In this document: one piece after another, positions 1 through 64,000 of the stretch
How the letters are laid out: each line of letters starts with the position of its first letter
Position numbering within the stretch: the stretch's first letter is position 1
Origin: Rhodamnia argentea
Lineage: Eukaryota; Streptophyta; Magnoliopsida; Myrtales; Myrtaceae
Assembly (NCBI RefSeq): GCF_020921035.1
Contig: NC_063152.1
Span: 31,681,903-31,745,902 of the forward strand
Direction: 5' to 3'
Length of the DNA stretch: 64,000 bases
Made by a program: the position numbers and the translations under genes
The notes under the pieces: model-generated
Database searches by the model: none
Seen by the model: only the letters and a program-made list of their open reading frames with translations
Told to the model about the DNA's origin: nothing

Positions 1-635
1 GGAGCGGTGCACCACGGACGGCGAGGCGGCGGCGACTGCGGGGGTCGCCAGGGCCACCGGCGGAGAGCTCGACGAGATCACTTGCTCGTCGCCGGAGTTC
101 GCCGGAGACACGGTCAGACCCGCGACCGGCATGGCGGCGACCGTCACAGTAGCGGTTCCGGCAGCAGCAGCCGCCGGGGAGATCTTCCTGCGTTGTATGT
201 CGCGGAGGAGGGCCTTCTCGCCTTTCCGGAAGCAATCATTGGCGAACTCCCACCGATCCGGCACCACCTTTCTGAAGCCCTAGAAGCCAATCGATTTGTG
301 ATCATCAACACGAAGAAGACTTGGCCGAAATAGAATCAAAGACCAGGGAAATGGGAAAAATCGCGTTCTGGGAATCGCAATCGCGGACTTACGTAGGTGT
401 TGAGCTGACGAACGAAGCTGGAGAAATTGTTGTGCTTGAAATACTTGGGGAGCAAATCCCTGGCGAATTCCGCTGGGCGCCACACGATGAACGTCGTCCC
501 GTCCTCGTTCCACGAGATCAAGTCGTCCACCACCGGATCGTCCACGAGCTGGTAAGTCTTGGTGAGGAAGGGCGTCGGAAGCGACCTCTGCGAGTCGCCG
601 GCTGCCGGCGAATCCCCGGTCTGCTCCCCCGGCAT
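1..635 (-). CDS. HSFB2B: Class B heat shock transcription factor, HSFB2b type (3' end outside window)
   Basis: Nuclear DNA-binding regulator of the heat stress response; class B factors generally act as repressors or co-regulators. Exon 1 is 393-635, intron 280-392 (113 bp, GTAAGT...CTAG), exon 2 runs from 279 off the left edge. The start [10 protein letters not shown] matches the typical HSFB2b N-terminus; an in-frame extension upstream to 776 has no family similarity, so I start at 635. Residues about 19-110 are the HSF DNA-binding domain, with [20 protein letters not shown] forming the recognition helix region. The intron splits it between NTY and [12 protein letters not shown], the position conserved in all plant HSFs. 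After [11 protein letters not shown] comes an Ala/Val/Ser-rich linker ([20 protein letters not shown]) as in HSFB2b. The oligomerisation domain and C-terminus lie outside the window. Identification is firm; the exact paralogue (B2b versus B2a) is inferred from the N-terminus and linker. Confidence 0.93.
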
Positions 636-1233
636 CAGTCCCCACGGGGCGCCGCCTCTCCCAGATCCGAAGCCTAGACACACACCTGGAGAGACACCGG
701 ACCAGACAAAGGCTCCAATCGAGTCAGCTCGCGGACGGTCCTGTATCGTACGCTGAACCATAAAACAAACACACACGAAGCTTCCTCCATTGCAGCAGAA
801 CCGAAGCTTCCCCTCACCAATTTAATTACGGAAAAAAAAAAAAAAAACCGACAAAGAAAAAACTAAAAATGAAAAGGAGAAAGAAACTATTTCTCCATCT
901 ACTGGCGTTTCGTCGGATGAGAATTTTCCCGGTTTCTGATTCCCAGCTAAGCAGGCAATGAGAAACGATGCACCAAAGCATAACGAATAAAAAAAAAGGT
1001 AAGAAGAAGGAGAGGTGTACCAGGGAAGCAGCGAGTCTTGGAGCTCCGATAAAATTTTATCACGGGCAGGGAAAATCACGGTCGGAGGAAGTTGATGGCA
1101 CGGGAAACCACCATCAAATCGAGCACCCCCACACCACGGCGCCGGTCGGAGAAAATCTCGCCGGAACGAACACGCACACGGAGAGGCGAGGAGGGTGGGG
1201 AGGGAGGGAGGGAGTTAGGTTTTCATTTGTTGT

Positions 1234-1246
1234 TTCTAGAAGTTTC
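1234..1246. promoter_or_regulatory. Perfect three-unit heat shock element (distal to HSFB2b start)
   Basis: TTCtaGAAgtTTC matches the nTTCnnGAAnnTTCn consensus exactly. A further GAA lies at 1252-1254 but not in the 5-bp register. It lies about 600 bp upstream of the HSFB2b start codon on the minus strand and suggests heat-inducible or auto-regulated expression. Whether it sits in the promoter or a long leader is not known because I cannot place the transcription start. Confidence 0.7.
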
Positions 1247-1498
1247 GTGCGGAAGTGGGGGGTAGAAAATGATGATGGAGAGAGAGAGAGAAAGAGAGAG
1301 GGTTCGAGAAGGAAAGGGAAGGAAAAGAAAGGGAGGGATAATTAGAAAAATAAGAAAGAGGATTTCTGGGAAAAGTGGGCAAACAAAAAGGGGTGGGGCC
1401 CGCAAAGGAGGTGGGGACAAAATGGGAAAGAGAGAGAGGAAGGAAGGTGCGAGAGTTGTGGGGGGGCGTGCGTGTGTAGCTTCTTCTTCCACTCTCCT

Positions 1499-1511
1499 TT
1501 CCAGAAGTTTC
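1499..1511. promoter_or_regulatory. Second perfect three-unit heat shock element
   Basis: TTCcaGAAgtTTC, again three contiguous alternating units, about 865 bp upstream of the HSFB2b start. The shared core GAAGTTTC in both elements is notable. Confidence 0.7.
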
Positions 1512-2324
1512 TTTCTTTCTCTGTCTCTCTCTCTCCAATTATTATTCCGCTTTTCCTTTTGAATTTCTTCTTCACGGGAAAAGGGGATAAATCTCAATTT
1601 TTCAAAAAAAAAAAAAATTTCCGGGGAAGTTTATTTTCTTCAATTTTTTTTTTTTATTTTTCCCCCTTTTTTTTTTTCAAATCTTTTATTTCCTTTATAA
1701 AAGGTGAGTTTTGGGGTTGGGGGGTTGGGAGCTGGAGCCTCTATGTGTGTGTGGGCGGGCGACACGTGTCGGGTGAGCAATGGAAAGCAGAGTCCAACTC
1801 CCAACGGATAAGGATTTCTGGGTGGATCCGCGAGTTCGCGAAAACTCCTTTTGCCATCTCATCGGATGAGGAGAGAGAAAGAGAGAGAGACACGACGCCC
1901 TTTTTAAGGTAAGATCGCGCCCTTAGCCTCTTTCGTAAATTTGGGGTCGGACACGTTCGGTTCGTTTCCAAAGGCCTTTCCACCGAAGATTTGCTCCCGC
2001 GAATCGTGTTTTTTTGTTTTTTCTCCTCGCGATCCGAAGATGCCAGCCCCAGTAGCCCAATTATCTGGAGACCCGCCCCCGAAGACGGTTCGAAAACTCA
2101 ATGGACCGGTGGACCGGCCAAGTCCGTTCTTTCGACACATGCGAGCGACCCTGGACTTTGGCTCGGCGGAAAGGGATTCTGCGCGAGGTCGGCGACTCCT
2201 GAATGTGCGACCTTCGACTTCCCTGAGTTCGAAATCTCTTGATGCCCGATCAATCGCACCAATCCCGAAGTCGAATAAATCATGTTTGAGCTTCTCGTGT
2301 AGAAAACAATCGAGCAAGTACCTA

Positions 2325-2855
2325 AAAAGTAATGTTGCATTTATGTCAATTTAATCATAAATCTTTCGATTGTGATGATTTGATCACAAATATTTTCACA
2401 TTTTATCAATTGAACCACTGGCGTGGATGGCCGACAGTCCCATGTGGTATGACCGACCCTAACGTGAACATTTTTCTTATAATATTTTAATAATCTTTTT
2501 TATTCCCTTATCTTTCTGCTAGTGGCTGGAGGTGGACCCTTGCCTACATTGGCCCTCTCTTGTGGCGAGGAAGGGCAATCCTCACCTAGGCGAGATCGGC
2601 CACCGACCAAACAGAAAAGAGAAAGTAAAAAAAAAAAGGAAAAAGAAAAGTAAAATATCAAAGATTTTATTAAAGAAAATGTCAATGTCGGCGTAAGCCA
2701 TGCCGACAGCCATGCCACGTAAGACGATCAACATCAACCTCAATAATTTTTTTATCTAAATTGGCAAAACGTGAGAATATTTGGAATAAATTGACACAAT
2801 TGAATGGTTTGTAATTTTTTTTGGTATTTTTTTCCATAAAAAGTCATTGTAACTA
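2325..2855. repeat. Foldback repeat family FB, copy 1
   Basis: First of about 21 copies of one family (label FB is mine). A copy has two long imperfect inverted arms with phrases such as AATTTAGTCCTAAACCTTTT and its complement GGTTTAGGACTGAATTGGCA. Inside these are copies of a TACGTGGCACGGCC-like motif in opposite orientation, and the centre is a GC-rich GCCGGCGAGGG core flanked by a pyrimidine tract on one side and a purine tract on the other. The whole can fold as one hairpin of 400-700 bases, and no copy codes for anything. This copy has a degenerate core (CTTGCCTACATTGGCCCTC) and well-kept outer arms. Confidence 0.6.
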
Positions 2856-2860
2856 TGAAT

Positions 2861-3439
2861 GATCATCGGATACTCATAAGTCGTTTTTTTTCTCATTTGT
2901 CTCTTTATACAACATTTTTTACTTTTTTCCTCCATGCAGAAAAATTTTGGTACTAAAATAAGCGAGGTACATAAAAATACTTATGATGTCCTCACGTCAA
3001 TTCAAAACTTATGTAGGAAACGATCCAGCCATTCCTTTCCAATTCTTAAAACGAGGGAGGGTTTTTGTACATCATTCGATGACGTCATAAACTAGACGGA
3101 GACCCGCGAGGTGCGTCCGATTACTATGATTTTATGCAATCTTCTGTTTTCATTTATCACGACCTTTAATATTACAGGTATTTTTCTAAAAGTTATTTTC
3201 GTTGGTTTTGAAAAGAAGAGCATGACGACACGTGATTTTTATAGAAATCCTATTTCTTTTTAAGGGATGAACTCTAACATTGTCTTTCCAACAAGGCGGG
3301 TGTGCATTTAAAAAATTGTGAAGAGTACATAACCCCAGGAATTTCAATGATTATACACTTTTACCCCCCTAATATTTTTAAGAACACACAAAAATCCCAT
3401 TGAGCTTTCGTTTTATTTGCACGTGCTTAACATGGACAA
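2861..3439. other. AT-rich spacer, nothing recognised
   Basis: No open frame of note and no repeat arms; poly(T) runs and scattered TGACG/ACGTG motifs only. Confidence 0.6.
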
Positions 3440-3850
3440 AATTACTAAAAAAGTCCTAAATATATTAAAATTATGCCAATTAAGTCCTAAAATTTTTATT
3501 TGTCAATTAAGTCTTAAATCTTTTGCAATTGTGCTAATTCAATTCACTTTGCGGACCGATACGGACGTGGATAGTTTTTAATAATATTTTTTTTTCTTCC
3601 TCATCCTATCGTGGCTGGCGAGGGCTTCACGGCTCCCTCAAAGGCCCTCGACGGTCACAATAAGATTAGGAAGGGAAAAAAAAGAAAGAGAAAAAAATAT
3701 TAAAAATTGTTCATGTCGGTGCCGGACGGCAGAGTAAACTAAATTAGCACAATTGTAAAAGGTTTAGGGACTCAATTGAAAGAAAAAAAGTTTAAGACTG
3801 AATTGGCATAATTGTAATAGGTTTAAAACTTCTTTGGTAAATATCTCACT
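3440..3850. repeat. Foldback repeat FB, copy 2
   Basis: Short copy (about 410 bp) with both arms. The left arm has AAGTCCTAAATATATTAAAATT; the right arm ends GTAATAGGTTTAAAAC. The centre is GTGGCTGGCGAGGGCTTC. Confidence 0.65.
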
Positions 3851-4067
3851 TAACTTGTCCTTCTTCAAGGGCAACTTTGTAATTTTTCTTGAATTGTTTA
3901 GTCATAGGAAAAAGTAGAGAAGAGAATATTATTATGGTTATTTTCTTGCCAATATTTTACATGTTATTATTAGGCAAGTACAATTGGCAAAATGGACGGA
4001 AGGTTGACGATCGTAACAAACTGAAAAATTTAGAGGGAGTTTTATGCATCACATACTTCTGGTTTAT

Positions 4068-4215
4068 GATTTTTTTTTTTTTTGCCTGGTCTTATTCTAT
4101 TCTATTTTACAAGTTACCGTGTGTGCATAGGTTGCGAAACTCTGCTCTCTCTTCACGCGTCTCCACCCCAACTCTCCCCCCGAAAGTGGGTATTCGAACC
4201 CCTCACCTCTTCCTT
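4068..4215 (-). mobile_element. tRNA-derived SINE-like element
   Basis: On the minus strand a B-box-like GGGGTTCGAATACCC (about 4187-4201) is followed by GGGTGG-rich body sequence, TAAAATAGAATAGAATAAGACC and a poly(A) tail (poly(T) at 4069-4083 on the plus strand). This is the layout of a plant SINE. Related copies lie at about 10,155 and 22,215. No clear target duplication was seen. Confidence 0.45.
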
Positions 4216-4809
4216 TTCAAGTGAGAAAAGTGGCCATCGGAGTTTCATAAATGCTACTATTGGCAATGACTGTATTTTTCCATTTATTATATTCTTTGTG
4301 GACGACATATATGAATTATTGAATTATCCAATACTGGAAAAACGTGAGGTGATGACAATTGACCATTTGAACTCCGCCATTCAACCCACAGAAGAGGTGG
4401 GGGAACGACCACAAAGTTGACTTAGACCTCTTGAAAAGCAAAAAAATAAATGTTTCTCGAAATAGATTAGCAAAATGGAAAATATATATATGATCTTCAC
4501 CAAACAAAAAGGCCATTAAATGGCCAAATCTTGGCTATGGCCTATACTAGCAGTACGTATAAGGTCCACACTAGCAAGATTGGTCCTGCTAACATTTATT
4601 CTCCAATGCATTTTGTACTCATTATAGAATCTAATTAGTAAATTATCTTTCCTTCAATAGCTGAAACTTCAATAAGTTGTTGATGATCTCCTCATTATGT
4701 CTTAGGATGCAAGGTTTAGACACTAACAATCTCCATTTTGCAAATCGGCAACAAAAACAAACTGCAAAGGATGGCAAAAATGACATTCGCGTGACACAAA
4801 TTTGAAGGG
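4216..4809. other. Spacer without recognised features
   Basis: Low-complexity unique sequence; only short open frames with no family similarity. Confidence 0.55.
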
Positions 4810-5335
4810 GAAAATTTTTCAAAAAGTTATAAACCTATTGCACTTTTACTAATTTAGTTCTAAACCTTTTAATTTTTTTGCAATTGAGCCACAAACCTTT
4901 TCAAATTTTGCCAATTGAATCAATTCGACCAATTCTAGCCGTAACTTGCCGACGTGAACGCAAGCCGTCTTACGTGGCACGTCGGCGCCGACCCAACAAC
5001 CCTCGACCCGGTGGCCGGCGAGGGGCCAGCGAACTTTTCCTCGTCGGCCATTTTTAGGAGAAAAAACAAAGAATAGAAATGTAAAGGAAAAACAGATAAA
5101 GAAAAAGAATAACAAAACATTCGAAATAATATTATAATACCATTAAAAATTGTCCGCGTCGGTGTCGGCCGTGCCACGTGGGACTGCTGACATCCACGTA
5201 AAAGATTCCGATCAAAATTGGCCGAATAGACTCAATTGGCAAAACGTGACAAAATTTATGACTAAATTGATAAATTTAAAAGGTTTATAACTAAATTGGC
5301 AAAACCGAAATAGCTTTAAGGCTTTTTAGACAATT
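4810..5335. repeat. Foldback repeat FB, copy 3
   Basis: Full copy with clear arms (ATTTAGTTCTAAACCTTTTA at 4852-4871; matching GACTAAATTGATAAATTTAAAAGG near 5258) and a GGTGGCCGGCGAGGGGCCAG core at 5011-5030. Confidence 0.7.
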
Positions 5336-6000
5336 TTCCCCAAATTTGAGATGCAAATGAGAAGGGATAGTGGAAGTCATCTCCTCCAACACGATTTGGC
5401 TCATGTGGTCTGTAGCGAGAAAGCTTTCACGGGCTCCATGAAGTTGTCTGGACTCAATCAGTAATCCTTTCGAAATGGGTGAGAGTTCCACGGGCGCAGA
5501 ATGTCGATTTCTGCGGTGAACTCGTGATGAAGTGACCAAGATGGATAGATACTAGAAGTTGGCGGTCCAAATTATGGAAGGAACAAAAGTTGGAGGATGA
5601 CATTTGATAATGACACAAGTTGGAGGACTAATTCAAAAGAACAGAAAACAACAAGGGAAAGTTAAACTCGACTACTCGGTAAAATTTTGTGGGATGGTGT
5701 ACTACAATTTCTCAATGGGCTCGACTCGATTGTCTGTGATAGGAGTCTTCATAGACTGGACGAGCTGGGCCGTTTTGGCTTTAGTTGGAGGAGGCTGGTA
5801 AGGCCAATATAATTCAACAAAGTGATTAAATTCCAATTTGGAGCAAGTATTTCTCGTGTGACGACGCGTGACATTAGGTGTACCGATCTAATTGAAAGCT
5901 AGCGATTCCTAAATAAGTGCCAAGCAGGATGACAAGCATGTCATTCTAGACAAGATGATTGGTCGGTGGCACCACGTTAATTGCCCTCGTGACTGAGACG
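5336..6000. other. Unique spacer
   Basis: Short frames only (for example 5604-5801) without similarity to known proteins and without promoter or splice context. I see no gene. Confidence 0.5.
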
Positions 6001-6507
6001 TGTAATACTTTTCCCGATTCGTGACCTCTAGTGGTGAGTTGAACTATGCAATGTCGAGAGCTGGAGACGACATGCAAGTGAGTAACCTTGTTTTTAAAGG
6101 AGAATGAAAGGGCCCCACCAAGACACGGGGATAGTCTGGTTTACGTAAGTTATACCAGTCTTCAAACAAGATTATTGGGATACCATTAAAATAAAAGGGT
6201 GCATTTGCTTCGTGGTAAATCAATGATGTTGAAAATTTTTTCTTAAAAATCATCACCTGCATTGCTTGAAATTATTAGTTAGTAAAAAATAATTCCATCG
6301 TTCATGCAATTGTTCAAACGTAAATTGTTATCGGTAATGAAAACATTTCTTATTAACTAATTATTTCAAGCGATACGAGTGATCATTTTTTAGGAAATAC
6401 TTTCTAAATCAGTCATTATTCGTGAAACAAACGAGCCAAAGTCATCATTCATCTTCCACAGTTGACCTCAGCATTTAGACAATGTACGAATCAAAAATTT
6501 ATTTGTT

Positions 6508-6785
6508 TGACGTGGTCCCCGAGTTTTGTTGTAATATGTAATGTTATTCCTAAACTTTAAATTTATTCAATGTGATCTTTAAATTTTTGGTTCATGGTCA
6601 GTCTAGTTTTTCAACTATATGAAAATATTCAATGTTGTCTCTAAACTTGAATTAATGAAAGGACAATATTGAGTATTTTTTCTATAGTCTAGGGCTAAAT
6701 TGAACATATACCAGAAATTCAATGACTATATCGAATAATTTTAAAGTCTAGGAATCATATTATACATTGAACCTGAATCAGGACT
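6508..6785. repeat. Second foldback/MITE-like repeat type
   Basis: Imperfect inverted arms around TTCAATGTTGTCTCTAAACTT and CTAAATTGAACATATA; distinct from FB because it lacks the GC-rich core. A copy is at about 29,600-29,945 inside the duplicated unit. Confidence 0.45.
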
Positions 6786-7227
6786 ATCGGCGTCACGTAA
6801 CTTACTTGTTTACTATTGAGGAGAGAGATTGGTTCTTTTCGTCAGATAGAGTCTCCACATGGATTGCGCTTCGAAGTAAAGCAGTCTTTGTGGAAAGTCA
6901 CCGTCTCATGTCGGGTGGTGCCTAACTTGTCCCAAAGTCAAAGGTCTTGGTCGTGACATGATCCTTTTTCTCCACACTCTTTCTCATTCTAAAATTCCGT
7001 TTCGCACTTCTAGGAAAGGAGAAATTGAAGGGCTCACATCATAAGCAAATTAATTCTTTTTCGATTTGATATGATTATTACGAAGTGCGACATCTAAACC
7101 ATGTCCCGTCTAAACTTAGAATACTGAATACATTAATAGTTCTTGATTTGAAAAATAGGTCATTCTGATAGTGATATATACAGATAGAAAGTGATGTTTA
7201 CTATTGCCGAATTCCACGACTAGTTCC

Positions 7228-7439
7228 CGGCCCAGCTCCGAGCGGGTCCAACACCCCATGCACCACCATGTTCGAGACCGACCCATATTATTGCAACTCT
7301 AGAAGCCGTGGTCCTACTAATTCCTCGAAATTTTTCAATGATAAGTGTCCGGATGCTCATAGTTACCTTAAGGAATGATCGGACCGGCACATTTCTACGC
7401 CTGGATGGGAGTAATTATAGGGTCGTGTCTTGCCCTTGA
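7228..7439 (+). pseudogene. Thaumatin-like (PR-5) pseudogene fragment a
   Basis: Only the C-terminal part of a PR-5 protein is left. The reading YYCNSRSRGPTNSSKFF...KCPDAHSY aligns with [27 protein letters not shown] of the intact genes at 26.8 and 33.8 kb. Lesions: loss of half of the CC pair and of the next cysteine, and a stop right after SYLKE; a frame change is needed to recover the terminal CPGG region. The original TGA is at 7437-7439. Nothing upstream of the C-terminal domain is recognisable. It is the partner of fragment b at 30.5 kb. Confidence 0.75.
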
Positions 7440-7614
7440 AGAGCTCCTTTTTAAGTCTATATGATAGATGGAATTATGTGCACGGACGCGAAGGCGACGT
7501 CATTATAGTCATCGATGTGGCAATTAGACAAGTGTTGGGAGCTATTTGAGCAGTGTCGTCTTTATCCATGAAATAAAACACGAAAAGTATTCTTGAGCCT
7601 GCCTTATGTATTAA

Positions 7615-8325
7615 TAAACCTATTTCATTGATACCATTTCAGTACTAAATTTTTTAATTAGATCAATTTAGTCATAAATATTTTCGCATTTGTATCAAAT
7701 CAGTCAATTCGGCCATTTTTGGTTGGAAATCGTCCTACGTGGCGCGAACGGCTCTCACATAGATATTTTTTTTAATGTTCTTTCTAAAAAAGAAATTATT
7801 TTTTAAAAATATTAGTTTAGTTATATATTTATTGCTCTCATTCTTTTTTTTTTTTTGCTTCGCATTGGCCGACGAGGGTCAGAGTCACCGGGCGAGGCCC
7901 GGCTAGCCCTCGTCGGCCACTGCGAGGGTCGTGGCCCTTGCCGGATTTGGGCGAGGCAACCCTCATCCGCCACCGCGAAGGCCTCGTTGACAGCACGTGA
8001 GGCTGCGAAGGCACTCGCCACGTTGCTCGGCGAGGGTTGCCGGCGACCCTCACCAACCAAAGTGAAAGATAAATAAAAGAATGAAAAAATAATAACATTT
8101 ACTTTCAAAAAAAATATATTTGAAAATGTCCACGTCAGCGCTGATCGTGCCGTATAGAATGACCAGTGTTCTTGTTAGCGATATCTAACAAAAATTAGCT
8201 GAATGAATTGAATTGGTACTAATGCAAAAAGATTTAGGACTAAATTAGTCCATTTGAAAAGTTTAGGACTAAACTAGTATCAATGTAATACGTTTGAAAC
8301 TTTTTTAATACTTTTCCGTCGAATT
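7615..8325. repeat. Foldback repeat FB, copy 4
   Basis: Long copy with an enlarged GC-rich core (7859-8053: GCCGACGAGGGTC...CACCAACCAAAGTG). The right half, from about 8055, was copied with its flank to 24,076-24,355 in inverted orientation. Confidence 0.7.
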
Positions 8326-9724
8326 GTGGTCCAATTCAATCAAATTAAGATGGGTCTTTAGCGAAACCATATCCGTGTCAAGATTCTCTTCGAGGTTGAC
8401 CTAAGATCAAGTCTTCGTCTCGTTTCAATTAGCATGTTTCCCATGTCTTGATATGACAAGGATGGAGAATGTCGAAGGGAAGTCGTTCGTCCTATTTATT
8501 ACTTAGCGTGGGGATCAACATCACAGAGGAAGGGACCATGAACAATTCCCACGTCTAAGCACCACCGCTCGTTCAAGTGATGGAATTTCTCCTCCCCCCG
8601 CGAAAATACGGGTCTAGGATCCGAATGTCCAACCTAATATCCCGTGGAAGGACCATATCTTCCCCCACCAAATAGACCTATTAAATAGGTGGATAAGATC
8701 GAATTTGAATTAGGATCGAAAATGATCCAACCCGTTTTGATCCCTTTTTGTGCAAAATAAATCTAGCAGCTCATATTATTTAACTCTTTTATATTTAATC
8801 CAATTTAAAAACTATTATTTGTTATAAATTCTTATTTTTTCATCTTTTATATTTTTTTCATATATTTTATATTTTTCTATGCTCTATGAACTCGCCAAAT
8901 TTCCTTCTTCCTCTATGGCAAGAACTAGAGACAAGCCTGCCAACGGCGGCATCGGACGACAGGCCGCATTTCATAGAAGAAAAAAGAAAATAACAAATTA
9001 AAATCATCAAAAAACAAAAAAAAAATCATAAAACTCATTTACGACTCACTTAAGATAGTTAAGTAACTCATTTATGACCCATTTAAGTTTGTTTTTAAAA
9101 CTAAATGCAACCCATTTATGACCAATATTGTGAAATATCGGAGTCCCAACTTAGCAAGATGAGATTTTCTTAGGCCGCCTTTCTTATCTCAATGGGCCTT
9201 AAATCGTGGATGCATTTTCGAGGGTCCTTCACTCAGAGTAACCTTGAGACTTAGGCACGCCGCCCCATTAGCGGAAGGTCCGTAGACACACGACAAGTTT
9301 TGTGCACTCGTGAGTATCAGTCGGTCGCGAAATTTTCATTTTTCGCAATTCGATCCTAAGAATATTTTGATTTTCAAAAATTTTCAAAAAACTTACGACA
9401 GATATCGAATGGAAACTATTCCATTTTCAAATACACGTAACTCAGTATTAATTGACTCGTGCCCCAGGACAAGCGTTTTAACATTCTCCCTTAAAAGAAA
9501 AAAGGAAAAATATCCGGGACTGAAAGTTCGCACCCTTGGAAAAACCAAGTCTACTCGAATGCCACGAATTCCAGCTTTAAATTAATGAAGCGCTCGTCTT
9601 TAGGTCCCTCTATTTTATGAGCACGGCTTTTTTGACCCGATACAATCTTTAAACTTCTAGTGAAACATCATTGGATTGGAGTGCCGTGACAACTCGAACA
9701 GTCAATAATTTCTTCACAGGAAAA

Positions 9725-10140
9725 TTATAAAAAAAAAATCCTAAATCTATTATAATTATGTAATTCATTCTTAAACTTTTTTTTTTTTGGTCAATTAAGT
9801 TCTAGACCTTTTGCATTTATGCAAATTATCTAGCCAAAAATCACCGACGTGGACGCTAATTGTATTACGTGACGCAACCAATGCTAATGTGAATAATTTT
9901 TTCGCCGGCCCTCACCTGCGGCTAGTCGTCGGACCTCGGCGACCGGCTAGAGAAAGAAAGAAAAAAGAAAGAAAGAGAAAGATTAAGAAAAATATAAAAA
10001 AATAAAAATAAAAAAATCGAATAAATACTAAAATATTATTAAAAACTCTTCACGTTAGCGCGGGTCGCACCATGTAAAGCAACTCACATTTATGTCGGCG
10101 ATTTTCCGGTCAAAATTGATCGAAAATAAAAAAAGAGTTA
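9725..10140. repeat. Foldback repeat FB, copy 5
   Basis: Within the inverted duplication; counterpart is copy 8 (22,375-22,742). Core CTCACCTGCGGCTAGTCGTCGG; the right arm is cut short by the SINE-like element. Confidence 0.65.
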
Positions 10141-10154
10141 TTACTAAATATTTT

Positions 10155-10320
10155 TTTTGGTCTGATTCTATCTCATCCTATACTACTATACAAGCCACAC
10201 TATATGTGCTGGGTGCTGTGTGCCAATTACGAAACCCTACTTTCTTCTCATGTGTCCCCACCCCACTCCTTTCTAAAGTGGGATTTCAAACCCTCACCTC
10301 CCTCTTTCCAAATTATAATA
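10155..10320 (-). mobile_element. SINE-like element, degenerate
   Basis: Same layout as the element at 4068-4215 (TATACTACTATACAAGCCACAC, GTGTCCCCACCCCACTCCTTTC, CCTCACCTCCCTCTTTCC), with a damaged B box. The counterpart at 22,215-22,365 keeps an intact GGGTTCGAATCTCC. Confidence 0.4.
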
Positions 10321-10959
10321 TGTTTAGGATATTTTTGTTTTTGTTTTTGGGTAATTCTACCCTTCTCCGCAGATGAAGGAAGTTGTACATCTCAATTACG
10401 TGCTAAAAACTCAAATAACGCCAATTTCGGACATAACGATTCTAGTGTTACGTCAGGCTTGGCATCGTACTAGACTGAGTCAAGTGCGTAAAACGATGTC
10501 GGATGTCGCAATCAATCTTATGAGGTTTGCGCCGACTTTGCTTAAAAGCCCTTGAGCCGTTGCATGAGTATTTATTAATGTCGACACCTAATTTTTAATC
10601 ATCTTTATTTTAAAAAATTAAATAAAATTTTAAAATTGAAATCAACTGTGGAACCCTTCGCCAAGCATAAGGAACCAATTTTGATAATAAAAAAAAAACT
10701 TTTCGCATTTTGGCCGAATTTTTAAATTTTCTTTTCATTTAAAAATAGCCAAAAATTAGAAGAAAAAAAAACAAATGAGGCTGGAAAATTCTGGAAAAAT
10801 ATTCAAAAATTTTCTTTTAGTCCCATTTGCGTCTTGCCACTTCATATTTTCGAGGATTTGATTTGGGTCATAGGAAAACCCCTCGATTCGATCAAAAGAA
10901 GGTTTCGATTGTCGCAAAATTCGAAATTGGTTGGACGAAAGCATGCCATGGTGTGGTCC

Positions 10960-11421
10960 TAAGGGGGTGAGTGATAACAATTCTGTTTCTGAAATAGATT
11001 TCTGGCTAGAAATAGTTTTTTCTATTTCTGTTTCTGGATGAGTTTCTGAGCAAAAAAATGTGTTTGATAAAGACATAAAATTTCTACTTCTGAAAAATGT
11101 GTCGGCCGGCCGATAGGGAGAGGTGGCTGTAGAAACCGACGGCGACGGTGGCGGCGGCCAGAGAGAGGCGAGCAGCGGCCGGCGGCGGCGATTGGGAGGT
11201 GGTCGGCGGCGCCCGGTATTTGAGAAAAAATGAGATTTCTATTTCTGTTTCTCGAAAAAGTAGAAAATTTTTGTTTCTCATTTTTTCTTCAAATCTATTT
11301 CTGAAACAACTTTTTGTTTCAAAAATAGAAAAGTAGAATTACGTTACCAAACGAGTTTCTGTTCCAGAAATAGGTTTGGAACAAAAATTTTGTTTCTGGA
11401 TGGATTTCATGCACCCCTAAA
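10960..11421. mobile_element. hAT-like MITE, 462 bp
   Basis: Ends TAAGGGGGTGAGTG... and ...GCACCCCTAAA, with subterminal TTTCTGTTTCTGAAATAG-like inverted repeats and a GC-rich centre (GGCGGCGGCCAG). Flanks are TGTGGTCC (10,952-10,959) and TGTGGTCT (11,422-11,429), an 8-bp target duplication with one change, as expected for hAT elements. No coding capacity. Confidence 0.6.
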
Positions 11422-12739
11422 TGTGGTCTAGATCAAGGAGCCACCTTCATTTTTGCGAGAACCGGCCCGATTTCTATCAGCCGGTTCGCTTGAGCTGGAC
11501 CCCGACAGAATTCAGCGGAAACCAAAAGCCGGAAGCAGAAGTCATCCCCACCCTCTTTCGCGCGCACAGTGAAGCAGAGTGGGGAGACACCAAAAGAAGC
11601 TCAGTCAAGCCTGCGCCTTTTCCTCCGCAAATGCTGCATCAGAGATCCCCCTCCCCCCTGCTCCTTGGTGATCTTCTGAACACAGAAGGGACAAAAAACA
11701 CAGCTGGATGGTGGAGCTTCAATGGGTTTTAAGAAAAAGAGAGGCTGAGAAAGAGAGAGAAGGGCCAAGTAACAAGGAGGGCAAAGACCACCAGGGAGAG
11801 AGTTGGCTGGGTTTCGCATGTGATTTTTGGCTCTGAAAATCCAGGACCGAGAAGCAAGAAAAACTAGGAAAAATCGAGAGAGAAAAATAAGAGGAATCCG
11901 GAGTTTCGAAGATCTCCGGCGTCCGTGTTGAGTCCTATTGCTCGCCACTAGGCGCTCGTCCTTTTTGGGCCAGGTAAATCTCTTTCCGACACTCTGTTTT
12001 CTCCCCTGCTTCTTGGTAACCAAGAACACTAACTTCAACCGGTAGATCCGCAGTTCAGTCGTGATAAAACGAAGATGGATTGGAGTAAATAGTGTCGACT
12101 TGAAGTGTCATTTATAAATTTTATGCCGAGAACTCCATTAAACTTGAATGGAAGTTTGTTTGCTGCGCTGCCTATAACCTGTGCGTTGTTTTGCTTAGCT
12201 GGTGTTTAGCACTAGGCTGTTGTGCGATTGCTTCATTGACTGATGATCGTCTGCGGTCGAGTTTTCTTCCATTTTATGCTTTTGGTTCTCAGTGCCAACC
12301 ATCCACGAGCTTGAGGCGTTTTTCCAGACTTACTTCTCCGGCAGTCTGCGGCTACAAAAATCCTTGTGTTAGTTTCTTATGCTTTCGCTTTAGTTCGGGA
12401 CTAATCATCGATCGCGGTAAGAGATTAGATAGATTGTTGATGGAGAGTGCGGTTTATGTTCATGCTTGTTGTTGAATGCCGGGATCGGTTCGCTGGTAAA
12501 AAGAAAAAATCAGAGTCGGGCCCGACGGCTGCTGTGACTGACCGGCGGTCCCGTGAGGTCCAAAGGAGAGGACCTGTGAAGAAGACCCTGTGAAAAGCAT
12601 CGTGGAGAAGACGACCTCCTGTGGGTGATGAGAATGGGCAGATTGAGTGCACGCTGGGGCATTTCTTGCAAATCAGGCTAGAGGATTTGAGGTCTGATCT
12701 GGTCTTGGGCTTGAGGCTTGGACTTGTGTTAAATTTGAG

Positions 12740-13711
12740 GGATTCGGATCCCCTGCCATAGAGGATTAATGGCAGGGGTGACATAGAACAAAATCCGGCC
12801 GTCCGTTTGAATTCGAAGGCCGAGATTCGTCCACGTCATCCGAAGAGGGGTGCTCAAATTTTGGGCGCGCGAAACCAGCGTTTCTAAATAAAAAATTAAA
12901 AAATCTACTTTTCTCCCTCCTCCTCTGTTCGCTTTTACCTCTCTCTCAAACTTCCTCCATCCTCCTCCTTTTGCTCCGGTGACGTTCCTCTTCGACGCCG
13001 GCATCTGCGGAACTCTCAAATTTCCTCCATCGTCCTCCTCCTTTTGCTCCGGTGGCGCTCCTCTTCGACGCCAGCATCCGCGGAACCGCCGTCAACTTTC
13101 CCGACACCAAATCCGGAGGCGTGTCAATGGCTTCGAAGCCGAGCACATATCCATCTCTCTAAAAAAGATTACGACTACGTGCGCATCTCCTCGATTACAG
13201 GTTGGTGCTCGATCGATCTCCGCTTCTCTTCTTCGGATTTAGTTTCTATGGTTTGGCATTCTTGAGAAGTTTTTAGGGTTTTTCGGTTTAACTCATGTTG
13301 GTGAGTCCGGGACTTTGCTTTGCTCTGCATCTAAATGTCCGCCGAACTCGAGGCTGGATTTTCGAGGATTGGCGCGGATGAGTTGTAGAAGCACCCGATT
13401 GGTGCGGTCTTTGTTGTTTTCCTTGGTGAAGAACAGAGAGGAGGAAAAAAATTATTGAGTGTTGTTAGAATCAGTACCGTTTTGAATATTTAGTTGAATT
13501 ATCTGCCCCTGTTTTTGTAGAGGCCTTTTATCATCGTTCTTACGAGGCGATTTTCGTTCTTGTGCTTATTTTGATTCATTCGGAAAGAAGGAAAAAAAAA
13601 AGATACTTCTATGGCGGTGTATTATAAATTTAAGAGTGCAAAAGATTTCGATTCAATTCCTATGGACGGTCCATTTATATCGGTTGGTATTTTGAAAGAA
13701 AAAATTTTCGA
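12740..13711 (+). repeat. Pack-MULE left terminal inverted repeat, ~972 bp
   Basis: Aligns almost without gaps to the reverse complement of 18,236-19,214. Besides the outer transposon end it contains CTCCTCCTTTTGCTCCGGTG repeats, a leader-like stretch and the start of the DWNN exon. Captured host sequence has therefore become part of the inverted repeat. Homology stops inside the DWNN exon (SVGILKEKI against SVGVLKEKF). Confidence 0.85.
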
Positions 13712-15522
13712 ACCAAAGCACTTGGGCAGAGGCATTGATTTCGACCTTGTGGTAACTAATGCTCAAACTAATGAAGGTGGGTTTCTTGCTTCATGAATCA
13801 ATTAAATTTTTTTAACAATTAAGGCTATCAAGTTTGGAGAGAACTGTCTAGTGGGAAGCTGTTTGTGTGGCCTTTTGAGTCTAATATTGGTGATGTTTAT
13901 GCTGAACTTGTCGAGGCTGAAATGATTGTGAGTGAGGTATTCATAGTGTTAGGGCCTGGGTTTTGGCCTGAGGTAGCAATACCCGCCGATCCCGAGTCTT
14001 TTTGTCAAATGAACCGTGGTAGTGTTTGTGTAGTGCGTGCTAGCAAGTGATTTGTATGTTGTGATCTTTTTTTTTTTTCTTTTTCTTGGGGGGGTGTTGG
14101 GGGAGGAGGAGTAGGGTACATTCTCCATGATTAACATCACCTAATTTGACATTTGAGGGGAAATTGAGCTCTCTGGAGAAGCTTTTAGAGGCTGACCTGA
14201 TGATTAGTTAAGGCTGGCTGAGGGAGGAGGAGGGTACTTTCTCCACAATCAATATCACCTAATTTGATATTTGAGCGGAAAAGAGCTTCGGGGAGAAGCT
14301 TTTGAAACATTCATGCTTATCTTAGCAAGCAATTTAAGTGCAAACTTCGGGAAGCAATACCACCATCAACTTCATTCCATGACATGACACTATTACAGGT
14401 GGTGGCAGGTGGTGGTGCATTTGAGGCTGCATTGTCTGTCTACTTGGAGTATGTAGCAACGACGCTAGGATCCCGTGAACAGTTGGCTATTGCACAATTT
14501 ACCAAGTCATTATTAATTATACCAAAGGTCTGGATTAACATGCATTGATGTTTTTCAAACTTTAATTTGATTTTTGTTTGGGCTTAATGGAGCACCGCAT
14601 CCTATTTGCCAAGACTTTGCAAATTATCTTCCTTGTTTTATTAAATTATTTTTCTGCTGAAGGTGCTTGCCATCAATGCTGCAAATGATGCAACCGAGTT
14701 AGTTGCAAAACTACGGGCTTACGAGCACACTGCACAAACTAAGGCCGACAAGAAGCATTCGTCGAGGTAATTCTTTGTTGTGTATTACAATGTTGTCTTT
14801 TGCGGTTGGCCAGCATTTAGGTAATTTAAGATTGGCTCCATTGATGTTTCTTTTCCATCCCGCATATTTTATTCCCTGGAAGGAGTTATTTTTTGAATTC
14901 GAGATCACCTTCACATACTCGTATATAAACACGTGTGGAATGGAGTTGATGATGGAGGAGGGTCTTATCCATATATATTCTCTTTGTTGCACTTTGATAC
15001 TTTTAGGAATGCAGATGCTCTGATTTAGAAGTTCAAAGCTTGGTTGATTGCCAATCATTAGAAAATTTGTTGCTTCATCTATTGGTTGTCGCATTTTATT
15101 GGTTCTGTAACTTCTCATATGGTTCAACGAACTTGCTAATCTCACTTGATTTTGTTCGGTGGATAATTTTTTAGGTTTCTCATCAAAGTGATTACTTTGA
15201 TCTTCACAAGAATGCTTTGTAAATTGAATGCTAATGCCCCTTGGTGTTGTATGTCACTTCTCTATGCTATTTTAGGTTTGTTGAAATGCCAAAGGAATAC
15301 TATGCTGTTTTCAATGGCCGTAATATCGGCATATACGATAATTGGCCTCAAACTGAAGTTCAAGTAAGTGGTTTTAGTAATGCTAATTACAAAGGATATA
15401 ACAATTGGGAAGCCGCAAAACAGGCATACTTGAAATTTTTCAATATGAAGGAGTTGCCAACGACAATTCATTTACCTACACGATTTCGTCCCAATAATGA
15501 ACATGTGAAGCAGGTATGTTAG
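13611..15522 (+). CDS. Predicted chimeric gene in Pack-MULE: DWNN + CCT1 + RNase H1 N-terminal domain
   Basis: Proposed exons: 13,611-13,776, 13,824-13,927, 14,399-14,527, 14,663-14,766, 15,276-15,522; 249 residues. Exon 1 (MAVYYKFKSAKDFDSIPMDG...DLVVTNAQTNE) is the DWNN ubiquitin-like domain that opens RBBP6/PQT3 E3 ligases. Exon 2 (35 residues, QVWRELSSGKLFVWPFE) is of unknown origin. Exons 3-4 (VVAGGGAFEAALSVYLEY... and VLAINAANDATELVAKLRAY) are CCT1/TCP-1 alpha. Exon 5 (YYAVFNGRNIGIYDNWPQTE) is the RNase H1 N-terminal RNA:DNA-hybrid-binding fold. Exon phases 1, 0, 0, 2 all match and there is no stop until 15,520. Caveat: the first intron would be only 47 bp, below the usual plant minimum, so the first junction may not be used. 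Transcription is unproven; without it these are captured fragments. Confidence 0.5.
14100..14306. repeat. Tandem duplication of ~85-bp segment inside Pack-MULE
   Basis: GGGAGGAGGAG...TTCTCCA...ATCACCTAATTTGA...GAGAAGCTTTT occurs at 14,100-14,188 and again at 14,222-14,303. A reverse-complement piece is at about 17,507-17,556. Confidence 0.6.
14399..14766 (+). pseudogene. CCT1: Captured CCT1 (TCP-1 alpha) fragment, two exons
   Basis: Exon a 14,399-14,527 (43 codons, acceptor TTACAG, donor AAG/GTCTGG) and exon b 14,663-14,766 (acceptor TGAAG, donor GAG/GTAATT). They read GGGAFEAALSVYLEYVATTL, LGSREQLAIAQFTKSLLIIP and ATELVAKLRAYEHTAQTKAD, a close match to the C-terminal equatorial region of chaperonin subunit CCT1. 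Apical and N-terminal regions are absent. The host intron is retained, so this came from genomic DNA. Confidence 0.85.
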
Positions 15523-15595
15523 TTCCTTACTCTTGTAATAAGACACTTTAATTTTTCAATGGTTTAGGGATATAACAATTATATGGTTTATTGTT

Positions 15596-15862
15596 ATGTC
15601 TAATCGGGACGATGATTGTCCCAATGGTTGTAGCCGTATAATTAGAGATCTGAAAATGGAGTTGGAACAAACCCGATTTGAGCTGGAACAAACCCGAAGG
15701 GAGCTGGAACATAGCCAATGTTCACATCGATTGACTATACAAGAATTGGAACATACAAAAGGTTCGCTTCGATTGACAGTACGGGAGCTACATAATGCAA
15801 GGGAGGCGAATGACAACTTCCAAGATATGATTAGTGGCTTCGGGAATGTTAACATCGATTAG
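15596..15862 (+). CDS. Small coiled-coil open frame in Pack-MULE
   Basis: 88 codons, MSNRDDDCPN... then LEQTRFELEQTRRELEHSQ, LTIQELEHTKGSLRLTVREL: strongly heptad-like, probably a coiled coil made of a short internally repeated unit (LEQTR-ELEHT). It follows the RNase H1-like exon by 74 bp. None of the acceptors I see joins it in frame to that exon. It could be a downstream exon of the same captured gene or an independent start; no protein family recognised. Confidence 0.35.
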   Translation: MSNRDDDCPNGCSRIIRDLKMELEQTRFELEQTRRELEHSQCSHRLTIQELEHTKGSLRLTVRELHNAREANDNFQDMISGFGNVNID

Positions 15863-16109
15863 AAATGCTTCTTGCATTATTGTTTTGTGGAAGATGTAGC
15901 TTGAACTTATAGGACATGAAAAAGATGTTAGTATATGCATTTATGCCTTTGTAATCACTCAAAAGTACATGCTACCTTGTTTCTGGAGATTTAGAGCTTC
16001 TTAATGAATATTACTAAGTAAATGTGACTACCTTTTATATTTGGTCCTCTCTCTGTTAAAGATTCTTTGCATACGGCTTATACGCTCATACAGAAGGATG
16101 ACCGGTAAT

Positions 16110-16405
16110 GTCGCAGACAGGTTTTCATGTTTTTGCTGCTGAGAATTGTTTGTGTTTTTTTTGCAGGGCACGGAATGACTTAGTGTTTTTTTTTTTTTTA
16201 ATACAACCTACCCTTGTTGAAGTTTTTCCCTCTAAGTCGCAAACAGGTTTTCATGTTTTTGCTGCTGAGAATTGTTTGTGTTTTTTTTTTGCGGGGCACA
16301 GAATGACTTAGTGTTTTTTTTTTCTTAATACAACCTACCCTTGTTGAAGTTTTTCCCTCTAAGTCGCAAACAGGTTTTCATGTTTTTGTTGTCGAGAATT
16401 GTTTG
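16110..16405 (+). repeat. ~126-bp tandem repeat, 2.3 copies
   Basis: Unit GTCGCA(G/A)ACAGGTTTTCATG...TTTTTCCCTCTAA starts at 16,110, 16,236 and 16,363. It is inside the Pack-MULE and non-coding. Confidence 0.85.
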
Positions 16406-18235
16406 CATACGCCTTATAAGCTCTTAATGCTTTTTTTTGCGCTTTAGAACAGTCGGGGTTGGTTAATGAAGGTTGTGTGAGGAACACAATAACCACCTCC
16501 TACTGTGAGAGATATTTAGACTATCGCGTAATGACATCTTGAAAGGAGGACAGGCATGAGGAGTCTCATAGTCCTTTCCTTTCCTCCACTCTATCATGGA
16601 CATTACTTCGTCGCCCAATCAGCATTTCTTTCTTTGAAACGTATATATGCAAATCTTCTTTCCTCATTGATGAAAATGAATTTTACTTTTCCTTTTCATG
16701 TCCCCCTTTCAGATTTTTTTTTAACTTTTCTTTTATGAAAAAAAAAAGTTTTTGATTCTACGCTAAAAGGGCTTCACATTAGAAAAGTGCCAAACATGAA
16801 TGAAAAACCGAGGTCAGGTACAAATTATATAAACGACATGAGTTTGCACAAGAGACAAATTCCAACCAATAAGCTGTCCGAGAAAAGCATCACTTCTCAT
16901 TAAAAGCATCACCGCTATAGGTATCCCGATCTAATCTCGGGAAAAGGCCGTAATGCTTAGAAAGGGGGAAAAATATATTATTCATTATCATGCTAAACTT
17001 CCCTTTACAATTGTCATTTATAGATATCAAAAGAAATGAAGGCCTACCCCTAAGGTACATTCTACCAGTACATTGTCCGAGGTAGGGAGTTATAATTTTT
17101 TACATTTTTTACATTTTAACGAACAACTACTTAGAGGATTCTTAAAATGCTTCTCTCAAACAAACTAACATAAAAACAAAACGAAGAAAAAGATGAAACG
17201 TCTTCTTTTCACCAAAAGAAAATTTGTTTTAAGAGGAGCATATAAGTAAGAAATACTAATCACTAAACATTATATTGCCTGCCCCAATTGCGGTCACCCC
17301 AACTTTTAACCCACCAATAGCAGAGACTATCGCATCAGGAAAAAACAAGAAAACTATGAAGACATGGCCTACAATGATGATGTAGACCTACAATTCCAAG
17401 TAAATAACCCACATGTATATTGAACATCCAAAAATACATTGCCTTAAAGACATCTCAAATACACCGCATTTGGTTTCTAAGCCGCTGATTTAGCATTTGG
17501 TTTCTATGATTCAGCTTCTCCATAGAGCTCTTTTCCGCTCAAATATCAAAGTAGGTGATATTTACAATTCCAAGTAAATATCCCGCTTACAACTGTTTTA
17601 AAACCATCGAGAACAACGAACTGGAGGCCCAACAACTTCTTTTTCGGTGCCAGGATCGGTCGTGGATTATACTTCTCGGTCTTCATACAATTCAATTATG
17701 TTGTTGGAAATAAGACTTCAATACGTTCTCTTCCAATCATTTTTTGCAGGATTTTAGTAGCTTTTCTTTCGGTCTGCGAGAGACTTGGTGATGCATTCAT
17801 ATCATGGTATAGTTTCAATTCAACACAGCAGAAGAATTAACTTCAATAACCTAGAGTAAGAGATTTTCTTGCTATCCATGCCTTGAAATCTTTTGATTCT
17901 CGCTTTTTCTTGAAGGTTACCATTGTACGGCGAAGTGAAGTTCGCTTTCTTCGTCTATTTATGGCATCCCCGGACAAAGGTATGCACCGAGGATTTATGT
18001 CTACTTCATGTCTCATCCAACGCAGAATTTGAGAACTTCTTTTTGAGTTCATGATCTTTTTGCCCCCCTTCAATCATTTTTGAAATTTCCAGGGCACACA
18101 GTACATCTACTGCTACTTCTTTCGGCCATACTTGGCCATCCATGAGAAGGTCATCGACCGTAACTTGCTGGAGCCGAAGGTGATGGCGGGGGATTACGCA
18201 GTTTCGATGTGGCAAAAGGCAATGAGCTACGATCG
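16406..18235. other. Pack-MULE right interior, unidentified
   Basis: Two minus-strand open stretches (18,215-18,006 with VWPKEVAVDVLCALEISKMI; 18,073-17,843, basic) may be exons of another captured gene, but I recognise no family. The remainder is AT-rich. Confidence 0.4.
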
Positions 18236-19214
18236 GATAAATTTTTCTTTCAAAACACCAACCGACATAAATGGATCGTCCATAGGAATTGAATCGAAAT
18301 CTCTTGCACTCTTAAATTTATAATACACCGCCATAGAAGTATCTTTTTTTTTCCTTCTTTCCGAATGAATCAAAATAAGCACAACAATGAAAATCGCCTC
18401 ATAAGAACGATGATAAAAGGCCTCTAAAAAAACAGGGCTCGATAATTCAACTAAAGACTCAAAACAAGACAGATAATTTTTTTCCTCCTCTATGTTCTTC
18501 ACCAAGGAAAACAACAAAGACCACACCAATCGGGTGCTTCTACGACTCATTCGCGCCAATCGTCGAAAATCCAGCCTTGAGGTCGGCGGACATTTAAATG
18601 CAGAGCAAAGTCCTAGACTCACCAACATGAGTTAAACCAAAAAGTCCTAAAAACTTCTCAAGAACGCCGAATCATAGAAACCAAATCCGAAGAAGAGAAG
18701 CGGAGATCGATCGAGCACCAACCCGTAATCGAGGAGATGCGCACGGAGTCGTAATCTTTTTTAGAGAGATGGATATGTGCTCGGCTTCAAAGCCACCGAC
18801 GAGCCTCTGGATTTGGTGTTGGGAAAGTCGACGGCGGTTCCGCAAATGCCGGTGTCGAAGAGGAGCACCACCAGAGCAAAAGGAGGAGGACGATGGAGGA
18901 AATTTGAGAGTTCTGCGGATGCCCGCGTCGAAGAGGAACGTCACCGGAGCAAAAGGAGGAGGATGGAGGAAGTTTGAGAGAGAGGTAAAAGCGAACGGAG
19001 GAGGAGGGAGAGTGTCGATTTCCCCTGATTTGAGGAGAGAGAAAAGTATATTTTTTAATTTTTTATTTAGAAAAGCTGGTTTCGTGCGCCTAAAATTTGA
19101 GCACCCCTCTTCGGATGACGTGGACGAATCTCGGCCTTCGGATTCAAACGGACGGCCGGATTTTGTTCTATGCCACCCTTGCCATTAACCCTCTATGGCA
19201 GGGGATCCGAATCC
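18236..19214 (-). repeat. Pack-MULE right terminal inverted repeat, ~979 bp, with second copy of the DWNN exon start
   Basis: Reverse complement of 12,740-13,711. On the minus strand it holds a second ATG (18,334) followed by AVYYKFKSARDFDSIPMDDP, truncated after LKEKF. Differences such as K/R and G/D show moderate divergence between the two repeats. Confidence 0.85.
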
Positions 19215-19741
19215 AAATTTGAGCGGGTCGCTAGCTTGGGCCAGGCGAATAGAGGAGGAAGAAGGTGAGCAAAGAAGGAAAAGTTGTTGTTGGAGTTGGG
19301 CCTAGGTTTAGAAATTCGTAGGCCTTTTTCTCTCTTTGAAAATATGTCTGGGCGGATGGGCTGGAGAGTGGGCTTCAGAAATACGGTTGGGCCACGCATT
19401 GAATTTGCGGATTGGGCCATTGGAGGAGAGAATAGGAAGAAAGTTGGGCCAGGTCTAGATTTAACTAAAATTAGGCTTTAGAATAAAAATTGGGCCTCTC
19501 TTGAAGTCATTAAAAAAATATAAAATGGGCCTAGCCCAAGTTTGCTTTTGGTCTTAGACTAATTCAGGCCCTTAAGGCCCGAGTTGGGCGCTTATGGCGT
19601 GGGCCGGGTTTGTTGGCCCTGTCAGGATAATTTTCTGCAAATAAAATTATTATTAAAAAAACGAAAAATTCATATTCTAAAAAAAAAAACTCCAAAAAAT
19701 TCTCAAAAAATCCCAAAAATTAGGATTTGGCTCATTTCAAC

Positions 19742-19985
19742 GGATCCGGATCCCCTTCCATAAAGGTAAGGGTGACATTGAGGGATTCGGGCCATCCATT
19801 TTAAAATGGGTGGCCAGATTCATCCACATCACCTTTTAAAAGGAGAGAAAATTTTTTGATGGGAAATTTTAAAATTTTAAAAAAAGTGATGTGAATCAAT
19901 TCGGGCCGTCCATTTTTTATTTGGACGGCCCAGATCGATCATGCCACCCCTAACATTACTAAACAATGTTAGGGGATCCGGTTCC
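19742..19985. mobile_element. Mutator-type MITE, 244 bp
   Basis: Ends GGATCCGGATCCCCTTCCAT and (inverted) GGAACCGGATCCCCTAACAT resemble the Pack-MULE terminus. Flanks are CATTTCAAC (19,733-19,741) and CATTTTAAC (19,986-19,994), a 9-bp duplication with one change. The inside holds GGGCCGTCCATTTT-like inverted repeats. It inserted in the solo LTR. Confidence 0.75.
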
Positions 19986-20904
19986 CATTTTAACTAGCCA
20001 ATCCTATTTTTGATGATCTTATCCTTTCATTCTTTCTGAAATAACGATTTTGCCCCTTTATGGGCAAATTATCATGGAAAATTCTAAAAAATCTCAAAAA
20101 AATCCCAACAAATAGGAAATGGCTACAATCAACTAGCCAAACATATTTCGAGTGTCCTCGGTCCCCCGATCCTTCCAATTTGATGATTTTGCCCTTTTTG
20201 GCGAATTGTCCTTGATATTTCCCAAAGCAATGTCAATCTTTAATTATATTTTTTTTCAAAGCCGTCTTGACTTATCTTGATGTGCCTTTTGGATCTTTGG
20301 CTGTGCATTTACTTTATTGATTGTGATTGATGGGATTGGTCTTCTTAATTTGCATGATACCTAGATTTAGACTTACCTCACTTAAAAACCGCTCCTGCAT
20401 GAAATCATAGTTAGGATAATCACTCGATGTTAGGTACCGAAAGGGCGTTGATAGAAATATCAACGTAACCAAGTCTTCGAACCCAAAATCTCTAGTTTCG
20501 TAGAACCGAACGTTCTTTTCCAATTGTTTAGTGAGGTATCCGTCCAATTTTCCAAAAATGGCGGGTGGCGACTCCTTTTTGCATGCACACGTTGCACATG
20601 TCACACGACCTCACTAAGGTCGAACTTGATCGATGATCAATTGATGTAATTTCATCCAAAAATGCTCCCCCCGCGACTTGGTATGGGCATGGGAGGGCTC
20701 GCATCAAGAAAGCCTAGTGCCTCCAAAGGAGGGCCGACTTGGCAATCCATTAGCCTCAACTCCGGTCAGGTCGCAACAATCAATGGTCACGAACATGACA
20801 TTACACATTTGGCATCATCGTTTCTATAAGCTGAACTTTTTGCATTGCGGGATTCATGAGTGAGATGGAGACGCAATGTTTGTGACGTAATTTAATTTAT
20901 CCAG

Positions 20905-21580
20905 AAAAAATTGTCTAAAAAAATCTTAAATCTATTATGTTTTTTTTTTTTTTTGTGGGACACTTTTTTCAATTTAGTCATAAATTTTTTTTTACATTTT
21001 GCCAATTGAGTTAATCTAGTCAATTTTAGCCGAAAATCGCTAAGGTGAATGCTAGTCTTTCTATGTGGCATGGCCGGTGTTGACGTAGAAAATTTTTTTC
21101 CTAATTTTTAAATATTTTTTGATATTTTATTAACTTTTTTTGTTTATTTTCTTTTGTTTTTCCTTTCCTTTCCTTTTCTTGTCTTTTCCTTCTTTTACTG
21201 TTGCCGGCGAGGGTCGTTGGGCCCTATCCGGCCACGGACGAGGCTACCTTGCCTAGATTTGGGAGAGGCCATGGTGAGGGCTTCACTGCCCTCGCCCAGT
21301 GGACCCTCGAAAGCCATAGTAAAGGGAAAAAAATAAGGAAAAGAAAGAGAAAAGAAAGGAAAAAAAAAAAGAAAAAAATAAAAATAAAAATTTGAAAAAA
21401 ATGGTTAACAAAATTATTCACATCGATGATGGTTGTGCCATGTAGAACGGTCAATATCTACATCAGCAATTTTCGACTAAAATTAATTGGATTAACTCAA
21501 TTAGCAAAATGTGAGAATGTTTATGACTGAATTAGTCAAGTATAATAGATTTATGACTTTTTTTTGGACAATTTTTTCAA
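20905..21580. repeat. Foldback repeat FB, copy 6
   Basis: Complete, with core GTTGCCGGCGAGGGTCGTTGGGCCC (about 21,201) between T-rich and A-rich tracts. Copy 16 (32,965-33,535) is its counterpart in the third spacer copy. Confidence 0.7.
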
Positions 21581-21584
21581 TTTT

Positions 21585-21690
21585 CCTCATGTCATTAATA
21601 TTTGCTTGACTGGTACCACGTTTAAGTGGGCCATATAGTTCCCCCAACCCCCCTACGTTATGACAAGTCCAGGTCCTCAAAGTGAAAGAT
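21585..21690. other. Recombinant junction: thaumatin 5' flank fused to FB repeat (junction 1)
   Basis: CATTAATATTTGCTTGACTGG through AGGTCCTCAAAG is the 5' flank of the thaumatin genes (compare 26,525-26,688). It then jumps at CAAAG into TGAAAGATAAATAAAATAATG, the right half of FB copy 4. The same fusion recurs at about 24,350 (inverted) and 25,135. Confidence 0.75.
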
Positions 21691-21910
21691 AAATAAAATA
21701 ATGAAAAAAAATCATAAAATTTATTTTTAGAAAAAAATATTTATAAATATCGATGTCAAGATCGGCCGTGCCACGTAAGATGGCTAGCTTTCGCGTTAGC
21801 AATATCTGGCCAAAATTAGCTGAATGAATTGAATTGGTACTAATGCAAAAAGATTTAGAATTGAATTGATCCTAATGCAAAAAGATTTAGAACTAAATTG
21901 ATCAAAGACA
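21675..21910. repeat. Foldback repeat FB, copy 7 (right half only)
   Basis: Right half joined to foreign sequence at its left side; ends within GATTTAGAACTAAATTGATC. Confidence 0.6.
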
Positions 21911-22214
21911 TCGGATGTCGCGATCGATGATGCCTAATGTGTAATGTCGTGTTCGTGACCATTGACCAATACTCATGCAAAGCTCAAGGGCTTTTAAGCA
22001 AAGTGGGTGCAAACCTCATAACATCGATCGCAACATCCGGCATCGTTTTACGCACTCGACTTAGTCCAATGCGATGCCAAGCCTGACGTAACACTAGAAT
22101 CGTTTAGTCCGAAATTGGCATGATTTGAGTTTTCAGCACGTAATTGAGATGTATAACTTCCTTCATTAGCGTAGAAGGGCAGAATTAACCAAAAACAAAA
22201 ACAAAAATATTCTA

Positions 22215-22365
22215 AACATATTACAATTTGGAAAGAGGGAGGTGGAGGGTTCGAATCTCCACCTTCAAGGGGAGTGGGGTGGGGACATATGGGAATAGAG
22301 TAGGGTTTCGCAATCTACACACGACACACAACATAGTAATACAAGATAAAATAAAACCAGACAAC
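22215..22365 (+). mobile_element. SINE-like element with intact B box
   Basis: GGTGGAGGGTTCGAATCTCC (22,241-22,260) contains a perfect GGTTCGAATC promoter box. It is followed by GTGGGGTGGGGAC, TAGGGTTTCGCAATC and an A-rich tail AATACAAGATAAAATAAAACC. Confidence 0.5.
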
Positions 22366-22374
22366 AAAATAGAA

Positions 22375-22742
22375 ATAAATATTTTTTTTATTTTCGACAT
22401 AGATGTTGGATGTCCTATGTGGTGCGACCAGTAACGACGTGAAGAGTTTTTAATAATATTTTAATATTTATTTCGATTTTATTTTTATTTTTTTAATCTT
22501 TCTCTTTCTTTTTTTTTCTTCCCTTGTTTCTCTAGCCGGTTGCCAAGGTCCGGCAACTAGCCAGAGGTGAGGGATGGCGAAAAAATTATTCATGTTAGCA
22601 TCAACTGCGTCACGGAGGAGAATTAGCGTTCACGTCGGCGATTTTCAGCCAGATAATTTGCATAAATGCAAAAGGTCTAGAACTCAATTAATCAGAAAAA
22701 AAAATTAAGACTTAAATTTAGAATTTTTTTTTGATAATTTTC
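22375..22742. repeat. Foldback repeat FB, copy 8
   Basis: Inverted counterpart of copy 5; core CTAGCCGGTTGCCAAGGTCCGG. Confidence 0.6.
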
Positions 22743-24075
22743 CTGTGACCGTTTGAGTTGTCACGGCACTCCAATGATACTTCCCTAAAAGTTTAAGGAT
22801 TGAATTGGGTCAAAAAAGCCGTGCTCATAAAGTAGAGGGACCTGAAGACGAGCGCTTCATTAATTTAAAGTTGGAATTCGAGGCATTCGAGTAGACTTGG
22901 TTTTTCCAAGGTTGCGAACTTGCGGTCCACGATATTTTCCCTTTTTCTTTTAAGGGAGAATGTTAAAAAACTTTTCCTAGGGCACGAGTCAATTAAGACT
23001 GACTTACGTGTATTTGAAAATGGAATAGTTTCCATTCGATATGTGTGGTAAGTTTTTTTTAAATTTTTGAAAATAAAAATATTCTTAGGATCAAATTGCA
23101 AAAAATGAAAATTTCCTGACCGACTAATACTCACGAGTGCACGAAACTTGTCGTGTGTCTACGGACCTTCCGCTGATGGGGCGGCGTGCCTAAGTCTTAA
23201 GGTTACTCCGAGTGAGAGATGCTCGAAAATGCGTCCGCGATTTAAGGCCCATCGAGATAAGAAGAGTGGTCAAAGAAAATCTCATCTCGCTAAGTCGAGA
23301 CTCCGATATTTCACAATATGGGTCATAAATGGGTCGTATTTAGTTTTAAAAATAAACTTAAGTGGGTCATAAATGGGTTACTTAACTATTTTAAGTGAGT
23401 CGTAAATAAGTTTTATGTTTTTTTAATTTATTGATGTTTTGGATTTTGTTATTTCTTTTTTTTTTTCTTTTTTCTTCTACGAAATCCGGCCTGTCATTCG
23501 GTGCTGCCGTTGGACGTCGTCAATGGTCGGCCTGTCGCCGGTTCTTGAGGAAGAAGGAAATTTGGCGAGTTCATAGAAAATAGAAAAATATAAAAGATGA
23601 GAAAACAAAAATTTATAACAAACAATATTTTTTAACTTGGATTAAATATAAAAGTGTTAAATGATATGAGCCGCTGGATTTATTTTGCATAAAAAGGGAT
23701 CAAAACGGGTTGGATCATTTTCGACCTCAATCCAAATTCGATCTTATCTACCCATGTAATAGGTTTATTTGGTGGGGCAAGATGTGGTCCTTCCATGGGA
23801 TATTAGGTTGGATATTCGGATTCTAGACCCGTATTTTCGCGGGGGGAGAAGAGAAATTCCATCACTTGAGCGAGCGGTGGTGCTTAGATGTGGGAATTGT
23901 TCATGGTCCCTTCCTCTTTGATGTCGATCCCTACACTAACTAATAAAGACACAGGAAAAGTGCTAACTGAAACAAGACGAAGACTTGATCTAGGTCAACC
24001 TCGAAGAGAATCTTGTCATGGATATAGTTTCGCTAAAGACCCATCTTAATTTGATTGAATTGGAACACAATTCGA

Positions 24076-24355
24076 CGGAAAAATATTTAAAAAGTTTCAA
24101 ACATATTACATTGATACTAGTTCAGTCCTAAACTTTTTAAGTGCACCAATTTTTTATCAAATGTCTTCGATCAATTTTGTTCTAAATCTTTTTGCATTAG
24201 TACCAATTCAATTCATTCAGCTAATTTTGGCCAGATATCGCTAACACGAAAGCTAGCCATCTTATGCGGTACGGCCAATGCTAACGTGGATATTTATAAA
24301 TATTTATTTAAAAATAATTTTTTTTTTTTTCATTCTTTTATTTGTCTTTCACTTT
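24076..24355. repeat. Foldback repeat FB, copy 9 (half), inverted
   Basis: Counterpart of the right half of copy 4, joined at about 24,350 to the inverted thaumatin flank (GAGGACCTTGACTTGTAATAACG). Confidence 0.6.
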
Positions 24356-24474
24356 GAGGACCTTGACTTGTAATAACGTCGGGGGGAGGGGGAGGGGGTT
24401 GGGGGAACTATATGGCCCACTTTAACGTGGTACGAGTCGAGCAAATATTAATGACATTAGGAAAATTGAAAAAT

Positions 24475-24590
24475 TTGTCCAAAAAAAAATTCATAAATCT
24501 ATTATACTTGACCAATTCAGTCATAAAGATTATCACATTTTGCTAATTGAGCTAATCTGGTTAATTTTGGCCGAATATTGCTGACGTCGA
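24475..24590. repeat. Foldback repeat FB, copy 10 (left arm only)
   Basis: Left arm that stops at GCTGACGTCGAATTGTGTTCC, where it is fused to the spacer sequence also found at 8,328 (TCGAATTGTGGTCC). The next 140 bp (24,590-24,735) repeat 8,330-8,470 in direct orientation. Confidence 0.6.
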
Positions 24591-24749
24591 ATTGTGTTCC
24601 AATTCAATCAAATTAAAATGGGTCTTTAGCGAAACTATATCAATGTCAAGATTTTCTTCGAGGTCGACCTAGATCAAGTCTTCGTCTCGTTTCAGTTAGC
24701 ATTTTTCCATGTCTTGATATGACAAGGATAGATAATGTGGACAGAAAGT

Positions 24750-25035
24750 CCTTAACTTTTTTGTTTCTTTTCTTTTGTTTTTCCTTTCCTTTCCTTTTCT
24801 TCTCTTTTCCTTCTTTTACTATTGCCAACGTGGGTCCTTGGGCCCTATCCGACCATGGGTGATGCTACCTTACTGTCAATGATGGTCATATCACGTAGAA
24901 CAGTCAGTATCTATATCAGCAATTTTCAATCAAAATTAACAAGATTAACTCAATTAGTAAAACGTAAGAATGTTTATGACTAAATTTGTCAAATGTAATA
25001 CATTTATGACTTTTTTTTTAACAATTTTTTCAATT
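24750..25035. repeat. Foldback repeat FB, copy 11 (centre and right arm)
   Basis: Starts abruptly in the pyrimidine tract (TTTGTTTCTTTTCTTTTG) with core TTGCCAACGTGGGTCCTTGG and a full right arm; the left arm is missing. Confidence 0.6.
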
Positions 25036-25134
25036 TTCCTCGTGTTATTAATATTTGCTTGACTGGTACCACGTTAAAGTGGGCCATATAGTTCCCCCAA
25101 CCCCCCCTACGTTATTACAAGTCAAGGTCCTCAA

Positions 25135-25470
25135 AGTGAAAGACAAATAAAAGAATGAAAAAAATAATAAAACTTATTTTCAAAAAATATATATAAAAAT
25201 GTCCACATCGGCGCTAGCAGTATCGCATAGAATGGCCGGCGTTCGCATTAGCAATATCTAGCAAAAATTAGCTGAATGGATTAAATTGGTATTAATGCAA
25301 AAATATTTAGGACTAAATTGGTCCACATGAAAAATTTAAGACCGAATTAATATCAATGTAATATGTTGTAGACTTTTTTAAAACATATTACATTGATACT
25401 AATTCATTTAAAACAAATTATATTGATACTAATTCAGTCTTAAACCTTTCAAGTGGACCAATTTAATCAT
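25135..25470. repeat. Foldback repeat FB, copy 12, rearranged
   Basis: Right half (junction CTCAAAGTGAAAGACAAAT at about 25,130), then a repeated AACATATTACATTGATAC arm in opposite orientation (25,380-25,440). Confidence 0.55.
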
Positions 25471-25554
25471 AAACCTTTTTCCAAGGTTGCGAACTTGCAG
25501 TCGTAGGATTCATGAGTGAGATGTAGACGCAATGTTTGTGATGTAATTTAATTT

Positions 25555-25765
25555 ATCCCAAAAAAATTATCTAAAAAATCCAAAATTTATTACGCTTTTT
25601 TCAATTTTTTTTGGTAGGACACTTTTTCGAATTCGGTAATAAACTTTTTCACGTTTTGTCAATTGAGTCAATGTGGTCAATTTTAGCAGAAAATCGCTGA
25701 GGGTCTTTCTATGTGGCATGGCCGATGCCGACGTAGAGAATTTTTTTTTCCTAATTTTTAACGCG
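25555..25765. repeat. Foldback repeat FB, copy 13 (left arm)
   Basis: Left arm with GTGGCATGGCCGATGCCGACG, broken after CTAATTTTTAACGCG. Unique sequence follows to 26,065. Confidence 0.6.
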
Positions 25766-26069
25766 TGTCTGGTTCTCATTGGAAAGGAATCGGCCGAATA
25801 CTGAAGCTTTTAAGAAAACAAAAGGCCTATATAATAAGTCGGTTTCTTAACACTTCTTTGACAGGATCCACCACCTGAGGCCAGGCAAAGGGTTGGAAGC
25901 TCACATACATTTTCGGTACCATGGAGCTAGACTAGTTAGCGTTCTAGATATTCCCACTCAAAAAAGAGGACAAACCTCAAGTGAGTCATCGTAGGGTTTT
26001 GCTTTGAGCAATGGACAGACCAGACCGTCGTGACTTTCTTTCTCGCCTCCGCAAGAGACCCGCTATGTG

Positions 26070-26515
26070 TAACCCTTAGCTATTTTTTTGATATTTTATT
26101 AAATTTTTGTTTCTTTTCTTTTCTTCTCTTTTCCTTCTTTTGCTGTGCCTGGCGAGGGTTGTCGGGCCCTATCCGACCACGAGTGAGGCTACCTTGCCCA
26201 GATCTGGGAGAGGCCATGGCGTGGGCTTCGTTGCCCTCGCCTAGTGTACCCTTGCCAACCATAGTAAAGGGAAAAAAATAAGAAAAAGAAAAGAAATAAA
26301 AAGATAAATAAAAATTTGAAAAAAAATAAGTTAATAAAATTATTCACGTTAATGTCGATCGTGCGACATAGAAAGGCCGGTATTTACGTTAGCAAATTTT
26401 TTGGCAAAAATTAATTGGATGGACTTAATTGATAAAACGTGAAAATATTTATGATCAAATTGATCAAGCGTAATAGATATATAATTTTTTTTTTTGGACA
26501 ATTTTCTCAAATCTT
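26070..26515. repeat. Foldback repeat FB, copy 14
   Basis: Centre and right arm; core GCCTGGCGAGGGTTGTCGGG. It ends about 290 bp upstream of the thaumatin gene, the same relative place as copy 16 before the second gene. Confidence 0.65.
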
Positions 26516-26734
26516 CCTCGTGTCATTAATATTCGCTTGACAGGTAACACGTCCTTTTCTTTTCTTTGACTTTTTGACGGGTACTATGTTAAAGTGGGTC
26601 ACATAGTTCCCCAATTTTTCCATGGAAATATCTGACGGAAGGGACGTCTGCAACCCCCCTACGTTATTACAAGTCAAGGTCCTCAAAGATGGGCACAGCC
26701 AATTAGTCGTCCCTCCTTACCATTTCAATTCCAC

Positions 26735-26744
26735 TATTTATAAG
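26735..26744 (+). promoter_or_regulatory. TATA box of thaumatin-like gene 1
   Basis: TATTTATAAG, 59-68 bp before the start codon, implying transcription start near 26,770. The second gene has TATTTGTAAA at the same place. Confidence 0.7.
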
Positions 26745-26802
26745 GGCCTTTGGCAACGAGCTCAAGCACCAAACTTGAATACTGAAATTAGCACACAACA
26801 AT

Positions 26803-27483
26803 ATGAGGTTCCTCACCAATGTCTCCGTCCCCACTTTCTTCTTCCTGCTGATTAGCTGCTCCGCCCTCGCTCGGGCCGCTAGGTTCGATGTCACCAACAA
26901 TTGCCCTTACACTGTGTGGGCCGCTGCAGTCCCGGGCGGCGGGCGGCCGCTCGACCGAGGCCAGATGTGGCCCCTCGATGTCCCCGCCGGCACGAAGGCG
27001 GCGCGGATCTGGGCCCGTACCAATTGCCGCTTCGACGGTGCCGGCAAGGGGAGTTGCGAGACCGGCGACTGCGGTGGGCTCCTTCAGTGCCAGGCCTACG
27101 GGAAGAGCCCCAACACGCTGGCTGAGTTCGCCCTAAACCAGTACATGAACTTGGACTTCATCGACATGTCGCTCATTGAAGGGTTCAACGTCCCGATGGA
27201 GTTCAGCTCGACCTCCGGCGGGTGCAACCGGGTGATCAAGTGCACGGCCGACATCATCGGGCAATGCCCGGCCGCGCTGAAGGTCCCCGGCGGGTGCAAC
27301 GGGCCGTGCCCGATTTTCAAGACGGATGAGTATTGTTGCAATTCGGGTAGCTGCGGGCCCACCGATTACTCCAGGTACTTCAAACAAAGGTGTCCGGATG
27401 CTTATAGTTACCCCAAGGATGATGCCTCCAGCACTTTCACTTGCCCCGGGGGGACAAACTATAAGGTTGTCTTCTGTCCTTGA
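26803..27483 (+). CDS. Thaumatin-like / osmotin-like PR-5 protein, copy 1
   Basis: Secreted defence-type protein of 226 residues in one exon. The N-terminal signal peptide (hydrophobic [15 protein letters not shown]) is followed by mature [16 protein letters not shown] count 16 cysteines in the mature part, the full thaumatin set, with the signature GGCNGPC and the C-terminal YKVVFCP; there is no vacuolar C-terminal extension. Acidic-cleft positions are largely kept: R of ARTNC, E of LAEFALNQ, D of LDFIDMS, D of CPDAYSY. The residue that is D in SLVDGFN of tobacco osmotin is E here (SLIEGFN). TATA box at 26,735; AATAAA at about 27,538. Antifungal or glucan-binding activity is known for the family, not shown here. 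Paralogue at 33,790. Confidence 0.95.
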
Positions 27484-27616
27484 AGACATGACTAATTAAG
27501 CAGTTCACCCTTCCACGATGAGCGAAGTTCGAAGACGAATAAAACCAGAGGATGTATACGTAAATAAATGCATGTAATTTCTCATGCTAATGCTATAAAA
27601 ATACTTCTGTTTTATG

Positions 27617-27765
27617 TTAGATCCATTCTACGCTAACGGAGCGGCGAGCACGACCGCCAATGTTATTTGAGTAGAATGCGGCATGACTTGAACATGGGAT
27701 CTACCGCATTCATACTAAACGCTGAATCACTCGGGCTACGTCTGGCTGCCGGGACAAGTATTTGG
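27617..27765 (-). mobile_element. tRNA-derived SINE-like element downstream of thaumatin gene 1
   Basis: Minus strand: A-box-like TAGCCCGAGTG followed 44 bases later (exact tRNA spacing) by B-box-like TGTTCAAGTCA. The other end reads CGTTAGCGTAGAATGGATC. A copy lies downstream of gene 2, so insertion predates the gene duplication. Confidence 0.45.
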
Positions 27766-28235
27766 GTGCTATGAGACAAAAACCAAAAAAATGATTCGAA
27801 ATTGTGCGCGTGAGAAAATGTCTCATATTGAAAAAACAAAATGAAATCGCAAAATCAAAACCTTGGTTTCCTTTTTCTTTTTCTTGGACTTATTTGAACG
27901 TTTCCCGTCTGAGATACGTCATCAAATGCCGGATAGGATAACATCGCTTGTCTGTGTCACCGAACCCTCCCTTCGGCCTTTCCCTGGCGAAAGTCGGTTA
28001 AAAACTATCTAAAAAAGAAAATTTGTGGTGTTTTAGGTTATTTATTCAAATGTAGGAATTTTCCCAAGTCGTTTGAAAGTCTAGAAACGTGAACTGGTTA
28101 TGCGGGAAAAATAACAAGGGGACCGCAACCATAGTCACCGTCTTTATCATAAGCCTGCACATGGGTTGAGTTTGATTATGGGGAACAAGTTGAGACCAGT
28201 ACAATTAGTTTCCAGGAATTCCCGCACCTATGGCT

Positions 28236-28400
28236 CAAGTAAGGATTTTGCTATCACAATAGTGTGACATTATAACGGTAAAATGTTAGGCATAAGATCA
28301 TATATGGATTCCATTATGATTATTATATATTTTTTACCGTTCATAACATTTACGGTTGAGATTGTACTGTATACTGTTATACTATCAACTTTTCAAATCT
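28236..28400. mobile_element. ~165-bp insertion present only in the gene 1 flank
   Basis: The flank of gene 2 reads GCTCAAGTTATTATCAACTTTGAC without interruption. Here CTCAAG occurs before (about 28,232) and after (about 28,403), possibly a 6-bp target duplication. The insert has imperfect inverted pieces TAACGGTAAAATGTTA / TAACATTTACGG. Confidence 0.4.
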
Positions 28401-28510
28401 CCTCAAGCAATTATCCACTTTAACATTTTCTCTTTCGATGAATCATTTGTCAAAAAGTTTTGAGGGAAGCCACACATCTAGCGGTGAACGTCCAGCAAGC
28501 GATGGAGAAA

Positions 28511-28900
28511 AATGTCAAAGATTTTTTGCAAAATTGCGAAAGCGAATAATCACGTTTTCTCTCTTTTACTAGATTTGGTGTTTGCGCTCATCTACCATGT
28601 TGATGTTGATGTAGTCCGTCTGCATTTATGATCACAGTCGAATCGATACACTTTGGAATGCTGCAGCGAATCACGTTTTTCGTTCAAGACGTAAATCGTA
28701 TAATAATTATGAATTAATCGATGGAGGTTATTTTTATTCATGCGTTTCTGATTTCCATTGGAGTAATCATGAGAAATTCAATGTGAAGTGAGTGACGTTA
28801 TGATTATGAGTGGCTGAGGAGAGGCCTGGCGGGTCTGCATGGAACAAAATATTATTTTAAAACCGTTGAAAGGTCGAGATTTAGTTTATTTATTTATTTA
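28511..28900. other. Spacer without recognised features
   Basis: Unique AT-rich sequence between the gene 1 flank and the second duplicated unit. Confidence 0.5.
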
Positions 28901-31060
28901 ATTTTCTATTTTTGGCGAGAGAAATTTATTCATCCGACACGTTTCTGATGGATCTGTGCACTTGCATGTCGGCCTCGTGACTGACACGTGTAATAAAATG
29001 ATCACATGCATTGCTTGAAATTATTAGTTAGTAAAAAATAATTCCATCGTCCATGCAATTATTCAATTGTTGTCGATAATGAAAATATTTTTCAATAATT
29101 AATTATTTTCAAGTGATGGCATCGATTATTTTTCAGGAAAATATTTTATAAATCATTCATTTTATGTGAAACAAACGGAGCCAAAGTCATCATTCATCTT
29201 CCACAGTCGACTCAGCATTTGGACAGTGTACGAATCAAAAATTTATTTTCTGGGGGTATTGATATAGAAAAAAAAAAGTTAAAAGTAGAAAAACTCAACA
29301 ACATTCAAATCGCACTCCAAATATATGTGTTTCCATTGCTGAATCTATTATTGCTAACCAAAGCACAATTGAATTTTCTCCAAATAATTTGGTATAATCC
29401 AGTAGAAAATTCACTTACCTTCTGAAACAATTTTTTTTTAATAAAAGACATGCCGGCTCAAAGCGCAGATTATGTACAAAATAAACAATTTTGTCGTTTT
29501 GCTTTTGCAATTTGACAAACGACGGTGGGTTTAGACTTTTCATAGGAAGAATTGAGCGGTGTCTCTAGGGTGAGACGCTACGGGCCAGCATAGCCTAGGG
29601 ATAATGACACGTATGATTTTCAAATTTTAACTCAATATGTAATGTAATTAATAAATTTTCAATTTGTTCGATATAGTCTCCGAACTTTATTCCAATGTGC
29701 AATATCATCTCTAAATTTTAAATTTATCAAATGTGACCTTTAAACTCTTAGTTCATGTTCAATCAAGTTTTTCAACTATATGAAAATGTTTAATGTTGTC
29801 TCTAAATTTGAATTAATGGAATGACAGATTCGAACATTTTTTTATATAGTCTAGGGACTAAATTGAATATATACAAAATATTCAGGGATTACATTAAATA
29901 AAATTTAAAATTTATAGATCATATTACATATTGTGTCAAAATCAGAACCATTTATCACTTTCCGCGTAACTTACTTGTTCACTATTGAGGAGACGGATTG
30001 GTTCTTTCCGTCGGATAGAGTCTCCACATGGATTGCGCTATGAAGTAAAGCAGTCTTTGTGGAAAGTTATCGTCTCACGTCGCGTGGTGCCTGACTTGTC
30101 CAAAGTCAAAGGTTATGGTCGTGACATGATCCTTTTTCTCCACACTCTTTCTCATCCTAAAATTCCGTTTCACACGTCTAGGAATGAAGCTCGAGAATCG
30201 CATGTGGTCGAGTAAATTGAACGAGGGGGGAAAGTCAAGAAGGTACTGCAATCTTTGTTCGTCTCGGAGGCAGGAAAGGAGAAATTGAAGGGCTCAGATC
30301 TTAACCAAATTGCTTCTATTTTTGATTTGATATAGGTTATTACGAAGCATGACATTTATATTATCTCTCATTGTGATGTAGAATCTTGAATATATCCACG
30401 GATTTTGATTTTGGAAATTGATCATTTCGATATAGACGACTAGTGACTAGTGAGTGATGTTTGCTCTTGCCGACATAGACGGCTAGTGCCTGGCCCAACT
30501 CCGGGCGAGTGCAACACCTTGTGCACCATGTCTTGCATGGATGCAACTCTAGAAGCTGTGGTCCTACTTATTCCTCGAAATGTTTTCGAAGATAGGCGCC
30601 TGGATGGTCACAGTCACCCTAAGGATGATTGGACTGGCGCGCGCACGTGCCCGTGCGCGTGCCCCGGATACGACTAATTAGAGGGCCATGTCTTGCTCTT
30701 GAAGAGCTTCGTACGTGGGATCTACCTTTTCCACTACCACCCCCCTTGTTGCCGAACATATATTTTTCTTCCTTGTTGATAGGGAATATCCTCTATTTGC
30801 TTTACGTATGAGGGATCTTGACGTTCGGAAAAAGCCTCAGACGAAGCAGTTTTAGGACTTAATTGGGTCCGACGGCAACACAGTAAATCCATATTACGGA
30901 GGGAATAATGTGTACCAACATGAAGATAGTCATCAATGTAGCAATTAGAAAAGTGTTCAGAGCTTTTTGAGCACCTTCGTTCTTTATCCATGAAACAAAG
31001 CACGGAAAGTATTCGTGACCCTGCCTTATGTATGATCAAACACTCTTCCTCTATGTGACG
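28900..31060. repeat. Duplicated unit, copy B (direct copy of 6,001-7,620)
   Basis: Carries the second foldback type at about 29,600-29,945 and thaumatin pseudogene fragment b. It is longer than copy A through extra sequence at 30,190-30,290 and 30,720-30,900. Confidence 0.7.
30488..30702 (+). pseudogene. Thaumatin-like pseudogene fragment b
   Basis: C-terminal remnant parallel to fragment a (GCAACTCTAGAAGCTGTGG, TATTCCTCGAAATG, GGATGGTCACAGTCACCC, ending TGTCTTGCTCTTGA). It has small deletions relative to fragment a and an expanded GCGCGCACGTGCCCGTGCGC stretch. No functional frame remains. Confidence 0.75.
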
Positions 31061-32054
31061 AGAAAAGCTTGTGTAATTCTTCGAACGATACTCAGTTCAC
31101 CTCTCACCTACCTTTAACTCGTTCTTAACATCGCCTGAAGACTACTAAAAACACTCACGTAATTCACCAATTTGCACCGTTTCGAACTTAATACATGTCC
31201 TGACGTAAAAGCTCAATAATGATTACATTGGCCGGTCGAACCGGGTTCTACTTCAATCAAATTAGAACGGATCTTTAGCGAAAACAATATCCTTATCGAT
31301 TCAGTCAACATTTTTTCCCATGTGTTGATATGACAAGGATGGAGTCATTCGTCCCAACTTGCAAGTTAGTGTAGGATCAACATCAAAGAGGAAGGAAACT
31401 AGAACAACTCACACATGTAAGCAGCACCGCTCATTCAAGTGGTGGAATTTCTCTTCTCCCCCGCGGAAATACGGGTCTAGAATCCGAATATCCAACCTGA
31501 TATCCCAAGGAAGGACCATATCTTCCTCCCTCCCACCGTGGCAGGAGGAGATTATCTTGGCGGGCTGTAAACCGTCGACGCCCTTTTGAGCGTCCCCTGC
31601 TTGGAGTAACCCTAGTGCTTAGGAAGGTCACCCCGTCTGTGGAATGCTCGTAAGCACACGATAGTTTTCAGGCATTCCTGAGTATTAATCGGTCAGGAAA
31701 AATTCATTTTCCGTAATTCAATCCTAATAATATTTCCCTTTTCAAAACTTTTTGAAAGACTTACCACAGATATCGAATGGAAATTACTTCATTTCAAAAT
31801 TCATGTAAAGAGTCTTAATTGACTAGTGCCCGAGGAGAAGTGTTTTAAAAGGAAAACGAAAAGCATTGTGGACCGCGACCTTGGAAAAGCCAAGTCTCCT
31901 CGAATGCCACGAATTCCAACTTTTAAATTATTGAATCGAGCTCGTCTTTACGTCCCTGGCTTTTATGAGCACGGCTTTTTTGACCCAATTCAATCTTTAA
32001 ACTTCAGGGAAATATCATTGGAGTGCCGTGACAACTCAAACAGTCGATAACTTA

Positions 32055-32640
32055 TCTGCAGAAAAATTACCAAAAACAAATTTTAAATTTATTATAATCG
32101 TGTACTATTTTATGATCAATCGAGTCTGGAACATTTTATATTTGTGTTAATTCAGTCTATTCGATTGAAAATCACCGACATAGACACCGATCGTCTTACG
32201 TGGCATGGCCAAAGCCGACGTGAATTTTTTTTTTACAATTTTTTATTTTTTTTATTTTTTTTTCTTTTCTTTCTCTTTTTTTTTTCTTCCCTTCTTCCTC
32301 TAGCCGATTGCCGGCCTTCGCCTCTGGCCAATAGCCGAGGTCCGGCAATCGACTAGAGGAAGAAGGGAAGGCAAAAAAAGAAAGAGAAAGGATAAGAAAA
32401 ACAAAAAATAAAAATAAAAATATAGAAAAAATATTAATATATTGTTAAAAAATTATCCGCGCCAACGCCGACCGTGCCACGTATGACGGCTGTCGTCCAT
32501 GTCAGCAATTTATGGTCAAAATTAATCGGATGGACTGAATTTAGACAAATGTAAAAAGATTAATGACTCAATTGGCCAAAAAAAATTCTGATCAAATTTG
32601 CATAATTGCAATAAGTTTTGAACCTTTTTGGTAATTCTCT
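32055..32640. repeat. Foldback repeat FB, copy 15, with 26-bp perfect-type central hairpin
   Basis: The centre is an inverted repeat: 32,289-32,314 (CCCTTCTTCCTCTAGCCGAT...) pairs with 32,342-32,367 in 25 of 26 positions around a 27-base loop. The pairing continues outward through the T-rich and A-rich tracts. This copy best shows the full foldback design. Confidence 0.75.
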
Positions 32641-32964
32641 CCTCCTCCGTTGATGAATGACGTTATACATCTAAATTTCATGCTAAAAATTCAAATCACT
32701 CCAATTTCGGACACAATGATCCTAGTGCTACGTCAGACTTGGCATCGTATTGGACTGAGTCTAGGTGCGTAGACGACGCAGGATGTCTTGATCTATGTTA
32801 CGAGGTTTGCAACCCGCTTTGTTTAAAGCCTTGAGCTTTTGCACGAGCAATGGTCGATGGTCACGGACACGACATTAGGCATCATCGTCTTTATAATCTG
32901 GATTTTCGTGTGGCATGATTCATGAGTGAGATGCAAGACGGCAATGTTTATGGCCTAATTTATC

Positions 32965-33535
32965 CAAGGAAAATTGTCCAAAAAATTCTAAGCATGTTGT
33001 ACCGTTTTCAAAATTTTTTTGGTTGAATAAATTTTTCCAATTCAGTCCTACATATTTTCACTTTTTGCCAAATGAGTCAATTCAGTAAATTTTGATCGGA
33101 AATCGCTGACGTGGATCGACATAGTCAATTTTTTTAATATTTATTAAATTTTATCTCTTTTCTACTCTTTTCCTTCTCTTTTCTTCTTAAATGTGGCCGG
33201 CGATGGTCGTAGGTTCCTCGCCAGCCACGCGAGGCGTACTTGCCCAAATTTGAGAGAGGCCATGGCAAGGCTAGCCTTATGGTAAAGGGGAAAAAATGAA
33301 GGAAAAGAAATAAAAAATGTTATAAATAAAAAAAATTATCTGCGCCAAAGCTAGCCATATCACGTAGAATGGTCACATTCACGTCAGCGATTTCCTACCA
33401 AAATTGACTAGATGTATTCAATTGACAAAACGTAAAAAAAATTTTAGGACTCCATCATCACAATTAAAAAATGTAGGACTAAATTGAGAAAAGTGTAATA
33501 AATTTAATATTTTTTTCCGACAATTTTTCCGATTT
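32965..33535. repeat. Foldback repeat FB, copy 16
   Basis: Core AATGTGGCCGGCGATGGTCG; ends about 255 bp before thaumatin gene 2. Confidence 0.7.
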
Positions 33536-33789
33536 ATCCGCGTGCCATCAATATTTGCTTGACGGGTACCGCGTTAAAGTGGGCCATAAAGTTCCCCAAT
33601 TTCTCCATGGAAATCTCTGACGCAAGAGACTTCTGCAGCCCCCTTACGTTAGTGCAAGTCAAGGTCCTCAAAGACCGGCACAACCCATTAGTCATCCCTC
33701 CTTACCATTTCAATTCCATTATTTGTAAAGAGCCTTTGGCAACGAGCTCAAGCACCAAACTTGAATTCTGAAATTAGTATCACAACAAT

Positions 33790-34476
33790 ATGAGGTTCCT
33801 CACGATTGTCTCCATCCCCACTTTCTTCTTCCTGCTGATTAGCTGCTCCGCCCTCGCTCGGGCCGCTAGGTTTGACATCACCAACAATTGCCCTTACACT
33901 GTGTGGGCCGCCGCCATCCCAGGAGGCGGGCGGCAGCTCAAGCGAGGCCAGACGTGGCCCCTTGACGTCGTCGCCGCCGCCGGCACGACGGCCTCGCGGA
34001 TCTGGGCCCGCACCAACTGCCACTTCGATGGTGCCGGTAGGGGTAGCTGTGAGACCGGCGACTGCAGCGGGCTCCTCCAGTGCCAGGCCTACGGGAAGAG
34101 CCCGAACACGATGGTCGAGTTCGCTCTAAACCAGGTCATGAACATGGACTTCTTCGACATGTCGCTCGTCGAAGGGTTCAACATCCCGATAGAGTTCAGC
34201 TCGACCTCTGGCGGGTGCAACCGGGTGATCAAGTGCACGGCCGACATCGTCGGGCAATGCCCGGCCGCACTGAAGGTCCCCGGCGGGTGCAACGGGCCGT
34301 GCCTAGTTTTCAAGACGGATGAGTATTGTTGCAATTCGGGTAGCTGCGGGCCCACCGATTACTCCAGGTACTTCAAACAAAGATGTCCGGATGCTTATAG
34401 TTACCCCATGGATGATGCCACCAGTGTTTTCACTTGCCCCGGGGGGACAAATTATAAGGTTGTCTTCTGTCCTTGA
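33790..34476 (+). CDS. Thaumatin-like / osmotin-like PR-5 protein, copy 2
   Basis: 228 residues, one exon, close paralogue of the 26.8 kb gene. Same signal peptide with small changes, mature start [15 protein letters not shown], 16 cysteines, ending YKVVFCP. Differences cluster in the surface loop after GGG ([20 protein letters not shown], two residues longer and more basic) and around the cleft ([19 protein letters not shown]). SLVEGFN again has E where tobacco osmotin has D. C-terminal 80 residues are almost identical to copy 1, which suggests recent duplication or gene conversion. The presumed TATA box is TATTTGTAAA (33,720-33,729), weaker than in copy 1. Confidence 0.95.
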
Positions 34477-34542
34477 AGACATGACTAAGTAAGCAGTTCA
34501 TCCTTCCACGATGAGCGAAGTTCCAAGACGATTTATGTTAGA

Positions 34543-34690
34543 TCCATTCTATGCTAACGAAGCGGCGTGTACAACTACTAATGTCATTTGAGTAGAACGC
34601 GGTGATTTGAACTCGGGATCTACTGCATTCATACTAAGTGCTGAATCATTTGGACTGCGTCTGGCCGTCGGGACAAGTATTTGGCCCATT
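34543..34690 (-). mobile_element. SINE-like element downstream of thaumatin gene 2
   Basis: Counterpart of 27,617-27,765; B-box-like GAGTTCAAATCACC on the minus strand. Confidence 0.45.
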
Positions 34691-35319
34691 TGGGTGCTAT
34701 GAGATAAAAACTAAACAATGATTCGAAATTGGGCAAGCGAGAAATGTCTTACATTGGAAAAACAAAATGAAATGGCGAAATCAAAACCTCGGTTTCCTTT
34801 TTCATTTTCCTGGACTTATTTGAACTTACCCCGTCCGAGATACGTCACCAAATGCTTGATAGGATAACATCTCTTGTCTGTGTCACCGAACGCGCCCTCC
34901 GGTCCTTTAACATAATTTGGAGAGCGCATGTCTGTTTTAACTTGTATAAATCCATGCCTTCCCCTTGCGAAAGTCGGTTCCAAACTACCTATGAAAAGAA
35001 AATTTCTGGTGTTTTTAGGTTCTTTATTCAAATTTAGGAATTTTCCCAAGTCGTTTGAAATTAAATGTCTAAAAGCGTGTGGGAAAAATAATAAGAGGAC
35101 CGCAACCATGGACACGGTCATTATCATAAGCCTGTACATGGGTTGTGTTTGATTTTGGGGAATAAGTTGAGACCAGTACAGTAAAGTTTCCAGGAATTCC
35201 TGCACTTGTTGCTCAAGTTATTATCAACTTTGACATTTTCTCCTTCGATCAATCATTCGTCAAAGAGTTTAGAGGGAAGCCACAAATCTAGCGGTGAACT
35301 TCGAGCGGACGATGAAGAA

Positions 35320-36200
35320 AATTACCGAAAAAGTCTTATATTTATTGTAATTGTATCAATTCAGTCCTATTTTTTTAATCAATTGAGTCCTAAACCTTTT
35401 ACATTTATGCTAATTCAATCCATCCGATTAATTTTGGCCGAAAAAAGCTAATGTGGATGCCGGTCGTCCTATGTGACGAGATCAGCACTAACGTGAACTC
35501 ACAATTTTTTGAATTTTTTATTCTTCCTTTTATTGTTTTTTTTTTCCTCCCTTCTTCCTCTAGTCGGCGACCGGCCAAAGGCGAGGGCCGGCGAGGTCGA
35601 CCTTGCTGTCGGCGCCAGCCGCCCCATGTATAATGGCCGGCGTCACGTCATCGTTTTTGGATCAAAATAGACCGAACGGACTGAATTAATAAAAATGAAA
35701 AATGTTTAAAACTCCATTGGCAAAAAAGAAAAAGAAAGATATTATGACTGGGGAAAAGTACATTAGAAGTACCATAACTTTTGTACGGCGTTCACTTGAG
35801 TGCCATAACTTTCAAAACGTTCACTTAAGTGCCATAACTTTTAAAAATCGTTCACTTAGGTGCTACGTCGGAGTAAAATCGTTCACTTGAGTGCTACAGT
35901 AACTTTTCCGGCGTGCCACGTTATCTTTCCGGCGTGCCACGTCGGCTTTCCGGCGTCTACAGTAACTTTTCCGGCGTGCTACGGTAACTTTTCCGGTTGC
36001 CACATCAGCTTTTCCGGCTGCCACGTCAACATGGCACTCAAGTGAACGATTTTTAAAAGTCATGGCACTTAAGTGAACGTTTTGAAAGTTATGGCACTCA
36101 AGTGAACGCCGTACAAAAGTTATGACACTTCTAATGTACTTTTCCCTTATGACTGAATTTGCATAACTGCAACAAATTTAGGATTTTTTTTTTATAGTTT
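35320..36200. repeat. Foldback repeat FB, copy 17, interrupted by a MITE
   Basis: Left arm and core (GTCGGCGACCGGCCAAAGGCGAGGG at about 35,563) at 35,320-35,741; the right arm resumes at 36,156 (GACTGAATTTGCATAACTGC). Confidence 0.65.
35751..36146. mobile_element. Mutator-type MITE, 396 bp, with ~110-bp inverted repeats
   Basis: Exact 9-bp duplication TTATGACTG (35,742-35,750 and 36,147-36,155). Termini GGGAAAAGTACATTAGAAGT inverted at both ends; the arms consist of CACTTGAGTGCCATAACTTT units. The centre repeats CTTTTCCGGCGTGCCACGT about six times with variation. No coding capacity. Confidence 0.85.
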
Positions 36201-36794
36201 TCCCTTGAGGGACGAGCACACCAGTTCACTAAAGTTTTTGTACTCTATGCTTCGTCTCTATTGCGCTGCTTTACTATTGAATAGTGAGTGTCGTGAAAAA
36301 CTCAGAGCGGCTCCAGACTAGCCTATGGTCGAAGGACCTGGGACAAGCCCGGCATGTCCTTCCAACAAATGGAAGGATTAGGACAACATTTTCCGGTGCA
36401 AGGATGGGCTGGCTTGAGAAAACCGGTTGAAGGGATCAAATGGGTTTGGATAGGCTTGGGCTTTGTGCCTATTTTCAGTTATATATATTATACTCGTATG
36501 AGATATCATTGTAACGAGTAATTGTGGTTGTAAACTTAAAATCATAGTGGAATCTCTTTGCATGCTGTAGCCCTATTATGGGGTAAACTAGGGTAAAACT
36601 CGTGTATACTCCTTTTTTTTTTTTTTTCTATTTTCTGTGTGATTGTTCTGATTCGGTTTAGAATATAACCCATCACCTTTTGTTTGAATTGTTATAAACC
36701 TATTGACACAATAAATAAAGACAGTCAACTTGGGCAGAAAGAGCGAGTGATGTATAGTAGAGGCATGATTTACCAAGTGTTGATGACCGTTGGC
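36201..36794. other. Spacer without recognised features
   Basis: Short frames only; no repeat arms, no gene seen. Confidence 0.5.
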
Positions 36795-37110
36795 GGGATA
36801 GCCCAATTTGACACATTTTATTGAAAATGTCCATGTCGGCGCCAGCTCTATCACATAGGACTGTCGTCCACGTTAGCAATTTTCGGCCTAAATTAGCCGA
36901 ATGGACTTGTTGACACTTTATTTTGGCGGTTCGAAATGGATTTTTTTTGTTAAATCCCCTTTTCTATCAGTGCAGAGGAAAAATAGGATGCGACATGACA
37001 CAATTGGTATCAATATGACATGATTTAAAACTAAATTGGTCCAATCAAAATGTTTAAAACTGAATTGGTACTAATACAATAGGTTTATGACCTTTTTAGT
37101 ATTTTTCCCC
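36795..37110. repeat. Foldback repeat FB, copy 18 (right half, split)
   Basis: Right-half motifs TGTCCATGTCGGCGCCAGC and TTTAAAACTGAATTGGTAC, with about 100 bp of foreign sequence (about 36,908-37,015) inserted. Confidence 0.5.
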
Positions 37111-37404
37111 ACAAGCCACGGTTGGATGCTCTTCATTTAAATTAGTAATTTTCTAAGTAAAATGAGTTTGTTAGATTGAAAATATTCCTTCTTATTCTCC
37201 GTATGTTCACTTGCAAAGGGAATATTTTCTCCCAAAACCTATGTGCTCAGAAAATAAAACAAAAACAAATAATGTCGGGTATACTAAGATCAATTCAATA
37301 AATCACTATACGAAGTAATAAAACAGATTCTGACAAAAAAAAAATAAATAAATAATGAAACAAATCATTTAATAATAGCACTTTTTAAAGAAATAAATCA
37401 TATT

Positions 37405-37572
37405 TGTTATGGCCTTATCACTTAAGATATGATGAGCCTAAAGTCCGAGCCGACCAACATATTCGGTTAAACCATATTCACTCAAAAGCTTAGGATAATG
37501 AGTTATGGGCCAATTTGAATATATTAATTGCTCTGTATCATATTAATTCTTTGATGTGAGACTTTTCTAACA
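37405..37572. mobile_element. Possible small solo LTR (TRIM/copia-like), 168 bp
   Basis: Starts TGTTATGGCC and ends TTTCTAACA (TGTTA...TAACA) and includes TTTGATGTGAGACTTTTCTAACA, a phrase common near plant LTR ends. I see no convincing target duplication, so this is tentative. Confidence 0.3.
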
Positions 37573-37674
37573 TTACTCACATGTACATCTTCATACCTAC
37601 CGTTATTATAATATTTTAATGCAATCAGTCCAACGCATCTAGACCGTTGGATCTCGTGGGCCTCATATAGGATC

Positions 37675-37906
37675 CACGTGCACCTTAGCAAAATTTGGCA
37701 CTCCCTGAATGGAACGTGCTTGCCAGCGTGGCAAAAGCGCGAGCCCCGTGCCTCCCACGTGGACGGCCTTTCATTTTGCGCCGCAAGACAATAAAGAAGT
37801 CAACCGCGTCTCCGCCTCCTCCTTTCTCGGCTAGACGGCCGGCCTTTTGTCCGATCCGGTTCGTATCCAGACCGGTTCTTCTCGTGAACACCCTCCCATA
37901 TAAATA
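37675..37906 (+). promoter_or_regulatory. Promoter of the C2-domain gene
   Basis: TATAAATA at 37,899-37,906, 120 bp before the start codon, in the typical CCC-TATAAATA-CCCC context. Two CACGTG G-boxes lie upstream at 37,675-37,680 and 37,756-37,761, suggesting bZIP or bHLH control (inference). Confidence 0.65.
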
Positions 37907-38025
37907 CCCCGGCAAGTCCATTCCTCCGTCCCACGTTTGCTTCATCGTCCTCGTTGTCTGAAAGATCCCTGAAACACAAAAGGGGTCGCATTTGCTCTGT
38001 CCGTCCGCCTAGTCCGGAAACGAAA

Positions 38026-40295
38026 ATGCCTCAGGGAAAGCTTGAAGTTCTCCTCGTGGGCGCCAAGGGCCTCGAGAACACAGATTTTCTCAGTACGTTC
38101 TTGGCGCCTTTCGTCTCTTCCTTTGTAATTGTTAGATGAATTGTCGGGGTATATCCTTTCTTTTGCGTGCTTTTGTCAAAAGGGTCCGTCACGTTCGTCG
38201 CGTTTCTGTGTTGCGAAATCTGAATCTCGATTCATCAGGATCGTAGATTGGTATGGGTTTGGATCTTAGAACAAACGATGTGAAGGTGGGGAATTTTTCA
38301 TCCACGATGGAATGGAAATGCCAGCCGCGGAGTTGATTCGCAGTATTTCCTAAGATCTTGGTGGAATATGGTGATTTTGAGATGATTCTGATCATTTTGT
38401 AGCTGAGACGGGCTGTTACCGTTCTGTTTCTTTCAGTAGATCCATGTGACATTTGTCTTGGCTATTATCTGCTGTGATCCAATGATCGGTGACTGATTGT
38501 CATCATCATCATAATGTTATGCTCTTAAGGGCCACAGAATTTCCTTGATATACCCCTCATTTCCTCCACATCAATTAGAATTTATCGCAGAGGCAGGTAG
38601 TGCGAGTAACACGCCACATCGTATTTGGCTTGAATTGTGAAAATGCAATTACCTGCTAGATCTATCTATACATACTGATAAAATTGCCTGAATCCAAAAC
38701 TTCGAGGAAGTATGTGAAACTGAGGAGGTGTAGGACATTGATTCACAGACTGAGAAAATTAATTCTGTTGTCTCTCTTTTTTCTCGAGTTTTGATGATTG
38801 GTTATTGAATATTTGCAAACACTGTTCAAGGGGTGCCCCATTCAGTTAACGTGGTCCCTTTATAGGAAAATTATTGCAAATTCAGGTTATATCCTGCATA
38901 GACTTTGCTGTTCTAACAATATGTATTCCGGGTTTTTAATTTCTTTTGATCTGTAAATGCACAGGTAACATGGACCCCTATGTCATCATTACATGCCGGA
39001 CTCAGGAGAAGAAAAGCAGTGTTGCATCAGGTTGGCACTGTTTAGATTCATCATATTGTTTGCTTGAGTTTGATTGCTAATTGTAGAAAAACCAAATTGC
39101 ATATGATCTGTAAAGCGTTGGCAGTTCATATCTGCTCGAAGTTTAGGACCGTATATGCAATGGCATTGGACATTTAAATGGGCGTCGTCCTGGTTGATGC
39201 CTGATAAATGTGCATCCTAAGACATATATCTCATAAACTTTTCTGTAATGGATAATGCAGGAAAAGGGACCGACCCAGAGTGGAACGAGACTTTCCTATT
39301 CACAGTATCACATGGAGTTTCAGAGCTCAAATTGAAATTAATGGACAGTGACAACTTTTCGTCAGATGATTTTGTAGGCGAAGTAACGTGAGTATTTTGA
39401 ACCATCCAGCATATATTAATCCTGATTTCTTGGTTTTTTTCCCCAATCAGTCTGAGCAGTGTTGATTTTCCTCTGCTACAACTCTTTGCTCAAGCTGAAT
39501 GTCTAGATGTTCTGCTAATAAATAACCAAAGAAATAAGTTATTGTTGATTGACCACAACATGCAGTTATGTGGAACAGTTACTGATGTTCCTGCAAGTTT
39601 CTAGTAGAATTTCCAATTAACTTATACAGGCATCACACACATGTGTCAATTGATTTGTATCATAATTCAATTGATCAGAATTGGGGGATGACTAATCATT
39701 CTAGAGACATAAAGAACCAAGATTTTTAACACCAAAAGGAAAAGAAATAGCAAGTTTGAGATTAGAACTTGCGGCCTCAACTCATTCAAAGTGGTAGAAC
39801 AATCTTTTTTCATTTTGTTTTTGAGATGCAAGAAGTGACTTCCACATTTGGCTTTTTGGGTCCTTGCAGGATTCCTTTGGATCCGGTGTTCGAGGAAGGT
39901 AATGTTCCCCCGACATCATACAATGTGGTCAAGGATGAAGAATACTGTGGAGAGATCAGAATCGGTCTCACCTTTACTCCTGAGGTAATTCTCTGCTATC
40001 AACCTCTCTGTCCGAATTTATTTTGTCAGGGAACACAAGAATGGTACAAAAGAGTGCTATAGCAACGAGTGCCTATCAAATATTATGTGGACTTTGATGC
40101 TGATCGTAGTCCTGTCTTTGATCGTACTTGATGATTGTGATGGTGCTAACCTCTTGATTCAATGGAAAGAAGATTGAATTTGACTAGCTTATTTTACGTA
40201 CGTTCACTCTTGGCCCTTCATCACAGGAAAGCAATGAGCGAGAATTTCAGCCAGAGGAAAGCTATGGCGGATGGAAAGAGTCTTCATTCAACTGA
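38026..40295 (+). CDS. Small C2-domain protein, elicitor-responsive protein 3 (ERG3) type
   Basis: Exons 38,026-38,092, 38,965-39,030, 39,261-39,387, 39,870-39,984 and 40,227-40,295; all introns GT-AG; 147 residues. Almost the whole protein is one calcium/phospholipid-binding C2 domain: MPQGKLEVLLVGAKGLENTD, then MDPYVIITCRTQEKKSS, KGTDPEWNETFLFTV, LKLMDSDNFSSDDFVGEV. The aspartates of both calcium loops are present (DFLSNMDPY and DSDNFSSDD). The tail ends ESYGGWKESSFN, characteristic of ERG3-like proteins. Family members bind phospholipids in a calcium-dependent way and are induced by fungal elicitors in rice. The gene appears intact, with its own TATA box. Confidence 0.92.
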
Positions 40296-41209
40296 ACAGA
40301 GTCCCGGTCTTGGACTTGCTTTGAAATTTCTGCCATTTGATGCATCCCAAATGGCAAAGAACAATGTAATTCCCGTCTCTACTCTCTTTCCATTTTGTGG
40401 ATAGTAATGGAGTTTGAGCGGATGCATTTTAATTTTCGATGCTACAGATTGGGATCTTTTATTGTCTGATGTCTGATGAAGCGCCTCGAACTAGCGTGGT
40501 TGTGTTTTTTAGAATCTTCGTTTCTGCTTTGCCCTGCATTTACCACATTGTGCTCCCGCCCGCGTGTATTTTAGGGTTCTGTAGCTTGTTTCTATTGAAG
40601 TGGTTCAAGGGAGAGAAAGAATGAGGGAGACAAGTGACTAAAAACAGGGATGGAAACCAGGATGTATTTGAAGAAGCTGGTAAAAAAGGTAACCTTTAAC
40701 AAAAATGCTTGTTCGGACATCGTGTTTGCGAAGCGCTAATGTTGCAACAAACAATGGTTGTTTTGCATAATTTGTCTTGAAATAGGTATCAACGGGGACA
40801 AACCATAGAAGCGCGAATGAATGAGTTGTAGTATAGATAAACAACACGGCCGTAAGGCCTGTGATGCTTCTGGTTGTGTCATTTGTGCAATGCATGAACA
40901 GAAGGGAGATATGAAAAATGAAATAGAATAGTTGATTTTTGGAGATAAGGAATGGCATGAACTTATATATTGCGAGTTTAATCGGGCGAACGGTCGCGAA
41001 CATGGTTCTGATGATAGATTTCGACATTGAACTTGACGTGGATCGGGCAAATCCAATCTGAGAGATGGTAGATAAGAGTGCAAATCTGGTTTATATCGCG
41101 AGGACCACCATATCCTTCGCATTAATGAAAGAGAAAGAATGCGTGATGTTAATGGCTCAAGACTGCTTATCTCCATCCGTGCCCGATTAAAGAAAACAGG
41201 TAATTTGGG
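40296..41209. other. 3' region of C2 gene and unassigned spacer
   Basis: No further gene. A plus-strand stretch at 41,118-41,205 (INERERMRDVN) looks superficially like a bHLH basic region but has no partner helix. Confidence 0.45.
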
Positions 41210-41780
41210 AAAAACTGTCAAATTTTTTTTAAACCTATTGCACTTTTGTCAATTTAGTTCTAAACCTTTTATTAATGCCAATTTAATCCTAAACTATTTC
41301 ATGTTTTACAAATTGAGTCAATCTGGCCAATATTGGTTGACATTACTGATGTGAATGTCGGACATTTTATTTGACACGATCGATGCTGATGTGAACAAGT
41401 AAAGAAGATCTAGGCTCGATTTCGTCGGTGGCCGGTGGGACCGAGCTTCGCCATAGGCTGGCAAGGTCAACCTCGTTGTCGCTCTCCTTTGGTTGATCGT
41501 CGAGGCCCGACGATCGGCCAAAGGAAGAAAGAAAAAGAAAAAAATTAATAAAGAAATTAGAAAAAAATTAGAATACCATAAAAAATTGTCCTACGCTAGC
41601 ATCGGCAGTTCCACATAGGACAATTGATATTCAAGTCGGTGATTTCTGGCCAATATTGATTGAATAGACTCAATTGAAAAAACGTGAAAAAGTTTAGGAC
41701 TCAATTGATATAGTTAAAAAAGTTTAGGACTGAATTGAAAAAATGTAATAATTTTAGGAATTTTTGCACAATTTCCCTTA
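41210..41780. repeat. Foldback repeat FB, copy 19
   Basis: Both arms clear (AATTTAGTTCTAAACCTTTT at 41,250; AGTTTAGGACTGAATTG at 41,720). Core CGGTGGCCGGTGGGACCG is unusually divergent. Confidence 0.7.
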
Positions 41781-42429
41781 TCATTTGTCATGGACTTGTT
41801 GAGAATGATCCTGGCCTACATTAGATGTAGAAGGTGCCATCAACAGGATCATCGTGGAAAGAAACAAGAAAAGACCAATCAAAGCTACTTGACCAAGGTC
41901 GATCCGATTAGCTTAGTAGAGCCACCAATTACAGGGTCGACACTCTCCTGTTTCGATGTTGTTGCCCCTTTGAACTTGAACACTTTGTTCAATAAAGCAA
42001 TAGGGGTAAGGAGTAACATGATCCAATAGTCGAAACACTGCAAACACCTATGATGTATGAGCTCTCAAAAAATGGATCTAAAATCTGCAACTGTGCTTTG
42101 TGCTGATTCCTCTCTGTCTAATTGCTCCATTTATAGGAAGCGCGGACGACCGATCTGAATCGAATAGTGAAATATGATTCGAGACGGCTGTTTCGGATCG
42201 TGTTTTCGGGTTGATCCTTATTTTTTTTTTCCACACCTCTACGGATCATACAGCCAGATATTTACCTTAAGCTATTCTCTGGCACATTTAAGTCTATGCC
42301 AATCTCTTCATTTTCTCAAGCTAGTGCTCTCTCTCTTCTAGAAGTAGAATGATGTAAAGAGTCAAAAATCTCGCCTCTTCTTACTAGAAAATCCATCAAT
42401 GACTCCCGCAGCACACGTCAGGTTGATCA
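41781..42429. other. Spacer, possible old element remnant
   Basis: Short plus-strand frame at 41,790-42,029 without similarity; nothing firm. Confidence 0.4.
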
Positions 42430-42950
42430 ATCTCAAGAAAAATTATCAAAAGTCTTCAAACTATTGTAATTGTACCAATCCAATCCTAAACTTATTTTTG
42501 TTTTTTTGCCAATTCCGTCTATTCGGCCAACCTTTAATAATATTTTAATATTTTTTTGAATTATTTTTTTTACTTTCTTCTTTCTTCTTCTTCCAGCAGG
42601 TTGCCGGCCATTGGCGGGGGCGAGCCTTGCTTGACGCCGGCAAGGTCGACCTTGCTGGCGCTAGCGGTGACCGGCGGAAGGAAGAAAAAAAATATAAAAA
42701 AGAAAGAAATGAAAAAAAGAAAAAAAATAATTCAAAAAATATTAAAACATTATTAAAAAAATTTCATGTCCATGCCAGAGTTGGTTGGCGTCCGCGTCGG
42801 CGCCAGCCATTCAAAGTTGGCCGGACGGACTAAATTAGCACAAATGTAAAAGGTTTATAACCGAATTAGCGTAAAAAAAAAAAGATGTATGACTGAATTG
42901 ACAAAATAACAATAGGTTTAGAACTTTTTTTTTTTTGGTAATTCTTCCCT
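42430..42950. repeat. Foldback repeat FB, copy 20
   Basis: Core GGTTGCCGGCCATTGGCGGGGG between TTTCTTCTTC and GGAAGAAAAAAAA tracts. Both arms present, the left one shortened. Confidence 0.7.
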
Positions 42951-43990
42951 ATCCACAGTTCCTTAGTTCTATGTAATAATCTTAAATGAATTTCTGAAAT
43001 CTAGTTAAACATAAAATGTGAAATATAATTGCTCAAGCAAAGCATTCCTTAAAACCCCCTTGTCACATTTTCCCCTTCTTTTCGTCATGGAACGTATGAG
43101 CTGATCAAGTCCTTCCAAATGGCATCTTTTGACCACTATTGAGAGATCAGATCAAAGAGAAAGAAAGCACATTCGATTAGAAAATCATGCGTCAAAGTTC
43201 AAAAAGAGCCAAAAATGATGCAATGTCCTCAGCAATCAATTAGTTGATTATAGGGGTGACTATGGAGGTTCTTTGTCTTGACTTCATTCAATAGATTTGC
43301 TATACTTGTCGCCAAAACAGTGTTAGTCGGTGGCAAAACATAATTTAATGTCTGTTTCTTGGGCTTTAGTGCAACCTAATTATTTGCAAAATTTGTCCTG
43401 AAACTCCCAACTTCTCTTGTTTCTGACCCCACCCAACTTTAAACAGACCCTTTGGTTCTTTCTTTTTGCTTGATGCGGAATTTTCTGATTAGTCCAAGAC
43501 TTAGACATGTACTTCCCAACTAACCCTTTCCCCTCTTGGATTTGTTTTCTATCACCATGGATGTCGATTTTTCCGATTACACCTCTGCTCCGCTGCAGTT
43601 TCTCTTGAATTATGAGCGCCGACCGGTGACCGGAGGCAGGCGTGGTAGTGTTTCCATTTCTTGTGTGAGTGGAATCAAGAATGAACAATTTGTACCAGCA
43701 TCTTCTGCAACCTTACGTGAACAAAGCCTCTACAGTAATGATTCTGTGCAGTCGGAAATTAGTCGGTATAAGAAATCTCGATAATAGCTCGAAAAATATA
43801 TCAAAATTTAGCTCAAAGTGAAAAGTCGCGATATCTCTCGGACTTCGATCAACATATCTTTGTATAGAACAGTGTGTCTACTGTACACCCTTCACGAACT
43901 ACAAGATAGAACAGAAGATCACTATAAACTGCAAAACTTCGCATCGCAAAAGACCAGCTCTTGGAGTCGCAAGATCAAGATGCCGGCCGA
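42951..43990. other. Region downstream of the CLE gene
   Basis: Mostly unique sequence. A plus-strand frame at 43,536-43,784 has no family similarity and lacks a promoter or splice context, so I do not call it. Confidence 0.45.
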
Positions 43991-44266
43991 TCAATTATGC
44001 AGAGGGTTTGGCCCGCCGGGCGTGACTCTCTTCGAAGCACCGAATATCGGGTCATCGCCGTGGTCCCCGTTCGATCCAACAGCGGCTTTATTACCCGAGA
44101 GTTGGAACCGCAACGAGTACTCCGGCCTCCATGAGCGATACTTGAGAGGCTCCTCTCGGCGGTGATCACCCGCAAACCCGTGGATGCGTCGGCAACTGGA
44201 GAGCCGAGAGACGAACAAGAGGGTCATCAAGAAGAGGAATGGCAGCTTCGAGCTATGTGCTCTCAT
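43991..44266 (-). CDS. CLE signalling peptide precursor
   Basis: 91-residue secreted prepropeptide in one exon. Residues 1-25 form a signal peptide (KLPFLFLMTLLFVSRLSSC); a variable basic/acidic middle follows; the protein ends GASKRVTPGGPNPLHN and stops directly. The last 12 residues RVTPGGPNPLHN fit the CLE motif: R1, P4 (hydroxylatable), G6, P7 (hydroxylatable), N8, P9, L10, H11, N12, with the usual basic residue before it. The DPIFG-SKR lead-in resembles the CLE9/10/13 group, which normally has LV at positions 2-3; here they are VT, and position 5 is G. CLE peptides act outside the cell on LRR receptor kinases in meristem, vascular or stomatal development. Placement in a subgroup is inferred. 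Confidence 0.85.
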   Translation of the reverse strand: MRAHSSKLPFLFLMTLLFVSRLSSCRRIHGFAGDHRREEPLKYRSWRPEYSLRFQLSGNKAAVGSNGDHGDDPIFGASKRVTPGGPNPLHN

Positions 44267-44659
44267 GGTTTTGTTTTCAAGCGATGGATCGATGAAAGAA
44301 GATGGAAAGAGAGCGTCGTTTGGCCAGTGATATAATGTGCAAAGCGTCTCGAAAGTGTTTTAATACGGGATCGGGCAAGGCAAAGACACCAGTTTGGTGG
44401 TGTGGAAGTGGAAGCAGCCAAAAGCCCGCAATTGATTCCTTGCGAAATGACGGAAAACACCCCCTCCTATATTGGCGTTTTGAGAAGTCAAAGGCCATTA
44501 CCGTCCTTCCGCCGATGAACTATTAGTTTGTTTAAGCCGAAACGCGGTTGCTCAAGAGATTGTCGTCGTTGACTTCACATTATAAGATCAAGTTGAGTCA
44601 GTCTGTATTTCCGGCAGTGGAAATTAGTGGCGGTGAAGACTTGGGATTCGTCGTGAGAA

Positions 44660-44697
44660 CACGTGGTGCGAGGCCGCCGCGACACGTGGCGCACGTG
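44660..44697. promoter_or_regulatory. Cluster of three CACGTG (G-box/ABRE) sites
   Basis: CACGTGG at 44,660-44,666, CACGTGG at 44,683-44,689 and CACGTG at 44,692-44,697. It lies about 400 bp upstream of the CLE start (minus strand) and just beyond the 3' end of the neprosin pseudogene. Such spacing is typical of ABA- or light-responsive promoters (inference). Confidence 0.6.
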
Positions 44698-44810
44698 ATC
44701 TCTGCGCCGCTCATTTTGCTTCGTCGCACGTTCTTGCTTCTATGGAGTGCCGTAGGGTATATTGTTTTCTATTCGCAAGGACGGCCACGGTGTCAATAAA
44801 GTCTGATTAT

Positions 44811-47581
44811 TTAGTACTGGACATGACGTTGCACGATGGAGCACCAATATGAAATTTCAGAGTGATGTCTCAACCAATCGGGTCCCGTTAGGCCCAGCCG
44901 GTGGCCCCGCCGGGCCCAGCCGGTGGCCCCGCCGGGCCCGCCGAAAGCCATGGTGCGGTTGAGCGGGGCTTTCTGACAGCCCATGTCCTTGGCCCGGTAG
45001 TACTTGTCCTGGTCCGCATACGTTTGGGTACCTCCGGCGGCCTCCGTGTCGTGGTTCTCGTTGATGGTAGTCATGTCCTGACAGGAGGCGTCGTACAGGA
45101 TGTTGGGCAGCGGCAGGGCGCCGCGTCCCATGGGCGGGCTGGGGATGTCCGGCGGACTGTACACTTGGCCGCCCCATTCGATGTAAGTGGCCAAGTCTTG
45201 CAAGCCACCGCCGGAGAATATTACTTTCGGCCAGAATCCAACCACCGTGTAGTCGTCCCCAAGCTCTAGCCACCACAATCCAGTGGTCGGATCCTGTACA
45301 CATACAAATACACTTACATATAGGGAAGAATGCTGGCAGACTACAAGAACGGGTTACAATGTCGTATTTGATATGAAATTGGTGGAAAAACATAAAAGGA
45401 CACCGGGTTTCGAAACATCCGAACCTTACCCGATAAATGAAGTAATTGTATGTGTACACCGGTCCTGGGGTGCGAGAGATGTTTCGTAGAACCGCGTCCA
45501 TCTAGTGGTCCGAGCGCAAGAGAACGAATCCTGGACATTATGCGTTGAAGCAAGACGACCGGGCCGACTGTGCATAAATTAAACGATTAACATTGTCCCG
45601 CACCGTGTCGAAAGAACCAAAGAGAGCATCACGAATGTATGGAAACTCGCCTCGGTAAAAATGAACCGATGGTCGTAATGCGAGTATAAGGACGGATTCA
45701 CCTGAGGGAATGAATAATGTTCATGAACAGTTTGATCAACGATGAAATGTGCGATGATTTGACTTGATTCAGTAGGCTTACCATCCGCCCAGCTTGAATG
45801 AGATCAGGGCCATTCTGGATCTTGATTTGGCCGCCACTGTATTGGGATCCCCTGGACCATGGCATTTCCACGCTGCGGACCATTCCCCCTCCATTGTACT
45901 TCTTTTCCGCAACAAATTTGGTCCGAACGACGGCAAGCTGTAACGAAAAACAAAAGAACAAAAATTAATTCTTTAGTGCGAAAGATAATTTGAAAAGCTG
46001 GTCTTTGTTTTACTTTCCGAAAAAGGCTCGGAGGGGGCCATGACCGATCTCGAGCGCTGTGGAATTTTCGATTTAAGACAACAGCGAAACGGCAGGAGTC
46101 AATTCGACGAGCCCATCGCTGCAGCCTCAATGGGTGCGAGCGAGGAACCCGTCCTTCATGAAATTAATCAAGATCTTTGACTTGCAAACGAAGTTTCGAA
46201 TCGTCCAGCCAGTTACATGGTACATGAATAGTGCTTCTATTAGCATTAAAGGAGTTGAGTAATTGCACCTGTCAAATTTGAAGAAACTCGGGAGATTCTC
46301 ATTATCCTAAACCAAATAAGAATAAATTTTCCTAGCGAAAAAAGGTAAAACCAATATGCCTTCCACATAATTTCTAGTATTATTGATAGGATGGCTTTGT
46401 GCATCTATACGAGTCTTCTACCCGATCCGATCGGAGACACGTCATTCGTATTGAAATTGGATGATTCATAAGGAATTCCTTTGTTGTAGCATGACCTTAA
46501 GTGTCTATAAGCCAAATGGAAAAAGAATCAAAAACATCAATTGCCATTTCCGGTGTAAAGCCGTGATCGTCTTATCAATTCGATCGATCCCGAAGTCCTC
46601 CCCCCAAAACATTATCATGTGTTATATAGCAAGGAACGATTGCTGACTTACATGAAGGCCATGCGCCTCCTCCGTGTTCGGATCGGCATTCAGATCATGA
46701 ACTTTGGCCTGCATTTTGGCCGCAATAAGTTCTTCCTTACTTGTTCTTCTGATCGGAACTGTTCCCATTGGACAGTCCAAGCGCTCGATGGTTGCACTTT
46801 TGACTCCACTCGCCGCCGACCCTTCGAGGTTCGTCCTTCTCTTGGGACGGAGACTAGGCCTCATCTATTAGGAAAAATCATACAATTAGGAAAAAAAAAT
46901 TGAAAAACTTATACCGAAAAGTCCTCAACATGTTTCCTCAAAGTGTATCCAGATCGCAACCGTTCGAAAAAGTGCAATCGATTCCTACACATTTTGAATC
47001 CGGTGCAACAATTAAGTCAGTCTAACAAGGTGTAAGCCAATTTTCCAGACGCATGGTGCCAAAAACCCCACGTGACGCTTTTTAATATCTTTGAGCACGT
47101 GTGGTGTAGTTGCCAAAAGGGACTTGATTGCGAGGATTCAGAAAGTTAGGGACTTGATTTCAAGCTTTTCAAACGTCGAGGACTTGATCGCACACCGAAC
47201 CGAACGTGCGGGACCCTCGGTGAAGCACATTCGTCGGAGCAGAAGAGAGTAATACGCCGAAATAGAACGAGTGGTTCTTCAACAGGGGATGATCGAACGC
47301 GGGCTGCTTGTAGAAATCCACGCAATCGTATACGTCTCCATACTCGGTCTGCGCTCGTAGAACGAAAGCTCTTCATTTCTTGTTCTACAAAAATGCAAAA
47401 CAATCCACTCTAAAAATGGAAAGAAGGAAACTTTCTTGTACCTGAATTTTCCTGTCCTGACAGCAGGCTTATTCAAACGACTTAGCTCCTCCTCTATGTC
47501 CAAATCTTCCTCAGAAAATGAGCTCTTCACTTGTTGGCAAAGGAGTGAAAACAGAAGGAGCAATACGACCTTTGACTCCAT
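44811..47581 (-). pseudogene. Neprosin-domain (DUF239) protein, copy A, disrupted
   Basis: Seven exons parallel to copy B: 47,581 to about 47,432, 47,348-47,256, 46,864-46,652, 45,937-45,782, 45,701-45,651, 45,567-45,430, and 45,293 onward. A signal peptide (SKVVLLLLFSLLCQQVKSS) is followed by the neprosin activation region (RLNKPAV, CVDFYKQPAFDHPLLKNHSF) and the neprosin domain (GLWWLELGDDYTVVGFWP, YIEWGGQVYSPP, GGPGGATGWA). Lesions: TAA after CFNA and TAG after RSDH in exon 6; a 22-bp tandem duplication (44,891-44,933) that shifts the frame past the former TAA stop and adds about 45 unrelated residues; and no consensus exon-1 donor that keeps frame (AG/GTAC is out of frame; AAA/GTTTCC would keep it). 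Intact secreted members are glutamic-type prolyl endopeptidases or of unknown function. Confidence 0.8.
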
Positions 47582-48925
47582 TCGAGCAAATCCTGACCTG
47601 GATGAGATGAGACAAATTGGCCATTGAAAGCTTTTTGCTTTTGGGGTGGGTCTATTTGAATATACTTTGTAATTTTTAAGGTGAGTAACTCATCAGTGAA
47701 TAAGAAGGAGAGGGCACTGCAGTGGTCAAAGGTCAAAAGAAAAAAAGCCAAAAATGCATTTATGATAATTTGTAGGTAGGCTAAAAATGGGGAAAACAAT
47801 TTAATGATGCAATATTCAACAGTTATACACTATTCAAAAAATGGGTTTCCCGGCAATGACAAAGTTTTTGGAGAGATATCGAGATACGCTGACTAACTAG
47901 TTTGTGAGAGCGGCGTTGCCTGTGTGGTCGGCATCAAAGAAAAAGCCACATCCGTGGAAAAGGCTCGATTGGATAGCGTGGTTGGTGTTGAAACACGACC
48001 TTCGTGGAATGGACATGATTAAGTACTTCTTGTGTGCACAGGGTGAAACTAATCGAATGGCGGCAATGATAAAGTTATTTGGGTCGGTGCGCCCGGGTTA
48101 CCTCCTCAAATGAGGCTTTAATACCAATTTGAGGATCGTGATGACCGAAAAAATGTTATAATCTGTACTTATCAAGTGAGGAGTACGGAGCCTACTTACT
48201 GACTTTAAATGACGACTATCTAAAGTAACAAAAATTTAAGTACGATCAATCAATATTAATCAAGAGAAATATACATCCTAAATTTATATCTGAAATCAAT
48301 CTCTTGGAACGAATTGAATTTAGTTTTTTAACACCAAAGATCATAGTTGTGAAATGATTTCGATCCTATGTTTAAGAAAAACCGAGATCTTCGATTCAAT
48401 CCCTACTCTATGGAACCGCTTAGGGGAAAGTCGAAGTAATTCGTTTCAAAGGCTCATGGATGCACGACATGCTTTTGATTGGACAAAAATGTTAGCACTC
48501 TTGATTTAAAAAAAAAAAAAAAAAGATGATATGTGGCAATCGTTTACCTCGTGTTAAAAAAAAAAAAAAACGGTCTCAATCTTGAAAAGCAAAGGTCGTG
48601 AGTTCTTCGAAAATCATCGGCCGGTACTCTTTTATCCTAATGTTCTTCCGTATTACAACTTGAATTTATGATGCTGCTGGTGCCGAACAGATTCTACATT
48701 AAATTTGCTCGATGAGGGTCTCGAAAGCGATCGTTAATATACGATTCATGAAAAAATTGAGAGCGGTAGACTTCGTACCGCACACAATATATAGAGAACA
48801 GATTTGATGCTTTCAACGACCAAATCACATCCCATACCAAATTTGATATCCCTTTTCAAATTGATTTTTCAAATTATTGGCCAGAAGAAAAAGAAAAAAA
48901 AAAGAAAATAGCACATGATCGGGCT
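47582..48925. other. Intergenic region between the neprosin copies
   Basis: No gene. It contains two long A-runs (48,509-48,524 and 48,556-48,570). At about 48,106-48,125 (minus strand) TTGGTATTAAAGCCTC resembles a decayed tRNA-Met primer binding site of a copia-type element. Confidence 0.4.
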
Positions 48926-50712
48926 TCACCAGGCCCAGCCGGTGGCCCCGCCGGGCCCACCGTAACACATATAATGCCGTAGGGGGGCCTTCACATAGCC
49001 CATGTCCTGGGCCAAGTGATTCTTGGGCCTGTCGGAATATTCTTGGGTATCGACGGCGGGCACTTGGTCGTGGGCCTCCGTGATGGTGGTGATGTCCTGG
49101 CAAGAGGCGCTCGTCTTGATGCCGTCCAGGAACTCGCCGCGCCCCATCAGCGGGCTTTTCTCTTCCGGCGGGCTGTACACTTGGCCTCCCCATTCCATGT
49201 AAGTGGCCAAGTCCTGCAAGCCGGGCCTGGAGAATATCCTCCGTGGCCAGAACCCAACCACAATGGAGTCCTCGCCAGGTTCTAGCCACCACAGTCCACT
49301 TTTTGGATCCTGCATATATTCACAATCCTTAACTAAGGTCTTGTAGGAAATAACTGACCGAGCAAAGCGAAATGGGGCTCTGGTATATCAGAAGTTTACC
49401 CTGTAAATAAAGTAATTGTACGTGTACACCGGTCCTCCCATTCGAGAATGTGCCTCGTAAGCTGCATCGACCGGGTGATCGGATCGCACGAGAACGAACC
49501 CTGGACAGTGGACATTGAAGCAAGATGACTGGCCCATCTGTGGCAAAAATTAGGCGCTCGGCGCAGGAAGTGTTAAACGGTCAGGTCATTCGATGAATAT
49601 GTCGAAAGAAAAGAATCTTGTACAATGGGCGGAAACTAGCCTTTTGAAAGATGAACCCGCGGGTCTGATCGTCCGAGTACAAGGATGGATTCACCTGAGG
49701 GAGTTCCATGAGCAGAAGATGAGATGAGATATGCCCAGATGGAAATTAATGTTGATAAAACCAGAAGAAATGGAAAAGCACGAAACTTGCAACATCTTCT
49801 CAGATCATCTGAGAAAACCTCAAGTGGGAAATTTACACCTGCTCATCCAGATGCTTACCATCCATCCAACTTGAATGAAATCGGGGATATTTTCGATTTT
49901 CATCTGGCCTGCGCTATACTGTGCCCCGTGGACTTTTGGTACTTCTATGCTGCTCAACATCCCCCCTCCATTGTACTTCTTTAGGGATCCGAATTCGGTT
50001 CGAATAATAGCAAGCTGTAAGAATAAAAAGAAGAAGAAAACAAGAAAAACTGGATTTGTCAGTACCAAGCCAAACCTGGTACTTTGATTACGTACCTGAA
50101 AATTAGACTACTTACATGGAGGCCATGTTCCTCGATGGTGTTCGGATCGGAAAGTCGAGCGTAAACCTTCGCCTGCATTTTGGCTGTGATGAGTTCTGCT
50201 TTGCTTGTTCTTCTGATAGGGACGGTACCGGTAGGACAGTCGACGCGCTTGATAGTTGCATTTGTAATTCCACTTGTCGACAGCGTTCCTTGGTCCGTCC
50301 TCTTAGGACGGAAACTAGGCCTCATCTATCAGACCAACTCATCAGAAAAAGAAGAAGAAAAAACATAGGAAAAATGTTTTGGTAGAAACAACAGGAAGCG
50401 TACCCCGAAATGAAAGGAATGGTTCTTCAACAAAGGATGATCGAACGCGGGTTGTTTGTAAAAGTCCACGCAGCCGTACACATCCCCATGCTCGGTCTAC
50501 AAACGGAGACAACTCTCAATTACAGAACGCAAGAATTCACTCCAGCATGGACTAAAAGAGGGAGGTGAAATTCGTACATGAACTGTCTTGACAGCAGGCT
50601 TATTCAGACGCCTTAGCTCCTCCTCTATTTCTGAATCTTCCTCAGGGGACAAGCTCCTCGCTTGCAGGCAAACGAGTGAAAATAGAAGGAGCAACCCAAT
50701 CTTTGACTTCAT
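48926..50712 (-). CDS. Neprosin-domain (DUF239) secreted protein, copy B
   Basis: Exons 50,712-50,578, 50,496-50,404, 50,325-50,116, 50,014-49,859, 49,694-49,641, 49,537-49,400 and 49,309-48,926; 389 residues. I start at 50,712 (MKSKIGLLLL) because it parallels copy A; an in-frame ATG 54 bp upstream exists. Signal peptide 1-20; activation peptide about 30-140 (RLNKPAVKT, GCVDFYKQPAFDHPLLKNHS, GTVPIRRTSK); neprosin domain about 150-389 (KYNGGGMLSSIEVP, QVGWMVNPSLY, CPGFVLV, GPVYTYNYFIYR, GLWWLEPGEDSIVVGFWP, YMEWGGQVYSPP, ending GGATGWAW). The family are secreted or vacuolar proteins; some are prolyl endopeptidases with two catalytic glutamates, one plausibly in MEWGGQV (inference). Intron 5 is GC-AG (AAG/GCTAGT), as in copy A. 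No lesion seen. Confidence 0.88.
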
Positions 50713-50819
50713 CTGGGAAGAACTGACCTGGAAGATCTGAAACAAACAATTAGGAAGAAACTTCAATTGTCGATTCAGCGTCCTTTATTCCATCAACTCG
50801 AGAAGAGACGTGAGGAAGT

Positions 50820-50945
50820 TTTACCAAACGTTAAATGACGAGAAGAGGTCCAAAGGAAGCACCAGAAGGGCATGAATGACACTTGTCGACGGCCCAAAAA
50901 GAGGGGGAAGAGAACGGCACTGAAGTCCAATTGATAAATAATCCA
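50820..50945. repeat. Neprosin 5' flank segment, copy 1 of 3
   Basis: AAATGACGAGAAGAGGTCCAAAGGAAGCACCAG... CACTTGTCGACGGCCC upstream of copy B. Recognisable again at 51,965-52,086 and 52,617-52,745. Confidence 0.65.
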
Positions 50946-51964
50946 CCGAGTCAAGCAAAGGTTCTTAATGAGCAAACTGGAAAAAAAAAATGCAAAGGTT
51001 TTTTTTTTTTCTTATTTTACGAAATTAATTAGAAGACAGGAGGAAGTGGATATATATGCCGGGGAGAAACAATACCGGAAGTGTAAAAAATTATGTACGA
51101 TACTTAACTTAATACCAAAATTTTCGCCGGATCATTTAAATGTGAAATAATAAAAAAAAAAATCACTTAAGTGCATCGGATGAGAAATTTTAGCCAAAAT
51201 TAATACGTAACATTTATAATTAAATTTTAATATGAAATGGTATTTTTTTTCTTTACAAAATTCAGTCCACGTGGGCTAAAAAGTAATTTTTTAAAAAATA
51301 TTAAAAGAACCTAAAAAAGAGCTAACGATGGAAATCAGGCAGCTTGCATAGCCCTCGCCACCGCCGCCGCCCTGCCATCGCTAGGGTGGGGGATGGCCGG
51401 GCCTCGGCTAGCGTTATCTTTTTTTAATTTTGAGCTTATTTTAATTTTTTTGAAATAAAAATTGTATTAAAAATCATATTTGGACAAAAATGAAGTCATT
51501 TTAACCACTTCATTACCACGTAGGAGAGAGAAAATTTAAAAAAAACGTATGTATTTTTCATTCATCCAAATTGATGGAATTAAAGGAAGGATTCGATTGC
51601 ATCAATTTGACAAGTTTTAAGTCTTGAATGCATTTTTTTATAAGTTTTAGGAGTCAATTGTGCTTTCGTAACAAGTTCTAGGACTTCTAGTGCATTTTTT
51701 TTTTCTTTTGAAATTTTTAGCTTTTTTATTTTTTTAATCTAATTAAGTTTGCACTTTTTATGTTTTTTCAACTTTTAGTTTCTTTTTGTTCTTGACTGGA
51801 CCTCCGACAAGCCACGTTGGCTTCAAATATTAATAAAAAATGCCACGTTAGATTTCCAGCCAAACATATCACAGTTGGCACTTAAGTGATTTGAGGAAAA
51901 TTTTTCTCATTAAAGTGAGTGATGTACACAACTTGTGGTACTCCTTGTGTTCTTCTTCCTATAT
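50946..51964. other. AT-rich spacer with possible foldback ends
   Basis: A palindrome-bearing phrase AAATCACTTAAGTGC (51,161) and its inverted partner GGCACTTAAGTGATTT (51,878) bracket about 720 bp with a CCGCCGCCGCCCTGCCATCG centre. Possibly another foldback element. Confidence 0.35.
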
Positions 51965-52086
51965 GCGAGATATGCAATTGTTACCATCATGGGATGACGA
52001 GGAGAGGTCCAAAGGGAACAATAGAAGTGCATTGATGATACTTGTCGATAGGTTAGAGAATGGGAAAATTAAAGTCACTGGTGTCC
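51965..52086. repeat. Neprosin 5' flank segment, copy 2
   Basis: GAGATATGCAATTGTTACCATC...GACGAGGAGAGGTCCAAAGG...ATACTTGTCGATAGG, aligned to the flank of neprosin copy B but not followed by a gene. Confidence 0.65.
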
Positions 52087-52575
52087 AGTCCTAAAACTAT
52101 TGTAATTGTGTTAATTCAGACCATCCAGTGAACTTTAGCTGGAAATTGTTGACGTGGAATAATTTAAAAAAATATTTTACTATGTATTTTTATATTTTTA
52201 TTTATTTTTATCTTTCTCTTTTGTCCATTAGTGAGGCTAGCAAGATCGACCTTGCCGTTGCCATGGCTAGGCGAGGTTGAGCCTTGCCGGCCCTCGCCTT
52301 TGGCCGGTTGAGAAGTCGGGCGATCGGCTAGAGGAAGAAGGCAAGGAAAGAAAAAAAAAAGAGGGAAAAAGGGAAAAATTAATAGAAAATTATCTACTTC
52401 AGCACTAGTGAACAGCCATCGTCCATGTCGGCAAATTCTAGCTAAAGTTAGCTGAATGGACTGAATTGGTATAAATACAAAAGATTTAGGACTCAACTAG
52501 TAAAGAAAAAAAGAGAGGATTAGGATTGAATTGGTACGATTGCAATAGATTTAAGGCTTTTGGGGTAATGTTTCC
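52086..52575. repeat. Foldback repeat FB, copy 21
   Basis: Core CCTTGCCGGCCCTCGCCTTTGGCCGG; lies exactly between flank copies 2 and 3. Confidence 0.65.
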
Positions 52576-52616
52576 TATGGTTGAATATCAACTAGCTAAG
52601 AGAGTAGATACAATGC

Positions 52617-52745
52617 TGAGATATGCAAGTATTACCATCGTTGACTGACGAGGAGGGTTCCGAAGGAAGCACTGGAAGTGCATTAACGAGAGTTGTTGTT
52701 GATGGGCTAAAAAGGGAAATCCATAGAGCTACTAATGTCCAATTA
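52617..52745. repeat. Neprosin 5' flank segment, copy 3
   Basis: GAGATATGCAAGTATTACCATC...GACGAGGAGGGTTCCGAAGGAAG...GTTGTTGATGGGCTAAAAAGG. Confidence 0.65.
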
Positions 52746-52859
52746 ACGAGTGGTTCAACGAGTCTAGCAAAGTTAGAACCAGAGGTCAAACTGACTCGTG
52801 TGGCTCCCTCTTGCTTGTGATAAAAGAGTGATTTAGAGGTCGTCTTCCTATGATGTTCT

Positions 52860-53640
52860 CGCCGATTGCAAGTGCTTGGAACTTCTTGCTGAGGCTGAAA
52901 AAGTTCCAAGGGTGTCCAGTTCAAGCTGATTCGGTTCGGTCCTTGGATTCCGAGGCATTTTGCCTTCTCTCTTGATTAGCCATGCACAACTTGTTAGCCA
53001 CAGCAAGCAGAACTTGCAGAGTCTCGCCACTCTGCAGCTTCTGCTGGTTTTTGAGGATAAAATGATACAGTAGTTCTCTGGATGTTCCATTTCTTTGCAA
53101 GTCTAGAAGGGTATGTTTCAGCTTCATCCTTTATTGGTAGAAGTCTTATTTCCTCAGTCGCTGTTCAAAGCTTTCTCGGTGCGCTCTTCTTTTGAACTGT
53201 GGGAAGCTAGATAGTTTGCCTTCGTTGCTCTCTCTCTTTCTGCGGATTCCGACTCCATTCTTTCCCAGATCAAGAGACTAGTTAGAGATTGCCATCGAAC
53301 TAGTAGATATGCAGAGTCAGATTCCTTTAGAAAGGCATTAGACTCCTGTGTTGGAATTGAGTTCCTGAGTGTTTGCTGTGTAATATTCCAACTTGAACTT
53401 CTAACCTTGTAGCAGGTCATTCTCCTGCTTTTTGTGGACGAATCACTCTCATATCGTCGGTCATAACGAAGGAAGACTTTAATTTTTTTTCTTCCTTCGT
53501 AGCAGGTTCGATTTGAAATCCCAAAGGCAGCATACGGCCACTCTTTTGTGGACGAATCACTCTTCTTCTTTTTTTTCTAGGTTTTTTGCGTGTGTGGAAG
53601 TATGAAACTTTAAACTCAAACCCTCGTGACTCGTGAGTAC
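52860..53640. other. Possible mitochondrial-type DNA insertion
   Basis: Style differs from the surroundings: higher GC, long minus-strand open frames (53,420-53,154 and 53,127-52,921) and a repeated GTGGACGAATCACTC (53,436 and 53,558). It adjoins the plastid ndhB piece. I recognise no mitochondrial gene, so origin is a guess. Confidence 0.3.
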
Positions 53641-53808
53641 AGATCAAAGAGCAAAATAAGTCGAGGAATTGGAGCCCTTAACACAAACTAGGAAAAAGGA
53701 ACCAAAATAAGAGCTGTAAATGAGAGGAACACCGTGGAAGAAGAAGAAGAAGAAGAAGAAGTCAAAAACCACCAACGAAAGTCCATATCTAGAGCCATGG
53801 CCTCAGGC

Positions 53809-54100
53809 AACATCATGCTAAGAATAGCTAGGATTTCTAGAAGAATATGCTATTCGTTTGATGAGAAATGCAAAGGAATATCGAAAATTCGAGTGGCTGA
53901 AACCGAAGCAGCTACTGTCGAAGTAAAATAAAGAAAAGCAACGACTGAAATAGGAGAATGAGCGTGCATGAGACTTTCATCTCGCACGGCTACTAAGTGA
54001 TAAAAGAAAGAATAACTAATCTTCTTTCTTTTTTGATTACCATCCTCGCTCATGTATAAGACCGAATCCATTCGATTTCTAAAAATGATTATTAATCCTT
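53809..54100 (-). pseudogene. ndhB: Plastid DNA insertion (NUPT): ndhB group II intron end plus start of exon 2
   Basis: Minus strand: intron 3' part with GAATGGATTCGGTCTTATAC, then AGCCGTGCGAGATGAAAGTC / TCATGCACG, which is group II intron domain V. Then come the exon 2 residues [27 protein letters not shown], stop, and LLEILAILSM, matching NAD(P)H dehydrogenase subunit 2 of plastids. W of NEWHL has become a stop (TAG). About 40 bp between domain V and exon 2 of the normal plastid sequence is missing. Similarity ends at 53,809 on one side and about 54,100 on the other. Non-functional. Confidence 0.85.
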
Positions 54101-54886
54101 AACTTTTCGAGGAATCCGAAACCGGCAAAATGCGGAGGGTTTAGACTTGTTGGTATCCGACTTTGATCCTAATATTAGGTGTTATTGGACTTCTCTCGTC
54201 CCAAAAGTTAGCTCAAAGGATGAGATTTTCCCTCACGTTTAAAAATTGACTATCGGCTCTTTCCACAACCAATGTGCGACAATCCTAACAGGAGCCATGC
54301 GTGAATGAGCCGCCATTGCCAGCGGACAAAGTAGTCATCCATGCCGGCCACCACCGTCCGTAGAAACCTAGAAATCTCATCTCTCCTTTCTCGAGTCCGG
54401 CAATTTCTTTCAAAGAAATAACACATTATCTTATTATTCCACATTATAGTTAATGTTTTCGACAAAAAAAAAAATTATAGTTAATGTTCATTTATAAATG
54501 GCTAGAAGGAAAACGTGCTCCTCACGCCAGCTTTTCACGTGGCGCTTTGGAATTAAGAAGCGTTGATTGAAAATTCAAGGGCCAACTGGATCATCTAATA
54601 CCAATTATTGAAAAGACCACCCCTTTCTTAATTTTGGGTCAATCTTAGCCCAATAGTAATTATCAGGAGCCTAAAAAGTAAAACCTTGTCTTTATGGAGG
54701 CCCAATGCTAATTAAAAGAAAATTCAAGGGTCAACTTGAAAATTCCCTGATTTATAATTACCAAATGGCCTTAAACCCTGCCTGTTCTTCTTTCTTAGTC
54801 TTCCTCCCTCTAAAACCCTAGCTCCCTCCCTCCCTCCCTCCGTCTCTCTCTCTCTCTCTAAACCTGAGCAGGCGAAACTCGCAATC
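54101..54886 (+). promoter_or_regulatory. Upstream region and leader of the RH48-type helicase
   Basis: Contains AAACCCTA (telo-box, 54,813-54,820) followed by CTCCCTCC repeats and a CT microsatellite (about 54,841-54,860) in the leader, an arrangement common in genes of growth and organelle gene expression. TTTATAATTACC at about 54,751 could serve as TATA box. Confidence 0.5.
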
Positions 54887-57800
54887 ATGCTCTCATCTCT
54901 CCTTCGCGAGCATCGCGTCCACTTCTCGAACCTTCTAGAATGCTCCAGAAGCCTCTCGAACGTCATCTTCTCCAGGTCTATGGGAGGAGGGCCGCGCACG
55001 TTTCCAGGAGGCCTGAACAAGTGGCAGTGGAAACGAATGCACGAGAAGAAGGCCAAAGAGAAGGAGAAGCGACTTCTCGAGCAAGAGAAGCAGCTTTACC
55101 AGGCTCGAATTCGGTCCGAAATCAGGGCGAAGCTCGCTGGCAAGCCGGACGCATCGGCCGATCGCGAGTCGGCGCCGACTCACGGTCCGATGTCTCCAAC
55201 AGACCATGTCAAAGCCCTAGCCGACCGGTTCATGAAGGAAGGGGCGGAGGACCTGTGGAATGAAGACGACGGTCCGCTGAAAGATCCTCCCCCACCAATG
55301 CGGCTGGCAAGTGCGCGGTCAGGACCAGTCAGGTCGCCAATTGATTTGAGGAAGTTGGTGGAGGGGCATGGTGGTGTTGTTGGTAATGGCAAGAATGTGG
55401 ATTCGAGAAGTTTTGGTGGGACCAATCATGTGATGAGTAGGAAGTACTCTGTTGTGAGTAGTAGGAGGTTCCGGAGAAATGAGAGTTCCTCGAGCGAGAG
55501 TGATTCAGATGGTAATTCAAGGGATAATCGATTTAAATCGTCGCATGGTTTGAAGGCTAATCGGGCAGACTTCGAGGATTCAAGGAGTCTTGGTGGTTTC
55601 ATGAAAGGTAGGAACTTTTCACGGCAAAGGAAAAGGGTGTTTTTCAAGAATGACAGTGAAACTTCTTCTAGTGATGACGAATCAGAGATTAACACGGCAG
55701 ATGATGTGGGAAGGCCTGATGCTGGTAATTTGAGGTGGCCAAGATTGAGTGCAGGTGGAGATGGGTCGGGGGATGAGGTGAAGGAAATGAATGGTGGCAC
55801 AAACAAGAGGACGAGGGGAAGTAGTGCTTCTCTCGGGAAGTATGATAACAAGATTAAGAAGAGGGTGCCGCTGAAGTTTGTTGAGGAAGAGACTAATTTT
55901 TTACAACATGTAGGGTTGATTAGGCATGAGCTTAACAATAAGAAATTGGCAGAAGATCAGGGTGAAGACATGGAGGAAGTTTCCATTTTGACTCAGAAAA
56001 GGTATGATATTTCTCCAGATGAATGTCAAGTCAAAAATCGACTTCTTTAGTTACTATATTTTTGTTTGAGTGGCAAAGAACAGTGTAATTGGATTCACAG
56101 AAGATTATTACGTGACAAATGAGTGGATTGGTTGATGACGGGATTTTGTTTCCAAAAGACAGCTCATCGATTCCCTGATTTTCTTGCATTGAGAAAGTCC
56201 AAAGCTGTTGGATGTAATGATGGGTTCCACTGTGGGTTTTACTGTGTGCCCTCTGGTAATTTTGTGTTTCCGTTTTCCAGGTTTGATGAATGTGACATTT
56301 CACCATTGTCGATTAAGGCTCTTTCGTCAGCTGGGTATGCTCGAATGACCAAAGTCCAGGAAGCTACCCTCTCACTTGACGGTAGTAGCTGCCTCATCTT
56401 GTATATTAATCACTATGTCGCCTAATTTTAGGGCTGAATCAGCCCATTATAAAGGACAAGTGCAACTTGCTGGGTTTTAGATCTCCTACTAACATATTAC
56501 TTCACGAAAAGCAGCTTACACAATTCACCATCCCATTTCCATGCACTAGCCATAGAGCAATTATGATTTTTTATGGATGAGTTCTGTTTGCCTCGTGAGT
56601 CAGCAAGATGGTAATATTCCGACAACTGCAAGCTTGTGAGTTGATAAGACAAAAGATGGTCAAATGCTTCAGAAGTAGTTAAACGCTTACATACTTTGAT
56701 CCGTTCTGGAGTTTAGGTCTCAAAGAGATAAGATTTTAAAGGTTCTGCATGATTTCGGGTCACCAATATATTGATATTTCTGATTGTGTCACTATTTTGT
56801 ACCCTGTAATGAGATCTACAGCTTGCTTCACCATTTTTATTTTCTTGTTTTGGCCCAATCGCCATTTTTAATTTCGGCTGGCAGTTGGCACTATATTTTC
56901 TTCTCCGTGTCTTCCTTCTTGAGTCAAATATCTCTCTCAATTTCAAAAGTTTAATTGTTGTGATTATGCAAATGAAAAAAAATGTGAACACGATAACGCT
57001 TTAACGCACAGAGATTTCTTATTTCCGAATACCATATTTGTACATTTTTTAGATTAATGCTTTCACCCTACCATGCATTGTCTTCCCCAGTCGATGCTAT
57101 GATCCTATGTTGGTAGACGATGATTTTAGGGTCTGACCTGTGACAGGCAAGGATGCTGTGGTCAAAGCTAAAACTGGAACTGGGAAAAGTGTAGCTTTTT
57201 TGGTAGGATTGCTGCTCCTTTCTTATCATCATTCATTTCATCAAGTTCCACAACGCTTTTGTTGATACTCAAACAGCTTCCTGCTATTGAAACAGCTTTA
57301 AAGTCACGTAGCAATAAAAATCAGCGGGTGCCCCCAATATATGTTCTTGTTCTGTGCCCCACGAGAGAACTTGCCAGTCAGATAGCTGCAGAAGCTAGAG
57401 CTTTGATAAAGTACCATGATGGTATTGGTGTGCAAACACTTGTTGGAGGTACACGTTTCAAAGATGACCAGAAACGTTTGGAATCTGAGTCATGCGAGGT
57501 TAGCCTTCATATACATGTTCTGAATCTTTTTCTTGATAAAGTATCACTTTATGACATTGGATGTATATGCCGTGTAAAAATAGATGGATACACGTATCTA
57601 CGCATAACTTGAGTGTGATGCAAAAGATATAATCTCTCCTCATCCTTCTGCAGATAATTGTTGCTACTCCTGGAAGGTTATTGGACCATGTGGAGAATAA
57701 ATCGAGTATATCCGTACGTTTGATGGGGCTGAAAATGCTCATAATTGATGAAGCTGATCACTTGCTAGACCTTGGATTCCGCAAAGACATGGAGAAAATT

Positions 57801-59882
57801 GTTGACTGTCTTCCTCGTCAAAGACAGTCTCTTCTATTTTCTGCAACCATGCCAAAAGAGGTAAAATTGATCCTTATTTCTTCTTAAGATCCTGAGATTA
57901 TAGAAACTCTGCTTATCATGACATTTCTGTGATTCATCATTACTGTGCAGGTTCGCCGGATATCTCAGCTTGTTTTAAAAAGAGAACATGCTTTCATTGA
58001 CACTGTGGGTGTCGGTTGTGTGGAGACTCATGCCCAGGTATGTTGGGGTGTTCTGCTGAACGTTGATCATCATAAGTAGTCTAAGACATCTAAATTTCTC
58101 GCCGGGTCTTGTCTCAAGCTGTTAAGTTTGCTATGGTCACTCTGACTGTCACCATGAGTGGGTATATTGGCATGTAGTATTTTTTTGTTCTTTTTTTGGT
58201 CGAAAGGCATGTAGTAGTTTAAAGTGACAAAATATGGAACTATGAGTGAGCCAAGATTGCCCTTTATTCGTAGTCATGTATTGTATTCCAAATGTGGGAG
58301 GTGGTTACAACACAAACATGTGTGTTAATAATGGACTAATTTTCTGCCATATGTATTTCATTTTCCACTCTTTTACTAATTTCAGCTAATTATGAAGAGC
58401 ATGAGAAATATATTGTATGTGTCATGTATCCATAGTTCCTCTTTATCTTTGATTAGCTGGACACATGTTTTACCTGCTTGCAGGTTAAGCAGTCTTATGT
58501 AGTTGCTCCTCATGACATGCATTTTCAAGTTGTTTATCATTTTCTCAAGGAGCATATTTTGGAGGCACCTGATTACAAGGTATAAATGAGAGTATTCTTT
58601 ATTATAATGATTTCATTTTGTACCCATTTAACAATATCACTGTGCTCAGGTCATTGTATTCTGTACGACGGGGATGGTAACTTCGCTCCTATATTTACTT
58701 CTTCGCGAAATGAAGATGAATGTTAGAGAGATGCATTCTAGGAAGCCTCAACTTTACAGAACTCGCATATGTGACGAGTTTCGGGAATCAAAGCGATTGA
58801 TACTTGTCACATCTGATGTTTCATCCCGTGGAATGAATTACCCGGATGTTACATTGGTCCTCCAGGTATGCTAGTAAGATTTGAGTCTAATTTACTTTTT
58901 CTGGTAAAAAAAATAAAGTATTTTAATTGATAGATGGCTGGTGCTAGCATTGGACTTAATTTCTGAGCAAATCCTAAGGAAAAATGATCGTGGATTTTGC
59001 TCACACTTTGTCGCGTTGTCATTCTTTCTTCTGGGAGTAATATTGAGTTCAATTCAGGTGGGTATACCCTTGGACAGAGAACAGTATATACATCGTCTTG
59101 GGAGAACAGGACGTGAAGGGAAAGAAGGAACAGGTGTTTTGTTGCTTGCACCATGGGAAGAATATTTCCTGGATGAAGTGAAAGATCTTCCCATTGATAG
59201 AATCCCTGTACCATCTGTGGATCCAGATGTCAAAGTCAAGGTTTTCATCTGCCACATTCTTCTTTTGCTACTTGTATGCTTCTTATATGTCAATGCTGCT
59301 CATGGAACCTGACTGAAGTAGCTTTTACTTTTGCTGTCATGCTTGATAAGTTGATGTTTACATATCCTAACTTACGCTGTAATGTTAGTTTTTTTCCTTT
59401 TCTTTTTCTCAAGTTTAAAATAAGTGATCAAAGTGACAATATGGGTTTTTTTCTTTACGGGGGAATCATCCTTGCAGGTAAACTACTAACAGTTCCTTCT
59501 TTTTTCTCGGGCTAAGCAGTATGGTGGTTTCACTCACGATCAAAAGATCAATTCCGCTAATGCTTCTCTTCTGGCTTTTGACACTCTTCGTAAATAACAA
59601 AGTTTGGCTCGCCTTTCCTTTCTATCATGCTTAAGATTCTCTCTGCTGCAGATGGAGGACTCGATGGCAAAAGTTGATACAAGTGTCAAAGAAGCAGCAT
59701 ACCATGCTTGGCTTGGCTACTATAACTCGATCAGGGAGATTGGCAGAGACAAAACAACACTTGTGGAGCTAGCTAACAGATTCTGCGAGTCCATTGGCCT
59801 GAAAAATCCTCCTGCGCTTTTCCGAAAGACAGCACTGAAAATGGGTTTAAAGGATATTCCCGGCATCCGAATCCGCAAGTGA
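54887..59882 (+). CDS. RH48: DEAD-box ATP-dependent RNA helicase, RH48/RH33 type
   Basis: Ten exons: 54,887-56,001, 56,281-56,381, 57,147-57,202, 57,277-57,498, 57,654-57,860, 57,951-58,037, 58,484-58,579, 58,650-58,865, 59,058-59,240, 59,652-59,882; 837 residues, all introns GT-AG. The long N-terminal part (about 1-371) is low complexity: an organelle-type leader (MLSSLLREHRVHFSNLLECS), the subfamily signature GGPRTFPGGLNKWQWKRMHE, a Lys/Glu coiled stretch and Ser/Asp-rich acidic patches. The helicase core follows with Q motif (F..CDIS..KVQEATL), I AKTGTGKS, Ia PTRELA, GG, TPGR, II DEAD, III SAT, IV VIVFCTTG, V SSRGMNYPDV and VI HRLGRTGR. The tail GLKNPPALFRKTALKMGLKD...IPGIRIRK is typical of this subfamily. 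It probably remodels RNA in mitochondria or plastids (inference from the leader). Confidence 0.93.
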
Positions 59883-60894
59883 TCCTTGTCTCGGTGACAC
59901 CTGAGTCTTCAGTAAAACCGAAATGGCTTGTTCATGTTGGTTCAGTGCTTATTCAATTGACTTTGTTACGAGAGAACAGTGCTTGTCATTGATACAGAAG
60001 AAAGTGATCAACCGGGGTTAATCAATCAGGAGACATGGACCACACGGTGATTCTGATCTCCTCCTGCTTTGCCGCTTGCATTGTCGTCATCTTCAAGCTC
60101 CCGGTTTCGTTTGTCCTGCCAATATGCCTTAGATTTCCTGGAACCTGTGGTAGAGCTTCAGAGTGTCGAGCCACTAGATTTAAGCGCCATCTTGCAGTGG
60201 CATTAGGTGTTTAACCTGATAGCAATCCACTGTTCGAATCAATACACAGGACTTGATGTAATGAATGACTTCATTCGTAATGTATTTATCAACCCTTTCT
60301 GTAGAAGCTTGGCACTTCGAATTTATAATTACACATTGGTGCTGCTCACTTCTTTGTGCAAATTTAACTTTTAGCCGAGTGAAAGATGGGTAAACTGTGT
60401 GAACAACATACCGAAGAGATCGACTTCAAATTGCCCCTTCAACATATAATTTGTCCTCTTCAGCTACTGATTTCTCATTGCACGTGAAAAGTCTTCACGG
60501 AGCTACCACTTGTCCGAATCAAATATCGAAATTCTCCTTATATTGCAATTGGCAAATAAAGATCTCTCATTACGTATAACTTCAAAAGGTAAGAAGAGAA
60601 ACCAATATGAAGTTTACTTATATTAACGAATCTATATTTCTTCCACAAGACAACAACAGACAAATACAGAAGCATTTGAAACCTTCAATGTTTACAATTC
60701 ATTCTTCCAACTACTAAGCTCACAAAGCACATGTTTGGGTTCGCAGAACAAATCACGATGAAGAAGCAAGCCCAACATATTTTATCTAGTGTGAAAAATG
60801 ACACCGGCTTGCTCTCAGACAAGTCTTGTTTGAAGAGAAGTCTCTCGAAGTTTCGCAATGGTGAATCCTTTTTCGGATTACAGGCCTGCTTTTC
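59883..60894. other. 3' regions between the convergent RH48 and TET10 genes
   Basis: No gene. A plus-strand frame at 60,731-60,952 is the antisense shadow of the last tetraspanin exon and its 3' UTR. Confidence 0.6.
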
Positions 60895-63399
60895 TCAAGT
60901 TTTAGAATGGTTCCGGGCAGCATTTTGCCTCGCACAGCATCCGATGAAATAAATCAATGACTGGAGAAGTGCAATTAGAAGAAGATCAGGAAAAAAGACC
61001 AACTAGAAATCTAAGTAAGATAGAACAACCCTTTATCTTCTGATTCAGCTTGCCTTACCAAGACAACGAACAGGATCACGTTGAAAATTGCAACCACCCT
61101 CCACTCGGTCTTCATGTACTGAGCAACTCCAGCCCTAGGACAGCAACAGTCAGACATATCCTAACAGCAGGAGAAATAAGAGAAGCACTGAAGCAATGAC
61201 ATTTACTTGCACGAATCACAATTGTAGCACTTCACAGATCGGGAGTTCTTATAGAGCTTGCAGTCCTTGTTGGAACTAACGGGATGGTAGCTCAAGTCGT
61301 AGTACGACGCATTCACAGCAGGGTAACCACATCTAAGATAAAAAATAGGTTCATGACAATAAAGATTTACATCAGTTACAAAGAACTTTTGCCAATGTAG
61401 AATTTCAATCAAACAATTCCAAAAAGAAACAGCATGGATTTCAATTTCCTGCTTTTGTTACCTATCTTTTCAAATTCTGCAAATATGATTACCTAATTTT
61501 GAGAAGGATATCGAATTCCTATAGTAGGGGTCTATGGCAAGGAGGGGAATGAGCAAAAAAGGATCTTTGAGTTGAGAGACAACAAAGGCACATACTCAGA
61601 TGGAGGTCGGCAACAACCAGCTTCAATTGGGGTTAATTTTGCTGATTTATATTGTCTGAGAGTCTGGAATCACAAAGCAGTTAGTCTCAAATAATGTCAA
61701 TATGATCATTTAGACCAATCAGAACCCCAAGTGACCAATTAGACCTTATATTTCTTCGATAAATCATTGCAGTCCTCAGATTTAACAAGACAACTCTTCA
61801 AGTGCTCCCAGTTATGTCCATCCTTTAACTGAATAGAAAAGCCAATTGAGTCTTAAGTTATAACAATCAGCAGAAAGACAAAAACAAATCAGAAGAATGG
61901 CATGCAACAAAATAAAGGCACATTTCTAATACAACACTTACTTGTTTTAGAAACCACGAACTGTAATCCTGAAGTTGATACTCTTTGTACCTAAGAAGAC
62001 ACAGTAATGAGAATAGGGTTGTTCAACTCTGATGCTGTCAGATAACGTAAATGAATGCTTACTTTAAGCCGGTTACGCTGTGCCCCGAACCATTGTTTGT
62101 CACAATGAAGCTAAAAAAGTGCACAAAAATATTTCAGCATCCGAGTCAACACAGGATTAGGATATGAAACTCATGAAGTTATTTATCAAGAATTCCAACT
62201 CATAATCTGAATCTTAAACATTAGCATGCGAAATAATCATTTATCAAGCTTTCATAAAATGATAATCATCAAGCATTGATAAAATGTGCAGATCTTTTTA
62301 GAGTAAAAATTTTATAAACTTGAAACAAGAGAATACCAGTAGCTTGTAAATTCAGTTAGAGTACCCCATTTTCAAATAATGGTTGAGCATCCTTCTGCCA
62401 ACTTATATTAAGTTCTTTTTCCAAACATCTAAAAGTCTGCCTGAGCTCATGAAGCATAAAATACAGATCAACAAAGGCTTTTGTAAGATGTACTTACGCT
62501 AGCACAGTGAAGACAAGGATTCCCACCAATATCAGGCATAACAAGATCAGGTACTGTATAGTGTCAAGTTAAGATCATTGCAAAAGGGAAAAAAAATGCA
62601 AGGGAAAAAATAGCAGTTGTCTCTAGAAATGAAAATGTACACTGAATGTGATAAGGATACAGCCCACAACAGTATCGAGTTGTTCTTTAATGCGCCAAGA
62701 AAGCCAATTATTGATCTGAAAGTCGAAACAAACAAGCTAGCCATTACATATCCGAGATAAAAGGCAATGCAGAGGAATACTAACCCAAGAATTGTGCCAG
62801 ATTAAATGAAGAACAGGAGCAAAGAAAACTCACATTACGAATATAAATGCCCCAAGACCCAGAACAGGAAGAGTGAGAGACTTTCGGCAATTGTCATCAT
62901 GAGTACTCATCCACACGCCAAACCCTATAACAGCTACAGCCAAAAGCTGCACGAACAAGCAAACATAGAACTCACGCCTGAATCAAGATCACACGTTTCT
63001 TCCCTTTACCACTTCTGCACAGGACTTCGACTGAAGCTTCAGTATACCAGACAACTAAATCACGAGTACCCAATACGAAATAACCCATGGCTAGAACGCT
63101 TTACAAGCTAAAGGAAGACAGGACTTTGCAGAAAACTACAGAATGCGCACAACAAAGAGGCCGGCATTCTGAGTGACACCATGACCTAGTCATAGAAACT
63201 GTGGAAAATTGGGAAAAACACGAACATAAGCCGGAAAAGTGAACAACAAACAAATGGGTACTCTGACATTGCAAGTAAATAACGTAAAGGAGGTTCCTTT
63301 GAGGATAATCCTGACTTTAAAGCCAGAAGAAATTAGAAATTATACCATAGTGATAAAGTTGATCCATCTGATGACAAACGTGCTCGTTCCGACTCCCAT
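60895..63399 (-). CDS. TET10: Tetraspanin, TET10 type
   Basis: Eleven exons: 63,399-63,346, 62,946-62,834, 62,715-62,661, 62,553-62,498, 62,110-62,063, 61,990-61,942, 61,828-61,745, 61,663-61,596, 61,332-61,207, 61,134-61,059, 60,960-60,895; 264 residues, phases consistent throughout. Four-helix membrane protein: TM1 starts in TSTFVIRWINFITM and LLAVAVIGFGVWM, TM2 LTLPVLGLGAFIFVIS, TM3 LLWAYLILLCLILVGILVF, TM4 WRVVAIFNVILFVVLSLIYF. The large extracellular loop has the plant GCCRPPSECGYPAVNASYYD motif and CYNCDSCKAG; the tail is GCCARQNAARNHSKT. Tetraspanins organise membrane protein complexes. TET10 is an intron-rich, divergent plant member, and this sequence follows it closely. The donor AAG/GTCTAA after exon 7 is weak. 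Confidence 0.92.
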
Positions 63400-64000
63400 C
63401 TATGTAATCTCTCCCTCTCTCTCTCTGAACTCATACAACAAGAGACACAGAAAGAAAGAGAAACGGTCTGCTGCTTCGGCTACGTGTAATAGAAGAAGAT
63501 GTTCCTTGAGAGCAAAAATGGCCGCTTGCAGTGCAAGGGAAGAGAAGAAAGGTTTTGTTGGGGTAATTTGTGGGAAGGATGGAGGAGACAAGGGCATTTA
63601 TGTCCAAAAGCCAACAATACTGGCACATGGTCGCAGCATGTCTCCTTCCACCTTCCACACCGAGAAAAAAAGAAGCAGTACTCATTCCATGGGACAATCC
63701 ATGTCATGGTCTTATGTCTCTCCCCATCTGTTTTCATCATCAACACAACCTTTTCTCTGGTCCTCGCGTCAACTAACAAGGTTGACTCTTGTAGTGTGAC
63801 TCCGACACGAGAGCAGTCATTTCGCGTCATCCTACGGAGGAGTCAGTGGAAATCTCTCTTACTATCCCATGAGCAGTTATGTTGAGGGTGCCTTTAATTA
63901 TTCGAATATAGTTTGAGGTAGGATAAGATAAAATGAGATTACAAATCTTATACATTATTTTTTGAATTGATAAATGTCCCAACATAATATGAATATCGGA
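63400..64000 (-). promoter_or_regulatory. 5' leader and promoter of TET10-type gene
   Basis: A CT/GA microsatellite (63,410-63,427) lies directly upstream of the start codon. The remaining sequence has open frames on both strands with no similarity; no clear TATA box identified. Confidence 0.4.

Follow-up and report, generated by a model that had tools for sequence, protein, structure and literature searches.

The closest described counterparts of the element reported here are the Pack-MULEs of rice (PMC13317346), tomato (PMC3310237) and maize (PMC3276141), which, in the portions of these papers considered, share with it long terminal inverted repeats (TIRs), a 9-bp target-site duplication (TSD), intron-bearing fragments of host genes in the interior and a presence in multiple copies. 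The usual fate of such captured fragments is to become pseudogenes, together with some expressed chimeric transcripts, according to the part of the rice account used here (PMC13317346). Tgm-Express1, a CACTA element of soybean with five gene fragments, is comparable in carrying captured exons with native splice sites; in the sections of that report on which we draw, these exons are joined through canonical splice sites into numerous chimeric RNAs, some of which have an open frame with intron sequence in it (PMC1947982). Given this precedent, use of the native sites would be expected at the present locus, and a chimeric RNA would also be possible. Lastly, MULEs with multiple or tandem TIRs, as far as the extracts of the tomato study describe them, are carriers of gene fragments in which the TIR has been remodelled (PMC3310237), as is the case here (compare the second TIR of the sister element C9a, below).

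Pack-MULEs have no transposase of their own, and in the present element no transposase domain was recognised among the 10 open reading frames (ORFs) and 5 pieces scanned (25 ORFs overlap 12700-19300). In contrast to the Pack-MULEs of these accounts, the captured DNA is found in both inverted repeats, with a DWNN leader and start facing inward from each end, and unlike in the tandem-TIR MULEs, the arms include host gene DNA and not a second TIR (PMC3310237). Tgm-Express1 belongs to another superfamily, and its transcripts were shown by cDNA, whereas the analysis here covered the DNA (PMC1947982). A clear precedent for gene DNA inside MULE inverted repeats was not found in the literature covered, which includes the parts considered of PMC3310237, PMC8903248 and PMC3276141 and takes in little of the subscription literature; we do not claim novelty for it.

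The window is a stretch of 64,000 nucleotides from Rhodamnia argentea (NC_063152.1), in which the initial annotation had joined five captured exons into a potential new DWNN-CCT1-RNase H1-N protein. In our analysis, the locus is very probably an ordinary Pack-MULE with three recognisable captured pieces, and the 249-codon chimera an accidental passenger of it.

Structure of the Mutator-like element

The element (Table 1) is flanked by a perfect 9-bp TSD (AAATTTGAG), and its two arms of about 970 bp agree at 88% over the whole arm with gaps and at 90-95% in the five main ungapped blocks. The TSD and the long inverted repeats characterise it as Mutator-like, and the host-gene sources that can be named for its content as a Pack-MULE.

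Table 1. Features of the element, with their positions in the window and the evidence for them.
Feature	Position	Strand	Evidence
Target-site duplication, left, AAATTTGAG	12731..12739	.	
Mutator-like element (Pack-MULE)	12740..19214	.	inverted arms, perfect 9-bp TSD, nine related elements compared
Left terminal inverted repeat	12740..13709	+	captured RBBP6-type DNA from 13335 on
RBBP6/PQT3-like capture: 5' leader, exon 1, part of intron 1	13335..14303	+	95% to L022 4209-4854 and 4900-5079
DWNN exon 1 (first exon of the model)	13611..13776	+	DWNN profile positions 1-53 of 74
Model exon 2, a pseudo-exon from intron 1 of the source gene	13824..13927	+	TAA of the source at the equivalent of codon 58
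CCT1 (TCP1-alpha) capture: exons 14399-14527 and 14663-14766 with intron sequence	14392..14939	+	88-91% to L026, L027, L028
RNase H1-N/coiled-coil-like module: exon 15276-15513 and ORF 15596-15862	15210..15862	+	Cauli_VI 54.1 bits; 21 sequences aligned
Inverted copy of 14251-14300	17513..17562	-	50 bp
Right terminal inverted repeat	18236..19214	-	holds a second, truncated, inward-facing DWNN leader and start, about 34 codons
Target-site duplication, right, AAATTTGAG	19215..19223	.	

Ten elements, including the one in the window, were compared. They account for 20 of the 22 DWNN matches, which are their paired arms; the remaining two, which were not included, are L022, the source gene, and a further left end (L040, C4:30893737). 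Neither a diverged DWNN match (C4:21226110) nor the RNase H1-N copies outside the ten were counted as elements. Nine of the ten have a 9-bp TSD, six with all nine positions matching (one of them with a one-base offset) and three with eight; the exception is C9a, where three of nine positions agree. About 1.6 kb outside the left end of C9a, the TIR occurs once more and faces the same way (L009 7744 and 9382), and this element is possibly a tandem-TIR form. On C4, two DWNN-bearing left ends about 5 kb apart (L040 and L012) have an identical outer flank, which is also the flank of element C4 and suggests local duplication.

In each of the ten elements, both inverted arms contain DWNN sequence with the captured leader and start. 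The right-arm copy in the window, of which the leader and about 34 codons are left, still matches PF08783 with 30.2 bits. The arms of the elements C3 and C11 are alike over about 1.5 kb at 88-91% and hold practically the whole RBBP6 fragment (to 14300). In view of these longer arms, the inverted copy at 17513-17562 is probably the remnant of a right arm that was formerly longer. Five related loci outside the ten (L019, L020, L021, L024 and L025), which gave no DWNN match, have at most the outer ~420 bp (to ~13160) in common with the element, at 72-82%. Since DWNN stands in both arms and these loci share the outer part alone, the alignments indicate that host DNA, once captured, is now part of the inverted repeats, which is mildly unusual. 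It could have entered both arms by copying from arm to arm during repair.

Sources of the captured pieces

The initial annotation regarded the locus as host-gene fragments captured side by side, and sources could be named for two of them. The DWNN piece comes from a gene (L022, G000:C3:30735000-30744500) in which DWNN exon 1 (at 4485), intron 1 and exon 2 (EYQDEAMLIPKNTSVLIRRVPG..., at 5251) are all in line, and which we take to be RBBP6/PQT3-like from its DWNN match and from known relatives. That leader and start were copied from the DWNN donor, as had been proposed, is borne out by the agreement of 13335-13979 with positions 4209-4854 of this locus at 95%. The three CCT1 loci (L026-L028) contain further CCT1 exons up- and downstream that are absent from the element. 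Two loci with related TIR ends (L024 and L025) carry a CCT1 piece whose left junction lies near 14298, as in the window, and have no DWNN match, which is why CCT1 was probably captured before DWNN.

The third piece, the RNase H1-N/coiled-coil-like module, yields 38 matches at the protein level across the genome, with a few copies counted as two pieces. It is found in related elements (L018-L021) and also in L025 and L048-L053, and thus in more than one repeat type. L049 and L050 represent another repeat type, alike over 4 kb (87%), and match the window between 14900 and 16900 in the module alone. Stops occur in 17 of the 38 matches, and some copies are frameshifted. As read from the sequence, the exon and the ORF of the module are out of phase at the visible acceptor. 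A source gene for RNase H1-N was not found among the genome matches; C5:17944817 (L054) was considered and rejected, because its DNA match stops at window position 15484, short of the exon end.

The five-exon model and its joining exon

The model itself could be reproduced: exons at 13611-13776, 13824-13927, 14399-14527, 14663-14766 and 15276-15522 (166+104+129+104+247 = 750 nt) join in phase to 249 open codons and a stop, and the four junctions are all GT..AG, with phases 1, 0, 0 and 2. The DWNN, chaperonin and RNase H1-N pieces can also be written in one frame with three domains above the Pfam cut-offs, namely DWNN (PF08783, 70.9 bits, profile positions 1-53 of 74), Cpn60_TCP1 (60.6 bits, 371-440 of 490) and Cauli_VI/RNase H1-N (54.1 bits, 2-43 of 44). 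The stop at 15520-15522 may be intronic, as it lies shortly downstream of a splice donor (CAG|GTATGT).

A new chimeric protein, which the initial annotation had put forward as a potential reading of this frame, is not supported, and one reason lies in the exon that joins DWNN to CCT1. Both the 47-bp "intron" and the whole of exon 2 of the model lie within one real intron, intron 1 of the RBBP6/PQT3-like source gene. Joined directly, DWNN exon 1 (phase 1) and CCT1 (phase 0) are out of frame. All seven joins of DWNN to later exons that were tried without the pseudo-exon break the frame, six of them at codon 64 and the combination of DWNN with RNase H1-N at codon 86. Three observations on the pseudo-exon count against a passenger reading: the TAA of the source gene has become CAA in the window and in several sister elements, six of the eight exon combinations that include the pseudo-exon are open through the last exon, and, judged by eye, both its acceptor and its donor (ATT|GTGAGT) pass as usable splice sites.

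The 249-codon frame owes its existence to an open part of the intron captured from the source gene, which allows a reading as an exon. When the 622-bp joining stretch was shuffled by dinucleotides, an open, frame-fitting pseudo-exon (at least 30 nt, with flanking introns of at least 47 nt) was present in 300 of 300 cases. The real stretch allows 41 such models, many of which use the same few AG and GT sites, as opposed to a shuffle mean of 19.2, and 10 of the 300 shuffles reached this number; the real stretch is therefore more open than average. A longer frame of 75 codons around exon 2 is free of stops in seven of the ten elements, which also counts against the passenger reading; it is interrupted in the remaining three and in the source gene.

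Sister copies

A functional chimeric gene should keep its frame in related copies. The five-exon model is intact in one of the ten elements, the window copy itself. All five segments are kept in three elements; both CCT1 exons are missing in five, CCT1 exon 3 in one and the RNase H1-N exon in one. Exon 1 of the model is frameshifted in C9a, and exon 2 contains a stop in C11a. In C3b, a donor reads GC, exon 2 is interrupted by a stop, the acceptor of exon 3 is lost and exon 5 is missing. Both CCT1 exons are absent from C8, C11b, C5a, C5b and C9b, and C11b also lacks part of exon 5. C4 lacks exon 3 and the acceptor AG of exon 2; its remaining segments, when concatenated, are open to the end, a point against the passenger reading. 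The exons are about as distant from those of the sister copies as the introns are. As the sister copies do not keep the frame, no constraint on the joined protein was seen in this comparison of ten elements.

Codon changes

Changes on terminal and internal branches were counted on parsimony trees and compared with expectations from the noncoding spectrum; they are given here in the order silent/replacement/stop. The counts are small throughout, and the codon control for RNase H1-N comprises 131 noncoding bases. On terminal branches, observed and expected values were 12/35/1 and 12.8/33.8/1.4 for DWNN, 6/17/3 and 6.7/16.4/2.9 for the pseudo-exon, 32/67/13 and 27.0/75.9/9.1 for RNase H1-N (20 copies, with L054 left out), and 25/46/7 and 20.9/50.5/6.6 for the coil. 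The CCT1 exons were compared in four copies each, with 5/5/0 observed and 2.8/6.3/0.9 expected for exon 4, and 8/8/0 observed and 4.4/10.9/0.7 expected for exon 3 (P = 0.045, uncorrected), the latter again a point against the passenger reading. Internal branches gave 5/5/0 against an expected 2.7/7.0/0.3 for DWNN (P = 0.098) and 5/16/0 against 5.1/14.2/1.7 for RNase H1-N. Singletons numbered 4/17/0 in DWNN of ten elements (expected 5.3/15.1/0.6) and 8/9/2 in RNase H1-N of nine elements (expected 4.7/12.8/1.5, P = 0.073).

Pairwise pN/pS, a ratio that also takes in time spent within source genes or active elements, came to 0.65 for DWNN (13 rows, among them two right arms and the source gene). 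The two CCT1 exons gave 0.40 and 0.38, the coil gave 0.45 and RNase H1-N gave 0.38. Between the window and the source gene, DWNN shows 2 silent and 4 replacement differences (pS 0.060, pN 0.030). The comparison of the window with the three CCT1 loci resulted in a pS of 0.148-0.238 and a pN of 0.053-0.063 for exon 3, and in a pS of 0-0.081 and a pN of 0.052-0.065 for exon 4. The Ka/Ks comparison that had been proposed as a check on the chimera is thus divided in its outcome: the near-neutral terminal branches of DWNN, pseudo-exon and RNase H1-N speak against the protein, and the marginal silent excess in one CCT1 exon and the pairwise ratios of 0.38-0.65 speak for it. Judged from these codon patterns, single pieces may be, or may have been, under weak constraint.

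Interpretation

We regard an ordinary passenger as the most likely explanation, since one protein can be read here only if part of an intron serves as exon, and the frame is not kept in the nine sister elements. A Mutator-like element, probably non-autonomous, would have gathered the CCT1 piece and the RNase H1-N/coil module and then, probably, the RBBP6/PQT3-like 5' end. With a transposase presumably supplied from elsewhere, it then gave rise by transposition to ten or more copies, as the copy structure and the TSDs show. Both the RBBP6 piece and the CCT1 piece were captured at the level of genomic DNA, intron sequence included, so that real splice sites came along. If the locus is transcribed, splicing at these native sites would be probable and would shift the frame between DWNN and CCT1, with a stop at codon 64. 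Most likely, to go by the copies compared, the locus gives rise to no conserved protein, and any effect on the host would be exerted via small RNA or a change in how the source genes are regulated.

The window copy could instead be a young chimeric gene whose transcription is driven by the RBBP6 leader or the TIR and whose RNA, spliced as in the five-exon model, is translated into a DWNN/CCT1/RNase H1-N protein. This reading agrees with an open frame of 249 codons whose junctions are in phase and have canonical dinucleotides, with a start codon accompanied by its own leader, with the pairwise pN/pS values and with the chimeric transcripts from captured fragments described for Tgm-Express1 in the part of that report used here (PMC1947982). 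However, it requires an exon made from an intron of the source gene, the frame is intact in this copy alone, and terminal-branch codon changes are near neutral, with CCT1 exon 3 as a marginal exception. Moreover, the DWNN domain is cut at position 53 of 74, and the chaperonin piece spans 70 of the 490 profile positions; folding as in the source gene product would be unexpected for either piece. We therefore consider a young gene very improbable. A slightly better, though still poor, chance is given to the idea that the RNase H1-N/coiled-coil module is the unit that matters, perhaps kept for the life cycle of the element, with DWNN and CCT1 as passengers. The number of its matches in the genome, its occurrence in L018-L021 and, as the module alone, in the other repeat type, its pN/pS among nine elements and its singleton counts would agree with this. 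Against it stand the parsimony counts, which are near neutral on terminal and internal branches over 20 copies, the stops in 17 of its 38 matches, the frameshifts in some copies, and the out-of-phase join of its exon and ORF. The least probable suggestion, which we mention as speculation, is that a MULE with host leader, start and first exon in its inverted repeats launches host-type N-terminal DWNN peptides inward from both ends, and that one arm of the window copy happens to have acquired a translatable DWNN/CCT1/RNase H1-N protein, which might interfere with ubiquitin or chaperonin partners.

With the passenger reading preferred, the case shows how readily a new protein can be deduced from captured exons if a pseudo-exon is available in the stretch between them, and that the structure of the source gene and the sister copies should be checked before a chimeric protein is claimed. 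The element family also offers a modest but fair example of genes captured one after another, and of how host DNA comes to belong to the inverted repeats of a transposon.

Further observations

Some parts of the element and its surroundings lie outside the three named pieces. The segment 17563-18240, possibly a further captured piece, is 95-96% identical to the sister elements C4 and C9a over its length, and is shared with five others over about 293 bp and with C11:21223170-21223831 over 662 bp. An HVA22-like fragment at about 18091-18235 was considered and rejected, as it had no Pfam match up to E = 1 and a genome search with PF03134 had no match in the window or in the C11:21223170 copy. A weak match to Vanabin-2 (17.8 bits, cut-off 25) was likewise disregarded. 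Window positions 1-8000 had no match in a plasmid collection. The sequence at 16681-16851 is a single unit in the window; in sister elements it recurs about every 187 bp, with 20 matches in L014. Just outside the element, a short stretch at 19741-19981 with GGATCCGGATCCCC-like ends shows about 74% identity to part of L024 and is perhaps a small related non-autonomous element.
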